Part shown: positions 1 through 64,000 of the stretch, piece after piece | Numbering within the stretch: the first letter of the stretch is position 1 | Layout of the letters: every line of letters starts with the position of its first letter | NCBI RefSeq assembly: GCF_937770335.1 | Contig: NZ_CALJHY010000009.1 | Location: 1 to 64,000, forward strand | DNA length: 64,000 bases | Origin: an uncultured Glaciecola sp. | GTDB taxonomy: Bacteria > Pseudomonadota > Gammaproteobacteria > Enterobacterales > Alteromonadaceae | Direction of reading: 5' to 3' | The notes under the pieces: model-generated | What the model saw: only the letters and a program-made list of their open reading frames with translations | Database searches by the model: none | Told to the model about the DNA's origin: nothing | Made by a program: the position numbers and the translations under genes

Positions 1-704
1 TGATCTGTTCTTAGTATTCCTGCTGGCAACTTAGAATCCGCTGTGCGTATACGATCACTCACTTGGCTAACACTCAAGCCTATAGAAGCTAGCACTTGAG
101 GATCTATCGCAACTAAGATCTCTTCTATTGGATTACCATACAACCGCACAAGTTCTGTGCCCTGCACGTTACGTAACCTATCCACCAGCTCACTAGCAAG
201 CCTTCCTGAAACTGACAATGAAGTCTTCTCTGGAAGGTCCGCATCAATGGAAATCAACATAGTAAACGCAGTTGCTCCGCGCTTATCCTCTAAAATTGGT
301 TTACTTGCACCATCAGGTAACCTTATTGACGCATTATCCAGGCTGTCTCTGATTTTTGAAAATATTTGCTGATTAGTTGAGTTGTCCACCCAGTCTTGTA
401 ATTCAACCATTACGCTGGAGAAGCCTGCTTTGGATGTAGACTTAATCTCTTTAATTTCATATAACTCGCGCAGTTCATCCTCAAGCACATCAGATACTAA
501 GGCTTCAACTCGTTCAGCAGAGGCACCAGGGTAAGATGTAAGAATAATGACATTACGTAAATCGATTCGCGGGTCTTCAAGACGTGGCAAAGTTGTCACT
601 GCCGACAAACCCGCGACGAGAATAATGATGATGCTCAAAGCAAGTAAATGCCCTCGACGAAAGAAAATTGTATACCAAGATGAATTATGTTGAGTATTCG
701 ACAT
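1..704 (-). CDS. RND efflux transporter, inner-membrane pump (partial, N-terminal part)
   Basis: This is the first 234 codons of an AcrB/MexB-type resistance-nodulation-division pump; the rest lies beyond the left edge. The translation begins MSNTQHNSSWYTIFFRRG, has one transmembrane helix at about residues 19-37, and continues into the periplasmic porter region (the typical stretch around TSYPGASAERVEALVSDVLE). The ATG at 704-702 lies 3 bp after the stop of the adaptor gene, so the two are certainly co-transcribed. The family exports drugs, solvents or metals by proton antiport together with an adaptor and an outer-membrane channel. The N-terminus resembles the more divergent pumps rather than AcrB itself; the substrate cannot be told. 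Confidence 0.93.
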   Translation of the reverse strand, partial: MSNTQHNSSWYTIFFRRGHLLALSIIIILVAGLSAVTTLPRLEDPRIDLRNVIILTSYPGASAERVEALVSDVLEDELRELYEIKEIKSTSKAGFSSVMVELQDWVDNSTNQQIFSKIRDSLDNASIRLPDGASKPILEDKRGATAFTMLISIDADLPEKTSLSVSGRLASELVDRLRNVQGTELVRLYGNPIEEILVAIDPQVLASIGLSVSQVSDRIRTADSKLPAGILRTD

Positions 705-707
705 TAT

Positions 708-1994
708 TTAATTTCTCGCCGTACTTAGCACGTGGATATTTTGTACTATTTGGTTAGGCGTTAATCGGTGCAATCCCGACACAACTAGCAACTCACCTTG
801 CACTATAGCGCCTGATACAAATGCGCGGTCTTGCTCCATATATTCAACATAAACACTGCGGGGCTGAATAACTTGAGAGCCGCTTGACTTATCAATCACA
901 AACAATGTCCACAAGCCCCTAACGCCATTGGTTAAAGCACTAATAGGGATCCATGTACCCTGTTTTTGAATTTGTACATCGACTGACAGTGACACTAGAT
1001 CCCCAGGCATAAGATATAATTTTTGTGCTGCTTGGGAGTCCACCTTAAATACAGCATCTATAGCTCGAGTTGCTCTGTTTCGTTGTTTTGCTAGTGAAGT
1101 TAATATTGATGGTAATGTTTCACCTTGATAGCTTAGTGCATAGGGCTCACCTAAATTCAATGCTAAAGAAGATTGAGTTGGCAGTCCTATTCTTGCTTCT
1201 AAGTCCAGCTCAGCCATTAGCGAAAACACCGGCTGACCGGAACTCACCACGGTTCCTGAATCTAATAGTTGTTGCACAATCTGACCGTCAAAAGGCGCAA
1301 TTAAGGACGACTTCTGAAGTTCGACATCAAGGCTTTCTTGTTTAGCTCTTACCTCAATTACGAGCGCATTGGCCACATCTAACCCAGCTTTCGCTTCGTC
1401 TAATCTTTGCTCCGGTTCTAGGCGTTTTTTGACTAATTCAGCAGTTCGCGTTGCAGACAGGCTAGCTAGCCTTGCATCTGCCTCAGCTCTTAATAAAACG
1501 GCATCTAGTTCTTTCTTTTGAGCGAATAGTCTTTGTTTATCTAAGATTGCTAAAACCTGCCCTTTCTTCACTATTTCGCCTTCAACAGCCCGTATTTTTT
1601 CAATTACTCCGGAAAGTTCAAAAGCGAGATTAGCTTGTTGTGCCGACTCAATTAGCCCATAGACTTTCCGCTGCTTCGTATAAGCTGATTGAATAGAAAG
1701 CAATTGTACATTTACTTTGGCATTTTCAATAACCATCGATTGTTCGTCTGCAAATGCAATTGCCGTTTTATCACCTGAAAATAAAATCAACACAATCAGC
1801 AATAAAAAACTGCCTATGCAAAGAGATAAGAGTGTCAACTTTCCGTTCTTTACAAGCCTATGCTTGCACTCATTTGTTTGATCTGCAGATACAGCTGAAA
1901 TTGAAGCATTATTGTCAGAGGGACCTTTATTAGTGCTCATATATTGAAATCCAATGCTAAAAAAAAATGTCATTTTTGTGTTGCCTATAAGCAT
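708..1994 (-). CDS. RND efflux periplasmic adaptor (membrane fusion protein)
   Basis: This is an HlyD/AcrA-family adaptor that would link the downstream RND pump to an outer-membrane channel. It has a polar N-terminus, one membrane anchor (about residues 54-72 of the long form), a barrel-sandwich half (AVEGEIVKKGQVLAILD), a coiled-coil hairpin rich in Ala/Glu/Leu/Arg, the second sandwich half (LIAPFDGQIVQQLLDSGTVV) and a beta-barrel C-terminus. The start is uncertain: ATG at 1994 has a purine-rich GGGGAAG just upstream, but the shorter ATG at 1940 (MSTNKGPS) gives a more usual N-terminus. It is divergent from a TetR gene, which probably represses it through the operator at 2095-2113. Confidence 0.93.
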   Translation of the reverse strand: MLIGNTKMTFFFSIGFQYMSTNKGPSDNNASISAVSADQTNECKHRLVKNGKLTLLSLCIGSFLLLIVLILFSGDKTAIAFADEQSMVIENAKVNVQLLSIQSAYTKQRKVYGLIESAQQANLAFELSGVIEKIRAVEGEIVKKGQVLAILDKQRLFAQKKELDAVLLRAEADARLASLSATRTAELVKKRLEPEQRLDEAKAGLDVANALVIEVRAKQESLDVELQKSSLIAPFDGQIVQQLLDSGTVVSSGQPVFSLMAELDLEARIGLPTQSSLALNLGEPYALSYQGETLPSILTSLAKQRNRATRAIDAVFKVDSQAAQKLYLMPGDLVSLSVDVQIQKQGTWIPISALTNGVRGLWTLFVIDKSSGSQVIQPRSVYVEYMEQDRAFVSGAIVQGELLVVSGLHRLTPNQIVQNIHVLSTARN

Positions 1995-2094
1995 ACTCTT
2001 CCCCTTTTACACATAGTGAGGATGTCACTTTTACTTGATATTAGAAGCTAAATATCGGGAACTATTGGTAATGATGACGGATGCTAAAGCATAA

Positions 2095-2113
2095 ATACTG
2101 GACCGTCTAGTAT
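2095..2113. promoter_or_regulatory. Palindromic TetR-type operator between tetR and the RND operon
   Basis: The 19-bp sequence ATACTGGACCGTCTAGTAT matches its own reverse complement at 16 of 18 paired positions. It lies between the divergent regulator and efflux genes, about 75 bp before the regulator start. Size and symmetry are those expected for a TetR dimer site; the binding itself is inferred from position. Confidence 0.6.
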
Positions 2114-2189
2114 GATTACTAATATTATGCTAAATTAGTTCTGAGCCTCAATATTTCCATCTCTTTTGCGGAACAATTCATATACCATT

Positions 2190-2864
2190 ATGGAACTTAT
2201 GACTATTTCATCAACACCTACTGAAAGTTCACCAACGCAAAGCAAATCCAAGATAGTTGGCCGACCTAAGAGCAGCGAAAAACGCCATCAGATTTTGTAT
2301 CACGCTGGAGAACTTTTCTTGCAGCAAGGGTACGATCGTACTTCTATGGATGCTGTTGCTAAACAAAGCGGTGTTTCCAAACAGACCGTTTATTCACATT
2401 TCCAAAATAAAGACGTATTGTATAACGCGGTTATAGAAAGCAAGTGTGAAGAATACCGGATTGAAGAAGCAGCCATGTGTATCGACTCTAATCCGCTAGA
2501 CGATATTCTGTATTCAATTGCCTTTAACTTTATTCAATTACTTAACGATAAACGCGTTATCGCCATGTATTCCGTCGTTATAGGCGAATCAAAGAATAAC
2601 TTACATTTAGCACAACTGTTTTATGACGCAGGGCCCTCACATAGCATCAGTTTGGTCAAAGACTTACTAATGAAACACCCCGAAAGTAAGTTATCAGAGT
2701 CTGATGCCAAAGAACTGGCTACGGATTTTTTCAATCTGTTAAAAGGCAATTATCACATGCTCAGTATGCTCGGGTTAGCTTATAAACAAGACCAAGCAGA
2801 GCTCAAAGACTATGCACGTAAGGTCGTTACTAAAACGCTCAAAATTGCCGAATTGTTCAGTTAA
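2190..2864 (+). CDS. TetR/AcrR family transcriptional repressor
   Basis: The protein has an N-terminal TetR helix-turn-helix (about residues 25-70, with SGVSKQTVYSHFQNKDVLYNAV, the recognition helix core) and a C-terminal ligand domain of the AefR/TetR_C_7 kind (FFNLLKGNYHMLSMLGLAY near the end). It is divergent from the RND adaptor-pump pair, and the palindrome between them is the likely target, so it probably represses the pump and perhaps itself until a ligand binds. The reading frame is open from a TTG at 2166; ATG 2190 or ATG 2199 is preferred, the second having GGAA four bases upstream. Confidence 0.92.
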   Translation: MELMTISSTPTESSPTQSKSKIVGRPKSSEKRHQILYHAGELFLQQGYDRTSMDAVAKQSGVSKQTVYSHFQNKDVLYNAVIESKCEEYRIEEAAMCIDSNPLDDILYSIAFNFIQLLNDKRVIAMYSVVIGESKNNLHLAQLFYDAGPSHSISLVKDLLMKHPESKLSESDAKELATDFFNLLKGNYHMLSMLGLAYKQDQAELKDYARKVVTKTLKIAELFS

Positions 2865-3006
2865 CAAAGCAATACAAAGTCGATCGTAACTTGTGCAACA
2901 ATACTGACACTTTTCTATTATTTTTATGAAAATTTAGCGCTTTCATCTGCAATTTTTTGATAAACTCCGCTACAGTTAATATTTCACCGAAAAAGGCATC
3001 GTTTTG

Positions 3007-4023
3007 ATGACTCAATTTACTGGTAATCATGTTTTAAGTGTCGCGCAGTTTGACCGAGAAGCCATAGAGAAAGTCTTTTTGGTAGCCGACAGTATGTTAC
3101 CTTATGCGCTGCGTAAAAAACGTACACAAGTTCTTGAGGGGGCGATACTAGGTAATTTATTCTTCGAACCTAGCACAAGAACACGGGTCAGCTTCGGCAC
3201 CGCATTCAATTTGCTTGGGGGAGAAGTTAGAGAAACTACGGGTATGAGTAACTCGGCATTAGCCAAGGGCGAGTCATTGTATGATACCGCTAGAGTCCTT
3301 AGCGGTTATTCCGATATAATCGCCATGCGGCACCCACAAGAAGGCTCTGTAGCAGAGTTTGCCGAAGGCAGTCGAGTCCCAGTTATCAATGGTGGCGATG
3401 GTGCTAACGAGCATCCAACTCAAGCATTACTTGATTTATACACTATCGAAAAAGAAAGAAAGTTTCACGGTGAAGGGATTGACGGCTTAAACATTGCCAT
3501 GATTGGCGATCTTAAATACGGCCGCACCGTACACTCCCTATCAAAGTTATTGTGCTTATATAAAAATCTTCATTTCACATTTATTTCACCTCAAGAGCTA
3601 AGCATGCCTGCTTATATTTGCGATATGATAATTAATGCAGGTCACAAACTAACAATAACTGAACAATTAGAAGGGAGTTTTAATGCAGATATTTGTTATC
3701 AAACTCGTATTCAAGAAGAGCGCTTTCCATCCCAAGATGAAGCAAATAAATATCGCGGAAAATTTCGTTTGAATCAACAAATATATACGAAACACTTCCA
3801 ATCAAAAACTGTCATCATGCATCCTCTCCCTAGAGACTCCAGAGCGGAAGCAAACGAACTTGATAACGATTTAAATCTTAATCCGAATCTGGCGATTTTT
3901 AGACAAACTGATAACGGCGTATTAGTCAGAATGGCATTGTTTGCCCTGACATTAGGCGTTGAAGACAAAGTCTCCGATTTCGATAGACCCGTACATTGGT
4001 ACAGCAATAAAGGCCAAAGCTAA
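3007..4023 (+). CDS. pyrB: Aspartate carbamoyltransferase, catalytic chain
   Basis: It condenses carbamoyl phosphate with L-aspartate in the first committed step of pyrimidine synthesis, in the cytoplasm. The carbamoyl-phosphate loop STRTR is at residues 56-60, followed by [11 protein letters not shown] in the middle and HPLPRDSR near residue 277, all diagnostic. At 338 residues it is longer than the E. coli chain (311), and no pyrI regulatory gene follows; hemL begins 2 bp after its stop. This suits the PyrI-independent long form found in marine gammaproteobacteria (family knowledge). A TTG codon sits just before the chosen ATG. Confidence 0.96.
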
Positions 4024-4025
4024 CT

Positions 4026-5318
4026 ATGACAACCAATTCAGAAAAACTTTTCGCACGTGCTCAAATTACGATCCCCGGCGGCGTGAATTCTCCCGTTCGC
4101 GCATTTAAAGCCGTAGGCGGGACTCCTCGATTTATTAATAAGGCCGATGGTCCATATATGTGGGATGTAGATGGCAACCGCTACATTGACTACATCAACT
4201 CTTGGGGTCCAATGGTTTTAGGCCACAACAACGCCAAAGTCAGGCAAGCAGTTATTGATGCGTCTGAATTCGGTTTAAGTTATGGCGCACCAACCGAAGC
4301 CGAAATTATTATGGCTGAATTAGTCAATAAGTTAGTGCCATCAATGGAAATGGTGCGCATGGTAAATTCGGGTACCGAAGCTACTATGAGTGCAATACGT
4401 CTTGCTCGCGGTTATACCGGCCGAGACAAAATATTGAAGTTTGAAGGATGTTATCACGGCCACGCCGACTCCCTTTTAGTGAAAGCAGGATCGGGGGCGC
4501 TTACTTTAGGTGTACCGAGTTCACCCGGTGTACCTGATGATTTTGCAAAGCATACCTTAACCGTCGACTTTAATGACCTTGACTCTGTGCAAGCTGCATT
4601 TGATCAACATGGCGACGACATCTCATGCATTATTGTAGAGCCGGTCGCTGGCAACATGAATTGCATACCGCCTGTTGAAGGATTCTTAGAAGGCTTGCGT
4701 AGTATTTGCGATCACTATGGCGCATTACTAATTTTCGATGAAGTTATGACCGGATTTAGGGTCTCTTTGGGGGGTGCTCAAGAGCGTTACGGCGTAGAAC
4801 CGGATCTTACTTGTCTTGGTAAAGTCATTGGTGGAGGTATGCCCGTAGGTGCTTTTGGCGGCAAAAAGAAAATACTTACGCACATCGCCCCAACCGGTCC
4901 TATATACCAAGCCGGCACATTATCAGGTAACCCAATTGCAATGGCAGCAGGTCTTGCAGCACTATCGCAATTAGCGGAGCCTGGTTTTTACGATAGTATT
5001 TTTGAAAATACTAAAATATTAGCTGAAGGTATAAGAGATACAGCGCATCGAAATAATATACCTATGAGCATAAATGTCGCTGGTAGTATGTTTGGGATAT
5101 TTTTCACTGACGTTGAACATGTCACCAATTACAAGCAAGCAATCAATTGTAATACTGCGCAGTTTAACCAGTTCTACCATGCAATGTTGAACGAAGGTGT
5201 TTATTTTGCACCCGCATCTTATGAAGCAGGTTTCGTTTCTAAAATGCATACGATTGATGTTGTTGAAGCAACCATTGAAGCCGCAGACAGGGCCTTCAAA
5301 CAAATTACTGCGAAGTAA
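4026..5318 (+). CDS. hemL: Glutamate-1-semialdehyde 2,1-aminomutase
   Basis: This PLP enzyme converts glutamate-1-semialdehyde to 5-aminolevulinate, the C5-route entry into heme and other tetrapyrroles. At 430 residues it has the normal size. Visible signatures are the N-terminal [11 protein letters not shown], the PLP phosphate-binding [15 protein letters not shown] (about 115-129), the substrate loop [19 protein letters not shown], and the Schiff-base lysine K266 in [17 protein letters not shown]. It lies 2 bp after pyrB and 19 bp before a cyclase gene, so the three are probably one transcript. Confidence 0.98.
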
Positions 5319-5337
5319 CTAAAAGGAAGTTAAGTCC

Positions 5338-6378
5338 GTGCTCTTGTGGGTTATTGGTTTATCAATTTATGCAGTTATAAGCACTACGCTTTGGTTAATT
5401 GCCTTGCGTAGGGCTCAACGCATCAAAAATAAACTTATCCAGTATACCGACGCAGAGAAGCATTCTTATCAGCAAAAAGCTGACCAAGCGATGCATCTTA
5501 ACCAAAATTTTCAAAAATTTGTCCCTCGTCAATTTGTAGAGCACATTTACAAACAAGGTCAATCAATCGAACTCGGTTATGCCGACGAAGACAATGTCGC
5601 CATTTTATTTTGCGATATACGTGGCTTTACTGGCCTCTCTGAAAAAATGAGTCCTCAGGAATTAATGAATTTTCTAAATTCGTACTTTTTGCGAATGAAT
5701 GCACCTATTCATGACAACAAAGGCTTTATCGATAAATTTATTGGTGATGCCATTATGGCGTTGTTCGACAATCCAGAAGGATCTGACTGTGACAAAGCAC
5801 AAGATTCGATTCGAGCTGCGATTGGCCTCAGACGAGCATTACTTTTATATAATGAGCACCGTGAAAAGAGTGGCTATGCTGCTGTCAATATTGGTATTGG
5901 CATTCACTTTGGACCCGTCATTATTGGAACCGTAGGCTCAGATGATAGGATGGATACAACCGTCATTGGTGATAGTGTCAATATTGCACAACGTCTTGAA
6001 ACATTGGCGCCGGTTTATAACGTCGATATCATTGTGACAGACCAATTAGTGGCAACTGCAAAATACGCATTTGCTTCTCGCACCATCGACTGGGTTAAAG
6101 TAAAAGGTCGCACCGAACCTTTAAAGTTGGTTGAAGTACTTTCACATTTGCCCGACCCAACGCAAAAGAGGCGGTTAGCGATGGCTGACGCTATTCAACA
6201 AGGATTGAATTTACGAATTGATGGCAACTTGCGCGAAGCACTCGATGTATTCCGCGAAGCGAATAAATTGAGTCCACAAGATCCCATCATCAAGCATCAT
6301 ATTAAGTGGACCGAGCAGCTTATTTTACACGGCGTTCCTGAAAACTGGGATGGCGCACTGCAAATCGGCCACGATTAG
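5338..6378 (+). CDS. Membrane-anchored class III adenylyl cyclase
   Basis: It probably makes cAMP from ATP. One N-terminal transmembrane helix (residues 1-23) and a linker lead to a complete class III catalytic domain (about 88-260). Metal aspartates D93 (FCDIRGFTG) and D137 (FIGDAIMALF), the adenine-specifying lysine K133, and the transition-state Asn/Arg pair in DSVNIAQRLE are all present, so it should be active and prefer ATP. The C-terminal 80 residues look like a TPR-like helical pair (QQGLNLRIDGNLREALDVFREA). The GTG start is supported by AAAAGGAAGT eight bases upstream; no ATG lies nearby. It is 19 bp behind hemL, an unexpected partner. Confidence 0.9.
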   Translation: MLLWVIGLSIYAVISTTLWLIALRRAQRIKNKLIQYTDAEKHSYQQKADQAMHLNQNFQKFVPRQFVEHIYKQGQSIELGYADEDNVAILFCDIRGFTGLSEKMSPQELMNFLNSYFLRMNAPIHDNKGFIDKFIGDAIMALFDNPEGSDCDKAQDSIRAAIGLRRALLLYNEHREKSGYAAVNIGIGIHFGPVIIGTVGSDDRMDTTVIGDSVNIAQRLETLAPVYNVDIIVTDQLVATAKYAFASRTIDWVKVKGRTEPLKLVEVLSHLPDPTQKRRLAMADAIQQGLNLRIDGNLREALDVFREANKLSPQDPIIKHHIKWTEQLILHGVPENWDGALQIGHD

Positions 6379-6505
6379 ACGCTATCGAATCAGTGCCTAG
6401 CTATCAATAGCAGACATGGCATACAAAAATGTTATATCATTCCGCCCAGGCCGTTCTATTTTTAAACAAACCAGAACCTTATTATTGATACTAACGAGAA
6501 GCAGT

Positions 6506-7072
6506 ATGCCAAAAGCCAGTGAAATAAAAAAAAATGCCGCCATTGAACTTAATGGAAAAGTCTATTTTGTAAAAGACATCGTAAAACTTACGCCGAGCGG
6601 CAGAGCAGGTGCAAGTTTATATAGGATGCGTTTATATGAAGTTGCTACCGGTGCTAAAGCAGATGAAAGTTTCAAAGCAGATGAAATGATACATACCGCT
6701 GAGTTTAGTAAGAAAAAGGTGATGTTTTCATATAATGATGGCGATGAATATGTCTTTATGGATAATGAAGATTACACCCCTTATTCGCTTGATAAAGCAA
6801 CTATTAGCGATGAGCTTTTGTTTATTACGGAAGAAACTACCGGTTTACAGGTGTTAATTGTAGATGACAAACCAGTAGGTATTGAATTACCGGCCTCCGT
6901 TGATTTGGTTATTACTGAAACCGACCCTTCAATTAAAGGCGCATCGGCTAGCGCTCGCACAAAACCAGCTATCTTATCTACCGGGTTGACGGTCCAAGTG
7001 CCTGAATATATTTCAACTGGCGAAAAGATAAAAGTAAATACGACGGATGTTAAATTTACAAGCAGAGCATAA
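6506..7072 (+). CDS. yeiP: Elongation factor P-like protein EfpL (YeiP)
   Basis: A paralogue of EF-P that binds between the ribosomal P and E sites and relieves stalling at proline-rich or related motifs (role known from E. coli EfpL). The 188-residue product from ATG 6506 fits the family (E. coli 190). It has the KOW-like N-domain with the tip loop [17 protein letters not shown], carrying Arg rather than the modified Lys of EF-P, then the EFP OB domain and the C-terminal OB fold ending [10 protein letters not shown]. The frame is open upstream to 6416, but a GAGAAG box precedes 6506 and the family starts there. Confidence 0.93.
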
Positions 7073-7126
7073 CGCTGCACTTATCGTCTCGCGAACTGAA
7101 TGCTGAAAGTCACGAAACTGCAATTG

Positions 7127-7148
7127 CGGGCCTCGCTGTCAAGGCCCG
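7127..7148. terminator. Hairpin between convergent efpL and MATE genes
   Basis: A perfect 7-bp GC-rich stem (CGGGCCT/AGGCCCG) with an 8-nt loop sits between the two convergent stop codons, followed on the plus strand by TATCATTTTG. The T tract is weak, so it is a probable rather than certain terminator. Confidence 0.55.
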
Positions 7149-7150
7149 TA

Positions 7151-8545
7151 TCATTTTGATGGATCACTTAAATTCAAAGTAAGGTTGCGTAGCCAGTGCT
7201 TTGTTTTCATCCGATAGAAAAACAACACCGACTTGACGATTTCTTCTGAATAGGTAATCAACACTACCCAATAGATTGGCAAAGCAAAGTAAAAAGCAGC
7301 GGTAAAAGTCAACGGAATACCAATTACCCACATACCCGAGAAATCGATAAGCATACAGTGTTTATTATCACCACCGGCGCGCAAAATTCCCATTGAAGCC
7401 GTCATGTTAAATACTTTTATACAAGTGCCAAATGTAATCAGGAGAAATAGATCGTGGGCGACAGCTAGCGTATGCTGATCCAAATTAGAATAAGGCATAA
7501 ACATTAATGATTCCAAACTCAGCATCAGCAACCCTAAGACAAATGTCACTATTGGTGCACTAATCGCAAAACCCCGCGCTACCGACCACGCAGAACTAAA
7601 TGCATCTTGCCCGAGTCGTTGGCCAACCATAATGGAACATGCTGAAGCAAAGCCAAAAAAGAAAGCAACTAATAAGCCTTCCAGTGGAGCCATCAAGCTC
7701 ATTACTGCGAGTTCTTGTGTACCAATACGACCATATATGAGCTGATAAACAAATGTGCCTAATGACCAGACACCAAAGCTCACCATCATCGGCCATACTA
7801 ATTTAATTAAATGACGCCACTGTTCTTTGTCATAGAAGTCACTGCCCGTAATACACATAGGGAAGACGATATGTTTGCTTTTAGCCAGACAGAACACAAT
7901 CATTAGGGCATGCATGGATCTAGCAACAAAGGTTGCCCAAGCGGCTCCTAGAACGCCCAAAGCATCGACCCCTACGCCTCCGTTAATTAACCAGTAGTTC
8001 AGGGCGATATTGATAACAATTGCAATGCTACCAAGCGCCATAGACAGCCTAACCTGACTAAATCCACGCAGCGCATTCTCAAAAACCATTACCACCAGTA
8101 CGAAGGCCAGACTAGGCATTGTGACCCACAAATATTGTGTGCCAGCATTAATGATTGCAGTATCAGTCGTTGCCAAGCCAACAAGCCTATCGCCAAAAAC
8201 AAAAGTCAGTAATACCACCGGCAATAACAGTGCAGCGCCAATAATCAATGTCTTTATAACGATAGGACCGATACGCGTGTATTTACCCGCGCCATAGTAT
8301 TGCGCAGACAACACACCCACCCCGGCAGCCAAACCAGACAAAATGATCAGTACAACAAACTGAATCCGGTTACCTAATCCAACAGAAGCAACCGCAGCAT
8401 CGCCCAAATGACCGACCATCATAATATCGCTCATACCCAGCATAGTTACTAGAATACTTTGCAACGAAATAGGCCAAGCAAGTTTTAGGCTTTGTTTGAA
8501 TGCAGAGGTGTTGTTATTGCGCACTTTGTATAATGGAGCCGTCAA
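7151..8545 (-). CDS. MATE family multidrug/Na+ (or H+) antiporter
   Basis: This 464-residue inner-membrane protein has about twelve hydrophobic segments in two similar halves, and the N-terminal motif KLAWPISLQSILVTMLGMSDIMMVGHLG typical of NorM-like MATE exporters. The second half repeats the pattern (KLVWPMMVSFGVWSLGTFVYQLIYGRIG). Members expel cationic drugs using a Na+ or H+ gradient; the coupling ion and substrate cannot be read from sequence. The only in-frame start near the expected site is TTG at 8545 (GTG at 8524 is possible), without a clear ribosome site, so the start is uncertain. It stands alone. Confidence 0.92.
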   Translation of the reverse strand: MTAPLYKVRNNNTSAFKQSLKLAWPISLQSILVTMLGMSDIMMVGHLGDAAVASVGLGNRIQFVVLIILSGLAAGVGVLSAQYYGAGKYTRIGPIVIKTLIIGAALLLPVVLLTFVFGDRLVGLATTDTAIINAGTQYLWVTMPSLAFVLVVMVFENALRGFSQVRLSMALGSIAIVINIALNYWLINGGVGVDALGVLGAAWATFVARSMHALMIVFCLAKSKHIVFPMCITGSDFYDKEQWRHLIKLVWPMMVSFGVWSLGTFVYQLIYGRIGTQELAVMSLMAPLEGLLVAFFFGFASACSIMVGQRLGQDAFSSAWSVARGFAISAPIVTFVLGLLMLSLESLMFMPYSNLDQHTLAVAHDLFLLITFGTCIKVFNMTASMGILRAGGDNKHCMLIDFSGMWVIGIPLTFTAAFYFALPIYWVVLITYSEEIVKSVLFFYRMKTKHWLRNLTLNLSDPSK

Positions 8546-8729
8546 AGAAAAATTAATGTCGATAACTTTATATTTTATAAGGTTATCGGTAAATAAACAC
8601 CCTTTATTCTTGCTATCTTGGGGAGCATCGCACGAAAAAACGCAAGAAATTCATGAAAAATCACCTTGAAGCAAAAATCAAAGACACTAAATAGGTGAGC
8701 AAACAGCATCAATCTTCGATGTCATCCTT

Positions 8730-10721
8730 TTAGTTTGCTTGCTCTTTTTTAGTGACTAAAGATTCTGCAAGAAATCGTTCAACTGCATCATAAACAGTCC
8801 TTATATCGTCGTCATAATAAAATATAGAATGACCAGTATCTTCAAGCGTAATAAATTCTACTGTCTTGTTATGTTTTTTCATCGCTTTTTCCATCATCTC
8901 AGCCTGTTCATAAGGCACAACGTCGTCTTTATCCCCATGAATAAGCAAAACGGGCACTTTAATGTTTTTGGCGAGTAGCGCAGGAGAACGTGCTTTCAAC
9001 ATATCGGCATCAACATCAGGATCACCAATGCTCTCTTTAATAAAATTGTGAAGTTCTTCGGATTCAAACTTATTTAAGTCAAACTCAACCTGCTCTGGCA
9101 AGTGCGTGACACCATTTATACTGACAACACACTGAAACATATCAGGGGTTTTGACTGCTCCCATAAGAGCTGCGTAGCCCCCGTAGGATGCACCTACAAT
9201 ACAAACTTTAGATGCGTCTACTAGGCCTTCCTTAATTAAGAAAGCCACGGCATCTTCAAGATCTTCTTGCATCTTACCACCCCACTCTTTATAACCAGAT
9301 TCTTCGAAGGCTTTGCCATATCCTGTAGACCCCCGAAAATTTGGCTTAATAACTATGTATCCGCGAGTAGCGATGAATTGGGTAAAATCATTATAATTGA
9401 GAGAGTTTCGGGATTGTGGTCCGCCATGAGGCATCACAACTAGAGGGAGAGCCTTAGAGCCATCAAAACTGGGTGGTGCATAAATATAGGCATTAATCAG
9501 CATCTTATCCCTTGCAAGATATTGGGCCTTAAAGCCAGACGCTAATTTTTCAGATGGTAGTGCTGAGTATGCGTAATTAAATTTTTTAATTTCATCATTT
9601 ACCAAATCATAGGTAAAATACGTAACCGGATTATTAGCCCCCCAAGACTTCACGATTGCATGGGTTTGATTAGTTGAAACACTGCTAAATGAAAAGTTTT
9701 CGCCTTTAAAATACGCTGATGCTTTTTCGTAGACCGCTTGTCTACTTTCATCAAAATAGTACGACCTATAAATATCCGTTAACGTTGTATAACCAATTAC
9801 CTCGTTATCCATGCCTTGCCTGATAACACTAACTATATCTGTCTTTGGTAAGCTAACGAATACTTCTTTTTTGTCATCTTTGAGTAAAATAAGCTCATGA
9901 AAACCGCTGTTCTCATTAAGCTTTCGATAGACAAGCTGACCGTCTTTAATGCCAACTAAATCCTTAAATTCAACTTTATTTTTATCTTCATCATCTTCAT
10001 CAAAATAAATTACATCCACGCTGCTCCATTCTTCTTGACCATTGTATTTAAAAATCTCAATGGTTTTAGCGACGGGTTTATAGTCATACTTGAAGAATAA
10101 ATTACCTGCTTTGTCGTTTACGTAAGCGACAGTAAACCTGCCTCCTGAGACTATTTTCTCAGACTCCCCCGAACTTACGTTGACCTTGAACAACGTCAAA
10201 CGCTCTCGACGATAAGCTGACATCAAAATATGTTCTGGATCATCAGGTAGAAAATGGGTAATTCTAGCTAAGTTCACATTACGCTTGACCGAACCCTCGT
10301 CGTTCATGAGCGCGATAGCGCCTTCCCCGTTGAGGTCAGCTGAAATAATTCGGCCAAACATGAAATAATCATCAATATCAAAGTCGTCTTTCGATTCTGA
10401 TTCACGCCTTACTTTCTTAGTGTTGTAGGGAACTAACAACTTGACCAAGATTCGATTATCATTTGCCCAAGTTACGTCATAAGGTCTAATGACGTTATCA
10501 CCGAACCGTGACACAACTTTGGCATTTTCGATATCAAAGATGACTACCGAACGTTGGTCCTCAAAATTCCATGTGCTCGCTACAAATTTTCCGTTGGGGG
10601 ACACTTTGGCTGTGAGCATATCGGGTGCAGCAAGAAAATCGTCAACCGTTAATTTTTGAGCATAAGCAGAGAGATGCAGAATAGGGAATAATACAATAAA
10701 TAGACTAGAAAATTTTGACAC
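8730..10721 (-). CDS. Secreted S9 family prolyl oligopeptidase-type serine peptidase
   Basis: Exported peptidase with an N-terminal seven-bladed propeller-like region (about 25-390) and a C-terminal alpha/beta hydrolase domain. The nucleophile is S512 in GASYGGYAAL, the acid lies in HGDKDDVVPY and H631 in DTGHSIFYY, so the triad is complete. The family cleaves peptides or acylaminoacyl-peptides. A signal peptide ending SAYA-Q is clear if the protein starts at GTG 10721, which has AAAAGGA five to six bases upstream; a TTG at 10742 is also open but fits worse. No operon partner. Probably used to digest imported or periplasmic peptides. Confidence 0.92.
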   Translation of the reverse strand: MSKFSSLFIVLFPILHLSAYAQKLTVDDFLAAPDMLTAKVSPNGKFVASTWNFEDQRSVVIFDIENAKVVSRFGDNVIRPYDVTWANDNRILVKLLVPYNTKKVRRESESKDDFDIDDYFMFGRIISADLNGEGAIALMNDEGSVKRNVNLARITHFLPDDPEHILMSAYRRERLTLFKVNVSSGESEKIVSGGRFTVAYVNDKAGNLFFKYDYKPVAKTIEIFKYNGQEEWSSVDVIYFDEDDEDKNKVEFKDLVGIKDGQLVYRKLNENSGFHELILLKDDKKEVFVSLPKTDIVSVIRQGMDNEVIGYTTLTDIYRSYYFDESRQAVYEKASAYFKGENFSFSSVSTNQTHAIVKSWGANNPVTYFTYDLVNDEIKKFNYAYSALPSEKLASGFKAQYLARDKMLINAYIYAPPSFDGSKALPLVVMPHGGPQSRNSLNYNDFTQFIATRGYIVIKPNFRGSTGYGKAFEESGYKEWGGKMQEDLEDAVAFLIKEGLVDASKVCIVGASYGGYAALMGAVKTPDMFQCVVSINGVTHLPEQVEFDLNKFESEELHNFIKESIGDPDVDADMLKARSPALLAKNIKVPVLLIHGDKDDVVPYEQAEMMEKAMKKHNKTVEFITLEDTGHSIFYYDDDIRTVYDAVERFLAESLVTKKEQAN

Positions 10722-10851
10722 GACAATCCTTTTCGATGGCAAGTTCTTCAGTGATTATAAACATAAACCTTGGTTTTGCAAAAAACAGCCGTTTGATTTT
10801 AACGGCTATCTGTTTGCGGTCTAATCGCTATCAGTGGAGCGGGTAGGCCAA

Positions 10852-11460
10852 TCAGTCAGCATATCCCCACGGCGCTTTTGGGGATTCAATAGGCTTAGTT
10901 AAGTCAAAATCAACTCGAAACTCTCTTCCCTCTCGCACCATTCTATAAGTGAATTTGTCAGGATAAATGAACATTTGCCATGTGTTGCCATTCGATTGGG
11001 GATTGCCGGCTTGGGCAAATAGTTCCTTTGAATACTGGTCTGCTGGAAACGACTGAGCCTGATCATAACCTGCATCAACCGTATGCCCACCATACATGGT
11101 TGATGCATCATCGCTGCCATCTTCATTTCTATGATCATGCTTTAAATTCAATCCGCTCCCCGTTTTGGTAATAATCCACGTACGCGAAGCATCGTTGCCA
11201 AGATGAAATGGAATTTGTAACTGCGTACCTGAACACTTTCTAACATGCATTACTAGTTTGCGCTCAAATGCGGGGCTTGGATCATTGTCAAATACAACTT
11301 TCCCCTCAAATGCCTTACCGCATAGAGCCGCAATGCTATTGAAAAAATTATCATGGGTCGGAATGGAAACTAAAGGAGCTGGCTTGATAACGGTCGCAGC
11401 TAATACAGGGAAGCTAAATGAAAAACTAAAAATAATGGCTATTACGGTGGCTGACTTCAT
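10852..11460 (-). CDS. Secreted protein of unknown function
   Basis: I do not recognise a named domain. The 202-residue product has a clear Sec signal peptide (hydrophobic residues 5-20, likely cut after VLA-A) and a soluble body with two cysteines (near 47 and 75, in IAALCGKAF and VRKCSGTQ) that could form a disulfide. A His/Asp-rich middle (NLKHDHRNEDGSDD) and a C-terminus rich in aromatic and charged residues follow. Similar orphan secreted proteins of about 190-200 residues occur in proteobacteria (recollection, not checked). It lies alone, 130 bp from the S9 peptidase gene on the same strand, with no shared reading signals. Confidence 0.75.
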   Translation of the reverse strand: MKSATVIAIIFSFSFSFPVLAATVIKPAPLVSIPTHDNFFNSIAALCGKAFEGKVVFDNDPSPAFERKLVMHVRKCSGTQLQIPFHLGNDASRTWIITKTGSGLNLKHDHRNEDGSDDASTMYGGHTVDAGYDQAQSFPADQYSKELFAQAGNPQSNGNTWQMFIYPDKFTYRMVREGREFRVDFDLTKPIESPKAPWGYAD

Positions 11461-11597
11461 AAAAATTGGTACCTAATTGTTGATGGTAGACCTTAGGTTA
11501 TTTCATCTTGGATCAAAAGCCCAGTATTGCTTTAGTTGAGAGCACAGTTCACTGAAAATGACTCGCTACAGTCAACTGTTTGAATTGCATAAAACGC

Positions 11598-11891
11598 TTA
11601 TGTTGGACTTCTTTCCTTTAATACTTCTCTCATTCGCTGTTGTACAACTTCGACTAACAGATCGGGTTGGAATTTAGAAATGAATCTATTGCAGCCTACT
11701 TTCTGGACCATCGCTTCATTAAAACTGCCGCTTAACGAGGTGTTCAAAGGAGGAACGGTAATCACTTCTCTAACTTTGAATACATTGAGCGCGAAGGTGT
11801 GCCGCGAACCCAATTTAAACAGCAGCAATTCTAGCCGGTTTTCAACCACCAACTGCGTGCGCTGGTCAACTGATGACATTAGATTAGACAT
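11598..11891 (-). pseudogene. cheV: cheV remnant: N-terminus of CheW domain joined to C-terminus of receiver domain
   Basis: The 97-residue frame starts like CheV: residues 20-49 (LELLLFKLGSRHTFALNVFK, then VREVITVPPL) are the beginning of its CheW-like coupling domain. It then jumps to NTSLSGSFNEAMVQKVGCNR followed by FISKFQPDLLVEVVQQRM, which is the last part of a CheV receiver domain. Roughly 200 residues of the usual about 310 are missing, including the phospho-acceptor aspartate, and the frame is kept across the join near 11745. A ribosome site (AGAGAGTG) still precedes the ATG. It is probably a decaying pseudogene; a translated mini-protein is possible but has no complete domain. Confidence 0.8.
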
Positions 11892-12023
11892 AACACTCTC
11901 TAGAATACGTAAGGTACAGAAGACTAAACATCTTATTACTATTAACGTTTATCGCCCGATAAAGCGCATTTATGACTTCTTTTCAAGCATAGTTAAAGAA
12001 CAGACTTATTGCTTATGTTTACG

Positions 12024-13508
12024 CTAGGTTAGCGTGCGCGCGTTTCGGTAGGCTCCGATGCTAGGTATTAACGCAATCAAGAATGTAGCTGCTAGCACAG
12101 TAACTAAAACCAACAGAGTGTGTATTGAAAGAATATTTGGACTTAACGATAAGCCATACTCCGCCAGTAACCAGTCATTACTCAAAAAAATTAAGCTCAC
12201 AACCGTCACCACTCCGACAATGCAGGCAGCTAATGCTATGCTGAGCGCCTCCAATTGCAACAACCAGAATACAAAGCTAGGTTTTGCCCCCATGATCCTT
12301 AACACGTTAATTTCAGCCTTACGCTCCCGCAGAGAGGCTAGTAACATCGTACTTAAACCCAACAGAGTGGCAATCAATACTGCGGCTGAAATAATACGCA
12401 AGACGTTTTCAATCGCACCTACCAAACGCCAAAGCTCGCCTAAGGCAACGCCTGGGATGATAGCTGAGAGCGGTTCCAGTTTATCCTGATTTACTTGCCG
12501 TTGGACTTGCAGCACCGCGATGCGTGATTTGAGACCGAGCATAAAGGCCGAGACTTGGGTAGGTTGCATGATCTCGTATTCGAGCAAATCGTGGCTGACT
12601 TGACTCGACAGATCCGCTAACCCGGATTGCTTATCTGAATCAATACTATGGTTATGTTCTTGTTCTTGTTCTTGTTCTTGCTCTTGCTCTTGCTCTTGCT
12701 CTTGCTCTTGCTCTTGCTCTTGCTCTTGCTCTTGCTCTTGCTCATCATGATTATTTTCAGCTTGTGTAGACTTTTTTAAACTAATTTGAGAAACGTTTCG
12801 TTTAGATAAGCTTCTTTGGGGTTGGGTATGAATTGACTCTATCGCATTCAAGCCGACATGTACGCCTTGATCGACTGGTGTGCCCGTAAACCCCAAAATA
12901 CCAACAACGGTGAATGGATGATCCGCATGATGGCTAAAGCTAACTTTACCTACACCATGAGAGATGATGATTTGATCACCCACTTTATAATTCAATTGCT
13001 TGGCTGCGTCCGCACCTAAAACAACATCGAAGTGATTAATTATCGACGCGGATTTTTGATTATTATTCACGGCTTTATTTACCATAGCATTGGTAAAACG
13101 TCCGCCAGCTTCAAAGCTCAATTGACGCTTGTCGCCATAGCGGTAGTGCTCAAAATACGCGTTGGTCGTGCCAATGACGGCGAAACCTTTATGCGAATCA
13201 CCGAGTGAGAGCGGGATCGACCACTCCACCTGTGGATTCGAAACAATACGCTGATAGCTTTCCCAACTCACCGAATTAGCATTGGCCCCCACCCTAAATA
13301 CTGAACTGAGCAATAAATTGATTTGCCCTGTTCGAGCGCCAACAATTAAGTCAACACCAGAGACCGTCCGGTAAAAGCTACTTTTCGCTTCTTTGCGAAT
13401 ATGTTCGATGGACACTAACAAAGAAACGCTGACTAACAAGGCTAGAAACGTCAACAGTACCGACACTTTTCTGTGCAATAGACTCTGTTTGGCGACGCTA
13501 AAGATCAT
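12024..13508 (-). CDS. FtsX/MacB-like ABC transporter permease with Glu-Gln repeat insert
   Basis: A 494-residue inner-membrane protein: one N-terminal helix (about 15-35), a long periplasmic region, and three C-terminal helices of the FtsX core (about 365-390, 415-440, 460-485), the MacB/LolCE topology in which transport acts on periplasmic or membrane-extracted substrates. Inside the periplasmic region, around residues 256-285, is an (EQ)14 run flanked by His/Asp-rich segments (ENNHDEQ and EHNHSID). It overlaps the ATPase gene by 4 bp (ATGA), so the two form one transporter. Permeases of this type with His-rich loops occur in Vibrio zinc-linked (Zrg-like) loci, so a metal role is possible; that is inference. 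Confidence 0.88.
   Translation of the reverse strand: MIFSVAKQSLLHRKVSVLLTFLALLVSVSLLVSIEHIRKEAKSSFYRTVSGVDLIVGARTGQINLLLSSVFRVGANANSVSWESYQRIVSNPQVEWSIPLSLGDSHKGFAVIGTTNAYFEHYRYGDKRQLSFEAGGRFTNAMVNKAVNNNQKSASIINHFDVVLGADAAKQLNYKVGDQIIISHGVGKVSFSHHADHPFTVVGILGFTGTPVDQGVHVGLNAIESIHTQPQRSLSKRNVSQISLKKSTQAENNHDEQEQEQEQEQEQEQEQEQEQEQEQEQEQEHNHSIDSDKQSGLADLSSQVSHDLLEYEIMQPTQVSAFMLGLKSRIAVLQVQRQVNQDKLEPLSAIIPGVALGELWRLVGAIENVLRIISAAVLIATLLGLSTMLLASLRERKAEINVLRIMGAKPSFVFWLLQLEALSIALAACIVGVVTVVSLIFLSNDWLLAEYGLSLSPNILSIHTLLVLVTVLAATFLIALIPSIGAYRNARTLT
12656..12743. repeat. Hexanucleotide tandem repeat (about 14 units) coding poly(Glu-Gln)
   Basis: On the plus strand the unit is GCTCTT (ten copies), preceded by four GTTCTT variants; on the coding strand this reads as alternating Glu-Gln codons. 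Units of 6 bp keep the reading frame, so slippage would change the length of the periplasmic loop without breaking the permease. The diverged GTTCTT copies lie at one end, as in repeats growing from the other end. Confidence 0.95.
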
Positions 13509-14275
13509 TCTTTGCTATCCAGTTGATTTACGAAAGCGGGGCTACCGTTGATATCAGTTAATGATTCAACTCGATTGAAATGACTAGCTAATGACTGGTC
13601 ATGGCTGACAAATATAAGTGCGGCATTTGAACTTGTTGCAGTTTCAATAAGCACATTCATAAAGGCACCTTTAGCTGATGCGTCGAGGGCCGATGTCGGT
13701 TCATCAACAATCAACACATCCGGCTTATTAATTAGTGCTCGAGCTATGGCAACTCGTTGTTGTTGTCCAACGCTCAATTCACCGGCTTTTTGCTGCATGC
13801 AATCAATGGGTAATTGTAACGCTTGCAACATCGAGACGATGCGTTCTTGCTTTGTCTCCTTTTTTGTATAAGTGCTCTCTTGCTCAGCGCTGTTGTTTGC
13901 AAAATGCATTGCTAAGCGAATATTATCGAGCACACTCAAATACGGAATTAGATTAAATTGCTGAAAAACGACACCAATATGTTGAGCTCTGAAGCGGTCT
14001 CTTTTGCTCGGTTTTAGGGCTGTAATATCTGTATTTAATATATTAACCGTGCCTTGCTGCGGTGCTAAAATACCTGAAAGCAAATTTAACAGCGTACTTT
14101 TACCGCACCCAGATGGGCCGTATAAGAATACGTGTTCTGATTTATTTAAATGCCATTTTTTAATATCAATAATAGGCTTGCCGCGAACGTAGGAGAAAGT
14201 AAGAGATTCGACAAGCACAGCAGGCGCTAGTGCAGTCGAAGCGTCCTTATCAGCTTCACCTAATAAATCGCTCAA
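13505..14275 (-). CDS. ABC transporter ATP-binding protein (MacB/LolD class)
   Basis: A 256-residue ATPase with Walker A GPSGCGKSTLL (about residue 54), Q-loop in VVFQQFNLIPYLSVLDNIRL, signature LSVGQQQRVAIARAL, Walker B VLIVDEPTSALD and H-loop VSHD. The sequence is of the LolD/MacB/FtsE class that works with FtsX-type permeases, and the partner permease overlaps its 3' end by 4 bp. Its own start overlaps the stop of the DyP peroxidase gene by 4 bp, so translation of the three is coupled. It energises the transporter at the cytoplasmic face; the substrate is unknown. Confidence 0.94.
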   Translation of the reverse strand: MSDLLGEADKDASTALAPAVLVESLTFSYVRGKPIIDIKKWHLNKSEHVFLYGPSGCGKSTLLNLLSGILAPQQGTVNILNTDITALKPSKRDRFRAQHIGVVFQQFNLIPYLSVLDNIRLAMHFANNSAEQESTYTKKETKQERIVSMLQALQLPIDCMQQKAGELSVGQQQRVAIARALINKPDVLIVDEPTSALDASAKGAFMNVLIETATSSNAALIFVSHDQSLASHFNRVESLTDINGSPAFVNQLDSKE

Positions 14276-15213
14276 AAAGGAACATTCCCATCGTCGTATT
14301 CTTTTGCATGACGTTTAATGAATTGGATTGAAGGTGCAAAGAAAGCGGCTCCGGTTTCAGCGTTTGAATAATCGAGAAGGCGATCATAATGGCCCATCTC
14401 ATCTCCAAAAATACGGCTGTGCAACATGTCCCTAAATGACTTACTGCTATTTGAACAGCTAATAAAGAATAGGCCCTGCACTAACATGTCACCATACGGC
14501 ATACTTTGCTTTAATAAACTAGGATATTCGCCATTAGGGCCGGTTAATTTAGTACGAAAACTATGCGATGAGCGGCCGCTGTCGACTAAAGGTAAATTAT
14601 GCTCTTTTGTTTTACCCATTACGCCTTCTTGTCTGCGCAATGAGAGTGAATTCCATCGATTCATATCATGGCGATAGCGCTGAATGTGCAGGTAACTGCC
14701 ACCTTTGTACTCAGGATCCGTATCGCCAACTACCGCAATATCAAACTTTTTCATCCCTCTTGGGTTGTCTTCACCATCCAGAAAACCGGTTAAATCTCTG
14801 CCATCAAGATACCGAAAAGCACTAACCTGTTCCACGAGTTCCACATGTACACGAAGTAAATCGAGCACTTCAATACCCACAGCGTGGCAGATATCTAGGC
14901 GGTCGGCTCTAATTTGAATAAATAAGTCACAAGGGAGCACTGGTGCACAACGATCGTCGCTTTGCATGTCGGGGAATCCGGCGAGTTCTTGGGGTGAACT
15001 GTGGGGATATATTTCAGACCAGAAACTTGAGCCTATGGCAATGACACCAGACACCATTGCCTCATAGTGTTCATCATCAAAATGCTCAAATAAATCAAGC
15101 AAGCGAGACAACTTCTCACGCATTGCTGGAAAGTCATCGTCGACAACGTTAAACAGCAAATATTGAGCATGCAAATTTGGCTCTGCGCAAATACCCTTTT
15201 GCGGTTGACTCAT
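14272..15213 (-). CDS. Dye-decolorizing (DyP-type) heme peroxidase
   Basis: The 313-residue protein has the DyP ferredoxin-like fold signatures: the GxxDG motif as GFLDGEDNPRG with the catalytic aspartate at D146, the RYRHDMNRWNSL segment, and a late heme-pocket Arg/Phe region (HSFRTKLTG). No signal peptide is visible, so it is cytoplasmic, like the YfeX-type bacterial DyPs. Such enzymes use H2O2 to oxidise dyes, porphyrinogens or unknown physiological substrates. It begins 3 bp after ggt ends and overlaps the ABC ATPase gene by 4 bp. A cytoplasmic peroxidase embedded in a transport operon suggests heme, porphyrin or redox handling; this is inference. Confidence 0.93.
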   Translation of the reverse strand: MSQPQKGICAEPNLHAQYLLFNVVDDDFPAMREKLSRLLDLFEHFDDEHYEAMVSGVIAIGSSFWSEIYPHSSPQELAGFPDMQSDDRCAPVLPCDLFIQIRADRLDICHAVGIEVLDLLRVHVELVEQVSAFRYLDGRDLTGFLDGEDNPRGMKKFDIAVVGDTDPEYKGGSYLHIQRYRHDMNRWNSLSLRRQEGVMGKTKEHNLPLVDSGRSSHSFRTKLTGPNGEYPSLLKQSMPYGDMLVQGLFFISCSNSSKSFRDMLHSRIFGDEMGHYDRLLDYSNAETGAAFFAPSIQFIKRHAKEYDDGNVPF

Positions 15214-15216
15214 TAA

Positions 15217-16923
15217 TTAATATCCTGCGGCTTGACCGTCTTTTCTAGTTTCAGAAGCACCATAGTACACTTTGTTTTTATCGTCTAGCATGATTGCTTG
15301 ATAACCGCCGAAAGCGCCCGATACGTCTTTTATCGTATGCCCTTTTTCAAGTAAATCGCGACGCGTCTTCGCTGAAAAACCAGATTCTAAGCTAATATAT
15401 CCACCGTCGGTCATAATATCTCCCTCGGGTGAGCTAGAGCCAGTATGCAGTATCCGCGGTGCATCACCCGCTTCTTGTAAATTCATACCAAAATCAATCA
15501 TATTGATAATAATTTGAGCATGCATTTGTGGTTGCGTTCCACCACCCATGACACCGAAGCTCATGAGTGGTTTGTTATTACGAGTTACAAAAGCAGGAAT
15601 AATTGTATGAAACGGACGCTTACCCGGTTCTAAAGAATTAAAATGGTCTTTATCAAGCGAGAACATTTCACCGCGATTCTGCAAAACAAACCCTAGATCG
15701 GTTGGGATCATGCCTGATCCCATGCCTCGGTAATTACTTTGAATTAGTGACACCATATTGCCTTCACTGTCAGCAACGGTGAGATAAATGGTATCGCCAT
15801 CATGTTTGCCAGCATCCACCCGCTTTGCGGATACATCAGGAGCAATCAGCTTTTGGCGTTTTTCCGCATATTCCTTGGAAATAAGCCAATCGACCGGAAT
15901 CTGATTAAAGTCAGGGTCAGCATAAAACTTAGCTCTGTCTTCAAATGCGAGTTTTTTGGCTTCAACAAAAGTATGTACAAACTCAGCACTATCTCGTCCC
16001 ATACTTTCAATGTCGTATAACTCCAATACGTTGAGGATTTGCAAAGCTGCAATACCTTGACCATTGGGCGGTAATTCCCACACGTCATAACCACGGTAAT
16101 TGGTCGATACAGGCTCAACCCAATCTGATGTGTGTGACGCCATATCTTGATAACTAAGCAATCCATTTTGGCTTTGCATGAACCCGCTGATGGTGCGCGC
16201 GATATCCCCTTTGTAAAATGCATCGCGCCCGCCAGTTGCTAATTTTTCGTAAGTAGCAGCAAGATTTGGATTCTTGAAAATTTGACCTTTCTTTGGCGTT
16301 TTTCCATTAATGGTAAAGGTTTCCTCGAAACCTGGATAATGCCCGATCCGTTTTTGATTCATTTCAAAATAGTAAGCAATGACTTCTGATACGGGAAACC
16401 CGTTGCGCGCATACCTGATTGAGGGAGCAAGTAGTTCTTGCATCGGCTTTGAGCCAAATCGCTCACTTAACATGAACCAACCATCAACCGCGCCAGGCAC
16501 AGAAACGGGTAATGGGCCAAAAGCTGGGATTTTATCTAAACCCTGCTGAGCAAAATAGTCACGAGTAAGCCCTTTTGGTGATCGTCCTGATGCATTTAAC
16601 CCATACAACTTTTGCGATTTGGCTTCCCAAACAATAGCAAATAAGTCGCCGCCTATTCCGCTACCTGTGGGTTCAACTAAACCTAACATCGCATTTGCCG
16701 CTATGGCTGCATCAATAGCATTACCGCCACTTTTTAATATATCCAAGGCGACTTGAGTAGCCAATGGTTGACTGGTTGCAGCCATACCATTTTGTGCAAT
16801 TACTTCTGAACGACTCGCAAACGTTTCGCCTGTTATGCGGTCATATGCACTAGCATGGCCGGCAGGCAACGTTATTGAAATACTAGAAAACAGAACAAGG
16901 GTTGATTTGATCGACTTAAGCAT
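15217..16923 (-). CDS. ggt: Gamma-glutamyltransferase
   Basis: A periplasmic N-terminal-nucleophile hydrolase that removes or transfers the gamma-glutamyl group of glutathione and related peptides. A signal peptide (cut near AGHASA) is followed by the large subunit; autocleavage should occur before T378 in the segment GDTIYLTVAD, producing the catalytic small subunit, and the late MGGGTQPQMHAQ glycine loop is the oxyanion region. Length 568 is normal. It is the first gene of a four-gene set (ggt, DyP, ABC ATPase, permease) with a 3-bp gap and two 4-bp overlaps. AAGAGTG precedes the ATG. Confidence 0.95.
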   Translation of the reverse strand: MLKSIKSTLVLFSSISITLPAGHASAYDRITGETFASRSEVIAQNGMAATSQPLATQVALDILKSGGNAIDAAIAANAMLGLVEPTGSGIGGDLFAIVWEAKSQKLYGLNASGRSPKGLTRDYFAQQGLDKIPAFGPLPVSVPGAVDGWFMLSERFGSKPMQELLAPSIRYARNGFPVSEVIAYYFEMNQKRIGHYPGFEETFTINGKTPKKGQIFKNPNLAATYEKLATGGRDAFYKGDIARTISGFMQSQNGLLSYQDMASHTSDWVEPVSTNYRGYDVWELPPNGQGIAALQILNVLELYDIESMGRDSAEFVHTFVEAKKLAFEDRAKFYADPDFNQIPVDWLISKEYAEKRQKLIAPDVSAKRVDAGKHDGDTIYLTVADSEGNMVSLIQSNYRGMGSGMIPTDLGFVLQNRGEMFSLDKDHFNSLEPGKRPFHTIIPAFVTRNNKPLMSFGVMGGGTQPQMHAQIIINMIDFGMNLQEAGDAPRILHTGSSSPEGDIMTDGGYISLESGFSAKTRRDLLEKGHTIKDVSGAFGGYQAIMLDDKNKVYYGASETRKDGQAAGY

Positions 16924-17079
16924 ACTGCACTCTTTATGGTTAATTTTAATTATAAAAAAATCTTATGCTGACAGTGTAACGCTGATTTGCGCTGAGTGCG
17001 AAAAGGAATTTATAGCTCTCTGCAACAAATCCTATAAATATTTGTCTATTAGACTACTCCATTTAATCGAGCTGTCACT

Positions 17080-17565
17080 TTGCTTTCACGAGTTAGTATT
17101 TCAATTTTATTTGTTTCGTCCTTTTTTCTATCTGCATGCTCAAGTATGCCTAGCAAAGATATGCGTGAGAACGCTCAATTTACCAAAGAAATCCTGAGCG
17201 ATGGGTCTAAACAATTTTTGCTTTCAATATCCCATCGACCAGAATTTAAAGGCAAACTTAATCACCAAGCTGAACGCGAACACAGGGATGTCCCCATAGA
17301 TCGCGAACGAGGCAGAGAGCCGCAAGGTGGTAGCGACCGAAGAGGCAAAGCAAAGTCCTATCAAACAGATTCTGCTTCTGTATCAGGCCTGAATAGAAAC
17401 AAACGAAAGATGGTCATTTATTTGGTCGAAAGTAAACTTGCAGAATCGGGCTATTGTAGAAAAGGTTACTTTGAATTGGCATACTCGCAATTATTACAAG
17501 AAACCGAATTCAAAGGAGAGTGCCAAGAAAGTGCATCAGCTGAAGATACAAAGCGCTGGGGCTAA
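17080..17565 (+). CDS. Small putative lipoprotein, function unknown
   Basis: The 161-residue product begins with a lipoprotein signal (MLSRVSISILFVSSFFLSAC, lipobox LSAC with Cys at 20). The mature part is strongly charged: a low-complexity Arg/Glu/Gly stretch (DRERGREPQGGSDRRGK, about 94-110) and a conserved-looking C-terminal third with two cysteines (SGYCRKGYFEL, FKGECQES). The start is TTG, since no ATG or GTG lies before the signal sequence, which makes translation probably weak. It is divergent from ggt, 156 bp away. I do not recognise the family; the lipobox is the main reason to call it real. Confidence 0.7.
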   Translation: MLSRVSISILFVSSFFLSACSSMPSKDMRENAQFTKEILSDGSKQFLLSISHRPEFKGKLNHQAEREHRDVPIDRERGREPQGGSDRRGKAKSYQTDSASVSGLNRNKRKMVIYLVESKLAESGYCRKGYFELAYSQLLQETEFKGECQESASAEDTKRWG

Positions 17566-17732
17566 TATAATTTATAATGCTTGGTAAAGCTCACTGCGAC
17601 TGTCCAGTTTGCAAGCGTGCAACGAAGTTTAGCGGCTTAGTCAAAAAACGCCTCAACATCACTTGGCATTAACTTGTTAAGCTATACAATACCCACCCAA
17701 CAAAAAATTAAATAGCAGTTTTGGAGAACTCG

Positions 17733-18500
17733 ATGAAATTAGTATCTTGGAACGTTAATGGCGTGCGAGCCGCAATAAAAAAAGATTTTTTTGAGTCTTT
17801 GGCGTCGCTTGATTGTGACGTTCTGTGTTTACAGGAAACTAAAGCGCAAGATGAGCAAGTGATTGAGGCCTTGAGCGATTTAAAGGGCTACTATGTTTTT
17901 ACCAACTCAGCGGTAAAGAAAGGGTATTCCGGTACCAGCATCATAACGCGAGTCAAACCCATTGATGTAACAAGTGACATCGGTATCGAGGAACATGATC
18001 AAGAAGGCCGGGTTTTGTGTGCAGAATTTGCCGATTTTTTCTTAGTGACTGTATACACACCCAATTCAGGCAACGATTTAAAACGCTTGCCCTATCGAAC
18101 ACAATGGGATGCTGATTTTCTGCGTTATGTAAAACAACTCGATGTTATGAAGCCAGTAGTCGTTTGTGGCGATTTAAACGTGGCCCATCATGATATTGAC
18201 ATCGCTCGCCCCAAACCTAATTACAATAAGAGCGCAGGTTACACCCAAAAAGAGATAGACGGTATAGACAATCTGGTTGCGGCTGGTTATGTAGACACTT
18301 TCCGACACGTAAACCCTGAAACAGTAAAGTACAGTTGGTGGAGTTATCGAGCAGGCGCTAGGGAACGCAATGTAGGTTGGAGACTTGATTACTTTTTCGT
18401 CTCCCAGAAACTAAAAGGACAGATTATCGATGCTGAAATACATAACGATATTCATGGCTCGGATCACTGCCCTGTTAGTCTTAAGTTGTCGACTACTTAA
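17733..18500 (+). CDS. xthA: Exodeoxyribonuclease III / AP endonuclease
   Basis: A 255-residue Mg2+-dependent nuclease of the ExoIII/ExoA family, acting in base excision repair on abasic sites and 3' blocked ends. All catalytic blocks are present: [10 protein letters not shown] at the start, [30 protein letters not shown] and GSDHCPVSL at the end. The ATG at 17733 is chosen because GGAGA lies six bases upstream; an in-frame codon at 17721 is less likely. It is a single-gene unit, followed by a convergent esterase gene. Confidence 0.96.
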
Positions 18501-18563
18501 GTATTAACAAAGTTGGGCTTGATGCATCAATAACAAATTAATGCACATTAACCGCCCTGCGTT

Positions 18564-19436
18564 TTAGTCCAGCGTTTTGAAAAAAATATCTATATCCTCG
18601 GTTACGTTCACTTTGTCAGCAAACCAAGGATGTAGTTTGAGTAATATTTTGGTATGGGTAATATCATCATTATATAGCACAGACTTATACTTAACGTTTC
18701 CTTGGGCCAATGCTGTAACCATGGTCTCTTGATTAAATCTGCCTACCGTTGTATCTCCGTTTCCATGCAGTAATATCATGGGTGGCTCACCTCCTGTCAT
18801 ATGATTGGCGACTTTCATAATCTCAAAGTTTTCTTCTCCAAAAATAGCCACATACTCCTGCGCCTTTGGCGTAAAATTGTATGGTCCAGCTATACCGGCA
18901 ACGCCCTTAATAAATAGCATATCTTCGCCTGCTTGGTGCAAATAGCGTTTATCAATTGCGGCCATTGCGGCAATATAGGCACCTGCCGAGTGGCCGACTA
19001 AAAAGACTTTATCAGCACTCCCTTGATACTTCTCTATGTTATTTTTCACCCAAACTATGGCCTTAGCGCCATCTTCAACAAACTGCGGAAACTTACCTTT
19101 TGGATAAAGTACGTAATTTGGGATAGCAACTGTATAGCCTTTTCTGACGAAGCTGTCCGCGACAAATTCAAAATATTTTTTATCACCCCAAGACCAACCT
19201 CCGCCAAAAAAGAATACGATGACGGGGGTATTTTCGTCGGCATCTTGTGCTCGATAAATATCAAGCTTTTGCCAAGATTCACTGCCGTAAGGAATATCAC
19301 GGGTAATATTGTATGAGTTAGTTAGCGAAACACCTGCATTTAACACGCGTAATCCTGCTGCTGCAGTATCAGTGAACCAGGCGATAATGACTATAATTGA
19401 CACTGGGATAAGAATGAAGAGCATTAATTTTTTCAA
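18564..19436 (-). CDS. Exported alpha/beta hydrolase (carboxylesterase/lipase-like)
   Basis: A 290-residue protein with an N-terminal hydrophobic segment (about 3-20) acting as signal or anchor. The hydrolase core has a glycine-rich oxyanion region FFFGGGWSWGD (the HGGGW position with Phe instead of His), nucleophile Ser in VGHSAGAYIAAM, an aspartate in LLHGNGDTTVGRF, and a histidine in DDITHTKILL. The layout fits the BD-FAE/carboxylesterase group that hydrolyses short acyl esters outside the cytoplasm. It is not in an operon. The substrate is unknown. Confidence 0.88.
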   Translation of the reverse strand: MKKLMLFILIPVSIIVIIAWFTDTAAAGLRVLNAGVSLTNSYNITRDIPYGSESWQKLDIYRAQDADENTPVIVFFFGGGWSWGDKKYFEFVADSFVRKGYTVAIPNYVLYPKGKFPQFVEDGAKAIVWVKNNIEKYQGSADKVFLVGHSAGAYIAAMAAIDKRYLHQAGEDMLFIKGVAGIAGPYNFTPKAQEYVAIFGEENFEIMKVANHMTGGEPPMILLHGNGDTTVGRFNQETMVTALAQGNVKYKSVLYNDDITHTKILLKLHPWFADKVNVTEDIDIFFKTLD

Positions 19437-19535
19437 ATTTAATATAAGCTAGAAATATGACATAGCGTGTGTATATATCTTATAGCGCTAAAGATCAAAT
19501 TAACCTGAAATATTTAGGGTTCTGAGCAACAGACA

Positions 19536-19561
19536 CAAAAAAGCCCCGATAAATCGAGGCT
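19536..19561 (-). terminator. Terminator downstream of amtB
   Basis: On the minus strand a 9-bp stem (AGCCTCGAT/ATCGGGGCT, one G-U pair) with a 2-nt centre is followed by TTTTTT. It lies 140 bp after the amtB stop and ends the glnK-amtB transcript. Confidence 0.8.
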
Positions 19562-19700
19562 AGATGTCAATCCTGACATTACTTGGTGACGTGTATTTAT
19601 AGTTATTTTTACGCCAACCTTTGCTTCCTTGCATCTTCCTTGAATTTCCCTGATAGAGCTAGCTGTCCCTTGCTAGCTCTTTAAGCTCTATTGAATCAGC

Positions 19701-20948
19701 TTATTGACGGCTTGTAGTGAAGTCTGGGTAAGCTTCTAATCCACACTCACTCATATCTACGCCTTCAAACTCGTCTTCCTCTGTAACTCTTACACCCATA
19801 ACCGCTTTTATTGCCAGCCATACGATGAGACTTGTACCGAATACCCAGATAAAGATAGTCGCAGCGCCTAATATTTGGCCACCGAACTTAGCAGCAGGGT
19901 TAGTTAACGGAACGACTAGTAAACCGAATAGACCAACAACACCGTGAACTGAAATAGCGCCTACAGGATCATCTATTTTAAGCTTATCTAGTGCAAGGAT
20001 ACTAGCGACAACAATCAAACCACCACAAGCGCCAATAACTGTCGCGATTAAGGGTGTTGGAGTTGAAGGTTCAGCCGTGATGGCGACTAAACCTGCCAAT
20101 GCGCCATTTAATGCCATCGTTAGGTCAGCTTTGCCGAATAAGATTCTGGCAAGTAATAATGCAGCGACTAAACCACCAGCAGCAGCCATATTAGTATTCA
20201 TGAATACAATCGCAACACTGTTGGCACTTTCAACGCTTGCAGTAGCTAATACCGAACCACCGTTAAATCCAAACCAACCCATCCATAAAATGAATGTACC
20301 TAGTGCTGCCATTGGTAAGTTAGCTCCCGGAATAGCATTTACTTTACCGTCTGGACCGTATTTACCTTTACGAGCGCCAAGTACTAAAACACCAGCTAAT
20401 GCAGCCGCAGCACCTGCCATATGAACGATGCCTGAACCTGCGAAGTCTGAGAAACCGTAATCCGCTAACGTGTACAAACCAAATACTGCTTCGCCACCCC
20501 AAGTCCAACTACCTTCCATCGGATAAATAAACGCGGTGAGAAAAACAGCAAAGATTAAGAATGACCACAACTTCATGCGCTCAGCAACCGCGCCAGATAC
20601 AATTGACATTGCCGTTGCAACAAATACTACTTGGAAGAAAAAGTCAGCTGAAGGTGCGTATGTTGCTGCATCCTCTGCTACTCCGGTTGCACCGTCAGCA
20701 GTAATTCCATCTAAGAAAAGCACGAAGTCGCCACCGCCATACATAATGCTATAACCACAAACCATGTACATAATACAGGCAATTGAATATAACGCGACGT
20801 TCTTGGTTAAAATTTCAGTTGTGTTTTTTGCGCGGACAAGACCCGCTTCCAACATTGTAAAACCTGCCGCCATCCACATTACCAATGCGCCACAGATTAA
20901 AAAGTAAAAGGTATCTAGTGCATACCCAAGTTCGAATGTGATTTCCAT
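19701..20948 (-). CDS. amtB: Ammonium transporter
   Basis: A 415-residue inner-membrane channel with eleven expected helices carrying the Amt signatures: GAALVMWMAAGFTMLEAGLVR near the start, the pore region SGIVHMAGAAAALAG and the late SVHGVVGLFGLL with the second pore histidine. It conducts ammonium/ammonia into the cell under nitrogen limitation. It follows glnK by 30 bp; GlnK normally blocks AmtB when nitrogen is plentiful. An N-terminal signal peptide as in E. coli AmtB is not evident. Regulation would come from the sigma-54/NtrC signals upstream of glnK. Confidence 0.96.
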   Translation of the reverse strand: MEITFELGYALDTFYFLICGALVMWMAAGFTMLEAGLVRAKNTTEILTKNVALYSIACIMYMVCGYSIMYGGGDFVLFLDGITADGATGVAEDAATYAPSADFFFQVVFVATAMSIVSGAVAERMKLWSFLIFAVFLTAFIYPMEGSWTWGGEAVFGLYTLADYGFSDFAGSGIVHMAGAAAALAGVLVLGARKGKYGPDGKVNAIPGANLPMAALGTFILWMGWFGFNGGSVLATASVESANSVAIVFMNTNMAAAGGLVAALLLARILFGKADLTMALNGALAGLVAITAEPSTPTPLIATVIGACGGLIVVASILALDKLKIDDPVGAISVHGVVGLFGLLVVPLTNPAAKFGGQILGAATIFIWVFGTSLIVWLAIKAVMGVRVTEEDEFEGVDMSECGLEAYPDFTTSRQ

Positions 20949-20978
20949 TTTTGTTCTCCGTTTATCTAACTGCGCGAC

Positions 20979-21335
<357 letters not shown>

Positions 21336-21368
21336 TCAAAAAGAAGTGGTAAAGTTACGTTGGTTTAT

Positions 21369-21383
21369 TCAAGACCAATGCCA
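21369..21383 (-). promoter_or_regulatory. Candidate sigma-54 (-24/-12) promoter of glnK-amtB
   Basis: On the minus strand TGGCATTGGTCTTGA has the -24 GG and the -12 G at the right 10-nt spacing (consensus TGGCAC-N5-TTGCA; the last C is A here). It lies about 50 bp before the glnK start and about 80 bp from the NtrC palindrome, the normal geometry. Confidence 0.65.
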
Positions 21384-21447
21384 ATAGTTAATTACCTTTA
21401 AAATCATATAGATAGTATTTTTTTAAGTAAACGCAGCCGGATAAAAA

Positions 21448-21462
21448 GCACCATAATGGTGC
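21448..21462. promoter_or_regulatory. NtrC-binding palindrome upstream of glnK
   Basis: GCACCATAATGGTGC is a perfect 15-bp palindrome around one central base and matches the NtrC consensus TGCACCA-N3-TGGTGCA except for the first base. It sits at roughly -95 relative to the predicted sigma-54 start. Confidence 0.8.
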
Positions 21463-21575
21463 AAGTAAAGATATTCGCCCCATAATTACGCAACCAAACG
21501 AGAAAGCTAGTTACGTGAGTAATGAATTACTTTAGAGCATCTGATGACGGAGGATATGTTTTGAGTTTGCGTTAA

Positions 21576-21612
21576 TTTTATGATGTGAGATATATTATTT
21601 CACATCATAAAA
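21576..21612. repeat. Perfect 13-bp inverted repeat between glnK promoter and mrcB end
   Basis: The arms TTTTATGATGTGA and TCACATCATAAAA are exact complements around an 11-nt AT spacer. It lies 38 bp after the mrcB stop (minus strand). The arms end in T on the 5' side and A on the 3' side, so transcripts from either strand end the hairpin in A-rich sequence unless read as an A/U-extended stem. It may act as mrcB terminator or RNA-stabilising hairpin. Confidence 0.7.
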
Positions 21613-21649
21613 GTGAAGATACAATTGGTATCATGGTTATAGAGAAAAC

Positions 21650-23983
21650 TTAATTTCCAAACAATTTCTCCCAAAGTGTTTTTGACTTCTTTTTGGGTTG
21701 TGTTTTAATTATAGATTGCCCATCACACCCCTTGGCTCTTGCAGGCAGAGCACTAAGAATTGCTGGCACACTTAAAATATCGCCGCAACCTGGAGTTGAT
21801 AATTCACCGGTATGTGCATTGAAGTGCGCTATGCCTAATCCTTCAGGGAAGCGTCGCGATAAGTTTTTAGGTGACTGTTTCTCCTGAAAGGAAATAAATA
21901 CCTGCATTGCACCGCTTGCGCCCGACAAATTAATGGGCGAATTATCGTCCGAACCCATCCATACAGAGGTAACCAAATTTCTGTCAAAACCGGCAAACCA
22001 ACTATCTCTATAATCATTGGTTGTGCCCGTTTTACCCGCCATATTAACATTCGGAAAAGCTTTTCTTACTGCACTAGCAGTGCCCTCAAGCGTGACTTTG
22101 TGCAACGCATAATTAATTAGATAGGTTGCCGATTCATCGGCTCGAATTTCACTTGTTACGTCGCGTAAATAAAGTACTTCATTTTCATTTGATGTTACAG
22201 CCGTTAAGCTGTGCAGTTCATTCAAAACACCATTATTTGCGATGGTTTGATACATTTGATTTACCTGCAGTACAGACAAATCGATGGCACCTAATGTGAG
22301 CGCAGGCACTTGTGTTATGTCTTTAATAACGCCAAGTCGGTTTATAGTATAAGCCACTTCGTCTAGGCCGACCGCCATGCCTAACTTAACAGTTGGCACG
22401 TTATACGATTTAATCAAAGCTTCAATTAACGGTACTTTGCCACGGAATTCTTTATCAGCATTTAAGGGCTCCCAGTACTTACCGCCAGTGCTTCGCATTT
22501 TTACTGGAGTGTCTTCAAGCATGGTGGCTAAATTGTAATGCTCTGGGTTTTCTAGGGCTGATAAATAAACAGCAGGTTTGACTAATGAGCCAATCGGTCG
22601 GTAAGCATTTAATGCACGATTAAATCCACTGAATGCCGTTTCTCTGCCACCCACGATTGCTCTAATCTCACCGCTTTTGACATCAGACACAACCATTGCG
22701 CCTTCTAGCGTCGGTTGATTACGCTTTTGGGATATATTGTTTACTTGCTCTTTCAACGCAGATTCTGCCCGGCGCTGCGCATTTATATCTAGGGTCGTGT
22801 AAACTTTAACGCCCGATAATTGCTCTGAACGACGACTAATTACACTATTGAGTTCATCGCGCACTTTGTCCATAAATGCTGGATGCTGACCACTCGCCAA
22901 ACTTTTACTATTGGCGGTATTCAAAGGCATTTTAACAAAGGTGGTGTAATCGCTAGTATCGATTTCATTGGCTTCAAATAATAAACGCAATACAACATTA
23001 CGACGTTCCAATGCTCGATCAGGGTATTTACTGGGTGAATAATATGAAGGACCTTTAACCAAACCAATTAGCGTAGCGATTTCAGGAACATTAAGTTCAG
23101 CCAATGGCTTGTCAAAGTAAAAATGACTGGCTAAACCAAAACCATGCACGGCAACCGCCCCATTTTGACCGAGAAAGACCTCATTTATATACGCATTAAT
23201 GATTTCATCTTTGTGATATCTGGCATCAATAACTACCGCCATAACCGCTTCTTTAGCTTTTCGAGTGTATGAACGTTCACGCGTGAGAAAAAAGTTTTTA
23301 GCTAACTGTTGGGTCAATGTGCTCCCGCCTTGCACGGTTCTACCTGCAATAATATTCGCAAACAAAGCGCGAATAATAGATGTTGGTGCAATACCGTGAT
23401 GCTGGTAAAAATCTCTATCTTCAACAATCACTAATGCTTTTTGTAATAACTTAGGAATATCATCACTTCCAACTAGCATTCGATCTTCTTCAAGCCCATT
23501 CACTAAACGAGACACTAACCAAGGTTCTAATCGCGTTAATGCAACGGATTTTGCCGTCGGGTTAGCCCCTGTGCCTATCAAATTTTCAATTTTAGTAATG
23601 CGTGCCCCCTGCCAGGTGATACGTATATCTCGTTCCGGTTCAAAGCCATTAGGAAAATGAAAAGCGCGACGTTGAATACGTAATTGATTTAAGTAAATCT
23701 GATACTCGCCCACCGATTGAGCCCTTGGCACTTGGCGGTAACCCAACAGACTCAATTCATCTTTAACCTCATCAATGGTAATTTCTTGTTTCACCTGCAA
23801 CGTCAGCGGACGCGCAAATATTTGCACTGGTACTTGCCACTTATTGCCTTCAAACCTTTGTTTTACCTGCGCATCTACGTAGATAACATAGGATCCAGAA
23901 GCTGTCAGTGCGACAATGGAAAGTTTCCAAAAATGACGTTTTAACCATCGAAATGGTGCTAGAGGTATTTCTTTTATCTTCAA
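21650..23983 (-). CDS. mrcB: Penicillin-binding protein 1B (bifunctional glycosyltransferase/transpeptidase)
   Basis: A class A PBP that polymerises and cross-links peptidoglycan. Order: short cytoplasmic tail and one membrane helix (about 18-38), UB2H-like domain (about 60-145), GT51 glycosyltransferase with catalytic E188 in VEDRDFYQHHG and the motif GRTVQGGSTLTQQLAKNFFL, then transpeptidase with S466 in RPIGSLVKPAVY, the KSYNVPT (SxN) motif and KTGTTNDYRDSW. All catalytic motifs are intact. At 777 residues it is shorter than E. coli PBP1b (844), mainly through a shorter cytoplasmic tail. A LpoB-type activator gene is not nearby. Confidence 0.96.
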   Translation of the reverse strand: MKIKEIPLAPFRWLKRHFWKLSIVALTASGSYVIYVDAQVKQRFEGNKWQVPVQIFARPLTLQVKQEITIDEVKDELSLLGYRQVPRAQSVGEYQIYLNQLRIQRRAFHFPNGFEPERDIRITWQGARITKIENLIGTGANPTAKSVALTRLEPWLVSRLVNGLEEDRMLVGSDDIPKLLQKALVIVEDRDFYQHHGIAPTSIIRALFANIIAGRTVQGGSTLTQQLAKNFFLTRERSYTRKAKEAVMAVVIDARYHKDEIINAYINEVFLGQNGAVAVHGFGLASHFYFDKPLAELNVPEIATLIGLVKGPSYYSPSKYPDRALERRNVVLRLLFEANEIDTSDYTTFVKMPLNTANSKSLASGQHPAFMDKVRDELNSVISRRSEQLSGVKVYTTLDINAQRRAESALKEQVNNISQKRNQPTLEGAMVVSDVKSGEIRAIVGGRETAFSGFNRALNAYRPIGSLVKPAVYLSALENPEHYNLATMLEDTPVKMRSTGGKYWEPLNADKEFRGKVPLIEALIKSYNVPTVKLGMAVGLDEVAYTINRLGVIKDITQVPALTLGAIDLSVLQVNQMYQTIANNGVLNELHSLTAVTSNENEVLYLRDVTSEIRADESATYLINYALHKVTLEGTASAVRKAFPNVNMAGKTGTTNDYRDSWFAGFDRNLVTSVWMGSDDNSPINLSGASGAMQVFISFQEKQSPKNLSRRFPEGLGIAHFNAHTGELSTPGCGDILSVPAILSALPARAKGCDGQSIIKTQPKKKSKTLWEKLFGN

Positions 23984-24161
23984 AGCGTTGTTGTTCTCTT
24001 GATGTTGTTATTCTATTTATACGGCAGTGCATTCTTCATAACCAACTTAATTTGAATCCAGATGGGTATAAAACAGATGATGCTACACAAACAAATCTTA
24101 AATACCCATTGGTATTTGTGCGATATATTTGTTTGTATAACGGTATATTGGAGGAAACGTT

Positions 24162-24335
24162 ATGAAAGTCAAAATTGAATTGGAATTAAGCCCATCCGAG
24201 GCTCGTGAAATGTTCGGTTTACCTGATTTTAGTGAGTTACATTTGACGATAACAAAGGATCTCGCAGAACAATGTGTGCAAGATCCTCAAAAAATGATGG
24301 ATGGTTTTTTGAAAGGTCAGAGTAAACCTTCGTAA
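24162..24335 (+). CDS. 57-residue conserved small protein (DUF6489-like)
   Basis: The reading frame begins at ATG 24162 behind a near-perfect ribosome site (TGGAGGAAACGTT) and ends TAA at 24333-24335. The sequence starts MKVKIELELSPSEAREMFGL, then has PDFSELHLTITKDLAEQCV and an amphipathic C-terminus with Met/Phe/Lys. The pattern (beta strand, then SPxEAREMFGLPD) resembles the short MK-beta-TPEEARxFLGLPDV proteins grouped as DUF6489, whose role is unknown (from memory, unverified). It is divergent from mrcB and ends just before a strong terminator, so it is its own transcript. Confidence 0.75.
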   Translation: MKVKIELELSPSEAREMFGLPDFSELHLTITKDLAEQCVQDPQKMMDGFLKGQSKPS

Positions 24336-24445
24336 TCAAGAATAAGATTATTCATAAAGGCGGATTTATTTCAATAAATAAGGAAATTCACCTTAAGAAG
24401 CATCAAGCGTATTTCTAGAATTCATTGATAAATACTCCTAAATTA

Positions 24446-24463
24446 TTACTACATATGTAGTAA
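24446..24463. promoter_or_regulatory. Perfect 18-bp palindrome, possible operator
   Basis: TTACTACATATGTAGTAA is fully self-complementary with no spacer. It lies between the small protein gene and mltB, before a terminator hairpin. Perfect spacer-less palindromes of this size are usual operator shapes for dimeric regulators, but no regulator gene adjoins it. Confidence 0.4.
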
Positions 24464-24486
24464 ATTAATGACGTTAGTCAAAACCT

Positions 24487-24511
24487 AAAAGTGCTAACTC
24501 TAGCACTTTTT
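24487..24511. terminator. Strong bidirectional-looking terminator
   Basis: A perfect 10-bp stem (AAAAGTGCTA/TAGCACTTTT) with a 4-nt loop ACTC, followed by another T on the plus strand. It ends the transcript of the 57-residue protein gene and insulates mltB. Confidence 0.85.
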
Positions 24512-24618
24512 GTGTATTTTATGGTCAGTATAAGTAATAATGTAAAGGTTCGCATTCAACACTAGTTGGATGCAGCCAAAGTAAATCATATTTTTAGCAT
24601 TAGGGAATAATCATTATT

Positions 24619-25881
24619 ATGTTTCGACCGTTTTCTCGACTTAATAGGTCATCAAAAATGCGAACTTTCCGCCTATTTAGTTGTTTATCTGCGCTTTCAA
24701 TCGTAATTTCATTTTCAACATTGTCGTATGCACAAACAATAGTTGAAGCATCCGCTGAAAAGGACCTAAGTTTTGCTGAATGCAAAGTGTCGCTGGCAGA
24801 AATTGCATTGCAGCGAGGCGTTTCAAAAGCTCGTATCGCATCTGAAATCCCACATTTAACGCAAGTTCCTAAGGTGCTGGAGTATGATCGCAATCAACCA
24901 GAATTTGTGCAAACATTTCCAAGTTATTATAGTGCTCGAGTCAATCAGTGGCGCATTGAAAAAGGTCGTGAAGCGTTAACTGGTAATAAAGAGTTTTTAG
25001 CTGGCCTAACTAAAAAATATGGTATCCCAGGGCACTACTTATTAGCATTTTGGGGGCTTGAAACCAACTTTGGTAATTATAAAGGCAAAATGTCGACACT
25101 TGATTCACTTGCGACGTTGGCCTGTGATCCTCGGCGCAGTGAATATTTTACGAGCGAATTAATGCTAGCACTGAAACTCATGGATCGAGAGTCGCTTACC
25201 AAAGACCAAATGATTGGCTCATGGGCCGGTGCTATGGGACATACACAGTTTATGCCTACAGCTTATACTAAATACGCAATTGACGGCGATGGTGACGGCA
25301 AAATTGATTTATGGAACAGCGAAAAAGATGCACTGGCATCAGCAGCTAACTTTTTGAACAAACTAGGCTGGAAACCTGGCCTGAGATGGGGCCGTGAGGT
25401 AGCGATTCCTGTTGGTTTTAACTACGCCAGCATTAGCAATGAGAGAAAACCGATTAGCTATTGGTCTAATTTAAATATTACTAAAGCCAACGGTAAAACG
25501 GTAGGAAAATCTGACATTCCATCGAAGCTAATTGTACCCGCTGGCCATGAAGGACCAGCATTTTTAGCCTATCACAACTTCAACGTCATTTTACGTTGGA
25601 ATAACTCTGAGTTTTATGGCATTGCCGTGGGCCAACTCGCTAATCGTATTTTAGGTAACGATGAGTTGAGCAAAGCCTTACCTGACCTACCCAAATACAG
25701 TATTAGCCAAATGGCTCAAATGCAACGTAAGTTGAATAGTATGAGTATCAACGTTGGTGGTGCGGACGGGATTATTGGCCCCGCAACTAGAGCCGGCATT
25801 CGTGAATTTCAAAGTCGTAATGACATGATTGCCGATGGATTTCCGTCAACAGCGACGTATAATGCAATACTCAATTTTTAG
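24619..25881 (+). CDS. mltB: Lytic murein transglycosylase (MltB family) with peptidoglycan-binding domain
   Basis: A GH103-type transglycosylase that cuts the glycan strand of peptidoglycan, leaving 1,6-anhydroMurNAc. Signal peptide (hydrophobic stretch ending LSYA-Q), catalytic domain about 50-345 with the glutamate in FWGLETNFGNYKGKMSTLDSLATL, the substrate stretch SWAGAMGHTQFMPTAY and the calcium-like DGDGDGKIDLWN loop, then a C-terminal PG_binding_1 domain (about 365-418, IIGPATRAGIREFQ). No lipobox is seen, so it is probably soluble periplasmic. ATG 24658 would give a shorter signal peptide and is an alternative start. Confidence 0.93.
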   Translation: MFRPFSRLNRSSKMRTFRLFSCLSALSIVISFSTLSYAQTIVEASAEKDLSFAECKVSLAEIALQRGVSKARIASEIPHLTQVPKVLEYDRNQPEFVQTFPSYYSARVNQWRIEKGREALTGNKEFLAGLTKKYGIPGHYLLAFWGLETNFGNYKGKMSTLDSLATLACDPRRSEYFTSELMLALKLMDRESLTKDQMIGSWAGAMGHTQFMPTAYTKYAIDGDGDGKIDLWNSEKDALASAANFLNKLGWKPGLRWGREVAIPVGFNYASISNERKPISYWSNLNITKANGKTVGKSDIPSKLIVPAGHEGPAFLAYHNFNVILRWNNSEFYGIAVGQLANRILGNDELSKALPDLPKYSISQMAQMQRKLNSMSINVGGADGIIGPATRAGIREFQSRNDMIADGFPSTATYNAILNF

Positions 25882-26104
25882 GTTCTGAACAACGACCGTT
25901 TACTTGGTAAAAATTAGCCACACTGTTTGCTATATCGTCATGTTTGACCAATCGCGCAACCGGGATCGTCTTGGTGAGTTAGCTAAAAACTCTGGAGGTA
26001 CTGCACGCACCATATCTGTATCGACGTAACCAGGAGCAATTGCATTCACAGTGATACCTTTAGATGCACCTTCCAATGCTAGTGACTAATGCGACTTTGG
26101 TCAT
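25871..26104 (-). pseudogene. Fragmentary PhaB/FabG-like short-chain dehydrogenase
   Basis: The minus strand has an intact ribosome site (AGGGAGTAAAT) and ATG at 26104, then MTKVALVT, the first residues of an acetoacetyl-CoA reductase-like SDR. The Rossmann core and the active-site region are missing: eight codons in, the sequence jumps, with a frame change, to SDR C-terminal sequence (LALEGASKGITVNAIAPGYV, then DTDMVRAVPPEFL). A second frame change near 25980 leads to TKTIPVARLVKHDDIANSVA and a shortened tail ending VNGRCSEPKN, which overlaps the end of mltB. It encodes no complete enzyme. Confidence 0.85.
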
Positions 26105-26281
26105 ATTTACTCCCTATTGAGTGACTTTAATGGTTAAGTAAAAAAACAGCACAAAATAAAATCTGCTGCTTATTTCAACTTAGCAAAATGTAGACCGAAA
26201 AATACCTTACCAATTAAAAAGCACTCACTGTATACTTTGAATTCGCACGCTAACTTCGTCTGCCCAAAAGGAAAACTAGCT

Positions 26282-27130
26282 TTGCAATCTACCTATCGTC
26301 TTGTTATCGATTGTCCCGACCAAACTGGACTTGTGGCTGCCGTGTCACAATTCCTCTCTGAGCACGGCGCCAACATTCTCGAAGCGAGTCATCACACCGA
26401 CTTACAACTCAACCGTTTTTTTATGCGTCACGAAATAGATGCAAAGTCGATTGCAGTAGATCATGAACATTTTGTTTCTGCGTTTAGTAAAGTGGCCGAA
26501 CGTTATGAAATGCGCTGGAAGCTTAACGATTCAGACAAAAACATGAACGTTGCTCTGTTAGCAAGTAGAGAGTCTCATTGCTTAATTGACGTATTGCATC
26601 GTTGGCATACAGGGGAGTTGCAATGCAATATTCCATGTATTATAGCGAATCATGAAACCATGCGAGAGTATGCTGACTGGTATAAAGTTCCGTTTCACTT
26701 TATTGACTTTTCAGACAAAGAGAAAGCATTTAAAGAAGTAGAAAGTTTACTCGAACACTACCAAGTCGACTTAACGGTACTTGCCCGATTCATGCAAATT
26801 GTGCCTAATCACTTATGCCAAAAGCTGGCTGGCAAAGCAATCAATATTCACCATAGCTTTTTACCCTCTTTTGCTGGTGCAAAGCCATATCAACAAGCAT
26901 ATGAACGAGGTGTAAAGCTAATCGGTGCTACTTGTCATTATGTAACTTCAGATCTTGACGAGGGACCAATAATCGAACAAGAAGTGTTACGCATTAGTCA
27001 CAGTGACTCAGCCCAAGATATGGTTCGAAAGGGTAAGCGATGTGAAGTAAATGCGCTCGCTAATGGCATTCGATATCACTTACAAGATCGTGTCATTATT
27101 CATCGGAACAAAACCTTAGTGTTTGCTTAG
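26282..27130 (+). CDS. purU: Formyltetrahydrofolate deformylase
   Basis: It hydrolyses 10-formyl-tetrahydrofolate to formate and tetrahydrofolate, balancing one-carbon pools and feeding formate to PurT. An N-terminal ACT domain (YRLVIDCPDQTGLVAAVSQF) is followed by the formyltransferase fold, with the catalytic motif HHSFLPSFAGAKPYQQAYERGV and the aspartate in SDLDEGPIIEQ. The start is taken as TTG 26282 because AAAAGGA lies about eight bases upstream and the 282-residue product then matches family length (E. coli 280). The frame is open further upstream to 26237 with no better start. Confidence 0.95.
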   Translation: MQSTYRLVIDCPDQTGLVAAVSQFLSEHGANILEASHHTDLQLNRFFMRHEIDAKSIAVDHEHFVSAFSKVAERYEMRWKLNDSDKNMNVALLASRESHCLIDVLHRWHTGELQCNIPCIIANHETMREYADWYKVPFHFIDFSDKEKAFKEVESLLEHYQVDLTVLARFMQIVPNHLCQKLAGKAINIHHSFLPSFAGAKPYQQAYERGVKLIGATCHYVTSDLDEGPIIEQEVLRISHSDSAQDMVRKGKRCEVNALANGIRYHLQDRVIIHRNKTLVFA

Positions 27131-27140
27131 ATAGATATTC

Positions 27141-27161
27141 GCCGTTGAATTACACAACGGC
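27141..27161. terminator. Hairpin between convergent purU and SOUL genes
   Basis: A perfect 7-bp stem GCCGTTG/CAACGGC with a 7-nt loop, 11 bp after the purU stop and touching the stop codon of the SOUL lipoprotein gene. Flanking AGATA/TATCT extends pairing. The T tract is poor, so efficiency is doubtful. Confidence 0.5.
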
Positions 27162-27790
27162 TATCTTACCTCAATCAACACTTCATTTCGGCGCATAATA
27201 GGTAAGGTAATCGGTCCATTATATCCGGCTTTAACCGGAGGACTGATGGCAATGTAACCGTTATTGATAATCCACGTTGACAGAATTTGAGTGTATTTTT
27301 CTACGTTGCTGTCACTCAATGTGCCACTAAACTCAACAGTCGCGACTTTATAGTTTTTAAGTTCACTTACTTGAACATCAGGATCAGTTGGCTTGGGTGT
27401 TGTTGCTAGTGTGAAGTTATTTGGCATAACGAATGACATTAAGGAGATTCCTGCACTTTCATTCATAAACACAGGAGCCGTCATCGAAATTTCAGTCCCT
27501 TTTTTATTCATATTTTTATCATCCATAAGAACCGGCGCGGTCATGGCAATTTCAGTTGCCCCCTCATTTTCGCCTCCAATATATTTGAACAACTTTCTAA
27601 ACGCACTATTGCTGCTTGACCCAGACATACTAGCTGAAACTAGCACCATCGATTCGTAATTGCGAACTTCAATATTGTTGAGCTCGTCAGATTCCAGAAG
27701 AGTGTACGGTGCCGTGTCTACATTACTTTGCCCGACCACTGAGCATCCCGCCACAAAAATTGATGCCAATATTGGTAATATTGATTTCAC
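27161..27790 (-). CDS. SOUL-family heme-binding lipoprotein
   Basis: A 209-residue protein with a lipobox (VAGC, Cys at 16) and a single SOUL/HEBP domain over the rest (YTLLESDELNNIEVRNYESM at the start, two copies of EIAMTAPVLM/EISMTAPVFM in the middle, TLPIMRRNEVLIEVR at the end). The family binds tetrapyrroles in some members, though many lack a heme ligand histidine; no obvious axial ligand stands out here. It would be anchored to the inner or outer membrane facing the periplasm. It stands alone, convergent with purU. Confidence 0.92.
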   Translation of the reverse strand: MKSILPILASIFVAGCSVVGQSNVDTAPYTLLESDELNNIEVRNYESMVLVSASMSGSSSNSAFRKLFKYIGGENEGATEIAMTAPVLMDDKNMNKKGTEISMTAPVFMNESAGISLMSFVMPNNFTLATTPKPTDPDVQVSELKNYKVATVEFSGTLSDSNVEKYTQILSTWIINNGYIAISPPVKAGYNGPITLPIMRRNEVLIEVR

Positions 27791-27935
27791 TTTATATCCT
27801 TAAGTTTTGCCTCTTTTTTAGAGGCAGAAGTTTGCATTACGTTATAAATGTAACACGACGATTTTCGCATAAAGTACCGAATTTTGCGGTCTCATTACTA
27901 ATATTGAATATTATGCTTATGTTTACTATTAGTCA

Positions 27936-28754
27936 TTATAACGAAAAACGCTCTCGCAAAAAATGCGCTATGCCATCCTTGTGATTATGTCCGATAACAG
28001 CACTAGCCGATTTTTTAATTTCGGCGTTTGCATTTTCTGGAGCATAACTTTCATCAGCCAATGCAAACATACTTAAATCGTTATCACTGTCTCCAAAACA
28101 GATAATGTTACTGGCACCTAATTGTTTTTTTAAATTAGTAACTGCATTGCCTTTGCTCGCGCGGCAATGGTGAATATCCATCCATCTAAATTTATTACCC
28201 TCTGTAGTTGGTCCGGAATACGCAATTAAATTTGGGTGGGTATTAACTTCTAGCCACATTTCATTAATCTGATCGGCAAAACCAATCATACTAATATTAG
28301 TAACTTGACTATCAGTGGGCAGCGCTTCTAAAGGGAGAAGTTTAGCTTTAGTTCGAGAAAAGTATTTATTAACAAGGTCTTTCTCAACATCATGACGCGT
28401 TTCAGCATGGAAAATAAAATGCTGGTGCTCATCAATAGTGTTAACAAAAGGGGTAATTCCATGTGAAAGAGCCAAGCCAATAACAGTCGAAATTTCAGTA
28501 TGATTAAGTAGATTTTCGAGCGTGAGTTGTTGATTTTTAGGATCCCATACTGTCACCCCATTATTATAGATTTGGGGTAAGTCAAAATCATGGCCATCAA
28601 CTATACGCCGAGCCGATAGCATCGTGCGCCCAGTTGCAACGGTGTAGGCGATGTTTTTTTCTTTTAACAGTAACAGTGTGTCTTTGGTGTAGCGTGATAT
28701 TTCAGATGCATCGTTTAATAAGGTGCCGTCTAAATCAAAAAAAATAAGATGCAT
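27936..28754 (-). CDS. Cof-type HAD sugar-phosphate phosphatase
   Basis: A 272-residue phosphatase of the Cof/HAD IIB group. Motif I is DLDGTLLND (residues 8-16, nucleophile D8), motif II lies in ATGRTMLSARR, motif III is a lysine in SKGNAVTNLKK and motif IV is FGDSDNDLSMF; the large C2 cap sits between. Members dephosphorylate sugar phosphates, flavin or pyridoxal phosphates with overlapping ranges, so the exact substrate is unknown. Monocistronic, with its ATG directly after a short poly-T stretch on the minus strand. Confidence 0.93.
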   Translation of the reverse strand: MHLIFFDLDGTLLNDASEISRYTKDTLLLLKEKNIAYTVATGRTMLSARRIVDGHDFDLPQIYNNGVTVWDPKNQQLTLENLLNHTEISTVIGLALSHGITPFVNTIDEHQHFIFHAETRHDVEKDLVNKYFSRTKAKLLPLEALPTDSQVTNISMIGFADQINEMWLEVNTHPNLIAYSGPTTEGNKFRWMDIHHCRASKGNAVTNLKKQLGASNIICFGDSDNDLSMFALADESYAPENANAEIKKSASAVIGHNHKDGIAHFLRERFSL

Positions 28755-29093
28755 AAATATTTCTATAGCCCAGGGTTACGGGCAATCAGTTCGCCCTTCG
28801 GTTAAGTTGTGTTTCGTACTCATAAAGTACGTGTTGCAAGGCAATTTAGTTTATGTGCCTGTGCAGGAGCGTTGCGTGTACTCCTCCTATATTGGGAGCA
28901 GAATCTTGCGCAATATTTAGGGCCATCGAATAATTGATAACATTGATAACATTGATAAATGCAGTTTGTTTAGAGCGAAACCTCAAATAATGTGGTTCTA
29001 AAAAGACCTCATCAATAAAATGTTAATCCGCGCGATGAATAGAACAGTAATTACCTCAACTACCCGATTAAGCGTCGCCGATTTGTTCTTTCG
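28755..29093. other. 339-bp intergenic stretch with short hairpins and a 9-bp triplet repeat
   Basis: There is no convincing reading frame here. It holds small inverted repeats (GGGC...GCCC around 28780-28797; CGTACT...AGTACG near 28815-28830) and three consecutive copies of ATTGATAAC at 28933-28958, the last lacking its final C. The first half looks less AT-rich than usual for this DNA and could encode a short structured RNA, but I cannot match it to a known family. It should also hold the promoter of the Cof gene. Confidence 0.4.
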
Positions 29094-30713
29094 CTAAGCT
29101 TCGCTTTCAATTGCTAACGCTACCGCTTCGGCTACGCGTATACCATCTATTCCCGCTGACCATATTCCACCAGCATATCCTGCGCCCTCTCCCGCTGGAT
29201 ACAGACCTTCAACGTTTACACTTTGATAGTCTGCACCGCGTTTGATACAGATAGGTGAAGAGGTGCGAGTCTCAACCCCTGTTAATAAACCATCCGCTTT
29301 AGCAAACCCCTTTATTTGACGATCAAAAGCGGGAATGGCTTCACGAATAGCTTGAGTGACATAATCGGGTACCACTGTGCTCAAATCAGTTAGCGTAATG
29401 CCTGGTGTATAAGATGGTTTAACGACACCGATTTCGGCACTTGGTTTACCTGTTAAAAAGTCACCGATTAACTGTGCTGGTGCATGATAATTTTCGCCCC
29501 CAACAGTAAATGCTAACGCTTCCAAACTGCGTTGCAGTTCAATTCCAGCTAAAGCATCACCTGGGAAATCTTCTTCTGGGGTAACGCCAACAACAATAGC
29601 GCTATTGGCATTTCGTTCGTGCCTAGAGTATTGACTCATTCCATTAGTAACGACTCGACCGGGTTCGGATGCTGCAGCGACCACGGTGCCGCCGGGGCAC
29701 ATACAAAAACTATAAACCGTTCGACCATTTTTACAGTGATGTACTAGTTTATAATCGGCTGCACCCAAAATTGGATTGCCCACGTTATCGCCAAAGCGAC
29801 TGCGGTCAATCATACTTTGCTCATGTTCAATTCGAAAGCCTATCGAAAAAGGCTTAGCTTCAATATAAACACCTTGTTCATGAAGTGCTTTGAAGGTATC
29901 ACGGGCGCTATGACCAACGGCTAAAATAACTTGCTTGCAGCTTAGGTAGTCACCACCAGACAAATGCAGTCCTTTGATTTTATAATTTTCTTTATCAGGT
30001 TCTAAATCTAAATTTTCAACCCGAGTGCTAAAGCGGAACTCGCCTCCTAGCGCAATAATTTGCTCACGCATTTTTTCCACCATATTGACCAGTTTAAAAG
30101 TACCAATATGGGGTTTACTCACATACATGATTTCTTCAGGTGCCCCAGCAGCGACAAATTCATGCAGTACTTTACGACCGTAATGCTTGCGATCCTTTAC
30201 TTGACTGTACAATTTACCATCTGAAAAAGTGCCCGCTCCACCCTCGCCAAATTGTACATTCGATTCAGGGTTAAGCTCTTGTTTGCGCCAAAAACCAAAG
30301 GTATCCTTAGTCCGCTCGCGCACCGCCTTTCCTCGTTCTAACACAATAGGTTTAAACCCCATTTGCGCCAAAATTAACGCGGCAAATAAACCACACGGGC
30401 CAAGGCCAACGACGACAGGCCGATGGCTAAGGTTGGCTGATGCTTGAGCAACAAACTTGTAGCGCATATCTGGTGTTACGCGGACATGGGGATCATGAGA
30501 AAACTGCTCTAACAACGCTTCTTGGGTGTCTACCTCAACGTCGAGCGTATAAATGAGTTGAATGTTTTTATTATTGCGTGCGTCATAACCCCGTTTGAAT
30601 AAATCAAATGACAGCAACTGACTCTTAGAAATGTCGAGTTTGCTGAGAATGGCAAGCTCGAGTGCCTGTTCATCATGATCGAGGGGTAATTTAATATCGG
30701 TTAAACGCAGCAT
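29094..30713 (-). CDS. FAD-dependent oxidoreductase of the COG2509 type
   Basis: A 539-residue flavoprotein of an uncharacterised dehydrogenase family. The N-terminal 95 residues form a small alpha/beta domain, then the FAD-binding GxGxxG site VVVGLGPCGLFAALILAQMG, the family signature FGEGGAGTFSDGKLYSQVKDR, and a C-terminal FAD motif SPICIKRGADYQSVNVEGLYPAGEGAGYAGG. The layout is highly conserved among gammaproteobacteria, but its physiological substrate is unknown (family knowledge). It is divergent from the ferredoxin gene fdxA 199 bp away; an electron-transfer link is conceivable but unproven. Confidence 0.93.
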   Translation of the reverse strand: MLRLTDIKLPLDHDEQALELAILSKLDISKSQLLSFDLFKRGYDARNNKNIQLIYTLDVEVDTQEALLEQFSHDPHVRVTPDMRYKFVAQASANLSHRPVVVGLGPCGLFAALILAQMGFKPIVLERGKAVRERTKDTFGFWRKQELNPESNVQFGEGGAGTFSDGKLYSQVKDRKHYGRKVLHEFVAAGAPEEIMYVSKPHIGTFKLVNMVEKMREQIIALGGEFRFSTRVENLDLEPDKENYKIKGLHLSGGDYLSCKQVILAVGHSARDTFKALHEQGVYIEAKPFSIGFRIEHEQSMIDRSRFGDNVGNPILGAADYKLVHHCKNGRTVYSFCMCPGGTVVAAASEPGRVVTNGMSQYSRHERNANSAIVVGVTPEEDFPGDALAGIELQRSLEALAFTVGGENYHAPAQLIGDFLTGKPSAEIGVVKPSYTPGITLTDLSTVVPDYVTQAIREAIPAFDRQIKGFAKADGLLTGVETRTSSPICIKRGADYQSVNVEGLYPAGEGAGYAGGIWSAGIDGIRVAEAVALAIESEA

Positions 30714-30911
30714 AATATACTTACTCTTTATAACGCCGGACAGCCTTTCTGTCAGGGCGCGATATTTTAAAACAGTTAGCGTAGTTTAGATAGCCCTGTC
30801 TAGATGACTAAATTGACACCCTGCAGTGCACAATGTCACAAAGAAACTTGTGTTTTAATACCGCTACTTTAAACTTGGCATATCGCACAATGATTATATA
30901 GTTAGTCTGCC

Positions 30912-31235
30912 ATGACCTTTGTAGTAACCGACAATTGCATTAAATGTAAATACACAGACTGCGTTGCCGTTTGTCCCGTTGATGCTTTTTTTGAAGGGCC
31001 CAATTTTTTGGTTATCGATCCTGAAATTTGTATCGATTGCGACTTGTGTGTGCCAGAATGCCCAGCGGATGCGATTTATCAAGATACAAAACTGCCAACT
31101 GAACAGGCTGAATTTTTGGAAATTAATGCTCAATTGTGCCAGGAATGGCCAAATATTATAGAGCTCAAAGCAGCACCCAGTGACGCCGACAAGTGGAATG
31201 GTGTAAAAAACAAGTTACCATTGCTTGAACGTTAG
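30912..31235 (+). CDS. fdxA: Seven-iron ferredoxin FdxA (3Fe-4S/4Fe-4S)
   Basis: A 107-residue electron carrier nearly matching the Azotobacter FdI pattern. Cysteines C9, C12, C17, C21-Pro and C40, C43, C46, C50-Pro give a 3Fe-4S plus a 4Fe-4S cluster; C12 is the free cysteine in the FdI structure. The C-terminal 50 residues form the usual helical tail. FdI-type ferredoxins are small soluble redox proteins sometimes tied to oxidative-stress control of NADPH:ferredoxin reductase. Its last four bases overlap the stop end of convergent rlmE. Confidence 0.96.
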
Positions 31236-31852
31236 CCTTTAAAACCTTTACCCACGATATAAACTTCACGAGAACGGGCTCTAGATGCTGCTGGTTTGCG
31301 AACCATAACTTTATCGAAAGACTTTCTTACGTCTTTTGCATATTCTTCATAACCCACGCCTTGGAAAACTTTTGCACAGAAGCTGCCACCCGGTTTTAGT
31401 ACATTGCGCGCCATATCAAGAGCTAACTCTACAAGATATATTGAAGAATATTGGTCAGTGGTATTTACACCGCTAAGGTTAGGCGACATGTCAGAGACAA
31501 CTACATCTACCTTATCATCGTTCAACATACTTAGAATTTGATCGTAGACAGCAGCTTCAGTGAAATCACCTTGAATAAAGGAAACTCCTAATATGCCATC
31601 CATGGGTAAGATATCGGAAGCAATAACACGACCTGATTCACCAACTAATTTGGCAACAACTTGAGACCAACCGCCCGGCGCAGAACCTAAATCCATGACT
31701 ATATTGCCCGGCCGAATTATCTTATCTTTTTCGTTAATTTCGATAATTTTGTAACTGGCACGAGAGCGATAACCATCAATTTTCGCTTTCTTTACGTACG
31801 GATCGTTGACGTGTTCGTCCATCCATTGCTTACTGGTTTTTGATCGGGCCAT
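31232..31852 (-). CDS. rlmE: 23S rRNA (uridine-2552-2'-O) methyltransferase
   Basis: A 206-residue Rossmann methyltransferase (FtsJ/RrmJ) that methylates U2552 in the A-loop of 23S rRNA, a late 50S assembly step. It has the SAM motif [14 protein letters not shown], the catalytic Asp in [11 protein letters not shown], the lysine in [12 protein letters not shown] and the C-terminal glutamate in [10 protein letters not shown], giving the K-D-K-E tetrad. In many proteobacteria rlmE is followed by ftsH; here its 3' end overlaps convergent fdxA by 4 bp, so the ftsH link is broken. Confidence 0.96.
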
Positions 31853-32140
31853 AGAGTGAATATACTATTTGTATCGCTTGAACGGCACTTATTGTAAGCT
31901 TGCAAACGAGATTTGCAAATTCCTTGTGGTTTTAAATGGTTTTTTATTTCGAAATATCTCGAATTAGGGAACGTTGACCTTTTTCTACCCGACTTAAATT
32001 ATTCAAACCACGACAATTATGGACAGTGATGTTTTGCTATTCGCTTCTAAAAATAGGTGGGAAGATAATAACAATATGACTCGTATTGCTTTATTAGTTT
32101 TGCACTTTGTACAACAACGATAACCTGAAGGCAACGTTAT

Positions 32141-32923
32141 ATGAAACTAGATGATGTCAAAAAGCTGCATCAAAAAAAGTACCGCGCACAACTAGGTTAT
32201 TATTTAGTAGAGGGCGAACATCTTGTCCTTGAATTACAAAAAGCTGAATTACGCAGAGCAAAGTTACAAGCAAATGTAAAAAATCAGGGTCATTTGAATG
32301 ATGTGACCCTGTATGTGACTGAAGAATATCAAGATTGGACAAGTCAGTTAAATACACAATTTACGATAGTGACTATTAACAAGAAACAAATGGCGCAGCT
32401 AAGCGACACCAAAACGCCACAGGGGATCATTGCTCGCGTGCCACTGCCTTCTAGTAATCAAATAAATGGCGAGAAAGCAATTCCAGAACAACACCAGCGG
32501 TGTATTTATCTGCATGAAGTACAGGATCCCGGTAATTTAGGAACTATTTTAAGAAGTCTTGCTTGGTTTGGTAATTTCCGATTATTACTCAGCCCTAATA
32601 GCGTCGATCCATTCAACTCCAAAGTCGTCCGAGCCAGTATGGGCGCTATTTTTCATGTGCCAGTTGAACTAGAGGTAGAGTTAAGCAATTTAGCAACACG
32701 TTTCAAAAAATTCGCTTATTTAGATTTACAAGGCAGCAGCATTAATACGCAGGGCTTTGCTAATTACGATTGCTACTTATTTGGAAATGAAGCAAGGGGC
32801 GTCCCACTTGAGTCGTTATCAGCTTTTGATGCTAATGCTTTTACTATTCCCGGGAGTGGCAGTATCGACTCACTTAATTTAGCCAGTGCAGTTAATATTT
32901 GTGTTTATCAGTTGTCAGTTTAG
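32141..32923 (+). CDS. TrmH/SpoU-family RNA 2'-O-methyltransferase
   Basis: A 260-residue protein with an N-terminal L30e-like RNA-binding domain (VEGEHLVLELQKAELRRAKL) and a C-terminal SpoU domain with knotted motifs: LHEVQDPGNLGTILRSLAWFG (motif 1), LFGNEARGV (motif 2) and IPGSGSIDSLNLASAVNICVY (motif 3). Such enzymes methylate the 2'-OH of a tRNA or rRNA nucleotide; this resembles the RlmB/TsnR-like group more than TrmL, but the target is not determinable. It sits alone between rlmE and a convergent lipoprotein gene. Confidence 0.91.
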   Translation: MKLDDVKKLHQKKYRAQLGYYLVEGEHLVLELQKAELRRAKLQANVKNQGHLNDVTLYVTEEYQDWTSQLNTQFTIVTINKKQMAQLSDTKTPQGIIARVPLPSSNQINGEKAIPEQHQRCIYLHEVQDPGNLGTILRSLAWFGNFRLLLSPNSVDPFNSKVVRASMGAIFHVPVELEVELSNLATRFKKFAYLDLQGSSINTQGFANYDCYLFGNEARGVPLESLSAFDANAFTIPGSGSIDSLNLASAVNICVYQLSV

Positions 32924-32957
32924 CAGGTAATCCTTTCAATTAAGCCGTTGACGTTTG

Positions 32958-32998
32958 TCACACAATAACGGCGATGCTATATCTACGTTATTGTGTGA
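32958..32998. terminator. Perfect 13-bp-stem terminator between convergent genes
   Basis: The arms TCACACAATAACG and CGTTATTGTGTGA pair fully around a 15-nt loop, followed by TTTTC on the plus strand. It lies between the stops of the SpoU methyltransferase and OmpA-like genes and could serve both. Confidence 0.75.
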
Positions 32999-33018
32999 TT
33001 TTCTGGAAGTTGAATAGA

Positions 33019-33693
33019 TTAAGGCTGAGTAATTGGGATCAACGAAATTTCAACTCTTCTATTTTGCTTTTTACCCTGTTCAGTGCCATTGCTTGCTATC
33101 GGTTGAGTTTCACCAAATCCAATAACTTCTAACCTGTCTCTGATAATACCGCTATTATAAAAATAATCAGAGACTGATTGTGCACGTTTTTCTGATAAAT
33201 TTTGATTTAACGCTTCAGAACCGGTGTTATCTGTATGGCCACTAACAACGACTAATGTTTTATTAAACTCAGTCAATACCAAAACCACTGAATCCAAAAC
33301 AGAAAGAAAACCTGTAGCTATACTGGCGTTGCCCGAAGCGAAGGTAATATTGCCAGGCATGATGAGGTTTACATTATCACCGTCACGTTCAACACTTACG
33401 CCAGATCCTCGCAACTGCTCTCTTAGCTTGGCTTCTTGTACATCCATATAGTAACCAATACTACCTCCAACTACTGCTCCACCAGCAGCCGCTTTGAGTA
33501 TTCTTTCATTCCGTTTTCCGGAATCCTTGTCTTTATTTGCTAGGTAAGCCACAACAGCAGCGACACCCGCTCCAATACCTGCGCCTTTGCCTGCTTTACT
33601 AACTTCTTGGTCCCCTGTGTAAGGGTCGTAGGTCGCGCAAGATGTAACTAACAGAAGACAGGATAGAGAAAGAGCAGTGCTTAAAATTTTCAT
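33019..33693 (-). CDS. OmpA-like outer-membrane lipoprotein (YiaD type)
   Basis: A 224-residue lipoprotein: lipobox VTSC with Cys at 19, a glycine-zipper region (about 33-85, GKGAGIGAGVAAVVAY and AAAGGAVVGGSIGYYMD), then an OmpA peptidoglycan-binding domain with the signature GHTDNTGSEALNQNLSEKRAQSV and C-terminal FGETQPIASN...NRRVEISL. The arrangement matches YiaD/YfiB-type proteins that bind diaminopimelate in the cell wall. It is divergent from the M3 peptidase gene. Confidence 0.93.
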   Translation of the reverse strand: MKILSTALSLSCLLLVTSCATYDPYTGDQEVSKAGKGAGIGAGVAAVVAYLANKDKDSGKRNERILKAAAGGAVVGGSIGYYMDVQEAKLREQLRGSGVSVERDGDNVNLIMPGNITFASGNASIATGFLSVLDSVVLVLTEFNKTLVVVSGHTDNTGSEALNQNLSEKRAQSVSDYFYNSGIIRDRLEVIGFGETQPIASNGTEQGKKQNRRVEISLIPITQP

Positions 33694-34027
33694 TTAATTT
33701 CCTTTATTACTTATGTAAATATGATTAGTAACGAATATTTATTGTGAGTCGAGGGTTTGTTCAAATACAGAACACTTATATGAGTGAAGAAGTGGTGAGG
33801 TTACCAAGTACCCCTCTCGACTCGTCGGCTTAGTTTACAGTAAAGGTAACTGAAATCATCAAGTCATTTTAAATGTCGGTTTACAATAATGTTAACCAAA
33901 AGTATATAGGCGAAACTTGCTAAGTGTATGATGAATGCTTAACATTGCATACCGGTTTATCCTGATATAAAAAGTGTAAAACCAAATAAAAACTGATGAT
34001 GATAATAATAATTAAAAGGAAAACGAT
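33694..34027. other. 334-bp divergent promoter region
   Basis: The space between the divergent OmpA-like and M3 peptidase genes is AT-rich near both starts and contains no plausible gene. A purine-rich run (AATTAAAAGGAAAACG) just upstream of 34028 is the ribosome site of the M3 gene. No clear operator or conserved element was seen. Confidence 0.4.
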
Positions 34028-36199
34028 ATGACAAAAGCGGTATTAACGCTTTCTGCAGTTGCTCTAGCGCTATCGATAGTTGCTTGCTCTGACAAACCCA
34101 GCGAATATGAAACAGCAGCGTCTGAGGCTACTGCAGTTCACAGTATGGATAATGTGCTTCTCGCGGAATTCACCGGACCCTACAGTGGTGTTCCTGCCTT
34201 TGATAAAATGTCGTTGGCTGATTTAAAACCTGCACTAGAGAAAGGTATGGAGCTCAATTTAGCTGAAATTGATAAGATAGCGACTAACCCAGAGCCGCCT
34301 ACCTTTTCAAATACAATCGTTGAAATGGAACGCGCTGGCCGTGCTTTAAGACGTGTTTTTACTTACTATCGTATATGGAGCTCGAACAACTCTACTCCGG
34401 AGTTTAGAAAAATACAGCAAGAAATGGCACCTGTGATTTCCGGTTTTTATTCAAAGATAACGCAAAACAAAAGCCTTTTTGAGCGCGTTCAAGCTGTCTA
34501 CAAAAGCGACGAACTGACAACGTTAACCAGTGAAGAGCAGCGTGTCACTTGGATGACGTATAACGGTTTTGCACGAAATGGCGCAACATTGAATGACGAA
34601 GATAAAAAGCGTTATGCCGACATCAATCAAGAACTTGCGTCATTGCACACTCAGTTTTCAAATAATATCCTCGCGGATGAAGAAAACTATGTACTGTATT
34701 TAAACCAAGACCAACTCGCCGGTTTACCTGAATCGTTTGTTAATGCTGCTGCTGGAATGGCTGATATACGTGACAATAAAGGTAAGTATGCAATTACTAA
34801 CACTCGTTCTTCAATGGACCCTTTCCTGACCTATTCAGAAGACAGAGCGCTGCGTGAAAAGGTGTGGAATACCTACTACAGCCGGGGTGACAATGGCGAT
34901 GAGTTCGATAACAATGAACTCATCAAGAAAATCCTTACTTTACGCCATGAGCGCATTACACTGTTAGGTTATGACAATTATGCGCAGTGGCGCTTAGAAG
35001 ATCGCATGGCAAAAACCCCAGAACGCGCAATGGACCTAATGGAAAAGGTCTGGCCCGCAGCCATAGCAAGGGTCAAAGAAGAAGTAACTGACATGCAAGC
35101 TATCGCAGACACTGAGGGTACAAATATTTCTATAGAGCCTTGGGATTATCGTTTTTATGCAGAAAAAGTACGTAAAGACAAATACGCACTAGATTCCGAT
35201 GAAGTAAAACAATATTTACAGCTAGGTAAATTGCGTGAAGCAATGTTTTTTGTTGCCGGTGAGTTATTCAACTTTGATTTTACTCCCGTTGCCGACGGCA
35301 AAGTGGCCGTATTTAATCCAGATGTAAAAGTGTGGGATGTGACCGACAAGACTAGTGGCGAACATATCGGATTATGGTATCTCGACCCGTTCGCTAGACA
35401 AGGTAAACGCTCGGGAGCTTGGGCCTCAACTTACCGCAGCTACACCACATTTGATGGCAAACAAACGGTATTGTCGTCAAATAACTCAAACTTTGTGAAA
35501 GGTCCGCAAGGCGAACCGACGCTGATTTCATGGGATGATGCTGAAACCTATTTCCACGAATTTGGGCACGCTCTGCACTTTTTGTCTGCTAACGTTGCTT
35601 ACCCAAGTTCACACTCTGGTGTTCGTGACTACACCGAATTTCAGTCGCAGTTGCTTGAGCGCTGGCTGTTAACCGATGAAGTCATTAATAATTACTTAGT
35701 TCACTACAAAACAGGTGAGCCAATTCCACAAGACTTAGTGACTAAAATCAAAAATGCCTCTACGTTTAATGAAGGTTTCAAAACGACAGAGTATATGTCG
35801 TCTGCAATTATGGATTTACTTTACCATACGACTGATCCAGCTGAAATTGAACCGGACAGTTTTGAGCGCGACGAGCTAACACGCTTAGGCATGCCTAAAG
35901 AAGTTGTTATGCGTCACAGAACGACTCAGTTTGGCCACATATTTTCGAGCGAAGGTTATGCCGCAGCATATTACGGTTACATGTGGGCTGAAGTGTTAAC
36001 CTCTGATGCAGCCGAAGCATTTGCTGGAGCACCTGGTGGTTTTTATGATAAAGAAGTGGGTGAGAGACTAGTGAAGTACTTGTTCTCTGTGCGCAATGCA
36101 ATGGACCCAGAGGAAGCTTATCGTAAGTTCAGAGGTAGAGACGCAAAAGTAGAAGCGTTAATGCGTGATAGAGGCTTTCCAGTGACCTCAAGTAACTAA
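34028..36199 (+). CDS. dcp: M3 family peptidyl-dipeptidase, lipoprotein (Dcp-like)
   Basis: A 723-residue zinc metallopeptidase, exported as a lipoprotein (lipobox IVAC, Cys at 20). The zinc site is HEFGH with H510 in the stretch YFHEFGHALHFL, followed downstream by the second glutamate helix; the sequence around (EIEPDSFERDEL, GHIFSSEGYAAAYYGYMWAEVL) is typical of Dcp/oligopeptidase A. Dcp removes dipeptides from C-termini. A periplasm-facing, membrane-anchored form fits peptide scavenging together with the S9, GGT and TonB-receptor genes of this window. Its terminator overlaps the end of convergent waaA. Confidence 0.94.
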   Translation: MTKAVLTLSAVALALSIVACSDKPSEYETAASEATAVHSMDNVLLAEFTGPYSGVPAFDKMSLADLKPALEKGMELNLAEIDKIATNPEPPTFSNTIVEMERAGRALRRVFTYYRIWSSNNSTPEFRKIQQEMAPVISGFYSKITQNKSLFERVQAVYKSDELTTLTSEEQRVTWMTYNGFARNGATLNDEDKKRYADINQELASLHTQFSNNILADEENYVLYLNQDQLAGLPESFVNAAAGMADIRDNKGKYAITNTRSSMDPFLTYSEDRALREKVWNTYYSRGDNGDEFDNNELIKKILTLRHERITLLGYDNYAQWRLEDRMAKTPERAMDLMEKVWPAAIARVKEEVTDMQAIADTEGTNISIEPWDYRFYAEKVRKDKYALDSDEVKQYLQLGKLREAMFFVAGELFNFDFTPVADGKVAVFNPDVKVWDVTDKTSGEHIGLWYLDPFARQGKRSGAWASTYRSYTTFDGKQTVLSSNNSNFVKGPQGEPTLISWDDAETYFHEFGHALHFLSANVAYPSSHSGVRDYTEFQSQLLERWLLTDEVINNYLVHYKTGEPIPQDLVTKIKNASTFNEGFKTTEYMSSAIMDLLYHTTDPAEIEPDSFERDELTRLGMPKEVVMRHRTTQFGHIFSSEGYAAAYYGYMWAEVLTSDAAEAFAGAPGGFYDKEVGERLVKYLFSVRNAMDPEEAYRKFRGRDAKVEALMRDRGFPVTSSN

Positions 36200-36226
36200 T
36201 AACATTACCCAATGTTAAACTATCTT

Positions 36227-36253
36227 AAGGAGCATTTACTATGCTCCTTTTTT
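36227..36253. terminator. Terminator of the M3 gene overlapping the waaA 3' end
   Basis: An 8-bp stem AAGGAGCA/TGCTCCTT with a 7-nt loop is followed by TTTTTG on the plus strand. The last codons and stop of waaA (36239-36241) lie inside the hairpin, so the coding sequence doubles as the M3 terminator. Confidence 0.85.
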
Positions 36254-37561
36254 GTATTCAAAAACCTCACCGATGGCTTCTAATGTTTGTTCAATAGCAC
36301 CTCTATTTTGTTCTATTACCTGTTTATTTGCCGCACCCGCTCGTTTTGCAACATCCACGTTGTTTAACCATTCCAATGCCGTATCTGCGATTTGCTCCGG
36401 GGCAGATAATACCTTTAATCCACCGGCACTTGCTAACGCGTCACAAATAACAGGGTTATTGAAAATACTAGGGCCCATCATCGTTGGCACTGCATACAAA
36501 GCAGGCTCAAGTGCATTATGTCCGCCTTTGGGTGCAAAACTACCACCGACAAAAGCACAGGAGGCTAATTTATAACAAGCCTTAAGCATTCCCATTGCAT
36601 CAACAACCAAAATATCGGGTGTTATTTGCAGTGGCTTGTCGTTTAAGGCACTGAGTTTAGCCACTAAGTAGCCTGTAGCTTGGCAAAGTTGTGCGACTTT
36701 TTCAAAACGGTGAGGATGCCGTGGCACAATAATAAGGACCGCGTTACAGTGGGTCTTTCGTAATTTTTTAAATGCATCCAAACAAATGGTTTCTTCTTGC
36801 TCATGTGTGCTGCCTGCCACAAAAACAGCTTGCTCATTAAGGACGAGTTGCTGCTTTAATGCCGCCGCCTTAGTATCATCTTGGATATCCAATTCGAGGT
36901 CAAACTTCATATTGTTAGTTAGCGTCAAATTTGGTTTATAGACACCTAGCCTGAGAAAGTTATCAAAGTCTTGCTGACCTTGCGTACAAATACGTGAAAA
37001 CTTACGCAAACTAGGTCTAAATAGGAATGCTAAATGCTGATAGTTTTTAACTGACTCGTTGGTCATTCTGCCGTTAATCAAGACTGCAGGAATAGCACGT
37101 CGAAAGCATTGATGAAGCATGTTGGGCCAAATTTCAACTTCGGTAACTAGTACCAGTTTCGGCCGAAGTTTGTGAAAGAATAGCCACATACAAACAGGAA
37201 TATCAATAGAAAGGTAGACATGTTGAACGCTGTCCGAAAAAACGGCTCGTGCTTGTTTAGCGCCTGTTGAAGATGTGGTTGATATTGTGATAGTAAGTTC
37301 AGGATAAAGTTGCTGTAAACGAAGCACTATGTTCTTCGCTGCATTCACCTCACCTACTGATACGCAATGTACTAAAATCCCTTGCTTTGTTGGTTTTCCG
37401 ATCAAACCAAAACGTTCACGATTACGGTTTCTCTGCCCTTTGGTTTTATCTGGTTTTAAAATAAGTTTTAGTATTGCTAGCGGTAACAGCAAAATAAGGA
37501 CGAGGTTGTAACACCAACGCCATATAAAATGGTACCAATGATACGTGTACGGTATATTCAT
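36239..37561 (-). CDS. waaA: 3-deoxy-D-manno-octulosonic acid (Kdo) transferase
   Basis: An inner-membrane GT30 glycosyltransferase that adds Kdo from CMP-Kdo to lipid IVA, required for LPS core assembly. N-terminal membrane anchor (about 18-35), catalytic glutamate E71 in [15 protein letters not shown]-Kdo site region [18 protein letters not shown] near residue 320. At 440 residues it is slightly longer than E. coli WaaA (425). Its ATG overlaps the stop of the upstream hybrid kinase gene (ATGA), so the two are co-translated; waaA and a signalling kinase are not usual partners. Confidence 0.96.
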
Positions 37562-40287
37562 AAATTACGTATTAATGTTGAGATAAGTTGTTCTTGGGTA
37601 AATGGTTTGACTAAGTAATCATTCATTCCCACGTCTAAACAAGCCTTTAAATCATCTTCCATGCCATGCGCAGTAGCCGCGATTATCGTTTGTTCTGATA
37701 AGTCTGCATTATCTAACGCCCTCACCCTGCGAGTTGCTTCAAAGCCATCCATCAACGGCATTTGACAATCCATCAAGATAAGGTCGAATGGACCCGCTGT
37801 TTCGACTACATGCAAGGCTTCTACTCCATTTTTTGCGATTGTTAATAATACGTTTTTGTCTTTCAACATTTCACGGAAAACAATTTGGTTAATTTCATTA
37901 TCTTCGGCAATTAAAATACGTAAATTAGATAATGCACTCGCATCTACGAAATGGTTCTGTTTGACAAAGTGTTTCAATTCTTGAATAACATAGCCAAGTA
38001 TAGAACAAATATCTGTTGATTGGTCCTGCACGATTGCGAAATCAGTAGAATTTAACTGTGCATTTAAGGGTATCGTATGGGCAAATTCAGACTTGCCTAC
38101 CCCCGACTTGGCATCGTCAGTCTCAACAACAGAAAAAACCACCGCACTTTTTGCACTAACACGCTTTAAAGATTGTGCGCTCAAATCGACATTCATGGTT
38201 TCCAGCGAATTTGGCATTAATACGATAAACTGCCAGCGCTGACTCCGTTTTAACTCTTCCATGGCAGCCTTTACGTTTTCGGAAAAGCAAACATCAATGG
38301 CTAAATTCTTCGCAGATTCGTGCCATTTATCGAGACATTCTCGGTCGTTACTGATAATTATCAGTGGTGGTAATTTCACCTGAACAAGGCTTTCTAAATC
38401 CAAATCTGCGCTCGTATTTTGTAAAAAAGGAACAGTAAACCAAAACGTAGAGCCTTCTCCTATTTGACTTTCCACCCCAATTTCGCCGTCCATTAACGCG
38501 ACTAATTGTCGACTAATACTGAGACCAAGTCCGGTCCCACTATATTCTCGAGAAAATGAATTGTCGCTTTGCTCAAATTCATCAAACACCATACTTAATT
38601 GTGTTTTTGCAATACCAATACCTGTGTCTTTAACAATAATACGCAGAATGTTGTTTTCTGGAATACTCACGGTTAGGGTTATTTTCCCAGCATGGGTGAA
38701 TTTAACCGCATTGGCACACAGGTTGTTCAGAACCTGCGCAATTCTATTCTTGTCCGCTTCAATGACATTGGGTACATCATTATCGATGTTAAACTCAAAA
38801 TCGACTCCATTTTTTGAGGCATTACTCATGTGCCACTGCATTCGTTCAGTAACGTCTTCTCTTATGTCAAACGCAGAATTGAATACTTTCAATTTACCCG
38901 CTTCCATTTTGCTGTAATCTAGCACTTCGTTGACTAAGTGCAAAAGCGATTGACCACTTTGTTTCACAATGCTTGCATATTTGTGCTGCTCTTTATTTAG
39001 GTCTGAGGCTAGCAATAGCTCATTCATACCTAACACCCCATTAATAGGCGTCCGTATTTCATGGCTCATATTTGCGAGGAAATTACTCTTCGCTTTGTTT
39101 GCAGCATCAGAAGCTTCAACCGCATTTTTGAGGGTTGTAATATCTTGAAATCCCCCCTTCAGTCTTATCGCGGTGTCGTCTTGGTATTCCGCGTAACCTA
39201 GCGCTCTAACCCAAATGCGATTGTTTTTAGCAGTAATCAAGGGCAGTTCAAGGTCCCAGTTCGCTCCAGATAATATGCATTTCTCGACAGCTTTGTACAT
39301 CATTGCACGGGCATCTGGTGCATAAAAAGCAACAGCGGTTTCGAGTTCCATGGGCGTGTCCTGAGGTACTTCATGGATCGCATAAACCTCACTGGACCAT
39401 AGCACCTCATTCGTGGCTAAATCGACTTCCCATGTCCCCAAGTTAGCAAGGCGGGTGGTTGTCTCCAAAGTTTGGTTGTTAAGTAATATTCGTTCCATAA
39501 TCCGTTTATCATGGTCAATATCACTCATATGTATTACGAAACCAATAAGCCCTGCATTCTCGAAATTTGGATACTGGCTTAGATAAACCCAAATTAAGCT
39601 GCCGTCTTTACGAGTTAATTGAAAATTTCCCGAGTGACTTAATTGCTGAACCAGCGCTTTATTAAAATTTACGACTTCCTTTTCGTTAGTTATGCTGTTG
39701 ATAAAAAATGAGGGATGTTTACCAATAACTTCTTGCCACGTATATCCTAGAATTTTTGTTAATGCATAATTGGCCCAACTAATACTAAGGTCAGTTTCAA
39801 TTATCAAAATAATGTCCGGTGAGTTGTTGGCAATTTTTAGTAAACGACTGTTTTCAATTAGAATCTTAGGGGCCGATTTTTTCAAGGCTGCTAGTGATTT
39901 CAATTCATCCTGTGACGGAATGGATTCCGTAATAGTGACGACGATGCTAGTTTGAGCAGTATCCGAACCAATAAGTGCGAGCGCAACACTGACGTTGATA
40001 ATTCCCCCCATTTTATGTTGCCCAGGAAACAAACAACTGGCAGTGCTTCTGTATCCTTGGTTTATGAAGGTAAGAAAATATTGTTTATAGTCTTCCCGGT
40101 TGTCGAGCGAAAACAACATTTCAATATTTTGCCCCTTGAGTTCTTTCGGGGTATGACCAAATAAGGTCAAGACACTTGCGTTTGCATAGCCCATTTTTCC
40201 AAACTCATCGACCTCGAAGACTGCGCTGGTACTTGCGTTAAGTATCCGCTCGGCATCACTTGTGGGAGACGTTTGATTAGAATTCAC
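37558..40287 (-). CDS. Soluble hybrid sensor histidine kinase, three PAS domains
   Basis: A 909-residue cytoplasmic kinase without clear membrane helices. Order: PAS (about 10-115), PAS (about 150-265, [21 protein letters not shown]), PAS_3 (about 280-385), HisKA with phospho-acceptor H409 in [16 protein letters not shown], HATPase (N box [14 protein letters not shown] box [12 protein letters not shown]), a weak receiver-like region (about 635-750) without a clear phospho-aspartate, and a genuine receiver with D840 in [19 protein letters not shown]. It lacks an HPt, so phosphate must pass to a separate protein. GTG start with AGAGAA upstream. Co-transcribed with waaA. Confidence 0.92.
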
Positions 40288-40512
40288 TGGATTCTCTAGG
40301 GTAACTAAAACTAGGCTGTTCCAGATTAACGCGACAAGCGTTGGTTATCCACAATTATAACCGTAGAAAGGTAAATAAATTTGAGTAAATAATATTGTTG
40401 CATTTGTACTATTTATTTTGCTGAACTGGCATACCACACCAATCATGTTTAAATGTTCAGCATCAGATAAAGCTAGCTTCAACTGCAAATAGATCGATAT
40501 AATATTTAAGCC

Positions 40513-40545
40513 AAAAAAAAGGCGCTAACCTCGAAAGGTAGCGCC
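40513..40545 (-). terminator. Terminator of the S10 operon after rpsQ
   Basis: On the minus strand GGCGCTACCT pairs with AGGTTAGCGCC (one bulged base) and is followed by eight T residues. It is 20 bp past the rpsQ stop and ends the ribosomal operon. Confidence 0.88.
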
Positions 40546-40564
40546 TATTTCAATTTGCTTTTAC

Positions 40565-40816
40565 TTAAGCTTTGGTCACAACTTCAACTAACATCCAAGT
40601 CTTAGACTTAGAAAGAGGACGACATTCAGTAATAGTTACTATATCGCCTTCGTTACACACATTAGCTTCGTCGTGTGCGTGTAGCTTAGTTGAGCGCTTG
40701 ATAAACTTCCCGTAAATTGGGTGCTTAACAGTTCTCTCAACCATAACAGTAATGGTTTTATCCATCTTGTTACTAGTTACACGGCCTTGTACTGTACGAA
40801 TCTTCTGTTCAGTCAT
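40565..40816 (-). CDS. rpsQ: 30S ribosomal protein S17
   Basis: An 83-residue OB-fold protein that binds 16S rRNA early in 30S assembly; signatures [32 protein letters not shown] are unmistakable. It is the last gene of the S10 cluster here, overlapping the rpmC stop by one base (TAATG), and is followed by a terminator rather than by rplN, so the spc operon does not follow directly. Confidence 0.98.
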
Positions 40817-41007
40817 TACGCGTCAGCCTTTTGAGTTAAAATAGTTTTAACACGTGCGATGCTGCGACGTACTGTTCTTAATTGGTCAGTCTTTTCAAGC
40901 TGACCAGTAGAATGCTGCATGCGAAGATTAAATTGTTCACGGAACAAACTAATCAACTCAACGTTCAACTCTTCTACACTTTTCTGTTTAAGTTCAGTAG
41001 CTTTCAT
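40816..41007 (-). CDS. rpmC: 50S ribosomal protein L29
   Basis: A 63-residue two-helix protein at the peptide exit tunnel, next to L23, near the trigger factor and SRP site. The sequence [21 protein letters not shown] is typical. It shares one base with rplP (stop/start TAATG) upstream and with rpsQ downstream, so translation of the three is tightly coupled. Confidence 0.97.
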
Positions 41008-41420
41008 TACATCACCGTCCGAGTTACAAAGGTTGTTTTAAATGGCAATTTCGACGCAGCCAATGCAAACGCTTCACGAGCTATAGATTCTGGAACACCT
41101 TCCATTTCATATAACACGCGTCCTGGTTGAATTTGGCATACCCAGTACTCGACGTTACCTTTACCTTTACCTTGACGAACTTCTAAAGGCTTCTGTGTAA
41201 TTGGCTTGTCAGGGAAAACTCGAATCCAAATTTTACCTTGACGTTTAACGTGACGAGTCATAGCACGACGAGCTGCTTCAATTTGACGTGCGGTCATACG
41301 ACCACGCGCGACAGCTTTTAAAGCATAAGTCCCGAAGCTTACTTTGCCTCCGGCAATAGCAAGACCACGGTTACGACCTTTATGCATTTTACGAAATTTC
41401 GTACGCTTTGGTTGTAACAT
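41007..41420 (-). CDS. rplP: 50S ribosomal protein L16
   Basis: A 137-residue protein near the A site and peptidyl-transferase centre; begins [20 protein letters not shown] and contains the conserved [20 protein letters not shown]. Two bases separate it from rpsC. The arginine hydroxylated by YcfD in E. coli lies in the [12 protein letters not shown] region and appears conserved; hydroxylation is not implied here. Confidence 0.98.
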
Positions 41421-41422
41421 GA

Positions 41423-42124
41423 TTAGCCCTCTCGTTTAGCGTTGCGGCCTTTCTTCTTAGGTGCAGGAGCTGGTTGCTCTTGTGTAAGAGGCAATCCGCC
41501 TAATACTTCACCTTTAAAGATCCAGACTTTCACGCCAATGATACCGTAAGTCGTTGCTGCTTCAGACGTTGCATAGTCGATGTCAGCACGGAAAGTGTGC
41601 AAAGGTACGCGACCTTCACGATACCATTCAGCACGTGCTATTTCTGCACCACCTAAACGGCCACTTACTTGAACTTTGATACCAAGTGCACCCAAACGCA
41701 TTGCATTTTGTACTGCACGCTTCATAGCGCGACGGAACATAACACGACGTTCAAGCTGGCTTGAAATGCTGTCAGCTACTAGCTGCGCATCTAGCTCGGG
41801 TTTACGAACTTCTGCAATATTGATCTGAGCTGGCACACCGGCTAGCTTAGAAACATGATTGCGAAGCTTCTCTACGTCTTCTCCCTTCTTACCGATAACA
41901 ACACCCGGACGAGCAGTGTGAATAGTCACACGGATACTCTTTGCTGGGCGTTCGATAACGATCTTCGAAAGTGACGCGCTCTTTAACTGTTTCGTCAAAT
42001 ATTGACGGACCTGGTGGTCATTAAACAAGTTATCTGCATACTCTGCTGTATTAGCGTACCACGTAGACGTCCATGGCTTGCTGATACCCAGGCGTATACC
42101 GGTAGGATGAACCTTCTGTCCCAT
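41423..42124 (-). CDS. rpsC: 30S ribosomal protein S3
   Basis: A 233-residue head protein at the mRNA entry channel. N-terminal KH-type domain with [13 protein letters not shown] (GxxG) and the C-terminal [21 protein letters not shown] helicase-related segment are present. It lies 9 bp downstream of rplV. Confidence 0.98.
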
Positions 42125-42133
42125 AATCTACTC

Positions 42134-42466
42134 CTAGTTATCTGCTACAACCACAGTAATGTGACTGCTACGCTTAAAGATACGATCAGCACGGCCTTTC
42201 GCACGTGTTTTGATTCGCTTCATAGTCGGGCCTTCGTCAACAAAGATTTTAAATACTGACAACTCGTCAATATCTGCACCTTCGTTGTTTTCAGCGTTGG
42301 CTATAGCTGATTCAAGAACTTTCTTGACCAGCGCAGCGCTTTTCTTTGGACTATACGTTAAAACTTCTAAAGCTTTTTCAACGTGTAACCCGCGGATTTG
42401 ATCTGCTACCAAGCGTGCCTTTTGAGGTGACGTACGAGCAAAACGGTGTTTAGCTAATGCTTCCAT
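42134..42466 (-). CDS. rplV: 50S ribosomal protein L22
   Basis: A 110-residue exit-tunnel protein; its long hairpin ([20 protein letters not shown], about 83-103) lines the tunnel wall and is the site of macrolide-resistance mutations. The ATG at 42466 ([19 protein letters not shown]) is the family start; the frame remains open further upstream through rpsS, which is coincidental. Confidence 0.98.
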
Positions 42467-42476
42467 TTTATTCCCC

Positions 42477-42752
42477 TTATCTCTTGGCTTTCTTATCTGC
42501 GACATGGCCGCGAAAAGTACGCGTTGGTGCAAATTCGCCCAACTTATGGCCAACCATTTCGTCACTGACGAAAACAGGTACGTGCTGGCGACCGTTATGA
42601 ACCGCAATGGTCAACCCAATCATATCTGGGATGATCATAGAGCGACGAGACCAAGTCTTAATTGGTTTCTTTTCGCCCTTTTCCACTGCAGCTTCTACCT
42701 TCTTCAGCAAGTGGAGGTCAATAAAAGGACCTTTCTTGAGAGAACGTGGCAT
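42477..42752 (-). CDS. rpsS: 30S ribosomal protein S19
   Basis: A 91-residue head protein contacting S13 and the A-site t[23 protein letters not shown] at the start and [16 protein letters not shown] near the end are diagnostic. 10 bp separates it from rplV, and it follows rplB by 15 bp. Confidence 0.98.
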
Positions 42753-42767
42753 GGTGAATCCTCGCTG

Positions 42768-43592
42768 TTATTTGTTACGACGACGTACGATAAGTTTATC
42801 GGTACGCTTATTACTTCGGGTCTTCTTACCTTTAGTAGGTACACCCCAAGGCGAAACTGGATGACGACCACCAGATGTACGACCTTCACCACCACCGTGC
42901 GGGTGATCAACCGGGTTCATGGCAACACCACGAACTGTTGGTCTAACACCACGCCAGCGAGTAGCACCGGCCTTACCTAGTGAACGAAGCATATGCTCAG
43001 CGTTACCTACTTCACCGATAGTTGCACGGCAATCAGATAATACTTTACGAACCTCACCAGATTTGAGACGTAGTGTTATGTACGCTCCATCACGGGCAAG
43101 AATTTGTGCATATTGACCAGCAGAACGTGCAATTTGTGCACCTTTGCCTGGCTTCATTTCAATCGCATGTATTGTTGAACCGACAGGCATGTTGCGCATT
43201 GGCATTGCATTACCTGCTTTGATCGGCGCATCAGCACCAGACTGGATTGCATCACCTGTTTTAGCGCCTTTAGGTGCTAAAATATAACGACGCTCACCGT
43301 CTGCGTATAATACCAAAGCGATATTAGACGAACGATTTGGATCATATTCTAAACGCTCAATTTTCGCTGGAATACCGTCTTTATTACGTTTGAAGTCAAT
43401 AATTCTGTAGTGTTGCTTATGACCACCACCAATATGACGAACAGTAATACGACCATTGTTATTACGGCCACCAGATTTGCTTAACTTATCTAATAAAGGA
43501 GCATGTGGAGCACCTTTATGCAAATCAGGATTAATAACCTGAACAACGTGACGACGACCTGCAGAAGTTGGCTTAGCTTTCAATAATGGCAT
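42768..43592 (-). CDS. rplB: 50S ribosomal protein L2
   Basis: A 274-residue protein next to the peptidyl-transferase centre, needed for subunit joining. The C-terminal [15 protein letters not shown] loop with its conserved histidine is present, as is the basic tail [14 protein letters not shown]. Normal length. Confidence 0.98.
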
Positions 43593-43606
43593 TTCTAATC
43601 CCCTTC

Positions 43607-43906
43607 TTACTCAGTAGCACCGACAAAGTCGATATCCTGACCTTCTTTAAGCATAACATATGCTTTTTTCCAGTCACTGCGTTTGCCAAAAGACTGCCCA
43701 TGACGCTTAGTTTTACCTTTGCATACTAGGGTACGAACAGAGTTCACTTCAACTTCAAACAATTTTTCAACTGCAGCTTTGATCTCTGCTTTGTTCGCGT
43801 CTTTAAGAACTTTGAAAACAACTGTGTTGCTTGCTTCAGCAGCCATTGTAGACTTTTCTGAAACATGAGGTGCTAAAAGCACTTTTAATAAACGTTCTTC
43901 GTTCAT
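43607..43906 (-). CDS. rplW: 50S ribosomal protein L23
   Basis: A 99-residue tunnel-exit protein and docking site of trigger factor and [22 protein letters not shown] and the extended basic loop ([20 protein letters not shown]) fit the family. Its ATG overlaps the rplD stop by 4 bp. Confidence 0.98.
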
Positions 43907-44508
43907 GCTAATGCCTCCTCAAGTTGTTTTATTGCTTCAGCTGTGATTAACACTTTATCAAATGCAATCAAGCTTACTGGGTCAATTCCTTGAACGTCAC
44001 GAACGTCAACTTTATACAGGTTACGTGAAGCTAAGAACAAGTTCTCATCTACTTCAGGAGTAACAATCAATACATCAGTTAAGCCGTATTCATTCAATTT
44101 CGCTAAAAGTTCTTTAGTTTTTGGCGTTTCAACACCAAATTTTTCAACAACAATTAAACGTTCTTGACGTACCAATTCAGACAGGATGCTTTGAATCGCA
44201 CCGCGGTACATCTTTTTGTTAACTTTTTGTTCAAAGTCACGCGGCTTAGCTGCGAATGCACGACCACCACCAACCCATATAGGGCTTCGGATAGTACCAG
44301 CTCGAGCTCGGCCTGTTCCTTTTTGACGCCATGGCTTCTTACCACCACCACGTACTTCAGCGCGAGTTTTCTGCGCTTTAGTACCCTGACGAGCACCTGC
44401 ACCGAATGCAACAACCACTTGATGTACAAGTGCTTCGTTGAATTCACGTCCAAAGGTAGTGTCGGATACTTCAAGAGCGCCTTTCGCGTCTTTCAATGTT
44501 AATTCCAT
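43903..44508 (-). CDS. rplD: 50S ribosomal protein L4
   Basis: A 201-residue tunnel protein. The long loop [20 protein letters not shown] is characteristic. In E. coli L4 also represses the S10 operon through its mRNA leader; whether this holds here depends on the leader (45495-45620), which I could not fold with confidence. Confidence 0.98.
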
Positions 44509-44525
44509 CAGATTACTCCCAGACG

Positions 44526-45164
44526 TTACGCTTTGCCAGCTGGTAAGACGATGACGTCACTACCAGTTGCGCCAGGTACGGCACCTTTAATTAATAAAAG
44601 GTTGTTTTCAGCATCTACGCGAACTAGTTCTAAAGACTGAGTGGTGATTCGCTTGTTACCAAGCTGACCAGCCATTTTCTTGCCTTTAAATACTTTACCA
44701 GGTGATTGGTTTTGACCAATTGAACCTGGAGCACGGTGAGATAGTGAGTTACCGTGTGTCATGCGTTGATGACTAAAATTCCAACGCTTAATTACACCGG
44801 CAAAACCTTTACCTTTAGATGTACCTGCTACATCGACCTTCTTCGTGTCATTGAAGATAGCAACAGTAATTTCACTGCCTACTTCAATATCACCACCTTC
44901 ACTTTCGTTTAGGCGGAATTCCCACAAGCCGCGGCCTGCTTCCACGCCAGCTTTTGCAAAATGTCCTGCAGAAGCTTTATTGACGCGGTTGGCTTTTTTA
45001 GTGCCAGCGGTAACTTGTAGTGCACGATAACCGTCAGTTTCCTCAGTACGTAACTGAGTAACACGGTTAGGGGTCGCTTCAATAACAGTTACAGGGATAG
45101 ATACGCCATCTTCTGTGAAGATACGAGTCATGCCCACTTTACGACCGATAAGACCAATCGACAT
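44526..45164 (-). CDS. rplC: 50S ribosomal protein L3
   Basis: A 212-residue assembly-initiator protein of the 50S subunit. The loop toward the peptidyl-transferase centre ([20 protein letters not shown]) with the glutamine methylated by PrmB in E. coli is conserved. It follows rpsJ by 18 bp. Confidence 0.98.
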
Positions 45165-45182
45165 TGTTATTACCCTCTCTTG

Positions 45183-46013
<831 letters not shown>

Positions 46014-47831
46014 TTGTTAAACAGAGATAGCGTAAATTGGATGCAGAAGGGGCTGCAACATCATCAAACTGGGCACTTACAGCGGGCGCAAGCTTGTTAC
46101 GAACGCAGTTTACTTGCACAACCAGACAACTATGAAGCTCTTCAACTAATGGGTGCTGTTTTACATAAACAGGGGCATTCACTGCAAGCTGTTGATTACT
46201 TACAGCGCTCATTAACAATAAAGGAAGACCAAGCACATGTTGTTAATACGCTAGGTAATGTTTACAAAGCGAATAAACTTTTTACGAAGGCAACGCAGCA
46301 GTATCTTTTAGCATTGCAACGAAAGCCCGACTATCTTGACCCTTATATAAATCTTTGCCAATTGCTTTTAGTCCAAAGTGAGTATGAAGCATGTCAAAAA
46401 ATACTGATCTCAGCAGCTCAACGATTTCCAACAAGCTGGCAGCTTCTGAGGATTCGAGGGCAATTGGCCAGTGAATTAGGCCAGTATAAAAATGCAACTG
46501 ACTATTTGTTGAAAGCCAATACCCTAGCTCCGGATAATGTAGCAGTGCTGCATGCCATCGGTTTAAATTATAGATTATCAGGGAAAACTGAAAAGGCATT
46601 GGAGTTTTATCAACAGATTCATCAGCTAGGTCATCAGTCTGAATCTTTTTTCCATAATTATGGCAATGCCCTAAGCGATGCGTCTGACAATGGACAAGCA
46701 CTAGAATACTACTCATTGGCATTACAACTGAACCCATTAGCAAGAGAAACGTTGGTTAATTGGTGTGATCTGATGTGGGAGTGTGGATACAGTGACAACA
46801 TGTTTGCGGCCTATAGTCGCGCTGTCATGGAACAATCAGTTGGTATTGAAATTTATGCGGACTACATTAAAAAATTGCTACGCACTAATATGCTGGACCT
46901 CGCAAAACAAATTATCATGAAGATGGAACAAAAATTCGCCGGCAATAGCCTTACACAAGTGCTTAATCTCTTATTGCTTCGAGCAGAAAAGGACGTTACC
47001 ACCGAAATAGGAAACCTGTCGCCTATATTTCAAGACGCTGACTTATTGTTAGACGATAAGTTGGGCGCATTAGAATATATGCTGGAGCGTGGCGAGTACC
47101 AGTATGTCTTAAACCAATTGCAGTTTTTACAGAAAGATAATCCAACAAACCAATGGCTGCTGGCACTATTACACACTTGCTCAAGGGTAATCCCAGAACA
47201 GGAGTTTTTATTCCATCATTTAGCAGATTATGTATTTGAATATACGATGTTACCTCCTGATGAACTGACAATGACAGAGTTCATAGCGCAACTCAGTGCT
47301 TATCTTTTGACCTTACATAATTCAAAAGAGCAACCACTTGAACAGACGCTACACAAAGGTACTCAGACAAAGGGGAATCTGTTTGATAATGAGCACCGTC
47401 TTTTAGTGCATATCCAAAATCAATATAAGCAGGCGGTGCTTGAATATAAAAGAACACTCGCACATTTACCCGAAATTTATGCCGGATTTTGGCGAGATAA
47501 CGCTACGGAGTTTAGTGGGTCTTGGTCAGTAGCATTGCAACAGAGTGGCTTTCATAATTATCATATTCACCCAATGGGGTGGCTCAGTTCGGCCTGCTAT
47601 GTTGCTCTGCCTGATATATCAGACCTAAATAATCATGGGTATCTCCAGGTAGGAGTGCCCAATCTGGCAAACAGTGGACTGAATTTAGCGCCGCTAAAAG
47701 AAATAAGACCAGAAGTGGGTAAACTAGTGCTTTTTCCATCCATGCTTTGGCATGGAACGGTTCCTTTTGATGAAAATGCAACGCGGTTATCTATTGCATG
47801 CGATATTGTTTATACCAATATGGGCGAATAA
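46014..47831 (+). CDS. TPR protein with C-terminal 2-oxoglutarate/Fe(II) oxygenase domain
   Basis: A 605-residue protein: about six to seven TPR motifs in the first 280 residues (GHLQRAQACYERSLLAQPDN, then similar units), a helical middle, and a C-terminal 2OG-FeII_Oxy_5-type dioxygenase (about 480-600). In that domain YHIHPMGWLSSACYVALP supplies the first iron histidine, LFPSMLWHGTVPF the second, and RLSIACDIV the 2OG arginine. No signal peptide is seen. TTG start with AGGAAA eight bases before it (ATG 46041 is an alternative). The oxygenase substrate is unknown; homologues often lie near TonB receptors, as here (48.9 kb). Confidence 0.88.
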   Translation: MLNRDSVNWMQKGLQHHQTGHLQRAQACYERSLLAQPDNYEALQLMGAVLHKQGHSLQAVDYLQRSLTIKEDQAHVVNTLGNVYKANKLFTKATQQYLLALQRKPDYLDPYINLCQLLLVQSEYEACQKILISAAQRFPTSWQLLRIRGQLASELGQYKNATDYLLKANTLAPDNVAVLHAIGLNYRLSGKTEKALEFYQQIHQLGHQSESFFHNYGNALSDASDNGQALEYYSLALQLNPLARETLVNWCDLMWECGYSDNMFAAYSRAVMEQSVGIEIYADYIKKLLRTNMLDLAKQIIMKMEQKFAGNSLTQVLNLLLLRAEKDVTTEIGNLSPIFQDADLLLDDKLGALEYMLERGEYQYVLNQLQFLQKDNPTNQWLLALLHTCSRVIPEQEFLFHHLADYVFEYTMLPPDELTMTEFIAQLSAYLLTLHNSKEQPLEQTLHKGTQTKGNLFDNEHRLLVHIQNQYKQAVLEYKRTLAHLPEIYAGFWRDNATEFSGSWSVALQQSGFHNYHIHPMGWLSSACYVALPDISDLNNHGYLQVGVPNLANSGLNLAPLKEIRPEVGKLVLFPSMLWHGTVPFDENATRLSIACDIVYTNMGE

Positions 47832-47860
47832 CTAACTCGGGGAGTTATCCGTACTTTGCA

Positions 47861-48769
47861 TTAGGACTGTTTAAAACCTAATATTTCCCATGCGACGGGT
47901 GGATCTTCTGCTCGCAAGTGAAAAGGAACTGCCGTCGTTATAAGTAAACCCTGTTGCGCTAAACTGTTGCTGATATTCGTAATATCATTTTGCGTCAGCG
48001 CTGCATTGTGCATTGACTGCAGGCGCTCTACATTCTCTAACGCCTGTTCATGTGCTGTATCTATCCATTCAATAACCGTCGAATGTTCGTATTGATTATA
48101 GCGTGACAACAACTGCTTAATACCTTGATACAAATGTACATGGTGTCCGTTGGGAACTTGGGCGCAATAAGCTGCTATCTTTGGTTCAACTGACATAAAG
48201 GCTTTTACACTTTGTTCAACCTCTTGCTTTTTATCAACTTTAAAGGCTTCTACGACTAATCTGGCTAAAGTTAAAAACTGTGTGTCTTGCACTAGAATGA
48301 GTCCATTTAAACTCTTCTCAGTAACACTATCAATCACGCCACCTTTTATATGGCACAAAAATACACACTTTCCGCCCGATTTTAATAGACGGGGCACTTG
48401 AGCAAAACCCTCACCGCTTAAGTACTCAATACCGAACTGACTGACAACGCCATCAAATTGATTTTGCGCCAATGTTTTTATATTAAGGGGCTCAGCATAG
48501 GTATGCACTGAAGGTATATCTTGCTTTAATATTGCCAGAGCATCTTCAGAAATATCCAAAGCATGGGCATCATATTCATCGATAGTGGGGATGCATCTAT
48601 AGATAGCGCCTGCACCACTTGCGATATCTAATAAACTTGCAGACTTTCCGAATTTACATATATGAGACTGCCAAAAAGCCAGTAAATCTGCATGTTTATT
48701 ACCTTCTTTATCTGTAAACACATCAGGTTGCAATTGATCTTGTTGCCAGTATTCAAGCCACTTATCCAT
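47861..48769 (-). CDS. SAM-dependent class I methyltransferase
   Basis: A 302-residue methyltransferase with the SAM-binding motif LLDIASGAGAIYRCI (about 47-61) and the acidic ribose-binding residue in DAHALDISEDAL. Further Rossmann strands are recognisable (FDGVVSQFGIEYLS, GGKCVFLCHIKGG). The C-terminal 140 residues are helical and variable. It sits between the convergent TPR-2OG gene and the TonB receptor on its own strand, 83 bp downstream of the receptor terminator. Substrate unknown. Confidence 0.88.
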   Translation of the reverse strand: MDKWLEYWQQDQLQPDVFTDKEGNKHADLLAFWQSHICKFGKSASLLDIASGAGAIYRCIPTIDEYDAHALDISEDALAILKQDIPSVHTYAEPLNIKTLAQNQFDGVVSQFGIEYLSGEGFAQVPRLLKSGGKCVFLCHIKGGVIDSVTEKSLNGLILVQDTQFLTLARLVVEAFKVDKKQEVEQSVKAFMSVEPKIAAYCAQVPNGHHVHLYQGIKQLLSRYNQYEHSTVIEWIDTAHEQALENVERLQSMHNAALTQNDITNISNSLAQQGLLITTAVPFHLRAEDPPVAWEILGFKQS

Positions 48770-48831
48770 AATTTTCTAATTTTTATACGTTAATTAACAT
48801 AATACTTTTTTTACTGCTATTTTAACATAGC

Positions 48832-48862
48832 AAAAAAAAAGAGAGCCTAAGCTCTCTTTTTT
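48832..48862. terminator. Terminator after the TonB receptor gene
   Basis: A perfect 6-bp GAGAGC/GCTCTC stem with a 4-nt loop, extended by A9 on one side and T6 on the other, giving a textbook bidirectional terminator. For the receptor transcript (minus strand) the tail is nine T. Confidence 0.9.
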
Positions 48863-48881
48863 AATTCAAGTAAGCTCTTTC

Positions 48882-51779
48882 TTAGAAAGAAGCTCTGAAA
48901 CTTACTGCGTAAGTACGACCAAATACATCGTATGTAGCAGGATAAGTGTTAGCTTGTTCATCGTTGTCACCAATTACTGGTGGCTTTTCGTTGAACAAGT
49001 TATCAATACCCACTGTTACGCGGTAGTTATCACTAATGAAGTAAGTACCAGCAAGATCAAAATAACTAGTTGCATCAATCTTCTCAACTGTGAAGTCACT
49101 GCCGTCATCATCATCGTTTACGTCACCAAGGTAACGCCATAATAGCTGTGCGTTAAAGTCATCAGTACCGTAGCTGAACGTCATGCGGTGCTTATACTCT
49201 GGCGTAGGTTCGCCACAGTTTACGCCGAAGTTACCAGCACATTCAATTAGGTCAGGAGAACCGTTAAATGGTAAGAAATCACTTTCTGTAGTGTAAGTAC
49301 CAATGTAGTTAACACCGACGTTACCGCCTAACATTTCAAGGTCATAACCAGCAATTACATCGAAGCCTTTAAGCGTGATTGAAGCAACGTTTTGTGACGA
49401 ACTTTCTACGAAATCAATAGTACCGTCACCGCGACGATTAATTGCATCACAGAAATCACCACCTAGACCAGAACCCGCTTTAGTTGCATCGTAACAAGTA
49501 TCTAGGATATTGTTAGTTCCGCCACCGAAAGCAGCAATTGCGTCTAGGATTTCAATGTCGAAATAATCTAGTGAGAATGTAATGTCTTCAGTTACGTCAA
49601 CAACTATACCAACGGTAAGTGTTTCTGCTTCTTCCTGAATTAGGTTAGGGTTACCACCAGAAATAGTACGAACCTGACCAGATGCTGGATTAATTGCATC
49701 CGAGAATACTACGTTAGCTGGAACGCCTGTTGCTTGGCAAAGCTGACCCAAAGCAGCAGTTTGTGCTTGGTTTCCGTTACCAGCACATGGATCCGATCCA
49801 CCTGGGAAACCTTCTCCACGTGGAGAGAACAACTCACCAATGTTTGGCGCACGTACCGCAGTGTTAAAACCAGCACGGAAACGGAAGTTATCAAACGGTG
49901 CGTAGATACCGGCGATCTTATAAGAATCTACAGTACCAGCAGTTGAGTAATCTTCAGTACGATATGCAAGTTCAAGTTCTAACAACTCTGCGAATTCAAC
50001 ACCACGTAAAATTGGTAATCTCATTTCAACAGAATAACCAGCGACAGTAAATCCACCTGACAGTCCAGGAGCGCCGTTGAAACCAGCGATAGTGCCTGCA
50101 GCTAAGTCCTGTGAAGGTAGGAACTGGAAGTTTTCTTGTCTGTGCTCATACGAGAAACCAATTGCAATTGGGCCACCTGGTAGTTCAAAGAAATCAGACG
50201 AGTCACCACCAATTGATGCACCTAAGATTTTTTGTTCGAACAACGCAACAGAAGCTACGGCAGTTTTAAGGAAGTCAGCAGCACCTTGTGAGATGTTACC
50301 TTCTCCGAATATATTCATTGGTACGCAGCCACTGGTTGAGCCGTTAGCAGATGGATCCGAACAAGAAGGATTACCATTTGCGTCAAGAATAACCTGACCG
50401 TTAGCATCAGTAGATAACAATAGAGCCTGATCAAAACGACCACGGTTTACGTTACCAAGCTGCGCTGTAGAATTATTTACTTTACCTGTTTGATAATATG
50501 CATCATAGAACCAAGGAGAGTCGCCGATATCACCACGGATACCTGCTTGGAACTGGTACGACGAAAATGCATCTTCAGAACGTCTTGGCCCAACTTCCTG
50601 TAAACGACGACGTAACAACGCGCCAGTAGCAATATCAGAAATGCCGTCACCGTCAATATCTGCGTCGCCACCAATGGCGTCAGATATAATTTGCTGTGCT
50701 GCAGGTGTAATGAACGGGTTACCGTCCAGTGTAAAATCAGATGTTTGGAATATAGGTGTTGGCGCTAGCTGCGAAGGTACACGACTATCAGTAAACATGA
50801 CACGGCCATACAATTCTGAATTCTCAGAAATCTCATACGAACCTAGCGCTGTTGCTTGGTGACGCTCTTGAGGTAACTGAATATAGTTGACAGGTGCATA
50901 GTTATAAAAGTCATTGACTTGACCACTAGTTACGAACGGACGAACATCACCGCCTTGGTCAAATATAATACCACTGGTGTCCGAAAACGAACTAAAACCA
51001 CCATTAAAAATTGCAGTTCCTGGCACACCAGAAGAACCACCTGGCTCTAAACCACCGGCACCATCGTCAAACAATGCTGTTGCTGCAAAGTCACGGTCGC
51101 CTTGAAAAAGATCTTTACGGTCTGTGTAGGAAAAGTTAAATACTACATTACCTTTACCATCTGCAAAGTTGCCACCAAGAGTAAAGTCAGCGTTGAATAT
51201 TTCAGCATCGCCTTCTTCGGTAGTTTCGTAACCAGCTTGAACTTCAACGCCTTCGAAATCGTCTTTAAGAATGAAGTTAACAACACCAGCAACAGCGTCA
51301 GAACCGTATACTGCCGAAGCACCACCAGTTAAAACTTCAACGCTTTTGATAAGAGCTGTAGGAATAGAGTTAATGTCAACCGCGCCGCCAGCAGTAGTAG
51401 GAACTGCACGTGTACCATTGATCAATACTAGTGTTCTGTTCGTACCAAGACCACGTAAGTCGACCGTAGCTGTACCGTTACCTGGGTTGTTAGACGTTCT
51501 GTCTAAACCAGGGACTACCTGTGGTAGTGTGTTTAAAAGAGATTCGGTGTTCACAGTACCTGTTAATTCAAACTGGGCTTGACCAACAACAGCGATAGGC
51601 GCTGATGATGCAAACTCTGCTTGACGTAAACGTGAACCAGTCACCTGAATTTTTTCAACTGCTTTTTCAGCACCGTCATCTTCTTGAGCTAGCGCAGAAC
51701 CAGCAAAGCCCAACGTTGAAGCAGCTCCGATTGCGCAAGCAATTTTAACTGCTCTCGCTAATTTGTTATTTTTAAACAT
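48882..51779 (-). CDS. TonB-dependent outer-membrane receptor
   Basis: A 965-residue active transporter: signal peptide (cut near ALAQ-E, residue 31), plug domain (about 40-175, APIAVVGQAQFELTGTVNTE, TVDLRGLGTNRTLVLINGTR, GASAVYGSDAVAGVVNFILK) and a 22-strand barrel with long Gly/Asp/Asn-rich loops, ending FGRTYAVSFRASF with a C-terminal Phe as needed for Bam insertion. Cysteine pairs in loops (CSDPSANGSTSGC, CAGNFGVNC, CYDATK...DFCDA) suggest disulfides. No distinct TonB box beyond EKIQVTGSR. This is the large Caulobacter/Alteromonas peptide- or glycan-receptor type; ligand unknown. Confidence 0.95.
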   Translation of the reverse strand: MFKNNKLARAVKIACAIGAASTLGFAGSALAQEDDGAEKAVEKIQVTGSRLRQAEFASSAPIAVVGQAQFELTGTVNTESLLNTLPQVVPGLDRTSNNPGNGTATVDLRGLGTNRTLVLINGTRAVPTTAGGAVDINSIPTALIKSVEVLTGGASAVYGSDAVAGVVNFILKDDFEGVEVQAGYETTEEGDAEIFNADFTLGGNFADGKGNVVFNFSYTDRKDLFQGDRDFAATALFDDGAGGLEPGGSSGVPGTAIFNGGFSSFSDTSGIIFDQGGDVRPFVTSGQVNDFYNYAPVNYIQLPQERHQATALGSYEISENSELYGRVMFTDSRVPSQLAPTPIFQTSDFTLDGNPFITPAAQQIISDAIGGDADIDGDGISDIATGALLRRRLQEVGPRRSEDAFSSYQFQAGIRGDIGDSPWFYDAYYQTGKVNNSTAQLGNVNRGRFDQALLLSTDANGQVILDANGNPSCSDPSANGSTSGCVPMNIFGEGNISQGAADFLKTAVASVALFEQKILGASIGGDSSDFFELPGGPIAIGFSYEHRQENFQFLPSQDLAAGTIAGFNGAPGLSGGFTVAGYSVEMRLPILRGVEFAELLELELAYRTEDYSTAGTVDSYKIAGIYAPFDNFRFRAGFNTAVRAPNIGELFSPRGEGFPGGSDPCAGNGNQAQTAALGQLCQATGVPANVVFSDAINPASGQVRTISGGNPNLIQEEAETLTVGIVVDVTEDITFSLDYFDIEILDAIAAFGGGTNNILDTCYDATKAGSGLGGDFCDAINRRGDGTIDFVESSSQNVASITLKGFDVIAGYDLEMLGGNVGVNYIGTYTTESDFLPFNGSPDLIECAGNFGVNCGEPTPEYKHRMTFSYGTDDFNAQLLWRYLGDVNDDDDGSDFTVEKIDATSYFDLAGTYFISDNYRVTVGIDNLFNEKPPVIGDNDEQANTYPATYDVFGRTYAVSFRASF

Positions 51780-52115
51780 GTATGTCTCCCAGACAAGATA
51801 ATTTCTATTTATTATTTATTTTTTATGACTTGAGTTTTCACTCAGTACCCACACTATATACGGATATATAAGTATTGGTCAATATACTAAGTGTATTAAA
51901 ATAAGTATTTTAGGTCATATAACAAAATCTGATGCAAAAGCTCTTTTTGCTCATACTTCGGTTAACGCTGTAATTTCGGCGCATATAAATGGAGTCTACA
52001 ATTAAATTCGGTGTTGGCTACTATTGCCTTAAATACTGGATTCTACCGACCTTTAAACTAATTAATCCGGATAAATAGGAACTAGATAGTTATTTCCAAG
52101 GTCGAATCTGTTCAT
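51780..52115. other. 336-bp TonB-receptor upstream region
   Basis: AT-rich, no plausible gene. It carries the receptor promoter; TATACGGATATATAAG and TAGTATATTG stretches resemble -10-like sequence. Near 52090 is a short segment after the GST stop that contains nothing recognisable. No FUR-like 19-bp palindrome was seen. Confidence 0.4.
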
Positions 52116-52838
52116 TTACCCTCCACAAAATACGGTTACCTCGCTGCCCTCTTCCCATATTGGGTGTTGCGCCATTATTTTATTAAACATTGCGCTTTGT
52201 AAATATCTATCTAGCCATCTTTTAAGGCTTGAATAAGAAGACTGAACGTACCACTGGCGTTCAACTTTGGCGAATTGACGAATAAATGGAAGTATTGCTA
52301 TGTCGGCTAGGCTTTCATACTCACCAAAAATATAATCATGTTCACTTAGGCGCTTATCTAAGTCTTCAATGAATTTTTCACAAGCTTCTCGGCACTCGTT
52401 TACATTAGTTTCATGATAGCGTTTAGCCGCTTTGTAACGTTCTAAACACGGTTTGAATTGGCGGTCGTAGACATCAATAAAGGCGATTAAATCAGCGCAA
52501 TTGTAGGTCTGTTTTGTATCGATTGTACTTTCACTCTCAATACCATTGCCCTGCTGCTTAACGGAATAGTGCGGTTTGCAATGACCAAGCAACAGATTAT
52601 CGGGATCATTTTTGCCTAAGCTCCACAGCATCACATCTATACTTTCATCGATGACTTGTGCCTGTGATACGACCAAAATAGGTACGGTACCTTTCTGTGA
52701 AGCAATAAGCATTGCCGCCGGCTTATTAGTTAATTTAACGTCACGCAGTTCAACTGCTTGTTTTGATTTAAAAATGGCGAGTCTTGCCCGCATAGCAAAA
52801 GGACAGTGCCGAAGAGAATATAAAATAGGTAAGGTCAT
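52116..52838 (-). CDS. Glutathione S-transferase family protein
   Basis: A 240-residue protein with an N-terminal thioredoxin-like GST domain whose redox-like motif is RHCPFAMRARLAIF (Cys, as in omega/glutaredoxin-type GSTs), cis-Pro in KGTVPILVV and the substrate Glu-Ser in QVIDESIDVMLWSL. A C-terminal all-helical domain follows (RQFKPCLERYKAAKRYH..., FGEYESLADIAILPFIRQF). The single N-terminal cysteine suggests thioltransferase or dehydroascorbate reductase-like activity. It is divergent from the U32 gene. Confidence 0.9.
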   Translation of the reverse strand: MTLPILYSLRHCPFAMRARLAIFKSKQAVELRDVKLTNKPAAMLIASQKGTVPILVVSQAQVIDESIDVMLWSLGKNDPDNLLLGHCKPHYSVKQQGNGIESESTIDTKQTYNCADLIAFIDVYDRQFKPCLERYKAAKRYHETNVNECREACEKFIEDLDKRLSEHDYIFGEYESLADIAILPFIRQFAKVERQWYVQSSYSSLKRWLDRYLQSAMFNKIMAQHPIWEEGSEVTVFCGG

Positions 52839-53006
52839 TTAAATTATCGTCATTTTAGGTTTAATTTTAGGTGTGATTTTTACCAATATCACTGCTGAAT
52901 TGTAATATTCTAACATCAACTCACTTTATCGCTATAAAGAGCGCAAATATACAGGTAAAATCCCTGCAAAGTTAATGCAGCGTAATATTGGTTATAAGTG
53001 ATAAAA

Positions 53007-55289
53007 ATGAGCTCAAAGATTGAATTATTAGCGCCCGGTGGCGATGTCGAAGCAATTAAAGCAGCAATTATCGCAGGTGCTGATGCCGTTTATTGTGGTT
53101 TAGATAGCTTTAATGCGCGCAACCGTGCTTCCAATATCTCATTTGATGAACTCGTGGGCGTTATTCGTTTAGCCCATCAATATGATTGCGAAATATTTTT
53201 GACCTTAAATATTGTCATTTTAGAGCGCGAATTTAAAACCATGGCTAAATTGTTAAGTAAGCTGGTCAACACCACTCTAGACGCAGTCATTGTTCAAGAT
53301 ATTGGTATGTTCTATTTGATTAGAAAATATTTCCCTACCTTAAACATTCACGCATCAACCCAAATGACCAGTCACAATGTTGGACAAATCCCCTTTCTCA
53401 AGCAATTAGGCGCGTCACGTATTAATTTATCAAGAGAATTAAACCTACGTGAAATTACCGACATAGCGGCCATAGCAACGCAGCACGATATACTAACGGA
53501 AGTCTTTGTTCATGGCTCACTCTGTGTTGCATTCTCGGGTTTATGTTATTCAAGCTCTGCCAGTGTGGGTAATTCAGGAAACCGCGGTCGCTGCAGCCAA
53601 GCCTGTAGAGAGGAATATGAAACAACAGAGACCGGTAACAACTTCCCTCTCAACATTAAAGATAATTCAGCCTTTTTCGACCTACCCGCATTAGTTGACG
53701 CAGGTGTTCATTCATTCAAAATTGAAGGAAGAATTAAAGGGGCGAGTTATGTGCATACAGTAGTGGATAGTTTCCGTAAACAAATTGATGGATATTTAGA
53801 AACGGGGGAATTAACACAGGACGGCGAACGACTGTATAAAGTGTTTAATCGTGATTTAACTAATGCTTTTTTGCGCGGTGACTTAAATCAATCGATGTTT
53901 ATTGAAAACCCGCGAGATAATTCAACCAATCACGTGTTAGCAGCAAAAAATGCAATATCTGTTGTACAAATCTACGATGCCAAACAAGAACTACAGCAAG
54001 AGAGAGATGAAATTAATGCGACTGTTTTTGACAAAATAAAACACTTAAGTATTGAAAAAGGGACATTAACCTTGCGTTTTAGTGGCGAAGTAGGTTTGCC
54101 GTTAACGATAACAGCCGTTATTGAAGAAGATGGATTATTGCCTGGTTCTCCCATCAATACACGGACAATAACCGTGCAATCAAACCAATTATTAATTAGT
54201 AGTAAAGAGCCTAACATTGATATAGCAGCGCTTGATAAGCGCTTTAAAAGCTTCAACAACGCTCATTATACACTCAACGCAATTGATGCTGAGGCTGTGG
54301 CGCCGGACATGAGTTTAGTATTTAGTTCGCTTACTGCACTTAAAAACGAATTAGCCCTTATATTAAACGACGGTGCGCAAATACTGCCAGAAATAGTATT
54401 GCCAAAGCTTGAGAATAATCCAAAAGCAGACCTTGATATTTCGCCTAAGTTGTCGTTATTAATTTGTGACCAAAGCGACATACACTTAACTGACGTTACC
54501 GACGCTGACATTTATTTTAAATTACCCGATGCTTATAAGCGTGGCTGCACTGAGTATGTTGATTTTCTGGCAAACAATCCGCGTTTGATTCCGTGGTTTC
54601 CGCCTGTCTTAATTGGCAAAGATTACGATGTTGCTCTTACTATTTTAGAGCAAGTAAAACCAAAACTAATTGTAACTAACAATACAGGTATTGCGCACCG
54701 AGCCTTTGAGCTGGGTATCGAGTGGATTGCAGGGCCATTCTTAAACACCACAAATTCGTATGCACTGTTAGCTATGCAAGAAACCTTTAATTGCAGTGGT
54801 GCGTTTATTTCTAACGAAATTAACAGACAACAAATTCAGACTATTTCACGCCCCAAAAACTTTAAAATGATGTACAGCATTTATCACCCTATTTTATTGA
54901 TGACAAGTCGCCAGTGTTTTTTCCAACAAAGTGTTGGCTGCGAGAAACCACGTATCGACAATGGCTGTATGCTGTCTTGTGACAAATCAACCAGCATCAC
55001 TAATCTGAAAGGCGATTCATTTGCTATCGACAAACAAAAAGCGGGCTACCCTAGTATTTATAATCAAGACCAGTTTATGAATATGGAAATTATTAACGAC
55101 CTAGCACCTATGTTTGACAGCTTCATGATTGACTTAACTAACATAGGCGCAGGTGACAAGAGCTCTCCGGATAAAATCCAACTGATCGGTCAGTTTGAGC
55201 AACTCCTGAGCGGCAATAAGACTGTCGAAACTAATCTAAACACATTGGTGCCACAATCAACTAATGTGCAATACCATAATGGTTTGTAA
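53007..55289 (+). CDS. rlhA: U32 family protein, RlhA-like (probable 23S rRNA hydroxylase)
   Basis: A 760-residue protein of the former peptidase U32 family. The N-terminal TIM-barrel-like part (IELLAPGGDVEAIKAAIIAGADAVYCGL, HASTQMTSHN, FVHGSLCVAFSGLCYSS) is followed by a cysteine block (GRCSQACREEY), a DUF3656-like middle, and a C-terminal block with CFFQQSVGCEKPRIDNGCMLSC. These cysteines probably bind an Fe-S cluster. In E. coli RlhA (YdcP) hydroxylates C2501 of 23S rRNA with prephenate; this homologue is longer (653 in E. coli), so the assignment is by similarity. A longer open frame begins at 52998. Confidence 0.88.
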   Translation: MSSKIELLAPGGDVEAIKAAIIAGADAVYCGLDSFNARNRASNISFDELVGVIRLAHQYDCEIFLTLNIVILEREFKTMAKLLSKLVNTTLDAVIVQDIGMFYLIRKYFPTLNIHASTQMTSHNVGQIPFLKQLGASRINLSRELNLREITDIAAIATQHDILTEVFVHGSLCVAFSGLCYSSSASVGNSGNRGRCSQACREEYETTETGNNFPLNIKDNSAFFDLPALVDAGVHSFKIEGRIKGASYVHTVVDSFRKQIDGYLETGELTQDGERLYKVFNRDLTNAFLRGDLNQSMFIENPRDNSTNHVLAAKNAISVVQIYDAKQELQQERDEINATVFDKIKHLSIEKGTLTLRFSGEVGLPLTITAVIEEDGLLPGSPINTRTITVQSNQLLISSKEPNIDIAALDKRFKSFNNAHYTLNAIDAEAVAPDMSLVFSSLTALKNELALILNDGAQILPEIVLPKLENNPKADLDISPKLSLLICDQSDIHLTDVTDADIYFKLPDAYKRGCTEYVDFLANNPRLIPWFPPVLIGKDYDVALTILEQVKPKLIVTNNTGIAHRAFELGIEWIAGPFLNTTNSYALLAMQETFNCSGAFISNEINRQQIQTISRPKNFKMMYSIYHPILLMTSRQCFFQQSVGCEKPRIDNGCMLSCDKSTSITNLKGDSFAIDKQKAGYPSIYNQDQFMNMEIINDLAPMFDSFMIDLTNIGAGDKSSPDKIQLIGQFEQLLSGNKTVETNLNTLVPQSTNVQYHNGL

Positions 55290-55322
55290 GGTACCTAATA
55301 TTTACTCTTATACTTACTCAGT

Positions 55323-55430
55323 GACGTCTCTTTATTAGATGACGTCTCTTTATTAGATGACGTCTCTTTATTAGATGATGTTTCTTTATTGGATGATGTT
55401 TCTTCATTAGATGATGTCTCTTCAGTTGAA
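55323..55430. repeat. 18-bp tandem repeat, six units
   Basis: The unit GACGTCTCTTTATTAGAT occurs six times head to tail: the first three are identical, the last three carry 2 to 6 changes. On the plus strand it would read Asp-Asp-Val-Ser-Leu-Leu, on the minus strand Ser-Ser-Asn-Lys-Glu-Thr, but neither frame has a start codon after the preceding in-frame stop, so it is not coding as it stands. It follows the U32 gene and precedes the GspE-like gene in a 364-bp gap that otherwise holds only a promoter. Confidence 0.95.
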
Positions 55431-55653
55431 GAGGCGATCCTGTCCGACTAGTCGTCTACAACTCAATCTTTATATTGATTATAGTAGGTGCTAATTACTC
55501 AAAAATGCGACTAATTTACTGCATATTAAGAAAAAACGACGCCTTTTATGAGCGTTGCCGATAGCTTAGGTATACGTATGTATTCAAATTTAGTCTGGGT
55601 CTACAAGCGGTATCATTCTATGATACTTGTTCAACGAGAAAAAAAGATTTTAT

Positions 55654-57879
55654 ATGATTGAAAGTTCCGTGTACAAACCAGCCATAGACAACCTTCGAGC
55701 TCAGCTAGACGCGCATCCGACACTGATGGATGCCTATGCTCAGGTTGAACCTATTATACTGCAGATTTTTGGCGCACAACGCATGAGCTTGTTTCAACGA
55801 AGACGTCAACATCAAGACCTCGTAGCTCGTTTTAAAACAGGCAAAGAAACGCGACAAATTAAAGTGCCTATAAGTCCCCTTTCGATTGCTGGTTATGTAG
55901 CTTTGGCGCAACGTCCACTTGTTATTGATGATCCCTACAACGCTGAACAACTAGCTTCAGTGCACCCAAGACTCCGGTTTGCAGGGCAATTCGATAAATC
56001 GGGTACCTTCAGGACCCAGAATATATTATGTGTTCCGGTCATTAATGCAGATGTGTTAATGGGAGTTATGCAAATCATTAACAAAACTGACTCCCCTTTC
56101 AACGAAAAAGACGTTGAAATTGCGGTCAAGGTTGCCCAAATATTAGGTGACAAGTTTCGTTATGAGTTAGGTGGTACAAAACATCAATTTGAATATTTGA
56201 TACATAGAGGACTTACTTCACAAAAAACTATCGACGAACTTTCTGAAAACCAAGCAACCACTAAACAAGTGATACAGCGTCTTGTGTCAGAACATCGCAT
56301 CGCCGAGGATGAAATCGGCAATGCGATATCTGTGCACTATCAAGTACCTTACATCGGCTATATGCCTGACAAGTACCACCTGTATCAAAGTGATAGCAGA
56401 CTCAATCTGTCTTATTTGAAGCGTAATCATGTAGCCGTGGTATCAGACGCCAATGACAGTCCTATTGTGTTAATGGCAGAACCAAATAACGCCACGCTGT
56501 TAATGGAAATCGAAAGTGCATTGGGTATCGACAGTTATGAAATTGCGGTTGGTCTTCCAACCCACATTCTGCAATACCTAGGCGCAAACATAGGTGGTTC
56601 TGGATCCGGCGATCTGGACGAAATTCTTGACGAAATTGGTACTACCGGTGAAGAAATAGAAGACCTAGGAGATGATCTTGCTGACGACGCTCCGGCCGTA
56701 GTTAGATTGGTCAGTCGTGTATTGCACGATGCTAAAAGGTTAAACGCGTCTGATATTCACGTTGACCCTGAAAAAGGTGCGCCTACTCGAGTGAGAATGC
56801 GCGTTGATGGCGTTATTCGTGATATCAATCAAGTACCAGCATCTCATCACAATGCGGTGATTGCGCGGATAAAAATCATGGCAAGCATGAATATTGCAGA
56901 AAAACGCGTTCCCCAAGATGGTAAATTGACCTTTAAGATGTCGGGCCAACCTATTGAAGTGCGTGTCGCTACAATTCCAACAGTGGCGGGTGAAGGTGTT
57001 GTTATGCGTATATTGGCAACGGGCGGAGCAATGCCTATTGGTAAGATGAATTTGTCACCGCGTAATATGAGCATGTTGAAGCAAATGATTAAAAATCCAC
57101 ATGGCATCCTTCTTGTTGTGGGCCCCACAGGTTCTGGAAAAACAACCACGCTCCATGCAGTATTAGGCTACCTAAATACACCAGATAAAAAGATTTGGAC
57201 CGCTGAGGATCCCGTGGAGATCACACAGCCAGGATTACAGCAAGTGCAAGTCGTGCCGAAAATTGGCTTTACATTTGCCAATGCCCTTAGGGCATTCTTG
57301 CGTGCCGACCCCGATATAATATTGATTGGTGAGATGCGTGATAAAGAGACCGCGCATGCTGGTATTGAAGCATCCCTGACAGGTCACTTGGTGTTATCGA
57401 CACTACACACAAACTCAGCCCCTGAAACTATCACGCGATTACTTGATTTAGGCTTAGACCCCGTTAACTTTGCCGACGCTTGTGTTGGTATCTTAGCGCA
57501 ACGCCTAATCAGAACAATTTGCCCTGATTGTAAAGAAACCTACAACGCGAGTGATGATGACAAAGCATTTATTCGACGCCAATATGGTGAAAGCTATATA
57601 CATGAATTAGAAATAGACTTTGATGCTGATATTGAGCTGAGTCGAGGTTCTGGGTGCGATACATGTGGTGGCACCGGTTATAAAGGTAGAACGGGTGTTC
57701 ACGAATTACTTGGTATGTCGACCGAATTAAGAGGCATGGTTTACAAAGAAGCGTCGGTTCCAGAAATGAAAGCACAGGCCGCAAAGGATGGTATGAGAAC
57801 ATTAACTCAAGACGCCATTTTAAAAGTATTGAAAGGCGATACTGATATTGCTCAAGTCCAAATATTAGGCGGTCATTAG
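55654..57879 (+). CDS. Solo GspE/PilB-type secretion ATPase with N-terminal GAF domain
   Basis: A 741-residue ATPase. Order: GAF-like sensor domain (about 15-165, IAGYVALAQRPLVIDD...NILCVPVINADVLMGVMQIINK), a MshEN-like domain (about 180-300) of the type that can bind cyclic di-GMP, then the GspE ATPase with Walker A GPTGSGKTTT (K about 496), Asp box RADPDIILIGEMRD, His box TGHLVLSTLHTN and a CxxC zinc finger pair (CPDC, CDTCGG). No pilin, platform or secretin gene lies nearby, so it must serve a distant type II/IV system or act independently. The longer frame from 55627 is less likely. Confidence 0.9.
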   Translation: MIESSVYKPAIDNLRAQLDAHPTLMDAYAQVEPIILQIFGAQRMSLFQRRRQHQDLVARFKTGKETRQIKVPISPLSIAGYVALAQRPLVIDDPYNAEQLASVHPRLRFAGQFDKSGTFRTQNILCVPVINADVLMGVMQIINKTDSPFNEKDVEIAVKVAQILGDKFRYELGGTKHQFEYLIHRGLTSQKTIDELSENQATTKQVIQRLVSEHRIAEDEIGNAISVHYQVPYIGYMPDKYHLYQSDSRLNLSYLKRNHVAVVSDANDSPIVLMAEPNNATLLMEIESALGIDSYEIAVGLPTHILQYLGANIGGSGSGDLDEILDEIGTTGEEIEDLGDDLADDAPAVVRLVSRVLHDAKRLNASDIHVDPEKGAPTRVRMRVDGVIRDINQVPASHHNAVIARIKIMASMNIAEKRVPQDGKLTFKMSGQPIEVRVATIPTVAGEGVVMRILATGGAMPIGKMNLSPRNMSMLKQMIKNPHGILLVVGPTGSGKTTTLHAVLGYLNTPDKKIWTAEDPVEITQPGLQQVQVVPKIGFTFANALRAFLRADPDIILIGEMRDKETAHAGIEASLTGHLVLSTLHTNSAPETITRLLDLGLDPVNFADACVGILAQRLIRTICPDCKETYNASDDDKAFIRRQYGESYIHELEIDFDADIELSRGSGCDTCGGTGYKGRTGVHELLGMSTELRGMVYKEASVPEMKAQAAKDGMRTLTQDAILKVLKGDTDIAQVQILGGH

Positions 57880-57884
57880 CTTAA

Positions 57885-59633
57885 TTATGTACATTGCGCC
57901 ACCAACCTCGATGGCGCAAAACCATACTCTGCTTTGAAACAAGTACTAAAATATGAGGCTGAACTAAATCCGACTTTAAACGAAGCTTCATTAATGCTGA
58001 AGCCTTTGTTCAATAGATTGATGGCTTTCTCTAATCTATATTTTTTTAAATGCTCTTTGAAGTTATGTGCGTAATATTCATTTAATCTTCTATTTAAGGT
58101 TCGCAAACATACACTCATATGCTGTGCTGCCAGTTCACGCGTAAACTCTTCATTTGCAAAATTATCATTCATGACTTCATTGAAGTGAATAATAAAACTT
58201 TTATCTTTTTGGTTATCAAAGGTAGCAGCTTGGGGAATATCAAGTTGATGTCGGTGATATTCAGATAGTTTTTCACCTACCTCTTCGGCAACTCGCTGTT
58301 GCTGCTCGATTAAAGCAGCTACAGTCAATTGCAATTCAATTGACCGTAGTGGTTTTTCTATGATGCAATTTGCGCCTAAGCGCAGAGCGGATAATCTGAA
58401 ATTATGAGCAGCAATACCGCAGCTAATTACTATCGGTATATTTTCGGTCTGTGGATTTCCTCGTATGAGCGTTAGCAGCTCCAAAGGATCCATATCCGGT
58501 AAAATTTGGTCCAGCAAAATAACGGCTGGCTGTAAGTCTTGTATTAGTTGCATCGATTCCAACGGTGTTACGCAGACGGAACATTGATAATTGGATTGCA
58601 ATGCTCTGTGCATTATCATTTGGCTGGTGTCGTTTTGATCAATAATCAGGACCTTCTGTTTGCCACGTTCAACAGGACTTAAACTGATAGACGGTGTAAC
58701 ATTATTAGCTAATTCAAGCGGTTTTCCTATAGACGCATTCTGGTTATGATCGAACGGGATAACATCAAAGGTCGCCGGCATCGAGACGTAAATAACGGTG
58801 GAATAGTTGAGAGCACATACTAGCTTTACTGAACCACCGAACTGCGTAATAAGGCGATAAATGCTGGCTAAATTTAAGTTTCCTTCATAATCTTGTGCTC
58901 GTTTAGCAATATGGAAACGAGGATTAGTGCGCCCCGATAGATTAATTTTATGAATTTCTTGGCTACTTATTCCTCCACCCCACGCAGTCACGCTAAAGTT
59001 AAAACAGGAAGCACAACTATCACAACGCAAGCTCACTGTTGTTTTTGCATCTGCTATTTTTGAAGCGTGCAATAGCATACCTCTTACTATTTTATCTAAT
59101 GTCCCTTTGGGTATATGCAGCATGCTGTGACCTTGCTGTGTTAGGTCCAACCGTTGCGCCTTCATACTGAGGATCGAATTAAGCATAATCTCGTTATCTG
59201 CAAAGACCGCTTTAGTACTAACGGCAATATCAACCTCGTTTCTTTTCTGATTGCGTAATGTAAAGTACGTAAGTCGCTCAGCCAATTCGGATATTTTATG
59301 CCAATTGTGTTTCTTGTACTCCCTGCGCTCACCGTCTTCATGGCCGTAAAACACCGAACTATTTTGTTGCTCAAACTCTTCGTTAATAACCGTCCGAATA
59401 GTTGCACCTATATTAGTGACACTAAGTTGCTGAAAGTTGAGCGTCTCTAATATCTCTTTTTTACGAATGTTAAGGTTTTCAAATTTTATGACTAGGGATT
59501 TGTGTTTTAACAACAGCTTGTTATGAGCGACATAAATCATAACGGCGAATGACAATAAACTAAGGGCAACTATGACAATGCCTATAATCGAATAAATATA
59601 AACATTTGAGTGATTGATTTGTGCTGTAAACAT
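57885..59633 (-). CDS. Membrane sensor - receiver - AraC one-polypeptide regulator
   Basis: A 582-residue protein with one N-terminal membrane helix (about 13-37), a coiled region, a degenerate kinase-like part (about 70-295: DHp-like helices without an MSHE-type histidine, then an ATPase-like fold with SVTAWGGGISSQEIHKIN), a receiver domain (about 325-445, D375 in ILLDQILPD, but the usual acidic pair at the start reads IDQND) and a C-terminal AraC helix-turn-helix pair (about 480-580, INEASFKVGFSSASYFSTCFKAEYG). It resembles the Bacteroidetes hybrid two-component systems in layout but lacks the large periplasmic sensor. It is convergent with the GAF-GspE gene, 5 bp apart. Target genes are unknown. 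Confidence 0.85.
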   Translation of the reverse strand: MFTAQINHSNVYIYSIIGIVIVALSLLSFAVMIYVAHNKLLLKHKSLVIKFENLNIRKKEILETLNFQQLSVTNIGATIRTVINEEFEQQNSSVFYGHEDGERREYKKHNWHKISELAERLTYFTLRNQKRNEVDIAVSTKAVFADNEIMLNSILSMKAQRLDLTQQGHSMLHIPKGTLDKIVRGMLLHASKIADAKTTVSLRCDSCASCFNFSVTAWGGGISSQEIHKINLSGRTNPRFHIAKRAQDYEGNLNLASIYRLITQFGGSVKLVCALNYSTVIYVSMPATFDVIPFDHNQNASIGKPLELANNVTPSISLSPVERGKQKVLIIDQNDTSQMIMHRALQSNYQCSVCVTPLESMQLIQDLQPAVILLDQILPDMDPLELLTLIRGNPQTENIPIVISCGIAAHNFRLSALRLGANCIIEKPLRSIELQLTVAALIEQQQRVAEEVGEKLSEYHRHQLDIPQAATFDNQKDKSFIIHFNEVMNDNFANEEFTRELAAQHMSVCLRTLNRRLNEYYAHNFKEHLKKYRLEKAINLLNKGFSINEASFKVGFSSASYFSTCFKAEYGFAPSRLVAQCT

Positions 59634-59863
59634 AACACTTCCCTGTACTAGCGATTAGCTTAATCCTTAAGGCATATTGCTAACTTTCGACACTATATAC
59701 AACTGGCCACAAGGAGTGTTTCTAATCAATAACACGATTATGCATTGATAGCTCTCCTTTTTAGATTTGGGTTAAAGCTTTACTGCAGGGTTTCAGTGTA
59801 GGTTTAGATGAAGACTTTTACGCAGGACACATTCTAAAATCGTTTTTGCGCATCAACCCTACC

Positions 59864-60430
59864 TTAGATTTTGGCAATATAAGACAAGCAGGTTTTATAG
59901 TCACTAACGCCTGCTTCATATTTATATAACCAGGCCTGCATGTCAGCGTTATGGGCCGCTTGAATGTCATATATATAGTCACCCAAATAAGCAATTTCGT
60001 TTGTTTCGATCTGCCAGCCATCTGCGATACTTAACAACGCTGTCGGATCTGGTTTAGCGGGAGCATCTTCGCGAGTGATAACGATGTCGATCCCAATATT
60101 ATTCCTATTCAGTTTAAGCTCTGTTGCTTGCCTGCAATTACGTGTAACGATAGCGAGCGGTAGTGAGTGTTGTCGGGCGACCTCGACAAAAGCCTTCGCG
60201 CCAGGCAGCCAAACGGATGTTTGAGCATCATGTAGTTCGTGTTCAAATACTATTTTACTGGCCTCATCTTGTTGTTTAGAACAAGATAAGTTGCCGATAA
60301 AGGTAAGAATATCTGCTTTCGCAGGACAACCTATATCACGCTTTACTGCAGCGAAGTCTAAGCTTGTCTTTACTAGCGTATCGTCCAAATCAAAAATAAT
60401 GCCCTTAACCTGAGTAAACTGAAATTTGAT
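59864..60430 (-). CDS. HAD-superfamily phosphatase, apparent AUC start codon
   Basis: A 188-residue HAD hydrolase of the phosphoglycolate-phosphatase kind: motif I FDLDDTLVKTS (residues 13-23, nucleophile D14), motif II TRN, lysine in APAKPDPT and motif IV YLGDYIYDI. Upstream of motif I the frame contains no ATG, GTG or TTG before a stop; the only TTG is inside motif I and would delete the nucleophile. The family N-terminus MxFQFTQVKGIIFD aligns with ATC at 60430-60428, which has GGGAG six bases before it. So the gene either uses AUC or the start codon has mutated. Shares no operon. Confidence 0.8.
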   Translation of the reverse strand: MKFQFTQVKGIIFDLDDTLVKTSLDFAAVKRDIGCPAKADILTFIGNLSCSKQQDEASKIVFEHELHDAQTSVWLPGAKAFVEVARQHSLPLAIVTRNCRQATELKLNRNNIGIDIVITREDAPAKPDPTALLSIADGWQIETNEIAYLGDYIYDIQAAHNADMQAWLYKYEAGVSDYKTCLSYIAKI

Positions 60431-60634
60431 AAACGACTCCCATAGAACATTTTGCTAACGACTTCAGTCCGGCGATAAGTCGCACGTGTTGATTTAAGCG
60501 CGTTAAAAACAAATAAAAAATGACCTGTATGCTATCACTATTCCTGTGCAAACTACTTAATAGTTCAAATGGATTTATAACTATTTATAAAATAGTCCAC
60601 TAAACTAAGTCGAATAAGGAACACAGTCAATAAA

Positions 60635-60650
60635 CTGTTTATTTATACAG
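60635..60650. promoter_or_regulatory. LexA (SOS) box upstream of yebG
   Basis: CTGTTTATTTATACAG fits the gammaproteobacterial LexA consensus CTG-N10-CAG exactly. It lies 57 bp before the yebG start, so yebG should be DNA-damage inducible as in E. coli. Confidence 0.85.
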
Positions 60651-60707
60651 TTATTAATGTATAGTACACCCAATAGTGTTATTCATTAAAAAATCATGGA
60701 GGCCAAC

Positions 60708-61004
60708 ATGGCAGTTATCACTCAGTATGTGGTTCAGCATAAAGGAGTTGAGAAATTGGTGACAACCGATAAGAAAGAGGCAGATAAATACGATAAAATG
60801 TTAGAGGTTGCAGACAACCTTAGCGCTTATTTAGCGGCCAAGGGCATTGAGCTCGATGAAGCAATTTCTGAGGAGTTAGGTATCTTATTATCTAAAAACA
60901 AAGAGTCTGTAATGAAAATAATGAAAGGCGGCGAATTGGACGGCATACTTGAAGTCGAATCAGCCGAAGTTGTCGAGTTATCTACTGCGAAGAAAAAGAA
61001 GTAA
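60708..61004 (+). CDS. yebG: SOS-inducible protein YebG
   Basis: A 98-residue protein of the YebG family, induced by DNA damage, function unknown. MAVITQYVVQHKGVEKLVTT at the start, KKEADKYDKMLEVADNL and the helix ELDEAISEELGILLSKNKESV are typical; the lysine-rich tail is KKKK. ATG 60708 is preferred because GGAGG (inside the upstream in-frame ATGGAGG) lies six bases before it. The LexA box directly upstream gives strong independent support. Confidence 0.95.
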   Translation: MAVITQYVVQHKGVEKLVTTDKKEADKYDKMLEVADNLSAYLAAKGIELDEAISEELGILLSKNKESVMKIMKGGELDGILEVESAEVVELSTAKKKK

Positions 61005-61119
61005 TTTAATCGTAAAACTAGTGCTCACTAATGCGTAATCATCACCAAAGAAATTAGTCGGTAGCTAGATAAAGCGTTAAGGTATATGGGTCTAAAGAGT
61101 AAGTCGAGTGTGTTGTCCG

Positions 61120-61893
61120 ATGAAAGTCCATGTCTTAAAAGGCTTTATACAAAATATATTTTTAGTTGAGTATCCCGATAAATGCATGTTGTTAGACGGC
61201 GGTTCTAAGGCCGACTTTGAAACAATACAAACCTTTTTTACGGAAGACCTCAAGCGTCCACTAACTGACCTGAAAGTTGTGATTGTTACTCACATGCATC
61301 CTGACCATGCTGGTTGTGCACACTATCTAAAGAAGATGACTGGGTGTAAAATTGTCAGTAGTAAGCATGAGAAACAATGGTATCAAGGTGTAAACGGCAG
61401 ACTTGCGCATCTTATTGATATTATGCTCGCACTTTGGGTTGCGGGTAAAATGAAAAGGCCAAGACAGAATATTTGGTACCATCCGCATTTACATCCAGAC
61501 GTCACATTGGGTGATGGTCAATCAATCCCCGAATTTGACGAATGGCAGGTATTCGAAACTCCTGGTCATACCGATAGAGACTTGTCGGTTATGCACATGC
61601 CCAGCAAACGAATTTATGTGGCTGATCTCATTGTTAAAGTAAAAAACAAGCTGTCTCCTCCTTTCCCTATCTATATACCTGAGCTATATAAAACCTCATT
61701 ATTGAAACTGCAAGCATTGAAGCCTAATTCGGTTTTAATGGCTCACGCGGCTGAGTTAACGCTAGTGGAGGATGATTATGCCGATTTGCTTAACAAGGCT
61801 CCAAATGAACCGGAGACTAACAAAATAGCGATAATGAGGATGCTTAAAGGAAAGTTATTGGGGAAAAACCTAGGACTAAGAAATAAATCTTAG
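61120..61893 (+). CDS. Metallo-beta-lactamase-fold hydrolase
   Basis: A 257-residue MBL-superfamily protein with the two-metal motif THMHPDHAG (residues about 60-68), a downstream histidine in FETPGHTDRDLSVM and aspartate in RIYVADLIVK. Residues 100-150 carry a less usual insert with MKRPRQNIWYHPHLHPDV. This group includes glyoxalase-II-like, lactonase-like and RNase-like enzymes; the substrate cannot be assigned. ATG 61120 (MKVHVLKGFIQN) is preferred over an upstream GTG at 61108. No operon partner. Confidence 0.9.
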   Translation: MKVHVLKGFIQNIFLVEYPDKCMLLDGGSKADFETIQTFFTEDLKRPLTDLKVVIVTHMHPDHAGCAHYLKKMTGCKIVSSKHEKQWYQGVNGRLAHLIDIMLALWVAGKMKRPRQNIWYHPHLHPDVTLGDGQSIPEFDEWQVFETPGHTDRDLSVMHMPSKRIYVADLIVKVKNKLSPPFPIYIPELYKTSLLKLQALKPNSVLMAHAAELTLVEDDYADLLNKAPNEPETNKIAIMRMLKGKLLGKNLGLRNKS

Positions 61894-61916
61894 CCCTGTA
61901 TATTAAAGGTATTTGC

Positions 61917-63362
61917 TTAGGCTGTTCCGCCTACCGTAAGTTCATCTACTTTCAGCGTCGGTTGACCAACGCCAACCGGTAATGATTGACCGTCTTTACC
62001 ACAAACACCAATACCCATATCCAACGATAAGTCATTTCCTATCATCGAAATTTGCTGCATCACTTCAGGCCCGTTACCGATCAGCGTAGCACCTTTTATT
62101 GGGGTTGTTATTTTGCCATTTTCAATTAAATAAGCTTCTGAAGTTGAAAATACAAATTTACCAGAGGTAATATCAACTTGCCCACCACCAAAATTAGGCG
62201 CATAAACACCCTTTTCAACTGATGCGATAATATCTTCGGGGCTATCCTGACCTGCGAGCATATAGGTATTGGTCATACGGGGCATAGGCAAATGCGCATA
62301 GCTTTCGCGTCGCCCATTTCCTGTCGGGCTTACGCCCATCAAGGATGCGTTGTGCTTGTCTTGCATGTAACCCTTTAAAACGCCGTCTTCAATAAGCACA
62401 TTGCGCTGAGTCTGCACGCCCTCGTCATCTACAGACAGTGAACCACGTCGATCCACCATAGTACCATCATCTATAACAGTTACGCCTCTCGCCGCCACCT
62501 GCTCACCGATCCGACCACTAAATGTTGAAGCACCCTTGCGATTAAAATCGCCTTCAAGACCATGACCAACCGCTTCATGCAGAAGTACGCCGGGCCAACC
62601 ACTGCCAAGAACAACTGGCATTAAACCTGCGGGCGCTGGAACCGCCGCTAAATTAACTTCAGCCATATGAATTGCCTCATCAGCTACCTGCTCATATAAA
62701 GGTTTGTTTGTTATGCCCATGCTTTCAAAGTAATCATAAGTGCGGCGTCCTCCGGCACCTGACCCTCCGCGTTCTCGTTTACCATCTTTTTCTAGTAACA
62801 CAGAACAATTTAAGCGAATAAGTGGACGAATATCGGTTGCAAAAGTGCCGTCTGTGGCAGCGACTAATACCTCTTCATAAACACCTGTTAAGCTGACAAC
62901 CACTTGGGTGGCGTGAGGAGCTGTTTTTCTTATATAACGATCTATGGTTTGTAAAAGACTAATTTTGGCACTGTCTTTCATGCTCAAAATCGGATTATTT
63001 TCAGTATACAAGGCCTTGAGGTTTACTGCAGTGAATCCGTCAATCTTCTGAATTCCACCAGTTGGTGCAATTCCCCTAGCAGCTTTGCAGGCGTCCTCTA
63101 AGGCACGACTTGAAATTTCATCGGAGTATGCAAAACCCGTTTTTTCACCAGATATCACGCGAACTCCAACACCCCGCTCTATATTGTAACTACCGTCTTT
63201 TACGATGCCATCTTCTAATACCCAGCTTTCGTGCTGAGAAGACTGAAAGTATAAATCAGCAAAATTGGCTTGATGAGAAAATACATCTTCCAATAATGAA
63301 GAGAGCCTATTTTTGTCAATCCCTGAGGCAGTAAGAAGATTGTGTTCGACAGATTGGCTCAA
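61917..63362 (-). CDS. tldD: Metalloprotease TldD
   Basis: A 481-residue zinc metalloprotease subunit; with TldE/PmbA it forms a heterodimer that trims peptides such as microcin B17 leader and CcdA. The metal motif is [11 protein letters not shown] (about residues 262-272, HExxxH) and the C-terminal [32 protein letters not shown] is diagnostic. Its ATG overlaps the stop of the upstream nitrilase gene by 4 bp. The nit-tldD order is common in gammaproteobacteria. No pmbA gene is seen in this window. Confidence 0.97.
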
Positions 63363-64000
63363 AATGGTTTCCTATTATGTTTATGTTGTTGTATCGGCAT
63401 TTCGTTGCGAATGTTAGCCAATAATGTTTTGTCGTATTTAGCTGCTACCCAACCTTCGTTAGCAGGTAGATTAGCAAGTAATTCTCCCCATGGAGAGTAG
63501 ATACAACTATTTCCATAGGTTTCGCGTCCATTATTATGAACGCCAGTTTGATCAGATGCTACTACATAACACTGATTTTCGATACTCCTCGCTTGCAGTA
63601 AGGGATGCCAGTGAGCCTCACCGGTTCGCCGAGTAAATGCACTGGGTACCACCAATACGTCTAGTTGTGGCATTTTTTGCATAAGCTCTGGAAAACGAAG
63701 GTCATAACAAACTATCTGACCGACCGTGCCCCAAGGGCTCTCAAAAGTAATGATATGTTCACCAGGCAAGGTGGTAGCTGATTCTTTGTAGTGACCTGTA
63801 TTGTCGTTCACACTGACATCAAACAAATGAATTTTATCATAGCGACTCACCCGCACACCGCCATTGTCATAAACCAAACTCGCGGCATAAAATTTTGCTT
63901 TTGCACCACTGTCATTGTCGCTCTTCAACGGTTTGATAGGTAAGGTGCCAGCAACAATCCATTTATTATAGCGCTTTGCTAGCGCCGACAATGCGGTCTG
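63359..64000 (-). CDS. Carbon-nitrogen hydrolase (nitrilase superfamily), 5' end missing
   Basis: The C-terminal 213 residues of a nitrilase/amidase-family enzyme; the start lies beyond the right edge. Catalytic lysine is in [14 protein letters not shown] and cysteine in [15 protein letters not shown]; the first glutamate is off the window, while a second Glu follows at HYKESATT. It resembles Nit/omega-amidase-like proteins that hydrolyse deaminated glutathione or alpha-keto amides. Its stop overlaps tldD by 4 bp, so they are co-translated. Confidence 0.94.

Follow-up and report, generated by a model that had tools for sequence, protein, structure and literature searches.

Why should a gamma-glutamyltransferase (GGT) homologue, a dye-decolorizing peroxidase (DyP) homologue, and the two halves of a MacB-like transporter be packed into one operon? 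The question arises in a contig of an uncultured Glaciecola sp., of which a stretch of 64,000 nucleotides (hereafter, the window) was analysed. The original prediction was that the four genes serve a single pathway, linking a glutathione-type or γ-glutamyl substrate with peroxide and heme chemistry and with transport. The features considered here are as follows.

15217–16923, minus strand: ggt, a GGT-superfamily Ntn hydrolase of 568 aa (ORF and Pfam G_glu_transpept, 534 bits)
14272–15213, minus strand: dyp, a class-B DyP-fold protein of 313 aa (Pfam Dyp_perox N and C)
14509–14511, minus strand: codon at the distal-Arg position of dyp (Lys235; sequence and structure-template alignment)
13505–14275, minus strand: ABC ATPase, ZrgC-like (Pfam ABC_tran; Walker A GPSGCGKS, signature LSVGQQQR, and Walker B)
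12024–13508, minus strand: MacB/FtsX-type permease, ZrgB-like (Pfam MacB_PCD and FtsX)
12658–12743, minus strand: hexanucleotide repeat in the permease gene, TCTTGC on the plus strand, 14.3 copies, encoding a Glu-Gln run

Layout of the operon

The ORF coordinates and Pfam assignments confirmed the four genes and their families, the 3-bp spacing between ggt and dyp, and the two 4-bp overlaps downstream. The dyp/ATPase overlap is TTGA, the ATPase gene starting with TTG over the dyp stop codon, and the ATPase/permease overlap is ATGA. Both overlaps were also found in G002, G088 (G. pallidula, L082), G116, sp. 33A (L083 = G353), and a metagenome-assembled genome (L084 = G356), that is, in six genomes of the genus with the window counted, and their recurrence in five other genomes is more than expected by chance. 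In Glaciecola sp. KUL10 (L087 = G354), 71 bp separate dyp from the ATPase gene, and the ATPase and permease genes overlap by 1 bp. Judging from this layout, the four genes are probably cotranscribed and cotranslated. A promoter/terminator scan detected no excess over shuffled sequences (10 vs 12.1; 3 vs 5.4). The operon consists of two modules, ggt–dyp and ATPase–permease. The gene-order survey bore out the view that this is not a standard set; it is a new arrangement built from known families, and within the open-access literature, as far as its text was accessible, neither an operon of ggt with a dye-decolorizing peroxidase gene nor a Shewanella operon of DyP with a gamma-glutamyl enzyme was found.

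The GGT–DyP pair

The ggt and dyp genes form an old, conserved pair that is present in two families. They were adjacent in 30 of the 118 genomes of the family Alteromonadaceae, or in 30 of the 61 that have a ggt of at least 59% identity, and in 69 of 80 named loci, with ggt at most 2.5 kb from dyp in four more. The two genes also stood side by side in four genomes from another family (f6), which is Shewanella-like, and in the f6 genome G346 the DyP adjoining ggt was nearly identical to S. oneidensis SO_0740 (2hag). The usual gene slot, amtB-[ggt-dyp]-<hemL, was seen without the ABC pair. In six other genomes of the family, the ATPase gene of a different ABC operon lay directly before dyp; in G022 this operon was verified with Pfam as a solute-binding protein, a permease, and an ATPase. 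Such an ATPase gene also directly preceded ggt–dyp in L273, L276, and L277. Transporter genes therefore recur beside the pair.

The window GGT scored 413.8 bits against TIGR00066 (cut-off 357.85), its N-terminus appeared signal-like by eye, and its nucleophile, Thr378, aligned with the first residue of the small chains 5hft_B and 4ott_B. The γ-glutamyl-site residues of E. coli GGT are not retained: Arg114, Asp433, and Ser462–Ser463 correspond to Ser112, Met420, and His439–Thr440, which leaves the proposed glutathione-type substrate unproven. The best PDB matches were GtGGT, TaGGT, and YwrD-type GGTs, together with the "cephalosporin acylase" of B. halodurans (2nlz, 2i3o). According to the accessible text of PMC8062742, "extremophile" GGTs carry the same Arg-to-Ser and Ser-Ser-to-His-Thr replacements, and single changes at these residues do not always abolish activity. 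Unlike those GGTs, the window protein comes from Alteromonadaceae and is linked to dyp.

The window DyP scored 175.9 bits against TIGR01413 (cut-off 100.5), contains both Dyp_perox domains, and had no signal peptide discernible by eye. Its model (mean pLDDT 90.5) was closest to 2hag/2iiz, the class-B DyP TyrA/SO_0740 of S. oneidensis (E 1.1e-85, TM 0.93, 42% identity). The heme-ligand His217 is present, as is the distal Asp of the GXXDG motif (Asp146), but Lys235 replaces the distal Arg of class B: SO_0740 has GFVDGTEN and ILRQSMPYG, whereas the window DyP has GFLDGED and LLKQSMPYG. R. jostii DypB (3qnr) and K. pneumoniae DyP share the fold, the heme-ligand His, and the distal Asp position with the window protein, but they retain the Arg. 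Because the missing Arg is one of the two class residues that cleave peroxide, the annotated function of the protein is uncertain, and the peroxide chemistry of the original prediction is doubtful. Lys235 might partly serve in place of the Arg. The effect of losing this residue has been studied in K. pneumoniae DyP, of which 6fkt is the R232A variant; in the accessible portion of PMC6153280, the distal cavity of R232A is described as collapsed and the D143A/R232A double variant as structurally close to the wild type.

Across the family, the distal residues have been lost repeatedly under an invariant heme ligand: the proximal His was found in 118 of 118 DyPs, with the distal Arg lost in 38 and the distal Asp in 37. 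Among open-access papers retrieved on GXXDG non-conservation and on Alteromonas DyPs, no title or opening of an abstract mentioned such losses. Within the window's genus, position 235 was Lys in all seven genomes with the ABC pair (where the distal Asp position held Asp in six and Val in one) and Asn in all six without it, a split that may reflect a single event. We rejected Lys235 as a transporter-specific residue, since 29 of the 34 loci titled Alteromonas have the Tyr/Lys distal pair without the transporter. An intact Asp and Arg occurred in 8 of 30 ggt-linked and 59 of 88 unlinked DyPs (raw counts, Fisher p 2e-4). A causal role of ggt linkage in the loss was nevertheless rejected, because supported branches of the tree provided only two independent pairs, which showed no effect, and because distal residues were also lost in 29 of the 88 unlinked DyPs.

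The ATPase–permease pair and its Zrg relatives

The transporter is MacB-like, as had been proposed. In addition to the MacB_PCD and FtsX domains, the permease model showed four long helices, the first two of which are separated by a large domain, although the model is of middling quality (mean pLDDT 75, pTM 0.61). MacB was the top PDB match (TM 0.49), and MacB and LolCDE led the structure search. A separate ATPase combined with a four-TM MacB-like permease (Pfam and model) is the split ABC architecture of the Zrg system, seen likewise in V. cholerae ZrgB–ZrgC and P. aeruginosa PA4065–PA4064, whose permeases have four helices and a large periplasmic domain; this likeness was drawn from domains and gene context. 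As in the zrg operon, relatives of the window pair adjoin zrgA, DUF3299, or CobW genes, and some carry a Zur-like box (defined here as at most two mismatches). A profile search detected zrgA (PF10986) in 41 of 118 family genomes; permease relatives lay within 15 kb of it in 30 of these 41 and were absent nearby in 11, and in several loci they stood beside DUF3299 or CobW genes. In a plasmid search, the best 15 of 99 records for relatives of the permease bore generic names only.

The window pair differs from zrg operons in following ggt–dyp, in having no adjoining zrgA, DUF3299 gene, or Zur-like box, and in its Glu-Gln loop. The search that was positive in 41 family genomes did not find zrgA in the window's own genome, where the single DUF3299 (zrgE-type) gene lies at C9:100375, more than 80 kb away. 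The best Zur-like match upstream of the window ggt had 5 mismatches at 14 scored positions, and no box preceded ggt in any of the five DyP-linked loci tested. This absence is weak evidence, because a box lies upstream of the ATPase gene in no more than 6 of 28 other loci, half of these six belonging to a single genus, so that Zur control is not general in the sample. A scan of the own genome with the Zur consensus (at most three mismatches) was uninformative, with 889 and 890 matches per strand, fewer than the 1236 and 1273 obtained with a control pattern. In V. cholerae, the system requires ZrgA for zinc import, according to the accessible part of PMC9820375, and the cargo in a genome that lacks zrgA may therefore differ. 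The published views of ZrgBC-type pairs do disagree, inasmuch as the text seen of PMC11481552 reports export of pyochelin–cobalt by the homologous PA4064–PA4065, that is, metallophore export as opposed to zinc import (PMC9820375).

The permease loop had also been proposed to bind metal. A link to metal is plausible, given that the relatives of the transporter sit with zinc-system genes, but the Glu-Gln run itself (residues about 256–284) is a poor metal ligand. The loop as excised (91 residues) contains 4 His and 22 Gln, compared with 5 to 19 His in the other parsable loops of the clade, and close relatives have Asp/Glu-His repeats at the place of the run.

It had further been asked whether the permease and DyP always occur together, which they do not. 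The permease was present in 85 of 118 family genomes and did not lie within 10 kb of dyp in 81 of these; the ABC pair followed dyp in 4 of the 118. The same order occurred in 4 of the 80 named loci, three of which belong to genomes outside the 118-genome sample, and in 7 of the 13 genomes of the window's genus, the only genus in which it was seen among the genomes surveyed. Scattered positions in relatives had been named as the mark of an incidental adjacency: ggt and dyp hold together, whereas the linkage of the transporter does not. In a tree of 30 rows chosen from 92 places, the DyP-linked permeases formed a single clade (100/98); within the genus they differ down to 47% identity. The genus permeases are either dyp-linked or located elsewhere in a near-complementary manner, 12 of 13 genomes having one kind only. 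The permease of G053 and one of those of G350 adjoin neither dyp nor DUF3299, and KUL10 retains a zrg-like cluster that lacks the ABC pair. The GGT and DyP trees did not resolve the carriers of the pair as one clade; thus, a single gain and a gain followed by losses both fit.

Proposed assembly of the operon and competing readings

The gene order, the overlaps kept in six genomes, the single permease clade, and the near-complementary copies together suggest a two-step assembly of the operon, a reading to which we assign a probability of roughly 0.6. Between the window and G. pallidula, ω was 0.038 for ggt, 0.026 for dyp, 0.126 for the ATPase, and 0.066 for the permease. The ggt–dyp pair, widespread in the family, would have received, within the window's genus, an ATPase–permease pair of the Zrg (zinc-regulated, MacB-like split ABC) lineage. 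This pair would fill the role of ZrgBC, with its transcription presumably starting on the ggt side rather than at a promoter of its own. By analogy with the family, an ATPase dimer would hydrolyse ATP in the cytoplasm and drive a dimer of four-helix permeases by mechanotransmission. The cargo moved or released would be zinc-related: zinc itself has been proposed for V. cholerae, and a metal–chelator complex for P. aeruginosa PA4064–PA4065. The GGT homologue would act as a self-processed amide hydrolase in the periplasm, and the DyP homologue would be a cytoplasmic heme protein whose distal pocket is altered and whose peroxidase activity is probably weak.

An alternative, which we regard as rather unlikely, is that an operon already being expressed happened to receive the ABC pair at its end, and that the pair was kept for its own zinc-related reasons without any functional tie to ggt–dyp. 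It is consistent with the restricted distribution of the linkage, with the association of the Zrg family with zinc elsewhere (PMC9820375 and PMC11481552, in the parts seen), and with the roughly threefold faster divergence of the ATPase and permease (dN of the window against G. pallidula 0.110 and 0.087, vs 0.032 for both ggt and dyp). However, the linkage in 7 of 13 genus genomes, despite permeases as little as 47% identical, and the overlaps in six of them argue against mere coincidence.

Those overlaps would also suit one pathway, in which the GGT homologue trims a γ-glutamyl or related metallophore or metabolite in the periplasm, the DyP-like protein handles its metal or heme complex inside the cell, and export or trafficking falls to the MacB-like pair. 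The persistence of ggt–dyp in two families, the recurrence of other ABC ATPase genes next to dyp or ggt–dyp, and the pyochelin–cobalt export reported for the P. aeruginosa pair (PMC11481552, in part) point the same way, but the confinement of the transporter linkage to one genus, with the permease not within 10 kb of dyp in 81 of 85 genomes, makes this less probable still; nor did any metabolite cluster stand out by eye in the window. In its original form, as a glutathione–peroxide–heme pathway, the idea is not supported, given a GGT devoid of the E. coli γ-glutamyl-site residues and a DyP devoid of the distal Arg. Export of heme by an HrtBA-type permease, paired with a DyP that binds heme by homology, is very improbable: HrtBA appeared among the many MacB/LolCDE-fold matches (ranks 25, 27, 28, and 31), but MacB and LolCDE matched best, the permease has a MacB_PCD domain, and its sequence relatives often occur in zinc-gene contexts.

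Coproheme decarboxylases initially passed for proteins of the chlorite-dismutase kind, with the same fold but lacking the distal Arg. In a speculative and rather unlikely reading, many DyPs of the family, the ggt-linked ones included, could be a counterpart of these enzymes, binding heme or another porphyrin but past peroxidase chemistry; in part of the window's genus, such a protein might act together with the zinc-type MacB transporter and the periplasmic hydrolase in moving a metal complex.

The family DyPs, from which the peroxide-cleaving residues have been removed repeatedly while the heme ligand was kept, offer a direct way to study such proteins, and strong purifying selection acts on the altered dyp in the group to which the window belongs. 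The transporter is a naturally occurring Zrg-type pair that stands apart from zrgA and from any Zur-like box. It could help to show what ZrgBC does without the binding protein, a point on which the views of zinc import and metallophore export differ.

The ggt–dyp pair and its surroundings

The predicted gene lengths, 3-bp gap and two 4-bp overlaps of the operon were all borne out in the window, and searches with Pfam and NCBIfam placed its products in the following families:

15217–16923 (−): ggt, gamma-glutamyltransferase (GGT) superfamily
14272–15213 (−): dyp, DyP family
13505–14275 (−): ABC ATPase
12024–13508 (−): permease with MacB_PCD and FtsX domains

By GTDB, the window genome and Glaciecola pallidula DSM 14239 share a genus, and identical proteins show that this genus also takes in genomes named Agaribacter and Ningiella at NCBI. 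Among named relatives, G. pallidula and Glaciecola sp. 33A are the nearest, with a DyP of 94% identity. All four genes are constrained, the transporter least, as judged from the omega values between the window and G. pallidula (ggt, 0.038; dyp, 0.026; ATPase, 0.126; permease, 0.066).

In a sample of 118 genomes of the family Alteromonadaceae, including the window's own, a DyP match was found in all 118 and a close ggt (≥59% identity) in 61, with ggt directly before dyp in 30. Among the best 80 of 109 relatives, whose loci were found with a DyP alignment, ggt adjoined dyp in 69, lay within 2.5 kb in four, and was not found near dyp in seven; the ATPase–permease (ABC) pair followed dyp in four (L082, G. 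pallidula; L083, sp. 33A; L084, a MAG; and L087, KUL10). The usual neighbourhood was glnK–amtB–ggt–dyp, with hemL–argF converging on it from the far side of dyp, and in other family genomes without ggt, amtB–dyp was followed by an opposite gene, which was argR where checked (genome G030). Across the order, a ggt orthologue occurred in 37 of 247 genomes, and DyP adjoined ggt in 11 of 30 loci examined with 1.5-kb flanks, four of these 11 coming from another family (L273, L274, L276, and L277); the L276 DyP matched S. oneidensis 2hag over almost its whole length. The original prediction had proposed checking whether DyP and the permease always co-occur, but they lay within 10 kb of each other in only 4 of the 118 family genomes, all of the window's genus. 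Because the pair spans the family and a second family, and the permease occurs near dyp only in the window's genus, ggt–dyp is an old unit and the transporter a late addition. The original interpretation is partly supported: ggt–dyp stands as a conserved pair, but the proposed single four-gene pathway, linking a glutathione or gamma-glutamyl substrate, peroxide/heme chemistry, and transport, is unproven.

Other genes were also seen around the pair. A 291-aa gene (an M48-family peptidase in L137) lies between ggt and dyp in three Paraglaciecola loci (L137, L140, and L147). A different ABC operon is directly upstream of dyp in six genomes (G018, G020, G022, G029, G064, and G073; e.g., loci L217 and L241), and that of L217, with a solute-binding protein, permease, and ATPase, has the appearance of an Fbp-type iron importer. 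Shewanella-like genomes have an ATPase gene upstream of ggt–dyp (L273, L276, and L277). Three further ORFs flank the operon in the window:

10852–11460 (−): 202-aa protein, downstream of the operon
11598–11891 (−): 97-aa ORF
17080–17565 (+): 161-aa lipoprotein-like ORF, between ggt and xthA

The 202-aa protein is 77–81% conserved in close relatives and had no Pfam or NCBIfam match. By eye, the 97-aa ORF matches both ends of CheV, and the same place in loci L062 and L063 holds a CheV of 318–319 aa, which in L062 has CheW and response-regulator domains. Most of both domains seems to have been lost from the window genome through an internal deletion that kept the reading frame. Neither Pfam nor NCBIfam matched the 161-aa ORF, and G. 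pallidula and sp. 33A have no counterpart of it between their xthA and ggt genes.

The transporter and its placement

The permease was matched in 85 of the 118 family genomes, and in several relatives its family occurs together with genes for DUF3299, CobW, and ZrgA, the last from the zinc-regulated (zrg) system. Among the 41 family genomes with ZrgA, the permease lay within 15 kb of it in 30 and was not within that distance in 11. Of 28 distinct other loci, six (L007, L018, L019, L022, L028, and L067, the first three from one genus) had a Zur-like palindrome (≤2 mismatches) in the 400 bp preceding the ATPase gene, equally good ones arising in at most 2 of 200 single-base shuffles per locus; none was found upstream of ggt in the five DyP-linked loci tested. 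A model of the window permease (mean pLDDT 75, pTM 0.61) has four long helices and best matches MacB (TM 0.49). The permease family and its surroundings in these relatives agree with pairs described elsewhere: ZrgB, predicted to be MacB-like with four transmembrane segments (PMC9820375), and PA4064–PA4065, a predicted split MacB tied to pyochelin–cobalt export (PMC11481552).

All 13 genomes of the genus carry the permease: beside dyp in seven, elsewhere in seven, and in both places in G. pallidula (G088). Of the copies elsewhere, those of G088, G349, G352, and G355 and one of the two in G350 have DUF3299 next to them, whereas that of G053 and the second G350 copy do not; the G351 contig is too short to read the neighbourhood. 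In a 30-row tree, the permeases linked to DyP group in a single clade (support 100/98). KUL10 (G354) has kept a zrg-like cluster (L308) of DUF1826 and two DUF3299 genes, with no ATPase–permease pair there, and its sole permease copy lies behind dyp. Taken together, the placement, the single clade, and the KUL10 cluster suggest that the ABC pair was relocated and replaced within the genus. On the GGT and DyP trees, the carriers of the pair may be one clade or several.

The permease loop had been put forward as a possible metal binder on account of its His and Glu-Gln segments. At least five His were present in 18 of the 21 loops that could be parsed, the others being those of the window (four), G053 (one), and G078 (one). 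The window's clade has Asp-Glu-His or Glu-His repeats in place of the window's Glu-Gln run, with five His in 33A, six in G. pallidula and G002, eight in L084, and 19 in G116. The run, encoded by 14.3 copies of a 6-bp unit, lengthens the loop without His, and the window's His total is only slightly below that of its closest kin.

Active-site residues of GGT and DyP

The window GGT retains the nucleophile Thr378, and Arg114, Asp433, and Ser462–Ser463 of the E. coli enzyme correspond to Ser112, Met420, and His439–Thr440, residues that do not indicate glutathione as a substrate. The Arg-to-Ser and Ser-Ser-to-His-Thr changes are described in a review as typical of extremophile GGTs (PMC8062742). 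Hydrolysis of gamma-glutamyl compounds is possible, because single changes at these sites are reported to spare or even increase the activity of some enzymes, and Asp changes mainly to abolish transpeptidation (PMC8062742).

In an alignment to solved structures, Asp146 and Lys235 of the window DyP align with Asp153 and Arg244 of RjDypB, positions for which D153 and R244 variants are named in PDB titles. The heme-ligand His is kept in all 118 family DyPs, whereas 38 have lost the distal Arg, 37 the Asp, and 24 both; on a quick DyP tree with many weak branches, the minimum number of changes is 11 for Arg and 13 for Asp. Among the best 80 of 109 relatives, a Tyr/Lys pair occurs in 29 of 34 loci titled Alteromonas. 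Within the genus, Lys is present in all seven DyPs with the ABC pair and Asn in all six without it. Linkage to ggt was rejected as a cause of distal loss: by raw counts, Asp and Arg are both intact in 8 of 30 ggt-linked and 59 of 88 unlinked DyPs, but the association did not hold once relatedness was considered, and the residues are also lost among unlinked DyPs.

In KpDyP, Asp is reported to deprotonate peroxide and Arg loss to collapse the distal cavity, and the double variant has a structure near that of the wild type (PMC6153280), so losing both residues need not ruin the pocket. Chlorite-dismutase-like proteins of the same fold without the distal Arg reportedly proved to be coproheme decarboxylases, and in true chlorite dismutases this Arg is described as important, not completely essential (PMC7611857). 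Given these precedents and the KpDyP variants, the label "peroxidase" is unsafe for the window dyp, although its product may still be one. In the four-gene set, known families come together in a new arrangement; what deserves following up is the conservation of ggt–dyp as a pair and the repeated loss of distal residues in DyP.
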